Assembly (NCBI GenBank): GCA_012520575.1
Contig: JAAYOB010000014.1
Location: 1 to 28,601, forward strand
From: Candidatus Stramentimicrobium fermentans
Lineage (GTDB): Bacteria > Atribacterota > Phoenicimicrobiia > Phoenicimicrobiales > Stramentimicrobiaceae
Reading direction: 5' to 3'
DNA length: 28,601 nt
A program made the translations under genes and the position numbers. Below, in pieces: positions 1-28,601 of the stretch. The notes beneath the pieces are model-generated. The model saw nothing but the letters and a program-made list of their open reading frames with translations. It was not told where the DNA came from and searched no databases. How positions within the stretch are numbered: position 1 is the stretch's first letter; each line of letters opens with the position of its first letter.

Positions 1-1000
1 GTTCAGTTATATTGGGAAAGGTATAGAAGGCACCATCAGGATATTGGCAATGAATACCTTTTATCTGATTTAGCCGATCTACCATATATTTCCTCCTTCC
101 GGCATATTCTAATACCATTTCCTGAACTGGTTCTTGAGTGCCATTTAAGGCAGCTACTGCGGCCTTCTGGGCAACCGAATTGATATTACCCGTGACATGG
201 CCTTGCAGATTAATTACTCCTTGAACAATCTCTTGAGGACCTGCAACATATCCCACTCTCCAGCCGGTCATGGCATAGGTTTTGGAAAGGCTGTTAATTG
301 TAATAGACATCTCTTTTTCCCTCTCTCCCAAAGAGGCAACACTGATATGCTTTCTACCTTCATAAATTAAATGTTCGTATACCTCATCTGTAACAATATA
401 AACTCCTTTATTAATTAAGAACATTGCTATTTCTTTTAGTTCACTTTCTGTAAAAACGGATCCGGTAGGATTGTTAGGGCTATTGAAAATAAATACTTTG
501 ACTTTTGGATTATAAGTTTTTTGCACTTCTCTTAAGGTGGGTCTAAAGTCATTTTCTTCTTTTGTTCCTACAAAGACCGGCCTTGCCCCGGTTAGTTTTA
601 TCTGCTCTGCATAGCTGACCCAGCAAGGGGTTGAAATTAAAACCTCGTCCCCTTCTTCGCATATAGTTCTAAATACTTCATAGAGAGCTTGTTTCCCGCC
701 ATTTGTAACCACAATTTGATTTTCTTCATACTTAATCCCATTTTCTCTTTGAATTTTGGCCGCTATTGCCTCTCTAAGCTCCGGGATTCCGGGCACATCC
801 GTATATTTAGTAAAACCTTCCTTAATAGCTTTTATGGCAGCCTCTTTAATATGTTTGGATGTATCAAAATCAGGTTCACCTAATGCAAAACTTATTATGT
901 CAATCCCTTGTCTCTTCATTTGATTGGCTAAAAAAGAAATACTTACTGTAGCAGAAGGGCTAATTCCGGCAATTAATTTAGATATTGCAGCGTGTTTCAT
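1..1000 (-). CDS. PLP-dependent class I aminotransferase (aspartate aminotransferase-like), C-terminus off the window
   Basis: This is a fold-type I aminotransferase, most like bacterial aspartate/aromatic aminotransferases of the AspC/AspB Iγ group, which move an amino group between an amino acid and a 2-oxo acid. About 333 residues are visible of the usual ~390; the C-terminus runs past position 1. Visible motifs are GEPDFDTS near residue 41, the SPNNPTG strand near 174, TDEVYEHL near 204 and the PLP-lysine motif SLSKTYAMTGWRVGY with the lysine near residue 240. The ATG at 998-1000 is preceded by an AAGGAA ribosome binding site. The gene lies 111 bases downstream of the panE-like gene on the same strand and may be co-transcribed with it. 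The family assignment is firm. The substrate is not, because aspartate, aromatic and other specificities look alike at this level. Confidence 0.9.
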   Translation of the reverse strand, partial: MKHAAISKLIAGISPSATVSISFLANQMKRQGIDIISFALGEPDFDTSKHIKEAAIKAIKEGFTKYTDVPGIPELREAIAAKIQRENGIKYEENQIVVTNGGKQALYEVFRTICEEGDEVLISTPCWVSYAEQIKLTGARPVFVGTKEENDFRPTLREVQKTYNPKVKVFIFNSPNNPTGSVFTESELKEIAMFLINKGVYIVTDEVYEHLIYEGRKHISVASLGEREKEMSITINSLSKTYAMTGWRVGYVAGPQEIVQGVINLQGHVTGNINSVAQKAAVAALNGTQEPVQEMVLEYAGRRKYMVDRLNQIKGIHCQYPDGAFYTFPNITE

Positions 1001-1111
1001 TATTCTATAGTTCCTTTCTTACTAATACCATTTGACTAATCACTGCCTTTTTATAGATATGTTTTAGTTAAAACTGATTTGGTATTTCTTATTTAGAGAA
1101 TAGCTGCTTTT

Positions 1112-2014
1112 TTAGTATGAATTCTCTATTGATTTTATGAGATGGTAGAATACCCTGTTGATTGGTGTTGGTATCTGGTATTGCTCCCCCATCTGACATA
1201 ATTTACCTGAGAGCATATCCACCTCGGTCTTTCTTTTAGACTCGACATCTTGAAGCATGGATGTTTTACTATTGGGGTCTAATTGTTGTAACATTTCTAA
1301 TACACTATTAATATCTGCTTCAGAAAGATTAATATTAATTGCCTGTGATATCTGCACCACTTCCCGCATAGCTTCTTTAGCTAATTCCTGGGCATACTGC
1401 TCTCTCTGTATTACGCTATAAGGGATTCTTAATATGGCGGTGGTCTGATTTAAACCGATATTAGTCAGGTATTTCCACCACATTCTTCTTAAGATATTAT
1501 CCGATAACTCATAATTGATTTTGGCTTGCTCAAAAATTTCCCTTGCCAGGGCAGTCTTCTCAGTCAACTGACCATTCTTTTCTCCAAAGACTATAATGCC
1601 TTTACTATAATGTTCCACCCGATTGTGCGCACGGTTTGCATCTATCTTATAGATAAAAGAATAAAGGAGGTTAGCAAAACCAAATCTTTCTGCAATGATG
1701 TCCTCACTATCTATGCCATTCAATAAAGACATAACAATGGTTTTCTCTCCTACCAGTCCTTCTAATTGTTCAATTGCTTCCGCTAAATTGTAATATTTGA
1801 CCACTATTAAAATCAAATCCGGCTGGTATGTAATCTCATCTGCAGTAACATAATCAAAATTATAATTCTTCCCATTTATAATAATACCTTCTTCTAAATA
1901 TCTCTTCTTTCTCTCCTCATCACAAAGAATACTGATAGGGTAGTTTTCATCTAAAAATTGAGCAGCAACAGATGCCCCTACCGCACCTAAGCCCATTAAT
2001 AAAACCTTTCTCAT
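1112..2014 (-). CDS. panE: Ketopantoate reductase family (2-dehydropantoate 2-reductase)
   Basis: This 300-residue protein matches the ApbA/PanE family in length. PanE reduces 2-dehydropantoate to pantoate with NADPH in coenzyme A synthesis, in the cytoplasm. The N-terminal Rossmann motif GLGAVG is at residues 8-13. The C-terminal helical domain holds the family signature WWKYLTNIGLN at about 179-189, where K181 and N185 match the catalytic Lys/Asn pair. The start has an AGGAG site 8 bases upstream. It is transcribed divergently from the racemase at 2297 across a 282-base gap and lies upstream of the aminotransferase. PanE paralogues acting on other 2-oxo acids are common, and no other pan gene is nearby, so the family is firmer than the exact substrate. 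Confidence 0.82.
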   Translation of the reverse strand: MRKVLLMGLGAVGASVAAQFLDENYPISILCDEERKKRYLEEGIIINGKNYNFDYVTADEITYQPDLILIVVKYYNLAEAIEQLEGLVGEKTIVMSLLNGIDSEDIIAERFGFANLLYSFIYKIDANRAHNRVEHYSKGIIVFGEKNGQLTEKTALAREIFEQAKINYELSDNILRRMWWKYLTNIGLNQTTAILRIPYSVIQREQYAQELAKEAMREVVQISQAININLSEADINSVLEMLQQLDPNSKTSMLQDVESKRKTEVDMLSGKLCQMGEQYQIPTPINRVFYHLIKSIENSY

Positions 2015-2296
2015 TATTCTTCTCCTAAGATTAAAAATTTGTTAACCTTTTACTAATATGTCTTTAGCGTAGAATTTTTACAGGTTTTGTGCTATGCTCC
2101 TATTAAAAAGCAAGATATGGCAGATCTCTAAAACAGTAAATATGCAATATATTAATCTGCAGCACATATTTCTAATGCTATGAGCAACAAAGCATGAGAC
2201 AATACTACTAAATAGTAAACCAAGAAATATCATTTTGCAAGAGCTGCCTCTGACGAAGTTTTCTCTTAAAAATTAGCGAAGGGCAGGAGATGGGTT

Positions 2297-2995
2297 ATGG
2301 AAAAAGAAAAGATTATTGGTATTTTAGGTGGCATGGGGCCTGAGGCGACCATTGATTTATTCCAAAAAATTGTAAAGCTGACTCGTGCTCAACAAGACCA
2401 GGAACATTTGAGAATCATTATCTTCAATAACCCCAAGATACCGGACCGCACTAAAGCAATACTTTATGATGGTAAAAATCCTTTGCCCGAATTGATTAAA
2501 ACAGCACAGGAGTTGGAAAAAGCGGGAGCTGATTTTGTTATTATACCCTGTAACACTGCCCATTATTATCATGAGCAAATCCAAAAAACGGTCGGCATCC
2601 CTATCTTAAATATGATTCAAGAGACTGCGCTTTATATTCACCATACACTTCCTCAGGCGAAAAGGGTTAGCGTATTTGCCACCATTGGGACTAACCAAGC
2701 AGGGCTTTATCAAACTTATCTTAATTATTTTGGTATTGAGACCTTGCCGCTTACCAAAACCGAACAAGAACAGATAATGGAGATTATTTATGGGGTTAAG
2801 GCCGGACAGGATTTAAACCAATTGAAAAAACGTGTTATAAAAATTGCTAAATTACAGACTGAAAAAGGCACCCAAGCTATCATTGCCGGATGCACCGAAC
2901 TGCCTCTGGTACTCAAGGATGGGGATGTTGCTATCCCAATTATCGACCCAACTCTCATCCTGGCCCAAAAGGCAGTGGAAGAAGCCACCCCATAA
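2297..2995 (+). CDS. Aspartate/glutamate racemase family protein
   Basis: This 232-residue, PLP-independent amino-acid racemase belongs to the aspartate/hydantoin racemase superfamily (RacD/YgeA type). These enzymes interconvert L and D amino acids using two cysteines. The N-terminus has the family motif GILGGMGPEAT. The two expected catalytic cysteines are present: C85 in IIPCNTAH and C199 in IAGCTELPL. Length is normal for the family. The ATG at 2297 has an AGGAGA site 6 bases upstream. The gene stands alone: it diverges from panE and is followed by about 240 bases without a gene. Aspartate, glutamate or broader specificity cannot be separated by eye, so no symbol is given. Confidence 0.88.
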   Translation: MEKEKIIGILGGMGPEATIDLFQKIVKLTRAQQDQEHLRIIIFNNPKIPDRTKAILYDGKNPLPELIKTAQELEKAGADFVIIPCNTAHYYHEQIQKTVGIPILNMIQETALYIHHTLPQAKRVSVFATIGTNQAGLYQTYLNYFGIETLPLTKTEQEQIMEIIYGVKAGQDLNQLKKRVIKIAKLQTEKGTQAIIAGCTELPLVLKDGDVAIPIIDPTLILAQKAVEEATP

Positions 2996-3235
2996 ACTGA
3001 ACCAAATATAGTTAATCCTGTAAACTTAATAATTTATAACCATGATACTGCAATTAAGTTATTTTTTTACTACGTTCGGTTTAATTGCCACCGAATATTA
3101 TTCTCTATTACCTATTGTACAATGCTGCTTGAAATTATTCTTACTACTTGTTATAAATTATTAGAAAAGAGAACTTAAATGGAATACTGTTAATTTAATC
3201 TCTAAATTCTCTAAAACAAAAAGTATGGTAAAGAA

Positions 3236-4741
3236 GTGGAACAAAAAATATCAGCCAATATGCTCTATAACTATATACAATGCCCGCACCGTCTCTATTT
3301 AGACCTGTTTGAAGATCCTGCCAAGAGAAATCCGGAAAGTTCTTTTGTGAGGCTGCTCTGGGAACGGGGAATTGATTTTGAAGAACAGGTTGTAGCAAAG
3401 TTAGGGATACCTTTTCTCGATTTAAGTACTCTTTCGGGTACAGAGAAAGAGATTAAAACAAAAGAAGCTCTGAGGCGGGGTGCTGCTTTAATCTACAACG
3501 GCCGGATAAGCACTGACCATTTAGTAGGAGAGCCGGATTTTCTGCTAAAACGAAAAGATGGTTATATCGCCGGAGATATTAAAAGCGGTGCTGCCTTAGA
3601 AGGTGAAAATAGTGAATCAGAGGGGAAGCCGAAAAAACATTACGCTATACAGCTGAGCCTCTACACCGATATTTTAGAACAATTAGACTACTCCTCTTCC
3701 CGAACACCATTGATTCATGATATCAAGGGCCGGGATATTGTCTATGATTTAAGTCAGCCTAAGGGGAAAAATGAGAAGACTACCTGGTGGGAGGAGTATC
3801 TTAAAACTCTGGTAGAGGTGAAACAGCTCCTAAAGAAAGAAATTATAACCACACCGGCCAATGGAACAATCTGCAAGTTGTGCCATTGGCGAAGTTATTG
3901 CTTCAAGAACCTCATTAATTCTAAAGATTTGACCTTGATTCCGGAACTGGGCCGCAGAAAAAGAGATACTATGCAAAAACAGGTGTCTAAATTTTCTGAT
4001 TTTGCCCACAAACCCATCTCAGATTTTATCCAGGACAAAAAGACTGTTTTTTCGGGAATCGGCTTACCGACCTTAGAAAAGCTACATGCCCGCGCCCGTC
4101 TATTAGCCGGAATTGACAAAGGTGCTTACACCAGAAAAAAGATTAAATTTCCTAAAACCGGTATAGAATTATTCTTTGATATCGAGACCGATCCTATGCG
4201 TGATTTTTGTTATCTTCACGGTTTTGTAGAAAGACAGCAACGTAATCCTGCCACCGAAAGATATGTGGCCTTTTTTGCCGATGAACTTACCGAAAAAGAA
4301 GAAGAGAGAATTTTTATCGATGCCTGGCATTATATTAAGCAACATTTTCCCTGTACTGTCTATTATTATTCTCACTACGAGAAGACTATCTGGAAAAAAC
4401 TGGGTGCCAAATATCCTGAACTTATCAGTCTGGCAGAATTAGAAACTTTCTTTAACTCACCCCTGGTCATTGACCTCTACAATGATGTAGTCAGAAAGTA
4501 TACCGAATGGCCTACTTACAGCTATTCAGTGAAGGACCTGGCTCAATACTTGGGGTTTCGATGGCGGGACGAAAGTCCCTCAGGCGCTGAATCTATTGAA
4601 TGGTACCATCGCTGGTTAGAATTTAAAAATCCGGAGATTAAAGAGCGTATTCTCCAATACAACGAAGACGATTGCCGGGCTATGATGGTATTATTAGAAG
4701 GCATTCAGAGCCTCCCTTTAAAAGCTCAGAAATCCAACTGA
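3236..4741 (+). CDS. TM0106-family RecB-like nuclease: Cas4-like PD-(D/E)XK domain plus RNase H-like domain
   Basis: This 501-residue protein has two predicted nuclease domains. Residues ~1-230 look like a RecB/Cas4-type PD-(D/E)XK nuclease: GEPDF supplies D101 and GDIKSG supplies D114 and K116. A cysteine near the N-terminus (C16 in YIQCPHR) and three later ones (C213, C216, C222 in CKLCHWRSYC) form the spaced set that holds a [4Fe-4S] cluster in Cas4 and AddB. Residues ~310-500 look like the YprB-type RNase H-fold exonuclease: FFDIETD near 313-319, YYYSHYEK in the middle, and YNEDDCRAMM near the end. The start is GTG at 3236 with only a weak purine-rich site before it; no better in-frame start is seen. 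The gene is solitary and no cas genes are visible, so a general DNA or RNA processing role is likelier than CRISPR adaptation. Confidence 0.85.
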   Translation: MEQKISANMLYNYIQCPHRLYLDLFEDPAKRNPESSFVRLLWERGIDFEEQVVAKLGIPFLDLSTLSGTEKEIKTKEALRRGAALIYNGRISTDHLVGEPDFLLKRKDGYIAGDIKSGAALEGENSESEGKPKKHYAIQLSLYTDILEQLDYSSSRTPLIHDIKGRDIVYDLSQPKGKNEKTTWWEEYLKTLVEVKQLLKKEIITTPANGTICKLCHWRSYCFKNLINSKDLTLIPELGRRKRDTMQKQVSKFSDFAHKPISDFIQDKKTVFSGIGLPTLEKLHARARLLAGIDKGAYTRKKIKFPKTGIELFFDIETDPMRDFCYLHGFVERQQRNPATERYVAFFADELTEKEEERIFIDAWHYIKQHFPCTVYYYSHYEKTIWKKLGAKYPELISLAELETFFNSPLVIDLYNDVVRKYTEWPTYSYSVKDLAQYLGFRWRDESPSGAESIEWYHRWLEFKNPEIKERILQYNEDDCRAMMVLLEGIQSLPLKAQKSN

Positions 4742-4853
4742 AACTGTTCTAAATATTCGAAACAATAGAGTGCAGTTAGATATAATGGTATTTTTATCGG
4801 GCAATTTAGTGACAGTGTTTTTTAGAAGAACTTCTACATAAAAGAAAGGCTTT

Positions 4854-5444
4854 ATGGTTAAAATCTCTGATTGTGAACATAAAACAGATTCTGAGTTAGT
4901 AGCCTTGAGTTTAAAAAATCAGGACTACTACTATTGCCTTATGAAAAGATATGAATCTCCTTTAATAAATTATATCTATAGGTTATCCGGAATGAATAGA
5001 ATGGACCTGGAGGACATTCTGCAGGAAGTTTTTATCCTCACCTATCAAAATTTAAATGAATACAATGCTAATTTTAAATTTTCCAGCTGGATTTATCGCA
5101 TCGCTCATAACTATACCATAAGCACCATGCGCAAAAAAACAAATTACAATCTATCTATTTCCTGGGATGAATATGACTTAGAGCAGCTGCTGCAATCAGA
5201 TTTAAATCTGGAAAATAATGTTATACAAAAAATAGATTATGAAAATTTGCTCAATCTAATTAATAACTTACCATTGAAATATAGAGAGGTATTCTTATTA
5301 AGATTTGTGGAAGGTAAGGACTATCAGGAGATAAGCGATATCTTGCAAAAACCCATAGGAACGGTTGGTACTCTTATCAATCGTGCCAAAAAAATGCTTT
5401 CCCAAAAAATTGAAATGGACAAGCAGGTGCAAAAAAATGGCTGA
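4854..5444 (+). CDS. ECF-type RNA polymerase sigma factor
   Basis: This 196-residue sigma-70 family factor has only regions 2 and 4, as expected for group 4 (ECF). Region 2 spans about residues 23-92 and includes DLEDILQEVFILTYQNL and the -10-binding FKFSSWIYRIAHN segment. Region 4 spans about 125-185, with LPLKYREVFLLRFVEG and a helix-turn-helix at DYQEISDILQKPIGTVGTL. It would direct polymerase to a small regulon under control of a partner protein. The ATG has a GAAAGG site about 5 bases upstream. The stop overlaps the start of the following membrane protein by 8 bases, a strong sign of translational coupling to a cognate regulator. The inducing signal is unknown. Confidence 0.93.
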   Translation: MVKISDCEHKTDSELVALSLKNQDYYYCLMKRYESPLINYIYRLSGMNRMDLEDILQEVFILTYQNLNEYNANFKFSSWIYRIAHNYTISTMRKKTNYNLSISWDEYDLEQLLQSDLNLENNVIQKIDYENLLNLINNLPLKYREVFLLRFVEGKDYQEISDILQKPIGTVGTLINRAKKMLSQKIEMDKQVQKNG

Positions 5445-6183
5445 TATCAGTAAAGAAACTCTTAAAAAAATCAAAGAAGAGAGGATAATTCCCAGACCAC
5501 GCTGGTATTTTTTAAGCAAAAATTATTTTTTCTGGCTAATGTTCCTCTTGACAACCATACTAGGCAGTATTGCTTCCAGCATGGTTCTACTACTTACCGG
5601 CGATGTGGACTGGGATATATTTCCTTACTTGGGCATCAACTTGCCAAAGGCCATCTTAATAAGTCTGCCCTATCTCTGGATTATCTTGTTATTTTTTTTC
5701 CTTTATATAACCTATTACAACTTTAGCCGAACCCGCACCGGTTATCGCTATCGGTTTATATTAATATTTTTAATGAGTCTGCTTATCAGTTCATTGTTAG
5801 GATGGGGATTCTACTATTACGGCTGGAGCGAAATTATAGACAGACAACTCAGAACAAGAATTCCCGGTTATCATCATCTGGTTTATGGCAGACAGAAACA
5901 GTGGATGCAGCCGGAAAGAGGCCTGCTCAGCGGCACCATTATGATTGTGGAGCCGGACAAGAATCTAATACAATTAAAAGATCTTTACAGCAAAAATTGG
6001 GCCATAGATATCAGCCAGGCCAGAATTAGAGGGAATGTCCCTCTATCCCGAGACCTGGAAATAAAGATATTAGGAAAACAGATGTCTGAGCATGATTTTA
6101 AAGCTGATGAAATTAGGGTCAGCAGAGGTTTTCAGCAAGGCAAAAGAATGGGATTAAAATTTAATAGACTCAATCCTGAATAA
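5437..6183 (+). CDS. Three-helix membrane protein, putative regulator (anti-sigma partner) of the ECF factor
   Basis: The chosen ATG at 5437 gives 248 residues and overlaps the sigma gene by 8 bases, with an AGGTG site inside the sigma gene. A start further upstream at 5365 is open but would only add sigma-gene shadow. About 35 basic N-terminal residues precede three hydrophobic segments: FWLMFLLTTILGSIASSMVL, the ISLPYLWIILLFFFLYIT region, and FILIFLMSLLISSLLGWG. A soluble C-terminal part of ~110 residues follows (about 140-248), rich in β-type sequence such as GTIMIVEPDKNLIQLKDLY. There is no HxxxCxxC zinc anti-sigma motif. The anti-sigma role is inferred only from overlap with the sigma gene and from membrane topology; no named family was recognised. 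Confidence 0.7.
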   Translation: MADISKETLKKIKEERIIPRPRWYFLSKNYFFWLMFLLTTILGSIASSMVLLLTGDVDWDIFPYLGINLPKAILISLPYLWIILLFFFLYITYYNFSRTRTGYRYRFILIFLMSLLISSLLGWGFYYYGWSEIIDRQLRTRIPGYHHLVYGRQKQWMQPERGLLSGTIMIVEPDKNLIQLKDLYSKNWAIDISQARIRGNVPLSRDLEIKILGKQMSEHDFKADEIRVSRGFQQGKRMGLKFNRLNPE

Positions 6184-6242
6184 CAAGAAAAAGTTAAAAT
6201 TATGTAGTCAACCGACACAACCTTTTTTAAAGAAATATGTTT

Positions 6243-6986
6243 TTAATATTGCTTTACTTCATTATGAGTGAGGTTTACCCAGATAGGTTTCTCTTTCCAC
6301 TGAATTTCTTTTACCAGTAAAACAGACTTATTGTTTTTGAATACTGTTTTTATTTTCCCCGCCAAAAAAACATAATCTTCTCCTGATAATACTTTTCCTT
6401 TTTCAGTACATACCTTATCAATTTTATAATTTCCGTATAGTATATTCACTTTAAACATAGTAGGTTGCTCTAAAAAAAAATGACTTCCTCTAAAACGACC
6501 ATCATTTCCGCTCAAACGTAAACCGGCACCGGCTAATGCGCCAATAATTCCATCCCCGGTTCCACCATGTTCTGATAAATAAATGGACAACTGTTCAGCC
6601 AAATTTAGGGCATCCTGTTTGGATATTTTTTTGACTTTTGCACTAAAACCAAAATCAACTAATCTTTCGGTAAATGTGAGTTCATCGAGTAATACAACAC
6701 ATAATCCGGGGTCGGATTCCGGAGCAGACTCTTTTTCTAAATAGTAAATAGCTATATCAATAATATTGTTAATTGTTTTTTTCTCAATAACTTCTCCTGT
6801 AAAACACATGGCGCTGTTGTGAGATGTATAAGGTATTGACGGGTGCACAAAAAGCTGATGTCTTGTAATATCATCAGCAGCCCCCCATTGATTTTCTAAA
6901 ATACTCTTTCTTATCTTCTCCAGCAGGTGACCGGTTCCCGGCCAATTTTTCTGATCAGTATCATCTATTGCTAAAATATATTTCAT
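6243..6986 (-). CDS. IDDTD-motif protein resembling the catalytic region of TiaS; function unknown
   Basis: This 247-residue cytoplasmic protein begins MKYILAIDDTDQKNWPGTG and later carries EHGGTGDGIIGALAGAGLR. These resemble the GIDDTD start and the (N)GTxxGxIGALAA motif of archaeal TiaS, the enzyme that puts agmatine on the wobble cytidine of tRNA-Ile2. It lacks the extra C-terminal RNA-binding domains of TiaS, so it is unlikely to act on that tRNA in the same way. It is the last gene of the riboswitch-controlled ABC operon, starting 8 bases after the binding-protein stop, with a GGAG site inside the end of that gene. The resemblance is from memory of motifs. A role in nucleotide- or cofactor-dependent steps of W/Mo metabolism is inference from position only. 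Confidence 0.6.
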   Translation of the reverse strand: MKYILAIDDTDQKNWPGTGHLLEKIRKSILENQWGAADDITRHQLFVHPSIPYTSHNSAMCFTGEVIEKKTINNIIDIAIYYLEKESAPESDPGLCVVLLDELTFTERLVDFGFSAKVKKISKQDALNLAEQLSIYLSEHGGTGDGIIGALAGAGLRLSGNDGRFRGSHFFLEQPTMFKVNILYGNYKIDKVCTEKGKVLSGEDYVFLAGKIKTVFKNNKSVLLVKEIQWKEKPIWVNLTHNEVKQY

Positions 6987-6994
6987 AGGATTGT

Positions 6995-8083
6995 CTAAGC
7001 ATCTCCTTTTCTCAGACGCATGCCTTCCCCGCTTAATATCTTTTCCACATACTCATCCGTTAAATCCCATTCAAAAAAAGTAGAATAAAAATACTTCACT
7101 TCTTCCTGCATATTTATATCTGCAAATAAATCAGGATATAGTAATTTAGCAGTCCACAAAATTGCCAGAGGGGTCTCTAAAGCATTAGTGGGATGGCCCC
7201 AGCGGGATACACCATTAGGCATTTTGTATACTCTTTTATTCTTTACAGCCTGTAGATCAGCCCATTGCTCATTAGTAAGTATATATTTATCCACATTCTC
7301 CTCATTTACAATAAACACTTCCGCATCCCAGAGCAATATCTGTTCCATATTGGCAAAATACTTATTTTCTAAAAACTTTAAATCTGCATCTAAGGAAACA
7401 TTATGGGCTCCGGCAACTTCTAACCACTCTGCCGACAAAGTTCCTTTTGCATCAGTCCTGGTTGCCTCATTAACCGAATGATATACGGTAACCCTTTCGG
7501 AAAAAGGAATATCCTTAATTTTATCTTGTACTCGTTTTATACAATTATTGTAATAATCAATGTATTCTCTGGCTTCTTCCGTTTCCCCAAGAGCCTCTCC
7601 TATCATCTCCATAGAATATTGATGCTCATCAATAGAATTATAAGCAACTACTAAATAAGGAATATCAAATTGCTCTATTTGGGCAACATACGCTTCATTA
7701 ACTGCATTTTCACCCTGAATAAATAATATATCGCAATCGGCCCTAGCTAGTTCTTCAATATTTATGACACTACTCTTGCTGGGAACAATCGCATCTTTTA
7801 TATTCGGAAACATTTCGGTAAAGAGCACATCTCTTCTTAGACCATCCACAATCGCCACAATATCAGGGCCTCTATTAAGCAATGCCACCGCATGTCCTGA
7901 ATAAGCAAATAAACACCCTATTCTTTCCATCTTTTCAGGCATTTCAACCTCTCGACCAAAACAATCAATAACAATCTTTTTTTCAGCTGTTACTACCTGA
8001 TCCGCCCAGCAATTTGTAAAAAATATTAACAAAATAAATAATGTGATATTAAAAAATGTGTTAAATTTTCTATTAAACAACAT
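6995..8083 (-). CDS. ABC transporter substrate-binding protein, BtuF/FhuD/MolA type (probable tungstate or molybdate)
   Basis: This 362-residue binding protein has a Sec signal peptide (basic start, hydrophobic core ITLFILLIFFTNCWA, likely cut before about residue 30). A TroA/BtuF-fold body follows, with the standard early segment EKMERIGCLFAYSGHAVALL and the late DLQAVKNKRVYKMPNGVSRW. The segment GHPTNALETPLAILWTAKLL near the C-terminus is typical of these type II importer receptors. The cysteine in FTNCWA is a poor lipobox because asparagine precedes it. Its start overlaps the ATPase gene by 11 bases. Similar proteins bind corrinoids, haem or siderophores, but the Moco-family riboswitch at the head of the operon points to an oxyanion, as in the MolABC system of Haemophilus influenzae. 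Substrate is inferred from context. Confidence 0.85.
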   Translation of the reverse strand: MLFNRKFNTFFNITLFILLIFFTNCWADQVVTAEKKIVIDCFGREVEMPEKMERIGCLFAYSGHAVALLNRGPDIVAIVDGLRRDVLFTEMFPNIKDAIVPSKSSVINIEELARADCDILFIQGENAVNEAYVAQIEQFDIPYLVVAYNSIDEHQYSMEMIGEALGETEEAREYIDYYNNCIKRVQDKIKDIPFSERVTVYHSVNEATRTDAKGTLSAEWLEVAGAHNVSLDADLKFLENKYFANMEQILLWDAEVFIVNEENVDKYILTNEQWADLQAVKNKRVYKMPNGVSRWGHPTNALETPLAILWTAKLLYPDLFADINMQEEVKYFYSTFFEWDLTDEYVEKILSGEGMRLRKGDA

Positions 8084-8903
8084 CTTTCCCCTCCTTTTTT
8101 AAAAGTCTTATCGGTATAATATATTTTTGCTTTTTCTTTTCATCTGAATTATATTCTATAATTCTGCTCTCTATGTTAAAAAATTTATCGATATTCTGTC
8201 TGGTCAATATTTCACTCGGTCTTCCCAATACGACAAAGTTTTTTTGGTTAAGTATGGCTGTAAGGGTGCTTAAACCGTTATTTTCAAAATAAAAAGCATG
8301 ATTGAGATAATGTGTAGCCAGCATAACGGATAAATTCTTCTTTTTTATTAACTTTCTAATTATATCCAGAATAATTAAACTATTCTGAAAATCCAAGTAA
8401 GTAGTAGGTTCATCTAAAATCATAATTTTAGGCTTTTGTGCTAATGCCCTTGCAATCATTACTAGTTGCCCTTCTCCACCGCTTAATTCAGTGTAGGGTC
8501 TCTTTAATAGATGCGTTATTCCCACTGATTCAATAGCTTCCTGTGCAATTAAAATATCATTATTGTTAGGCGAGTTAAACATCCCTATATGAGAAGCACG
8601 CCCCATTAAGACTATTTCTTCCACAGTATAGGGAAAAGTCTTTTTATGAATTTGCGGGACATAAGAAACGATTTGGGCAATTTGTTTAGCTTTTAGACCA
8701 ATAATATTATTTCCATTTAAAAATATATTACCCTGTTTCAAAGGAAGGATTCCCATAATACAATCTAATAATGTGGTCTTACCGGAACCATTGGGACCTA
8801 TTAAACAAAAAACCTCCCCAGCACCCATATGAAAGGTAATGTTTTCTAAGACACTATTCTGAGCATATGCAAAAGAAACCCCTTTCACCTCCAATAAATT
8901 CAT
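8073..8903 (-). CDS. ABC transporter ATP-binding protein, FhuC/BtuD/MolC type
   Basis: This 276-residue ATPase powers the type II importer encoded around it. Walker A is GPNGSGKTT at residues 36-44, the Q-loop lies in YVPQIHK near 81-87, the signature LSGGEGQ is at 140-146, Walker B with catalytic glutamate is MILDEPTTYLD at 161-171, and the switch histidine is in LATHYLNHAF. The PTTYLD form of Walker B and the overall length are typical of the iron-siderophore/cobalamin/MolC branch. The gene begins one base after the permease stop and its end overlaps the binding-protein start by 11 bases, so the three are translated together. The predicted cargo is molybdate or tungstate, from the riboswitch. 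Confidence 0.93.
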   Translation of the reverse strand: MNLLEVKGVSFAYAQNSVLENITFHMGAGEVFCLIGPNGSGKTTLLDCIMGILPLKQGNIFLNGNNIIGLKAKQIAQIVSYVPQIHKKTFPYTVEEIVLMGRASHIGMFNSPNNNDILIAQEAIESVGITHLLKRPYTELSGGEGQLVMIARALAQKPKIMILDEPTTYLDFQNSLIILDIIRKLIKKKNLSVMLATHYLNHAFYFENNGLSTLTAILNQKNFVVLGRPSEILTRQNIDKFFNIESRIIEYNSDEKKKQKYIIPIRLLKKEGKDVV

Positions 8904-8904
8904 T

Positions 8905-9942
8905 TTACCAACCTTTGCCTTTAGTCTTCTTTAACAGATATACAAAGAATGGCCCACCGATTAAAGCAGTTAATATGCCCAACGGAATCTCAGAACCAAT
9001 CAGGGAACGACTTAAATTGTCCACGACAATCATGAAGAAAGAACCCAGAAAAAAGCTTGCCGGTATGAGTATGCGATTATCATTACCTAACAGCATTCTT
9101 CCAATATGCGGCATCACTAATCCCACCCAACCAACATTACCGCAAACACTAATAGCCCCGGCAGTGGCTAATGAAGCAAATATAACCATAATAATCTTTG
9201 TCAATAAATTATCAATACCTAATGCCTGCGCCTCTTTATCACCCATTGACAATATATTAATTTGCCATCTAAGAGCAACTAACCCTATTACTCCAACAGA
9301 AATTGGAATGATAGAAAAAATAATATCTTTGTATTGGGCAGTGGCTAAACTGCCCATAAGCCAAAAGGTAATGGAGGGTAATTTTTCAAAAGGATCTGCT
9401 ACAAATTTTGCGAAAGAGACTAATGCAGAAAATATTGATGATACAATCACGCCTCCTAAGACTAATGTAACTGTAGGAGTAGAGTGATAAATTTGTCCAA
9501 TAAAGAAACTCATTATTACTGCCAATAATGCGAAACCAAAAGCAAAAAAATAAACCATGTAATTCTGACCATACAAAATAATAGCCAAAACCGCTCCAAA
9601 GCTTGCTCCTGAGCTGACACCTAAAATACCTGAGCTAACCAAAGGGTTTCGGAATAATCCTTGAAAGGCAGCCCCGCTGATAGCTAGGCTACCTCCTACC
9701 ATTGCGCCCAATATAGCCCTCGGTAATCTTATTTTCCAGATAATTGTATTATAGATATCCGGATAAGTCTTTTTTTGCAGAGGATTAATAGCAGTAGACA
9801 GAACTTTAATTATATCCGACCAAGTCAAAGGATATCGACCAATAAAAAGAGAACCAAAAATACCAATAAAGGTCATAGATATTATCAAAAACAGAATGAA
9901 ACTTTTCCTTTTGAAATCTGAAACTGTGTGTCCCTTCCGCAT
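8905..9942 (-). CDS. ABC transporter permease, FecCD/BtuC/MolB family
   Basis: This 345-residue integral membrane protein has the hydrophobic pattern of a ~10-helix BtuC-type permease. Family motifs are clear: RLPRAILGAMVGGSLAISGA, FQGLFRNPLVSSGILGVSSG, and the ATPase-coupling region around VGWVGLVMPHIGRMLLGND. Two copies presumably form the pore. It sits between the secreted Ig-like protein (37-base gap) and the ATPase (one-base gap) in the minus-strand operon. The annotated ATG at 9940-9942 has only a weak upstream site (GGATAG); the start could differ by a few codons. Substrate by context: tungstate or molybdate. Confidence 0.92.
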   Translation of the reverse strand: MRKGHTVSDFKRKSFILFLIISMTFIGIFGSLFIGRYPLTWSDIIKVLSTAINPLQKKTYPDIYNTIIWKIRLPRAILGAMVGGSLAISGAAFQGLFRNPLVSSGILGVSSGASFGAVLAIILYGQNYMVYFFAFGFALLAVIMSFFIGQIYHSTPTVTLVLGGVIVSSIFSALVSFAKFVADPFEKLPSITFWLMGSLATAQYKDIIFSIIPISVGVIGLVALRWQINILSMGDKEAQALGIDNLLTKIIMVIFASLATAGAISVCGNVGWVGLVMPHIGRMLLGNDNRILIPASFFLGSFFMIVVDNLSRSLIGSEIPLGILTALIGGPFFVYLLKKTKGKGW

Positions 9943-9979
9943 CTATTTTCTATCCATAAACATTCTCCCCTGGATTATT

Positions 9980-10453
9980 TTATTTTACTATTCCTAATGC
10001 CGCAAACTCTAAAATAAGCTTTTCCCCTAATTTTTCACCGCTTTTTGACTCTAATTCAGGAGAAATTATAATTTGGTAAGTTTTTAATGACTCTATACCA
10101 CTTTTTATTATTAGGTTAATGCTATTCCTCTTTTCTCTTTCAACCTGATCGTCTGCCATTTGTATTTCCAGAGGTAATTCATCCCCATCATCTTTATCAA
10201 TTACCTTAAAACACTGCTTGTTATTCTCTAGAACAACCATATTTACTACGTTCTTGCTGAAGATAAATTCAATGACAATTGCCCTTTCTCCATTATCAGC
10301 AAACTTGTCAACCAATCGAAATCCCTCTAAAACCAGGGGATTCTTCCCGCTATCTTGAGCGTTCACAGGAATAACTGCTAATATTAACATTGTTGTCAGT
10401 ACAAAAACCGGGATTAAACTTTTTGGCTTAAAACTCTGTAAATTAAAGAACAT
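9980..10453 (-). CDS. Secreted Ig-like domain protein, first gene of the riboswitch-controlled operon
   Basis: This 157-residue protein has a signal peptide: hydrophobic core SLIPVFVLTTMLILAVIPVN, likely cleavage after VNAQ near residue 33. The mature part reads like one bacterial Ig-like β-sandwich of the SbsA/Big_5 kind: IVIEFIFSKNVVNMVV at the front, LPLEIQMADDQVEREKR in the middle, and TYQIIISPELESKSGEKLG followed by LILEFAA at the end. There are no cysteines in a lipobox and no second membrane segment, so it should be periplasmic or cell-surface. The start has a GGAGG site 8 bases upstream, just after the riboswitch terminator. Its position ahead of permease, ATPase and binding protein suggests a part in metal-oxyanion capture, but no function is established. 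Confidence 0.7.
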   Translation of the reverse strand: MFFNLQSFKPKSLIPVFVLTTMLILAVIPVNAQDSGKNPLVLEGFRLVDKFADNGERAIVIEFIFSKNVVNMVVLENNKQCFKVIDKDDGDELPLEIQMADDQVEREKRNSINLIIKSGIESLKTYQIIISPELESKSGEKLGEKLILEFAALGIVK

Positions 10454-10485
10454 AAAAAAACCTCCAAAAAATTTTTAAAATAATA

Positions 10486-10513
10486 TAAAAAAACCGCATG
10501 TTCCCCCATGCGG
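10486..10513 (-). terminator. Intrinsic terminator, expression platform of the P3-less Moco-family riboswitch
   Basis: On the minus strand a 7-bp stem CCGCATG/CATGCGG with loop GGGGAA is followed at once by seven T residues. It lies between the aptamer and the first gene of the operon, so premature termination is the likely regulatory step. Confidence 0.9.
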
Positions 10514-10529
10514 AATACCATATCTTAAC

Positions 10530-10622
10530 TTCTCCTTTCCAAACACGGGGGGCTTTGCAATTTCTCGCAAAACCTAATGGTTAGTTTTCATAAGAAATCT
10601 TTTAGAAAACCAACTCGGAGAA
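10530..10622 (-). promoter_or_regulatory. Moco-family riboswitch lacking P3 (candidate tungsten-cofactor, Tuco, riboswitch)
   Basis: The minus strand has the conserved pieces of the Moco RNA motif in order: CTCCGAG, then GCCCCCCGTG, then GGAAAGGAGA. P1 is TTCTCC (10617-10622) with GGAGAA (10530-10535). P2 is a 10-bp helix, GTTGGTTTTC (10605-10614) with GAAAACTAAC (10580-10589). P4 is GGTTTTGC (10567-10574) with GCAAAGCC (10551-10558). Only five bases separate P2 from P4, so there is no P3. From the original description of this motif (Regulski and colleagues, 2008, from memory), members without P3 track with tungsten cofactor use. Binding would be expected to shut down the downstream ABC operon through the terminator. 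Confidence 0.85.
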
Positions 10623-10651
10623 AATTGAATCTATTAAATTCTTTTCACCTT

Positions 10652-10681
10652 ATCATAATATTAATAATTTTTAGATGTCAA
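10652..10681 (-). promoter_or_regulatory. Sigma-70 type promoter of the riboswitch/ABC operon
   Basis: TTGACA (10676-10681) and TATGAT (10652-10657) are separated by 18 bases on the minus strand. The predicted start near 10645 lies about 20 bases before the aptamer. Confidence 0.75.
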
Positions 10682-10742
10682 CATGTACACAATAATAGAA
10701 TATTACCATAAACGATTTTTATTGAGAAATAATCTTATCTTA

Positions 10743-11468
10743 TTATTTTATTACTTTCTCCTTAGTTTTTTGTATTTTGGCCTCCAGTTTACCGGCATAG
10801 ACAGCACTGGGGATAATTTTAGATTGACTGAAATCAAGGTCAACCCTCTCTGCCCCTAAATTTCTGCTTAAGGTTAGCATGGTCTGTCTTGCTGAGTTTT
10901 CTACCTCTCTTTGCAACTTATGCACCACACCTTCGGCAAGCTTAGCCGCCTGATTTTTGGCTTCCTCTTTGAGTATATTCTTCTCCGTTTCACTAAAACC
11001 GGAACCAAAAGCACGGTTCAGTAGATCGGGCAGCAACCATGGTAGGAATTTAGAATTTTGTTCATCATAAAAACTTATATCCCGAATATGCACCCGGTAC
11101 AAGCAAGGTGGCATCTGAAATAGGTATTCACCCTTTCCTGACTCTTTAATTTTGAAATCAGGACTGCGTAAATCATAACGAAAATCTACATCAAATTCAA
11201 AAATCATAGCCATTTTTTTGGTAGATACCAACCACTGGAAATACTTCTCGCCAATTTCCCCAAACCAATGTTGAGAAGCAGTAACAATCTCCTTGGTAAC
11301 CATCTTAAAAACAACCAGTTCACCTACTGAACGAAGTTGTTCCACAGAGGAATAGACGCAAATCTCTCTATCAGAACTATGGACACGATAGGAACGTTTC
11401 CTTAACAATAGAAAAAATAATAATGCCAGAGAAAAACCGAAAATAGTAAAGATAAGATTTTCCGGCAT
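10743..11468 (-). CDS. Membrane-anchored DUF4230-like protein
   Basis: This 241-residue protein has one N-terminal membrane segment (IFTIFGFSLALLFFLLL, residues ~7-23) and a long soluble part. The body fits the DUF4230 pattern: LRSVGELVVFKMVTKEIV, then an extended β region (FEFDVDFRYDLR, PPCLYRVHIRDISFYD), then a charged helix (about residues 160-205) likely to form a coiled coil. The ATG has a GGGAGG site 8-10 bases upstream. It is a single gene: the next minus-strand unit is the riboswitch operon with its own promoter, and asd ends 238 bases away on the other side. DUF4230 proteins have no agreed function. The call rests on pattern recall. Confidence 0.65.
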   Translation of the reverse strand: MPENLIFTIFGFSLALLFFLLLRKRSYRVHSSDREICVYSSVEQLRSVGELVVFKMVTKEIVTASQHWFGEIGEKYFQWLVSTKKMAMIFEFDVDFRYDLRSPDFKIKESGKGEYLFQMPPCLYRVHIRDISFYDEQNSKFLPWLLPDLLNRAFGSGFSETEKNILKEEAKNQAAKLAEGVVHKLQREVENSARQTMLTLSRNLGAERVDLDFSQSKIIPSAVYAGKLEAKIQKTKEKVIK

Positions 11469-11706
11469 TACCTATGTCCTCCCTTGCTATATGTGTTGTT
11501 CTAATAGCAAACCTGATTTATTAATAGACAGACATTTATTTCCAGTATACCATAAACAGCATCTTATCATCATCTATAACCTCAATATCCTATTATTTTT
11601 AATAGCTGTTAAAGGTATCGGCAATTCTTAAAGAACTTTTCAGAAAAAGAATACAGTCTATCTTAAATAAAATATCAGAAAAATTTATTTTTTGATTCTC
11701 AACAGC

Positions 11707-12708
11707 TTATTTGATCAGAAGCTCGGCAATCTGTATAGTATTTAAAGCAGCGCCCTTTCTAAGATTATCAGAAACAACCCAGAGAGCAAGTCCCGGTTCA
11801 AAGACTAAGTCTTTTCTTATTCTGCCAACAAATACCTCATCTTTCCCCTCTGCATTCAAAGTAAGCGGATATTTGTTCTCATCAGGTTGATCTATGACTT
11901 CAACACCGGGAAATTTAGCTAATAGCTCCCTTGTTTCCTCGGGAGTTATAGCGCTATTAGTTTCAATATGAATATCTTCTGCATGGGCACGAAAAGTAGG
12001 TACTCTAACCGTGGTGGCAGACACATTAATCGCATCATCGTGTAGAATCTTTCTGGTTTCCAAAAGCATCTTCATCTCCTCTGAGGAGTAACCATTTCGG
12101 TCAAAAGAACCAATCTGGGGCAAAACATTAAAGGCAATCTGATGGGGATAGACATTGGTATTAATGCTATCTCCTTTCAAAAAAGCTACTGTCTGTTCTT
12201 TCAATTCCTCAATAGCCTCTTTCCCGGTACCGGAAACCGACTGATAGGTAGCACAAATCACTCTCCGGATACCTACTGCATCATAGATAGGCTTTAAAGC
12301 CATCACCATTTGCGTGGTCGAACAGTTAGGATTAGCAATAATGCCCCTATGTTTTTTAATATCATACGGATTAACTTCAGGAACTATCAATGGCACTTCA
12401 GGGTCCATTCTATAATACTTACCGTTATCTATTACTACAGTTCCGGCTTGAACAGCAAGAGGTGCATAATACTTGCTAACCTCATCTCCTCCGGAAAATA
12501 GAGCAATATCTATCCCTTTAAAAGAATCATCTTTCAATTTTTTTACCGTAATTTTTTCTCCCTTAAAACAATATTCCTTTCCAGCTGAACGATGGGAAGC
12601 AAAGAGCAAGAGATTCTTCACCGGAAAATTTCTCTCTTCTATAATCCTATTCATCTCTTCTCCTACAGCTCCGGTTGCTCCTACAATTGCTACATTGTAA
12701 GATTTCAT
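11707..12708 (-). CDS. asd: Aspartate-semialdehyde dehydrogenase
   Basis: This 333-residue enzyme reduces aspartyl phosphate to aspartate semialdehyde with NADPH, the second step towards threonine, methionine and lysine. The NADP-binding motif VGATGAVGEEM is at about residues 9-19, the catalytic cysteine is C129 in ANPNCSTTQ, and the active-site histidine lies in VPTFRAHAEDIHIE near 245. Length is normal. It follows the thrB-lysC fusion after 3 bases and so shares its transcript, which begins at the T-box leader. It is the last gene of that unit; no clear terminator was seen in the 238 bases after its stop. Confidence 0.96.
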   Translation of the reverse strand: MKSYNVAIVGATGAVGEEMNRIIEERNFPVKNLLLFASHRSAGKEYCFKGEKITVKKLKDDSFKGIDIALFSGGDEVSKYYAPLAVQAGTVVIDNGKYYRMDPEVPLIVPEVNPYDIKKHRGIIANPNCSTTQMVMALKPIYDAVGIRRVICATYQSVSGTGKEAIEELKEQTVAFLKGDSINTNVYPHQIAFNVLPQIGSFDRNGYSSEEMKMLLETRKILHDDAINVSATTVRVPTFRAHAEDIHIETNSAITPEETRELLAKFPGVEVIDQPDENKYPLTLNAEGKDEVFVGRIRKDLVFEPGLALWVVSDNLRKGAALNTIQIAELLIK

Positions 12709-12711
12709 TCT

Positions 12712-14853
12712 CTAATCTTCCTCCAAATGAAATTCTTTATGTAATGCTTTTACCGCGGTTTCTATCTGTTTTTTATTAATGAGACATGATATCCTGGTTC
12801 CGGAGGTGCTGATCATCTCAATATTAATATTGTTATTAGCCAAAGATTCGAAGATGCGTGCTGCGATTTGGGGATCTGAGGTAATGCCTGCCCCTATTAC
12901 CGATACTTTGGCAACCTCCTGATCAGAAGTAACTTCAGAAGCGTGAACCTCTTTGGCTACCATCTTTACTATATTAAGTGCTTTTGACAAATTTTCCTGT
13001 GCTACGGTAAAGGCAATATCATTCACACCGTCATGCTCGGCACTCTGTATTATCATATCAATAATAATTTCATCTTTAGCTAGTGCCTTAAACAATTTGG
13101 CAGCAATTCCCGGCACATCGGGCACGCTCTTAATAACTATTTTTCCTACATTAACCTCGTGGGTTACTGCTCTTACGTTAACCTTTTCTAACATCAATAT
13201 TTCCTCTCCTGTTCTAATAATTGTGCCTGGGGCACTACCGAAGCTTGATTTTACTAATAACTCAACACCATAATTGCGGGCAATGTCGAGTGCCCTATAG
13301 TACAGTACCTTGGCACCCAAAATAGCCATTTCAGACATTTCATCATGAGAAATTTCTTTCATCGGTCTTGCCTCAGGGACTATTGAGGGGTCAGCAGTAT
13401 AAACGCCATCTACATCAGTATAAATTTCACAGCGTTCTGCTTTTAAGCTTGCCGCCAAAGCAACAGCGGTAGCATCAGAACCCCCTCTTCCCAATGTTGT
13501 AATATTTCCTTCTTGGTCTATACCCTGAAATCCCGCCACGATAACTATTTTCCCTTGATTCAAGGCCTCTTTTATATACTGCTGTCTGATGCTATCGATT
13601 TTGGCTCTAGTATAAGAACTATTGGTCCTGATGCCGGCCTGTGCCCCGGTAAAAGATACCGCCTCTTCGCCTAATGACTGGATAGCCATGGCAACTAAGG
13701 CAATCGAGACCTGTTCACCGGTAGACAATAACATATCCATTTCTCTGGAACTGGGATCTGGCATTATTTCATGGGCTTTACCGATTAACTCATCGGTTGT
13801 TTTGCCCATTGCTGAAACCACTATGACCAGACGATTTCCTTGCCTTGCTCTTTTGACAATCTTTTCAGCTACCATTTTAATTTTTTCAATATCGGAAAGT
13901 GAGCTTCCTCCATATTTTTGCACTATAATGGGTGCATATTCTTCTCCTCTTTCTATTGTTATTCCTTCTGTATCAGGATCCAATACTTTCACCGAACTTT
14001 TCAATTCAGCATCAGAAAAAGTTTTCTTCATAATTTTAACAATCTCCTTTTCCAGCCCTTCTTTTACTAATGAAATTATTGTGGGACCGGAACCGCTCAA
14101 TGCCACACCGGCTAATCCGCTTTTCTGAACTTCTGAAAAAATATTTTTAGCCCCCTTGATAAAGGGGAGTCGGAAAGGCTGGTGCAGACGATCCTGCATT
14201 GCCTCGGGAATAAGCTCCCATTTCGATTGCTGCAAGGCATTTACCAAAAGAGCCGATTTACTCAAGTTATCTACTGCATCCTCTAGTGAAACCTGCTTTG
14301 GTAAAACCTTTCTCATCTCTTCGGTGCTTAAAATAAAAGAGGGTATACCTACTACCGCTTTCAGATTGTGAGGTATGTCTAATTTTACCCACCTTATCTG
14401 TCCTTTTTGATTCCTGTAAGAAATGGTAAGGCCTCCAATAAGTGCCGGAACAATATTATCAAAATGACCTTCTAAAATAAAGGCCATGTGCAAAATCTCC
14501 TCCCTACTCAAATTAAGTTCATAAAGTTCACTTGCGCCTACTATACCACCTATGATAGCAGCTGCGCTACTTCCCAGTCCTCTTGCTATCGGTATATCGC
14601 TTTTTATAGTAATTTTTATTCCCCTATTTGCTAGACTGATCTCTGCTTTATCCATTACCAGACTAACTGCCTTGTATATCAAATTGCTCTCATCAGAAGG
14701 AAGGGTATCCAGACCATCCCCTTTTGCCTCAAATACAAAACCTTGCGCTATTTTCTCCATTTCTATTTCCAGATAGAGAGATAAGGCCATTCCCAGGCAA
14801 TCAAACCCTGAGCCAAGATTGGCTGTAGTTGCCGGAATTCTTACTTTTACCAA
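12712..14853 (-). CDS. thrB-lysC: Homoserine kinase-aspartokinase fusion (ThrB-LysC)
   Basis: One uninterrupted 713-residue frame holds two enzymes of the aspartate pathway. Residues 1-~303 are a GHMP-family homoserine kinase: ATTANLGSGFDCLG near 8-22, the ATP loop PIARGLGSSAAA at 88-99, and motif 3 GVALSGSGPTII at 249-260. Residues ~308-713 are a complete aspartokinase: QKYGGSS at 312-318, the GRGGSDATAVALAA active-site loop, DVDGVYTADP, and two C-terminal ACT domains (NVGKIVIKSVPDVPGIA and AKVSVIGAGITSDPQIAARI). The linker is only a few residues. The start is TTG at 14851-14853 with a GGAGG site 5-6 bases upstream. No internal start with a ribosome site in frame was found before LysC. Order in the unit is hom (broken), thrB-lysC, asd. 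ACT domains imply feedback inhibition by threonine or lysine. Confidence 0.95.
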   Translation of the reverse strand: MVKVRIPATTANLGSGFDCLGMALSLYLEIEMEKIAQGFVFEAKGDGLDTLPSDESNLIYKAVSLVMDKAEISLANRGIKITIKSDIPIARGLGSSAAAIIGGIVGASELYELNLSREEILHMAFILEGHFDNIVPALIGGLTISYRNQKGQIRWVKLDIPHNLKAVVGIPSFILSTEEMRKVLPKQVSLEDAVDNLSKSALLVNALQQSKWELIPEAMQDRLHQPFRLPFIKGAKNIFSEVQKSGLAGVALSGSGPTIISLVKEGLEKEIVKIMKKTFSDAELKSSVKVLDPDTEGITIERGEEYAPIIVQKYGGSSLSDIEKIKMVAEKIVKRARQGNRLVIVVSAMGKTTDELIGKAHEIMPDPSSREMDMLLSTGEQVSIALVAMAIQSLGEEAVSFTGAQAGIRTNSSYTRAKIDSIRQQYIKEALNQGKIVIVAGFQGIDQEGNITTLGRGGSDATAVALAASLKAERCEIYTDVDGVYTADPSIVPEARPMKEISHDEMSEMAILGAKVLYYRALDIARNYGVELLVKSSFGSAPGTIIRTGEEILMLEKVNVRAVTHEVNVGKIVIKSVPDVPGIAAKLFKALAKDEIIIDMIIQSAEHDGVNDIAFTVAQENLSKALNIVKMVAKEVHASEVTSDQEVAKVSVIGAGITSDPQIAARIFESLANNNINIEMISTSGTRISCLINKKQIETAVKALHKEFHLEED

Positions 14854-14978
14854 TGTTTCCTCCTTTTATTCAACATATAATCAGGTTCATTAGTTTTATA
14901 GCAATACTTGTACTTGTTGGTACGCTGCTACTGTACTGTTACACACTAAAAATCTTTCAACAATTAATTCTAAATTAT

Positions 14979-15782
14979 TTAATAGATTTGAAGATAATCA
15001 ATTGCTTGAACATAACTTAGTTTTTCCATCTCTAATATAATCTCTTTTAATCTATCTTCCTTCACAGGAGTGACGATAAGCCCTAATATGACGTTACCGT
15101 CTCCCTGGTTCGACTCAGCAGATTTTTCTACCCCTAGTCCATGTTGTAGTAAAGCCTCAATTACAGCATTTATATTTTGGGGGTTATTATCTGTTGTTAT
15201 TTTGAAAAAATAATTATGTTCCGCTAAGTCTGAAGATTCAACTGTAAATTCTGAGCTGTCTGCAAGCAAGAAATCATGTTCAAACGAATCCGGTTTTTTG
15301 ATTATTCTGACCATATCACTGATAATCATACTGGCTCCCGCCAGTCCGCCAGCCCCGGGATAGGAATGGCACTGGCAACAGAGGTTTCGAATAATAATTG
15401 AACATTATGCTGCTTAGCAATACGAAGTAATTCATACCCATGTTTTGCTATCAACTCTTTGTTAGGTGTCACAACGTGCTTCCCCTTCTCTAAAGCCTGT
15501 TTTACAACACTATAGGCCGGGTATTCGCCCCCCTATTGCCTCTACCACAATCTGAATTTCAGGATGCTCAACAACCTCCTGTGCCTGATCAGTAAAAAAT
15601 TGATAGTTAACCGGTGGTTTAGGCTTTCTGCCGGCATCCAAGTCAGCCAATCCAATAACTTTAATTTTATGGGGAAATATTTCTTGTTCAATAAATGATC
15701 TATTTTCTTCCAATAAGGATAAAACACCACTACCAATGGTTCCCAGTCCTAAAATCCCAATTCCTATCTCTTTTTTCTGCAT
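14979..15782 (-). pseudogene. hom: Homoserine dehydrogenase, frameshifted and missing most of its catalytic domain
   Basis: Three pieces of one gene are visible. Piece 1 (start 15782, good AGGAGG site): NAD-binding motif GILGLGTIGSGVL through VVEAIGG, then a stop because of six G residues near 15532-15537; removing one G restores the family sequence. Piece 2, in the shifted frame: EYPAYSVVKQALEKGKHVVT and PNKELIAKHGYELLRI through ETSVASAIPI. Piece 3, back in frame 1: PGAGGLAGASMIISDMVRI and a C-terminal ACT domain ending at 14979. Between SAIPI and PGAGG roughly 170-180 residues of the homoserine dehydrogenase catalytic domain are absent, judged against the usual ~400-430 residues. The enzyme would make homoserine from aspartate semialdehyde. 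As written it cannot work. Real decay and an assembly or sequencing fault are both possible. Confidence 0.88.
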
Positions 15783-15822
15783 TACTGCGTTCCTCCTATT
15801 TGATCATTATAATGAGATTAAT

Positions 15823-16010
15823 TAAAAAAGCCTTTCATCTTATCAAAGACGAAAGGCATTTCGCGGTTCCACTTTATTTCTTAAATAATAGGATGGCACA
15901 ACATTATTTAAGCAACTCTTAGTTTTTTAATAACCTCAGGGGTGGTCTTCGGGAGTCTTAGTGTTTTGGTCTTCCTTACTATTCCCTTCCTAGGTTCTTC
16001 ATGATAAATT
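15823..16010 (-). promoter_or_regulatory. T-box riboswitch (probable threonine, ACC specifier) controlling hom-thrB/lysC-asd
   Basis: The minus strand carries the T-box core AAAGTGGAACCGCG (15862-15874), stem III as a perfect 9-bp helix TTAAATAAT/ATTATTTAA (15903-15911 with 15881-15889), and a terminator directly after. Stem I is short, about 65 bases, closed by AACCT (15992-15996) and AGGTT (15932-15936), with an inner GGGA/TCCC helix. The 3' side of its internal loop reads GAAGACCACC. ACC at 15944-15946 followed by A fits the rule that a purine follows the specifier, giving threonine. Uncharged tRNA-Thr would favour the antiterminator and switch on the pathway. The T-box call is firm. The specifier is inferred from the fold and from the genes downstream. 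Confidence 0.88.
15824..15857 (-). terminator. T-box intrinsic terminator
   Basis: On the minus strand GCCTTTCGTC and GATGAAAGGC pair across a short loop, followed by six T residues. The 5' arm overlaps the antiterminator, as required for T-box control. It ends about 40 bases before the hom start. Confidence 0.92.
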
Positions 16011-16016
16011 TTTGCT

Positions 16017-16045
16017 ATATTAACATTAAATTTTTTATTTGTCAA
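16017..16045 (-). promoter_or_regulatory. Sigma-70 type promoter of the T-box/threonine operon
   Basis: A perfect TTGACA (16040-16045) and TAATAT (16017-16022) are separated by 17 bases on the minus strand, just downstream of the gyrA stop. The predicted start near 16010 is about 15 bases before the T-box stem I. Confidence 0.85.
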
Positions 16046-16110
16046 AAAATATACTTGCATGTAGAAAACTTCTCTCGGTTTGAATGAAAAATGTAGGTTA
16101 AAGCTGAAAA

Positions 16111-18633
16111 TTAGTTAGTAACATGGGATTGGGGGACGGTGGCTACACTGGCTACTTTATCATCCTGGTCTAGATTCATTACCTTGACACCGATTGAATT
16201 CCGACCCGTTCTGCTTATCTCTCTAACGGGGACACGTATAATAATCCCCTTTTGACTGATTAAAACCAACTCATCCCTCTCATTTACAACTTTAACCGAG
16301 ACTACCTCGCCTCTCTCCTTATTTAGCTGTATTGATTTTACCCCTTTCCCGCCCCTGGTTTTAGCAAGCCGATAAAATTTTAGAGGTGTTCTTTTCCCCG
16401 AACCATTTTCGGTAATGAGTAGGATATCTTCATCAGAATCGGGCTGTACCATACTCAAGTCAATCAGATAATCATTCTTAGCCAGGGTGATTCCACGACA
16501 CCCCATAGCAGTCCTACCCATAGGGCGAATTTGCTTGCCGGAAAAATAAGCGGATTTCCCTTTTCTGGTAGTTAATATAACGTTTTCGGCCGCGCCGGAT
16601 AACCTCACCCTGATTAACTCATCTCCTTCAACCAAAGAAATAGCTGCAATCTCTTTATTTCTCAGGCTGGCAAAGGCATGCAGGGCAACCTTCTTCACTT
16701 TCCCCTGACGTGTAGCCATATAGAGATACAAATCATCTGTTTCACGAGATTTTTCAAATTCCTCTTCCCGGATAGGAATAACAGTAGTAATCTTCTCTCC
16801 TTTTTGAATTCCCAACAAGTTAACCACTGCAATACCCCGAGAAGTTCTTCCACCTTCGGGAATCTGATAGGCTTTCCTGCGGTAAACAGTTCCCTTATTT
16901 GAGAAAAATAGGATGTCATGCAAATTAGTGGTGATATAAAGATTATCGACTAAGTCTTCTTCTTTGACGCCCATACCTATTACTCCTCTGCCGCCTCTAC
17001 GCTGTTTACGGTAGGTATTTAAGGGTAATCTTTTCAGGTATCCATCTTTGGTATAGGTAATAACAATATCTTCCTCAGCAATAAAATCTTCTAATACAAA
17101 GTCTTCTTTTTCCTCTTTCACAATCTGGGTGAGTCTGTTATCAGCGTATCTATTCTTCAGATCAATTAGCTCATCCCTGATGGTCAACATAAGTTTTCTC
17201 TCATCAGCTAAAATCTCTTGCAAATAGGCAATCTTCTTTATCAACTCTAAATATTCTTCTTCTAATTTTTTAATCTCTAATGAGGTAAGTCTTTGTAAAC
17301 GCATATCCAAAATAGCTTGAGCCTGTTTTTCGCTGAGTTGGAATTGCTTTATTAAATTTTGACGAGCAGTATCAACATCCTTAGATTTTTTAATAATCTG
17401 AATTACCTCATCAATATTAGCCAAGGCGATTTTAAGTCCCTCTAAGATATGCGCCCTGTCTTGCGCTTGTTTTAGGTCATATTGAGAGCGGCGCACCACC
17501 ACGGTCTTACGATGGTTTAAAAAATAATGCAATGCCTCCAGCAGACTGAGCTGTTTGGGTCTTCCCTCTACAATTGCCATCATGTTAATACCGAAAGTAG
17601 TTTGTAGGTTAGTATGTTTAAATAGGTTATTTAAAATGATATGGTGATTGGCATTCTTTTTTAATTCAATGACAATACGCATTCCATTTCGGTCTGATTC
17701 ATCTCTTAAGGCAGTGATATCGGTAATCTTTTTATCCTGTACTAATGCGGCAATTCTTTCCACCAGTGCAGCCTTATTAACCTGATAAGGCAGCTCTTTT
17801 ACTACCAGGGTGGGTGCATGTTGACTTTTTTTCTCTATATTCTCTGAAATCACCTTAGCCTGTAAGGTAATAATACCTTTCCCGGTCTGATAGGCTTCTT
17901 TAATACCGGAGACTCCACAAATAGTAGCACCGGTTGGAAAATCCGGCCCGGGCAGCACTTTCATAATCTCTGCTAAAGGGGCTTCCGGTCGGTCTATAAG
18001 CAGGACGCAGGCATCAATTACCTCTCCTAAATTGTGAGGAGGGATATTAGTTGCCATACCTACGGCAATACCGGAGGACCCGTTGATAAGCAGTTGGGGA
18101 ACGGGTGCCGGCAATACGGAAGGCTCTTCTAAAGAATTGTCAAAATTGGGAATGAAGTCGACGGTATCTTTTTTAATATCAGCCAGCATTTCTTGGGCAA
18201 TTAGAGACATTCTAACTTCTGTATAACGCATCGCTGCCGCTGAATCACCGTCAATAGAACCAAAATTACCCTGCCCATCCACTAAAGGATAGCGATAGGA
18301 AAAGTCCTGTGCCATCCTTACAATAGTATCATATACCGCTGTATCACCATGTGGATGATACTTGCCTAGGGTATCTCCCACAATACGAGCAGACTTTTTA
18401 TAGGGCTTATCATGGGTATTCCCTAATTTATACATAGAATAAAGCGCGCGTCTATGTACCGGCTTTAAGCCATCCCGCACATCCGGGATTGCCCTCCCTA
18501 TAATGACACTCATAGCATAGTTAAGATAAGAAGTTTTAATCTCATCAGTAATGTCGGCAGGGATTTCCTGTAGCCCTGTTACTTTTATCTTTTCTCTTTC
18601 TTCTTGGTTTTTTTTATCTAAATCGTTGCTCAT
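16111..18633 (-). CDS. gyrA: DNA gyrase subunit A
   Basis: This 840-residue subunit cuts and rejoins DNA in the A2B2 gyrase that introduces negative supercoils. The active-site tyrosine is Y137 in SAAAMRYTE, in the usual winged-helix context [11 protein letters not shown]. The C-terminal β-pinwheel starts with a GyrA box, QRRGGRG, which separates gyrase from topoisomerase IV. Later blade motifs such as RTSRGI and GRTAMGCRG are also present. The quinolone-region serine (GDSAVYD in E. coli) is threonine here (GDTAVYD, T98). It follows gyrB after 48 bases on the same strand and probably shares its promoter. Confidence 0.97.
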
Positions 18634-18681
18634 ATTAAATATACCCTGTCTTGAAACTATATTTAAACATCAGAATAATTG

Positions 18682-20628
<1,947 letters not shown>

Positions 20629-20665
20629 TTATCTGCTCCGCATCTGTAGTTCGTTATACAAAATT

Positions 20666-20692
20666 AAACCGTGACTGAAGCCACGGTTTTTT
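20666..20692. other. Leader hairpin between the gyrB promoter and gyrB (terminator-like on the plus strand)
   Basis: AAACCGTG (20666-20673) and CACGGTTT (20682-20689) form an 8-bp stem. On the plus strand it is followed by a T run, giving terminator form, although no plus-strand gene lies just before it. On the minus strand it sits in the gyrB 5' leader and is followed by a weaker T-rich stretch, so it could be an attenuator or an mRNA-stabilising stem. Direction is undecided. Confidence 0.55.
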
Positions 20693-20721
20693 AATCTATA
20701 TTAGATATATCTACGCCTTAA

Positions 20722-20750
20722 ATGATACTATATAAAAGGGGTTTTGTCAA
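20722..20750 (-). promoter_or_regulatory. Sigma-70 type promoter of gyrB-gyrA
   Basis: TTGACA (20745-20750) and TATCAT (20722-20727) are separated by 17 bases on the minus strand. The predicted start near 20715 leaves a leader of about 90 bases containing the hairpin at 20666-20692. Confidence 0.8.
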
Positions 20751-20837
20751 TTATTACCATATTACCTTCCTCTCTCTTTTAGCCGCCCTTGGTGTTGATA
20801 CCCTCTGAGTTGTGAGTAAGATAGGCAGTTAAGTTGT

Positions 20838-21026
20838 TTATCCCCTTTTTTTGAAGTAAGGAATAACTTTTTTCGCTAATAAAACGACTATGCTATAGAG
20901 ATATTGATTAGAAAAGTAAACCGCCAAGACCACAAAGAAACCGGCATTCCCCCTTAAAGCAGGATCAAGAGTTAGCCCAATGGAGATACTGATAAGTATT
21001 ACCCCTAATTTTTTTCCACCTTTTCC
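20838..21026 (-). other. Unassigned open stretch, possible small membrane peptide or gene remnant, in the 703-base gyrB-ilvE gap
   Basis: A 62-codon open frame on the minus strand runs from just after a TAG (21027-21029) to TAA at 20838. It reads as a plausible membrane peptide: ISIGLTLDPALRGNAGF, then FVVLAVYFSNQYLYSIVVLL, ending KKVIPYFKKRG. It has no ATG and no convincing start with a ribosome site, so it may be the tail of a lost gene or chance. The rest of 20751-21291 shows nothing I can support. Confidence 0.25.
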
Positions 21027-21329
21027 CTATTCCCCAACTTATCGTAGCTTAGTATTATTGCCTTTATCTGTGCTCTCAAATAAATTGTAAGACAAACGAT
21101 TACTAAGCAAAAGAAATCAATCAATCACCTATTTACCGATATAATAATTAATCGATTCGCCAATTAAGAAATAAATACTGTAGGAATAGTTCATAAAATA
21201 GTGAATGGTTATTGGTATTTGCAAGATTGATCAATTTTGTTAATTTGTTAATATAAAAAGAAAAGAGGCTGTAAAAAACTTTTAAATGAGTTATAATTAT
21301 AATAGTAAAATATGGAAGGAGCAATGAAT

Positions 21330-22361
21330 ATGAGTATAAAAAAATCTGTCAACATCGATTGGAATACATTGGGTTTTGGTTACATTAAAACAGATTACCG
21401 TTACCTGTCTTACTGGAAGGACGGCAAATGGGATGAAGGCGTACTAACGGAAGACAATAGACTACATATTAGCGAAGGTTCCACATCCTTACACTATGGA
21501 CAGCAATGCTTCGAAGGTATGAAGGCTTATCGGAGAAAAGATGGTAAAATTCAACTTTTTAGACCGGATAAGAATGCTGCCCGTATGCAAGACAGCTGCA
21601 AGAGAGTTTTGATGGCAGAAGTCCCCATTGAGAAATTTGTAGATGCAGTAAAATCAGTAGTCAAAGCAAATGCCCATTATGTACCAACCTATGGCACTGG
21701 TGCTACTTTATACATTAGACCGCTTGTAATAGGTGTAGGAGATAGTATAGGGGTTAAACCGGCTTCCGAATACATATTTACGATTTTTTGTATGCCGGTA
21801 GGACCTTATTTTAAAGGTGGAATGACTCCGGTTAATTTCATTGTCACTGATTATGATCGCGCCGCCCCCTTCGGCACAGGTGCCGCCAAGGTCGGAGGTA
21901 ATTATGCGGCAAGTTTACTGCCACATGCTGAAGCAGCAAAAAAAGGTTTTGCTGACTGTATTTATTTAGATGCGGCGACTCACACTAAGATTGAAGAAGT
22001 TGGTGCTGCTAACTTCTTCGGTATTACCCGAGACAATGAATTTGTAACTCCAAACTCTCCGTCCATTTTACCCAGCATTACCAGACAATCCTTAATGATT
22101 GTAGCAAAAGACTTATTGGGTATGGGGGCTGAAGAAAGAGATGTCTATATTGATGAAATTGATGAATTTGTAGAGGCGGGAGCCTGTGGCACGGCAGCTG
22201 TAATAACACCTATCGGCGGAATTGAATATAAGGGCAAACTCCATGTTTTCCATAGTGAAACAGAGGTTGGGCCGGTAACAAAAAAACTATACGATACCCT
22301 TACCGGCATTCAATTCGGCGATATTGAAGGTCCAGATGGATGGGTTGACCTGGTAGAATAA
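21330..22361 (+). CDS. ilvE: Branched-chain amino acid aminotransferase (class IV, subgroup II)
   Basis: This PLP enzyme (343 residues from the chosen start) makes the last step to leucine, isoleucine and valine from their 2-oxo acids. The early LHYGQQCFEGMKAYR, GTGATLYIRPLVIG, the PLP-lysine motif GAAKVGGNYAASL (lysine at about residue 187) and EVGAANFFGI, EAGACGTAAVITPI are all typical of the longer, eukaryote-like BCAT subgroup. I chose ATG 21330 because GGAAGGAG at 21314-21321 lies 8 bases upstream of it. An in-frame ATG at 21312 overlaps that site itself, and the ATG at 21324 is too close to it. A TATAAT at 21292-21297 is a likely -10, but its -35 is weak. A strong hairpin follows the gene. 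Confidence 0.96.
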   Translation: MSIKKSVNIDWNTLGFGYIKTDYRYLSYWKDGKWDEGVLTEDNRLHISEGSTSLHYGQQCFEGMKAYRRKDGKIQLFRPDKNAARMQDSCKRVLMAEVPIEKFVDAVKSVVKANAHYVPTYGTGATLYIRPLVIGVGDSIGVKPASEYIFTIFCMPVGPYFKGGMTPVNFIVTDYDRAAPFGTGAAKVGGNYAASLLPHAEAAKKGFADCIYLDAATHTKIEEVGAANFFGITRDNEFVTPNSPSILPSITRQSLMIVAKDLLGMGAEERDVYIDEIDEFVEAGACGTAAVITPIGGIEYKGKLHVFHSETEVGPVTKKLYDTLTGIQFGDIEGPDGWVDLVE

Positions 22362-22387
22362 TAACAGAGATGATAAGATAATAAAAG

Positions 22388-22450
22388 GTAGATTGCCACA
22401 CGTACCTCTTAATTTTGGTTTAAAAGTATGTGTGGTAGTCTACTTTATTT
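22388..22450 (+). terminator. Intrinsic terminator after ilvE
   Basis: An 18-bp arm (22388-22405, GTAGATTGCCACACGTAC) pairs with 22426-22443 (GTATGTGTGGTAGTCTAC), with G-T wobbles only, across a ~20-base loop. A T-rich stretch follows (TTTATTTATAT). It lies about 25 bases after the ilvE stop. Confidence 0.8.
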
Positions 22451-22564
22451 ATATCTACACCGAGATATCCAGCTCTGATTTATCAGCATAGCACCTTACC
22501 ATCTAATTAACAGATATATGTTTTTTAGCAATATTTTCTTATAAAAGGTTTATTAAAAGCTTAT

Positions 22565-23053
22565 ATGATAAATAAACATTCTTTAGAAGTAGGTTTTTCT
22601 TTTGGAATCACCTCCGCCATTATTACTACACTTGGTCTTATGGTGGGATTGCATTCCGGAACACATTCACGGGCAACGGTTATCGGGGGAATATTGACCA
22701 TAGCAATTGCGGATTCCTTTTCTGATGCTTTGGGAATTCATATTTCAGAAGAATCAGAGGGAAAACATACCGATAAAGAAATTTGGCAATCAACAATCTT
22801 TACTTTCTTAGCTAAATTTGTTATTGCTTCACTTTTTATTCTACCCATCTTAATTTTTGACCTTTCCAAAGCAATAATTATCAGTGTGGTATCAGGATTA
22901 TTTATTCTTTCTATGCTTAGTTTTTTGTTATCCCAAAAGCAAGGCAAAAAAGCCTGGCATGTAGTTCTGGAACACCTGATAGTTGCCATTGCGGTAATAT
23001 TTTTAGCTCATTTTACCGGTGCTTGGATAGCTTCAATTTTTAATAATAGTTAA
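22565..23053 (+). CDS. VIT/CCC1-like membrane protein
   Basis: This 162-residue integral membrane protein resembles the VIT1/CCC1 iron-manganese transporter family. It begins EVGFSFGITSAIITTLGLMV, has the glycine-rich second segment ATVIGGILTIAIADSFSDAL and the conserved GIHISEESE loop, then three further hydrophobic segments. That gives about five helices. It is shorter than canonical VIT1 (~230 residues) because the cytosolic metal-binding loop between helices 2 and 3 is reduced. The ATG at 22565 has only a distant AAAGG, so translation may be weak or the start misjudged. It stands alone between ilvE's terminator and a 490-base gap. Ion specificity cannot be told. Confidence 0.75.
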   Translation: MINKHSLEVGFSFGITSAIITTLGLMVGLHSGTHSRATVIGGILTIAIADSFSDALGIHISEESEGKHTDKEIWQSTIFTFLAKFVIASLFILPILIFDLSKAIIISVVSGLFILSMLSFLLSQKQGKKAWHVVLEHLIVAIAVIFLAHFTGAWIASIFNNS

Positions 23054-23337
23054 AGAGTAATCGGCCATGTTGCATTATGTTTTTGTAGTTAACCTAATTT
23101 TCTTGTCTATTTCTATTTTTCAATTTTAACCTAATGACTATCTGCCTTAATACTTGAACGAGTTTAATTAAACAGTTAACATGCCTGAAAGTTAATTAAT
23201 TTCTTTCCCTTTATTAAGCAGATTTTATAACTTTTAGTTTGACATTAATGGTATGATAGTGACATATAATGACATATGCCACAACGAGAATTCTTCCTAT
23301 AAAATAGAAAAAATCAATAGTTCTTAGAATTAATCTT

Positions 23338-23363
23338 CCAGCAAGAGGTGCACCTCTTGCTGG
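23338..23363. repeat. Perfect 26-base palindrome in the 489-base gap before the acyl-CoA synthetase
   Basis: The half CCAGCAAGAGGTG is followed with no spacer by its exact reverse complement. There is no T run after it, so it is not itself a terminator. It could be a dimeric regulator's operator or the first hairpin of a leader RNA. It lies 180 bases before the start of the acyl-CoA synthetase gene. Confidence 0.7.
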
Positions 23364-23382
23364 TTCACCTTATAAGCCAGCC

Positions 23383-23436
23383 ACAGGGTTAAGGAATATT
23401 CTAAAACAGGAAATCCAAACCTAACCCCTGTTTTTA
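23383..23436 (+). terminator. Terminator-like hairpin 5' of the acyl-CoA synthetase gene
   Basis: ACAGGGTTAAGG (23383-23394) pairs with CCTAACCCCTGT (23420-23431), with two single-base bulges and a 25-base loop, followed by TTTTT. It lies 20 bases after the palindrome. With it, this may be an attenuating leader or the distant end of the preceding transcript. The rest of 23054-23542 holds a TTGACA at about 23240 and repeated TGACATA words, but no gene. Confidence 0.5.
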
Positions 23437-23542
23437 AATCTATATTGGTGATAAATATAATTAGGTACATTAGAACACTTTTTCGTTCTTTGCTACGTAT
23501 CACTTATATTTACTATTTTATTAAATCAAGCTGGAGGGAATA

Positions 23543-25720
23543 ATGCTAACTGCTAAAACTCTAACCGAGATGTTAAGAGATAATGTAAAGAAATATGCGG
23601 ATAAACCTGCCTTCAAAATAAAAAAAGAAAAAAAATTTATTCCGATTAGCTATAGAGAGTTTTATGATAGGGTTAAGTGCGTGGGAACCGGATTGCTCGA
23701 TATCGGCATAAAAGAATTAGACCATGTTGGTCTAATCAGTGAAAACAGATTTGAATGGATTATTTCCGATATGGCTATGATTCACCTCAAGGTAGCGGAT
23801 ATTCCTTGTAGCGGTAATAGCTCTGCCAAAGATATCTATTTTAAGCTAAATCACTCTGATTCAGTTGCCGTATTTCTGGAAGGAGAGAAGCAGTTTGTAA
23901 ATTTCTTGCAATCCCCTCACCCCTTGCCAAGTATTAAAAATATTGTCTTAATCGATAAGATTAATATCTTTGCAGACCCGGAAGAGACTCCTGAATGGGC
24001 CATTCCAATAGCTTTTAAAGATGGCAATGAAATTAGTAAAAAATTGGAAAGGTCTATAGAAAGATGTATAAGTAATGACAATACTATACTGTTCCTATCA
24101 CCTAACGCTAAAGATTTCTTAGCAGACTATCTGGAAAATAATAAAAAGAAATTACCGGAATTAGTTAATAGTAATTTACCGGTGGAGTTTATTAAAGAAA
24201 GCCTGTTACAAAAGAGCTATACCATCGACAAAGAGTATAATCGGAAAAGTTCATTCCGAATCTATTCTTTTCAAGATATAGAAGAGCGGGGGAAAAAATT
24301 ACTAGAACAAGGTGATAAGCGGCTGGAGCAGATAGCTGACAGTGTGCGAGAGGATGACCTGGTTACCATTATCTATACCTCCGGCACTACCGCAGCTCCC
24401 AAAGGAGTTATGTTAATACATTCCAACTTTGTACATAATGTGCGGGCAATGCCTCCGGTACAGCATATTAATGAAAACGATATATTCTTATCAGTATTAC
24501 CTTCCTGGCATATTTTTGAACGGACTGCCGAATACCTGTCTTTAACTGTAGGAGCTACTACTTCCTATAGCAAGCCCTTTAAACAAATTCTTCTACCGGA
24601 TCTCATTGAGGAAAAACCCACTATTATGGCCAGTGTGCCCCGGATTTGGGAAAGTGTCTACCAGGGTGCTATCGCCAAAGCCAGAAGAGGCAGTGTTATT
24701 CAAAATAAAATATTCGACTGGGCTTTTAAAATAGGAGCAGAATATAAAAAAGCAGAAAGAACGGTTAATGGCTCCATTCCGCTCTTTGATAGAGAAGAAT
24801 TTTCCCCGGAAGAAAAGAAAGATGCCCGAAAGACTATGATTAAATTGGGCTGGTTATACCGATTAGCTGATAAGTTAGTTTATAAGAAGATAAGAGCCGC
24901 TACCGGTGGTAAATTGAGATTCGCCATCAGCGGTGGCGGGGCGTTACTCGATAATGTGGACAGCTTTTTTGACATAGCGGGAATTTTAGTCTGTGAGGGG
25001 TATGGGCTTACCGAGACAGCTCCGGTCCTTTCCGCCCGAAACCCGGAAGCAAATATCATATCCAGCGTAGGAGCGGCTCTGCCGGAGGTGGAGATAAAAG
25101 TAGTTGATAAGAATGATATCCGGAAAGAACTTCCTTATGGTGAGGTAGGGGTAGTGCTTACTAAGGGACCTATGGTTATGAAGGGTTATTATAAAAACGA
25201 AGAAACCACAGCACAGGCTGTTCAGAATGGATGGTTTAATACCGGTGACCTGGGAAGGAAGACTAAAAACGGTAAATATCTGCAGCTGGTAGGCAGGGCA
25301 AAAGATACTATAGTTCTCAGAAGCGGTGAGAATGTAGAACCTCAATTGCTGGAAGAAAAATTACTAGAGAGCGAATTTATCAATATGACAGTAGTAGTTG
25401 GACAAGACAAACCTCGTTTGGGTGTTCTAATTGTACCGAATTTTGAAAATTTAAGAGCACTCTGGGAAAAAGAAAACATAATATTTGAGAATTTAGATGA
25501 AGCTGTTAAAAACCCCAAAATCGTATCACTCTTTCAAAATGAAGTGCGCAGATTAATATCTCTAGAAAATGGATTCAATTCCTACGAAACCGCCATGGGA
25601 ATTGCCCTCTGTGCCAATAGCTTTTCCGTGGAGACCGGGGAATTGACTGAAACCTTAAAAATAAAAAGATTTGAAATTCATAATAAATTCGCAGAAATAA
25701 TAGACAGTATCTGTGGATAA
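23543..25720 (+). CDS. Long-chain acyl-CoA synthetase (AMP-forming)
   Basis: This 725-residue ANL-superfamily ligase activates fatty acids to acyl-CoA through an acyl-adenylate. The ATP loop IYTSGTTAAPKGVML is near residue 277, the SWHIFERTAEY segment typical of long-chain enzymes is near 325, GYGLTETAPVLSARNPE is near 485, TGDLGRKTKNGKYLQLVGRA is near 565, and the C-terminal lysine lies in ETLKIKRFEIHNKF. It is longer than the usual ~600-650 residues: residues ~185-250 form an extra, lysine-rich and poorly recognisable segment before the ATP loop. The ATG has a GGAGGG site 5 bases upstream. It is not in an operon. Substrate chain length is inferred from family resemblance. Confidence 0.93.
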   Translation: MLTAKTLTEMLRDNVKKYADKPAFKIKKEKKFIPISYREFYDRVKCVGTGLLDIGIKELDHVGLISENRFEWIISDMAMIHLKVADIPCSGNSSAKDIYFKLNHSDSVAVFLEGEKQFVNFLQSPHPLPSIKNIVLIDKINIFADPEETPEWAIPIAFKDGNEISKKLERSIERCISNDNTILFLSPNAKDFLADYLENNKKKLPELVNSNLPVEFIKESLLQKSYTIDKEYNRKSSFRIYSFQDIEERGKKLLEQGDKRLEQIADSVREDDLVTIIYTSGTTAAPKGVMLIHSNFVHNVRAMPPVQHINENDIFLSVLPSWHIFERTAEYLSLTVGATTSYSKPFKQILLPDLIEEKPTIMASVPRIWESVYQGAIAKARRGSVIQNKIFDWAFKIGAEYKKAERTVNGSIPLFDREEFSPEEKKDARKTMIKLGWLYRLADKLVYKKIRAATGGKLRFAISGGGALLDNVDSFFDIAGILVCEGYGLTETAPVLSARNPEANIISSVGAALPEVEIKVVDKNDIRKELPYGEVGVVLTKGPMVMKGYYKNEETTAQAVQNGWFNTGDLGRKTKNGKYLQLVGRAKDTIVLRSGENVEPQLLEEKLLESEFINMTVVVGQDKPRLGVLIVPNFENLRALWEKENIIFENLDEAVKNPKIVSLFQNEVRRLISLENGFNSYETAMGIALCANSFSVETGELTETLKIKRFEIHNKFAEIIDSICG

Positions 25721-25777
25721 AAATTCCGGAACCTAACTGAAAAAATTAAATAAGCAAAATGGTCTTATTTTAGTTTC

Positions 25778-25806
25778 TTGACTTAAATTTTTTGGCGTGC
25801 TAATAT
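25778..25806 (+). promoter_or_regulatory. Sigma-70 type promoter of the Moco riboswitch locus
   Basis: TTGACT (25778-25783) and TAATAT (25801-25806) are separated by 17 bases. The predicted start near 25813 is about 70 bases before the aptamer. Confidence 0.75.
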
Positions 25807-25881
25807 TTCTATGTTTCTTGCTCTTGCTCTTTTATAGTTGTATAGTTAAAAATTGACTATTTAATACGAATAGTATTTTTT

Positions 25882-25986
25882 GTTTCCGATTTGGCAGCAA
25901 TCAATGGCGCTGTCAAACGGTAATACAGTGAAACTGTATTCGAGGGTATGGCTTAGCCCCCATGCCTCCCATTTGGAAAGGAAACG
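25882..25986 (+). promoter_or_regulatory. Moco riboswitch with P3
   Basis: The plus strand carries the Moco motif: TTTCCGA near the 5' end, GCCTCCC at 25964-25970, and GGAAAGG at 25975-25981. P1 is GTTTCC (25882-25887) with GGAAAC (25980-25985). P2 is TTGGCAGC (25891-25898) with GCTGTCAA (25909-25916). P3 is AATACAGT/ACTGTATT (25922-25929 with 25933-25940). P4 is GGTATGG (25945-25951) with CCATGCC (25960-25966). P3 is a perfect 8-bp helix, so this member has the full form associated with molybdenum cofactor sensing. A terminator follows, so cofactor binding likely lowers expression of the downstream Mo-related genes. Confidence 0.88.
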
Positions 25987-26017
25987 TTTAAAAAACTGAA
26001 CTTCATTAGCTTTTTTA

Positions 26018-26044
26018 TAACGCCTCTCCATGGCGTTTTTTTTA
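26018..26044 (+). terminator. Intrinsic terminator, expression platform of the Moco riboswitch
   Basis: ACGCC (26020-26024) pairs with GGCGT (26032-26036) across a 7-base loop, with flanking A-T pairs, and a run of T residues follows. It ends about 40 bases before the next start codon. Confidence 0.88.
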
Positions 26045-26082
26045 TTCCTATAATCAAAAATTTATATAAGGAGGATATCTTA

Positions 26083-27393
26083 TTGCCAAATTATCGTGAT
26101 TTTTTACCAGAATTAAAGAGCATGACTTTATTTCAAAGAATTGAGGATGAGGAACTCCTATCTCTCTTAGAAGTTATGAAACCGGAAATTGAATTTCGAA
26201 AAGCGGGTAAATACATCCCCCTTCCCATCGATATCGAAAAAGGTATGTTCTGTATTGTTCTGAAAGGGAAACCACTCAACCGGTTAGAGCCAAGGTTAGA
26301 TGTCTACAATATGCCCAAATTTACCGAACCGGGCATGATGATGGGCGAAATTCCCTGTTTATCTGAAATGAATAGAAGTCAAGCACCAAGGATTAAATTC
26401 AAAGGTCCTCCGCCAGGGGGACTGAGGAACGACACATACGACCTCTATTTGCTAAAAATGAGCGGTGAAATGGTGACAAAATTTTATGGTGAAAAGTATT
26501 GTAAGGCACAGAGTATAATGATTCGAAACTTTTTAGGAATCCTTGCTCAAAAAGTTACCGATGTTCGTAAAGAAAAGGTGGAAGCCATTGCTGCCCTTGA
26601 GGTAGAATTAGCTCCCTATCGTTTACATATTTTGTGTGCAGGAGTATCTTGGAAATTAGTTAAAGAAATTGCGGAGCAATGGAACAAAGAACACCCTGAC
26701 TTACCCGCTATTGTTACCCCCGGTGGTTCTGTAGTCCTGATTCGTGAGGTAATAAGCGGTCATCCCTGTGATCTGTTGATTTCAGCAGACGATGCCATTA
26801 TTCGCTCTATGTTGATACCTGAATATGCGGAAGGATATCGTATCTGGGCCGGAAACAAAATGGTTGTAATTGGTGAGGATCTCTCTGATAATAATTGGAC
26901 AGAGAAACTGCTAGCAGATAATGCCACATTCAAACACCATAACCCTTATGCTGACCCCGGTGGTTATCGTGCCGTTATGGCTATCCTGCTGGCTGACAAT
27001 TATGAGCCCGGCTTGACGGAACGTCTTATGAATCACCCCGGACATATTGGTATGGAAAAGAATCCCGGTTTTTTCAGTGGTCAAAAAGAAGCTAAATATA
27101 CTTTCGCGTACCATTCTACTGCAAAGTCATCAGGTAAGAATTTTGCTGAATTACCGGATATAATGAACCTTTCTAATCCATCCTTGGCAGAAGAATATGC
27201 CCAGGTCAGTTTTGAAGTTGATGAGAAAAATACCGTAATTGCTACACCAATTGCACATGCTCTCACTATTCCTAAAAATGCGAGGCATAAGATGGCGGCA
27301 AAAGAATTTGCAAAAATGTTTTTAGATATTGATAAAACAGCTGAAGGGTTTCTATCTCGATCCGGGGTTTTCGGGAAAGATCCATTATCGTAA
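26083..27393 (+). CDS. Cytosolic fusion: CRP/FNR-type sensor domain plus WtpA/ModA-like oxyanion-binding domain
   Basis: This 436-residue protein starts at TTG 26083, fixed by AAGGAGG about 8 bases upstream. Residues ~10-165 look like a cyclic-nucleotide-binding-like domain of CRP/FNR proteins: LFQRIEDEELLSLLEVM, the β-roll piece GMFCIVLKGK, GMMMGEIPCLSE at 84-95, then a long C-helix (KAQSIMIRNFLGILAQKV). Residues ~180-436 look like the WtpA/ModA tungstate/molybdate receptor: LHILCAGVSWKLVKEIAEQW, PGGSVVLIREV, CDLLISADDAIIRSM, NPYADPGGYRAVMAI, ITIPKNARHKMAAKEF. There is no signal peptide, membrane segment or DNA-binding helix-turn-helix. It is the first gene after the Moco riboswitch. A cytosolic molybdate/tungstate or cofactor sensor or store is inferred. 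The domain calls are by eye. Confidence 0.8.
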   Translation: MPNYRDFLPELKSMTLFQRIEDEELLSLLEVMKPEIEFRKAGKYIPLPIDIEKGMFCIVLKGKPLNRLEPRLDVYNMPKFTEPGMMMGEIPCLSEMNRSQAPRIKFKGPPPGGLRNDTYDLYLLKMSGEMVTKFYGEKYCKAQSIMIRNFLGILAQKVTDVRKEKVEAIAALEVELAPYRLHILCAGVSWKLVKEIAEQWNKEHPDLPAIVTPGGSVVLIREVISGHPCDLLISADDAIIRSMLIPEYAEGYRIWAGNKMVVIGEDLSDNNWTEKLLADNATFKHHNPYADPGGYRAVMAILLADNYEPGLTERLMNHPGHIGMEKNPGFFSGQKEAKYTFAYHSTAKSSGKNFAELPDIMNLSNPSLAEEYAQVSFEVDEKNTVIATPIAHALTIPKNARHKMAAKEFAKMFLDIDKTAEGFLSRSGVFGKDPLS

Positions 27394-27522
27394 CCCCCGG
27401 GTGCCATGTAAATAAAATATATCTGTTCAATTCATAGTGAGTTATTTAACATACTGAGACTGTTAAAGCCTATTAAAAAAATAGAATAATAGGTCAAATT
27501 TATAAATTAAGGAGAAAAACTA

Positions 27523-28601
27523 ATGAAAAAAATTAAAAAAATCGCCGATTTAAAAGCACTATCTCTCTTACTTGTGGCAATGATGGTCATAACAATCATC
27601 TTTGCCAGTCCCATCGCTGCAAAGGAAGCTCAAGCACAAGCAGACAGAACTGTTACCATAACCGATATGAGTGGGGATACAGTTACAATCAAGGGAGAAG
27701 TTAAAAAGATTATAAATCTCTGGCCTGCCTGCACATCTTCCTTCTTTGTTATGGGCGCAGGTGACTTGATTGTCGGACTAGCCGTTAATAGTCCTGGTAC
27801 CATGAACTCCTGGACACAATTATTCTATCCTAACTGTGTTAATATCCCTGCTTTAGGGGGTACTACTCCTTCGATCGAAAACCTCATTAACTTAAAACCG
27901 GATCTGGTCATTATTCACCCTTCAACTGCATCCAGCGGGCTTGCGCAACAGATCAGAGATGTTGGCATTCCTGCTATTAATATAAGTTTTAGTGATTATA
28001 GCACAATGATACAATCCTATACCATTTTAGGAGAAGTTCTTGGCGGTAAGTATCAGGAAAAACTTAGCCATTGGTGCACTGCTGTAGAGAACAAGATAAC
28101 ACATGTAAGAGAATTAACTGCAAATATTGCAGAAAATAACAGGCCAATTGTTTATTATATCGCCGGACAATCTGAAGGTGTTAATAGAACCATGGCAGCC
28201 GGTAGTATTATTTCTGATTGGATCGAATCTGCAGGAGGGGTTAATGCTTCTGAAATATTGAATATAACATCCACAGAGATTACTCCTGAAGCCATCTGGG
28301 ATCTTAACCCCGATGTAATAATTTGTGCCGGTGTCCATCAGCATATAAACGCACATACCTTAAAAAATACAGACGGATGGAAAGATTCAAAAGCAGTTAC
28401 CACTAACAGATTATACAACAATCCTTATGGATGCTTTAACTGGGACCGTTTCGGCTTAGAAAGTCAACTGCAGATTAATTATGCCTTAATGTGCATTCAA
28501 CCTGAAATAGCAAAAGAAAATGGCATTTTTAGAGAATCTATGATTGATGAGATTGTAAATTTTTACAAAAATTACACTGATTATGAATTAAGCAGGACAC
28601 A
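27523..28601 (+). CDS. Second BtuF/MolA-type ABC substrate-binding protein, C-terminus off the window
   Basis: 359 codons are visible and the frame runs open past the window end. A Sec signal peptide is clear: KK-rich start, core LSLLLVAMMVITIIFASPIA, and likely cleavage after AQAQA near residue 40. The body has the TroA/BtuF features: VTITDMSGDTVTIKG, IINLWPACTSSFFVMGAGD, LKPDLVIIHPSTAS, a long central helix, and AIWDLNPDVIICAGVHQH. The late motif NPYGCFNWDRFGLE is typical of the MolA-like branch as I remember it. The ATG has AAGGAG at 27508-27513. It is 129 bases after the CRP-WtpA fusion, with no promoter or terminator recognised between them, so it should share the Moco riboswitch. A permease and ATPase are expected beyond 28601. 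Confidence 0.88.
   Translation, partial: MKKIKKIADLKALSLLLVAMMVITIIFASPIAAKEAQAQADRTVTITDMSGDTVTIKGEVKKIINLWPACTSSFFVMGAGDLIVGLAVNSPGTMNSWTQLFYPNCVNIPALGGTTPSIENLINLKPDLVIIHPSTASSGLAQQIRDVGIPAINISFSDYSTMIQSYTILGEVLGGKYQEKLSHWCTAVENKITHVRELTANIAENNRPIVYYIAGQSEGVNRTMAAGSIISDWIESAGGVNASEILNITSTEITPEAIWDLNPDVIICAGVHQHINAHTLKNTDGWKDSKAVTTNRLYNNPYGCFNWDRFGLESQLQINYALMCIQPEIAKENGIFRESMIDEIVNFYKNYTDYELSRT

Follow-up and report, generated by a model that had tools for sequence, protein, structure and literature searches.

A gene towards the end of a 28,601-nucleotide stretch of DNA from Candidatus Stramentimicrobium fermentans (contig JAAYOB010000014.1, forward strand; here called the window) raises the question of what is done by a protein that begins like a CRP/FNR regulator, ends like the oxyanion receptor WtpA, and has neither a signal peptide nor a helix-turn-helix. 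The gene (26083..27393, + strand) starts with TTG behind the ribosome-binding site AAGGAGG and encodes 436 amino acids, in agreement with the first-pass annotation, which had recorded one frame with a well-supported TTG start. As judged from its sequence, the product almost certainly combines an HcpR/CRP-type sensor domain, a 43-residue C-helix and a WtpA-like domain whose predicted ligand is tungstate or molybdate. None of the three outcomes that the first-pass annotation had named as refuting its reading came up.

The fusion protein and its family

The sensor domain, whose nearest relatives are HcpR-like regulators, occupies residues 1-136 (26083..26490, +). It is followed by the long C-helix, residues 137-179 (26491..26619, +), which is expected to be a dimerisation helix, and by the WtpA-like oxyanion-binding domain, residues 180-436 (26620..27390, +). 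The C-helix runs directly into the first strand of the WtpA-like domain with no helix-turn-helix between them, as expected from the earlier observation that a DNA-binding domain is absent, and scans with Pfam and NCBIfam found no MoeA or helix-turn-helix partner domain in the fusion. None of the eight fusion proteins has a hydrophobic N-terminus, and the ATG of three orthologues (L003, L018 and L022) is preceded by an in-frame stop at a distance of three to four codons, so that the reported lack of a signal peptide holds for the family. The protein, which is small and apparently soluble, is cytosolic by prediction, and a PBP-type Mo/W domain, assigned by homology, would thus sit in a cytosolic multidomain protein. 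The full-length AlphaFold2 model from the eight orthologues is poor (pLDDT 44.6) and was left out of the structural evidence.

Collecting homologues, an idea of the first-pass annotation, gave seven full-length orthologues with 66-76% identity and the same domain junction. Chance or chimeric assembly was ruled out as an origin of the fusion, the junction being identical in eight contigs. The orthologues L003 and L021 (the latter labelled Atribacterota) belong to the genus of the window, while the others come from metagenome-assembled genomes (MAGs) labelled Lutispora, Clostridiaceae, Clostridiales, Dehalococcoidales and Thalassospirochaeta; the phylum labels of the orthologue MAGs are Atribacterota, Bacillota, Chloroflexota and Spirochaetota. 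Within its own phylum the fusion occurs in 3 of 50 genomes, all of one genus, and in three other phyla it was found in one of 398, one of 344 and one of 350 sampled genomes, in each case an already-known member. The family is rare and conserved in scattered anaerobes. Because identity is high across phyla and presence is patchy, horizontal transfer of the gene is suggested. Single contigs in MAGs may be misbinned, which could make individual taxon labels wrong but does not call the family itself into question; L017, L018, L019 and L021 derive from a single sampling campaign. A sequence from Actinomyces (L023) was set aside as a family member, since its match covers 28 residues only. Between the window and L003, dN is 0.12 and 0.17 for the two halves of the protein and dS exceeds 2; both halves are under purifying selection.

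The sensor domain and the oxyanion-binding domain

Residues 1-176 match no Pfam or NCBIfam model. A profile of the eight orthologous N-termini, searched in 398 genomes of the phylum of genome G061, matches, apart from the fusion, only four CRP/FNR regulators, the best of these at 8.9e-7 per genome, or about 4e-4 once corrected for 398 genomes. Three of the four regulators, together with two weaker matches (L032 and L033), adjoin the same ferredoxin-like gene. Beside the regulators in L033 and L037 lies a gene, recognised by eye, which we take to encode a hybrid-cluster protein, presumably an HcpR-type setting. When this profile is compared by hhalign with a profile of six such regulators, columns 3-158 match with a probability of 96.4% (E 1.1e-9). 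The fusion aligned with 26 CRP regulators displays the common roll, the C-helix and a 12-residue insertion past a segment resembling the phosphate cassette; in a MAFFT alignment that combined the fusion with WtpA and CRP sequences, the CRP rows were placed wrongly. Based on these comparisons, the N-terminal part is assigned a cNMP-binding-type β-roll with a C-helix, as the first-pass annotation had proposed.

An AlphaFold2 model of the N-terminal part was built with the 26 CRP relatives, and since they guided it, citing it in support of the fold involves some circularity. Its helix spans residues 137-179 with pLDDT 74-92, and the middle of the roll is of low confidence. In Foldseek searches with this model HcpR stands on top (E 5.3e-4, prob 1.00; 9day, 5v30), the HcpR of P. 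gingivalis taking the first and second places, followed by GlxR and CRP. The model is consistent with a CRP fold and is not independent evidence for it. With HcpR and other CRP/FNR regulators the fusion shares the sensor domain, the long C-helix and a GE...R segment that resembles the phosphate cassette. It differs from them in having no helix-turn-helix and in carrying the 12-residue insertion after the cassette, and the Cys and His residues of its clostridial HcpR-like relatives are missing.

With phmmer, residues 180-415 as a single sequence match WtpA/ModA-type structures, namely A. fulgidus AF_0094 (3cij and 2onk, E ~5e-27), and also homologues from Methanocaldococcus, Methanosarcina and Pyrococcus; the orthologue profile matches solved WtpA/ModA-type proteins at 1.6e-35, and the Pfam model SBP_bac_11 gives 7.9e-15. 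The NCBIfam equivalog for WtpA, TIGR03730, scores 128.9 bits, far under its cut-off of 242.75, and the domain is therefore a relative of WtpA rather than WtpA itself. The two-lobe receptor that the first-pass annotation described as complete is thus upheld in its homology and not quite in its completeness, since the insertion found in the second lobe of archaeal WtpA is shorter in the fusion by about 20-40 residues. A canonical WtpABC operon is present elsewhere in the genome of the window (L024), behind its own Moco RNA.

In P. furiosus WtpA, tungsten is coordinated by Asp160 and Glu218, and Asp160 determines the selectivity between W and Mo (PMC10221389, PMC4139814). Asp291 of the fusion (26953..26955, +), invariant in all eight sequences, aligns with the Asp of NDDPCGYR in AF_0094, which corresponds to this tungstate-coordinating Asp160. 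The equivalent of Glu218 may tentatively be Glu325 (27055..27057, +), a position that holds Glu or Asp in 8/8 sequences. Residue 325 aligns to Glu218 and the alignment is gap-free up to the next conserved Tyr, in a stretch beside the shortened insertion that is ambiguous in the profile alignment; the canonical WtpA of the same genome has a Ser at the position aligned with Glu218. The first pocket Ser motif, HAGS, is changed to CAGVS in the fusion, and the Ser of the GGS motif is retained. Cys185, Cys229, His285, His318 and His321 are invariant across the fusion family. The fusion probably binds tungstate or molybdate. In summary of the comparison with A. fulgidus AF_0094 and P. furiosus WtpA, the two-lobe domain, the GGS and DPxGYR motifs and the tungstate-ligand Asp are common to both, whereas the fusion has no signal peptide, is joined to a CRP-type domain, has the shortened second lobe, the altered Ser and the low equivalog score, and is followed by FecB, FecCD and FecE genes rather than wtpB and wtpC.

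The Moco riboswitch and the importer genes

The fusion gene is preceded by a variant Moco riboswitch aptamer (RF01055; 25872..25999, +) and an intrinsic terminator (26019..26037, +). The aptamer, which scores 36.0 bits with cmscan (E 3.2e-5), exactly the Rfam gathering cut-off of 36, has P3, lacks a GAAA tetraloop in P4 and lacks the CUAAG/UAUGG receptor in P2. The terminator, AACGCC-TCTCCAT-GGCGTT followed by eight T, is a probable expression platform; the scan found one terminator compared with 0.2 expected in shuffled sequences. Seven of the eight fusion loci have a Moco RNA upstream, four that reach the Rfam cut-off (the window, L018 with 72.6 bits, L022 with 70.8 and L017 with 36.4) and three that fall just short of it (L021 with 34.9, L019 with 33.5 and L003 with 30.0), which substantiates the riboswitch named in the first-pass annotation.

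Tetraloop and receptor are both missing in the window, L003, L017, L019 and L021, the RNAs of 30-36 bits, and both are present in L018, ahead of the same gene. The variant lies at 25872-25999 in the window, 1277-1405 in L003, 191-321 in L017, 530-660 in L019 and 7-134 in L021, and its consensus fold contains four compensated pairs. The P2 and P4 loops of the variant are complementary over three bases (GGY/RCC), with C-G in three sequences and U-A in two. A P2-P4 kissing contact might replace the tetraloop-receptor contact, for which a single compensated pair among five related sequences is weak evidence. Searched across 287 genomes, a model of the variant RNA has strong matches only upstream of the fusion, the others being weak (26-30 bits).

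The Moco RNA of E. coli represses when cofactor is abundant (PMC2408646). Because an intrinsic terminator follows the aptamer here, the operon should, by analogy with the E. coli RNA, be on when the cofactor is scarce.

In seven loci, L020 being the exception, the fusion gene stands behind the Moco RNA and ahead of a FecB-type gene. In the window this gene (27523..28601, +; Peripla_BP_2, Pfam PF01497, 1.6e-17) is the first of an importer and continues past the contig end. The order fusion, FecB, FecCD permease and FecE ATPase is complete in L017, L018, L019, L022 and L025, the last being a longer stretch of L003, while the L021 contig ends inside the permease gene. The best solved relative of the permease is the molybdate permease MolB, HI1471 (2nq2, 1.5e-63). 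The FecE ATPase, with 256 residues, has no room for a C-terminal regulatory domain of the ModC type. Like MolABC of H. influenzae (HI1470-1472; PMC4031551), this is a FecCD-type (type II) importer for which molybdate or tungstate would be the substrate; no cytosolic receptor gene has been described with MolABC. In that organism an unknown factor connects cytosolic molybdate to molABC transcription (PMC4031551).

Several other features were seen in and around these loci. In L095 (3831-8059) and L096 (4710-8892) a Moco RNA precedes a SAM-methyltransferase gene and then FecB, FecCD and FecE genes related to those of the window, the methyltransferase gene occupying the slot of the fusion. A second Moco RNA of the window (10516-10632, - strand, 70.7 bits) has no P3; Moco RNAs without P3 are the type linked to the tungsten cofactor. 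It is followed at 6243-10453 (-) by genes for a 157-residue protein without a Pfam match, a FecCD permease, a FecE ATPase, a FecB-type binding protein and a product with weak similarity to methanogenesis marker 11/TiaS, and this gene order is repeated in L026. Also in the window, a 713-residue reading frame (12712-14853, -) unites two enzymes of the threonine pathway in an unusual way, a GHMP kinase resembling homoserine kinase and an aspartokinase with ACT domains. At 14979-15782 (-) a homoserine dehydrogenase appears to be broken by a frameshift, a deletion or an assembly error; a 90-residue NAD-binding piece stops early, and a separate 116-residue reading frame without a Pfam match, which follows it, may be the C-terminal part.

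Proposed function and alternatives

We favour, though tentatively, the reading that the fusion is a dimer in the cytosol which receives tungstate or molybdate after import and either signals to the importer encoded with it or influences that importer. Low molybdenum cofactor would cause the fusion to be made together with the MolBC-like, FecCD-type importer. The CRP/HcpR-type part and the C-helix would make the dimer, and this part may take a second input in the form of a redox signal, a gas or a nucleotide. The WtpA-like lobes would substitute for the DNA-binding domain and close around the oxyanion. In sensing the imported oxyanion, the fusion would adjust the importer, the ATPase of which lacks a built-in regulatory domain. 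We infer dimerisation, ligand and action on the importer alike. In M. acetivorans, the C-terminal regulatory domain of ModC mediates trans-inhibition of a ModABC importer for molybdate and tungstate (PMC10710835), and by conjecture the fusion could supply in trans the ModC-type function that FecE is missing. That a CRP-derived dimer exerts such feedback control in trans over a FecCD-type tungstate/molybdate importer, metal binding switching transport and not transcription, is in itself a doubtful proposition. Against the importer-linked reading stand the replaced first pocket Ser, the uncertain equivalent of Glu218, the poor full-length structure model, and the related importer operons L095 and L096, which do without the fusion. 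The fusion need not act on a FecCD importer, because in L020 (556-5023) it stands with neither an importer nor a detected Moco RNA.

Next in rank is a delivery protein, possible with somewhat less probability, which would take tungstate or molybdate at the inner face of the importer and pass it on to a cofactor enzyme such as MoeA. In archaea and some bacteria a cytosolic PBP-type Mo/W domain is found fused to MoeA, and the PBP domain of this MoeA1-PBP may deliver (PMC11733289), so that a precedent exists; encoding of the fusion with an importer under a Moco RNA fits as well. However, no MoeA or Moco-synthesis gene adjoins the fusion in the loci read, and delivery leaves the CRP-type sensor part unexplained. 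Retention of that part and its C-helix without a helix-turn-helix would be accounted for by a regulator that signals by contacting other proteins instead of DNA, the oxyanion being its input and a partner-switch or c-di-GMP pathway a conceivable target. Downstream of the fusion in L020 stand signalling-type genes for a SiaB-type DUF6272 protein, a relative of SiaC and a protein with GGDEF, and a gene for a binding protein of the phosphonate type, but such a neighbourhood occurs in this one MAG contig only and the other loci show the importer; we consider this regulator rather unlikely.

Even though a WtpA-type site is capable of binding tungstate very tightly (PMC10221389), a cytosolic buffer or store like Mop/Tub, an option of the first-pass annotation, is now disfavoured as improbable. 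One site per 436 residues makes a poor store, the Moco RNA and terminator predict synthesis under cofactor scarcity, the opposite of storage, the gene partners are those of an importer, and again the CRP-type part has no role. Least probable of all is a regulator that binds DNA by a contact as yet unrecognised, or a regulator in decay: the N-terminus does derive from a CRP/FNR regulator, but there is no helix-turn-helix, and purifying selection on both halves speaks against decay.

The domain combination of the fusion has partial precedents. MoeA1-PBP likewise joins a cytosolic PBP-type Mo/W domain to a cytosolic protein, with the cofactor-synthesis enzyme MoeA as partner where the fusion has a CRP-type sensor domain. 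TaoR and TaoR-like regulators, which are W/Mo-related, also contain a cytosolic PBP-like domain, with or without TOBE, and combine it with a helix-turn-helix (PMC11980592), while the fusion has the sensor domain and no helix-turn-helix. No description of a CRP-type sensor joined to a PBP-type Mo/W domain without a helix-turn-helix was found in the open-access literature searched, in line with the earlier suggestion that the protein may be undescribed. In this family a transport receptor has been relocated to the cytosol and occupies the position that in a regulator belongs to the DNA-binding domain. If the fusion senses or delivers tungstate or molybdate, control of metal uptake in these anaerobes would include a form that does not act through DNA.
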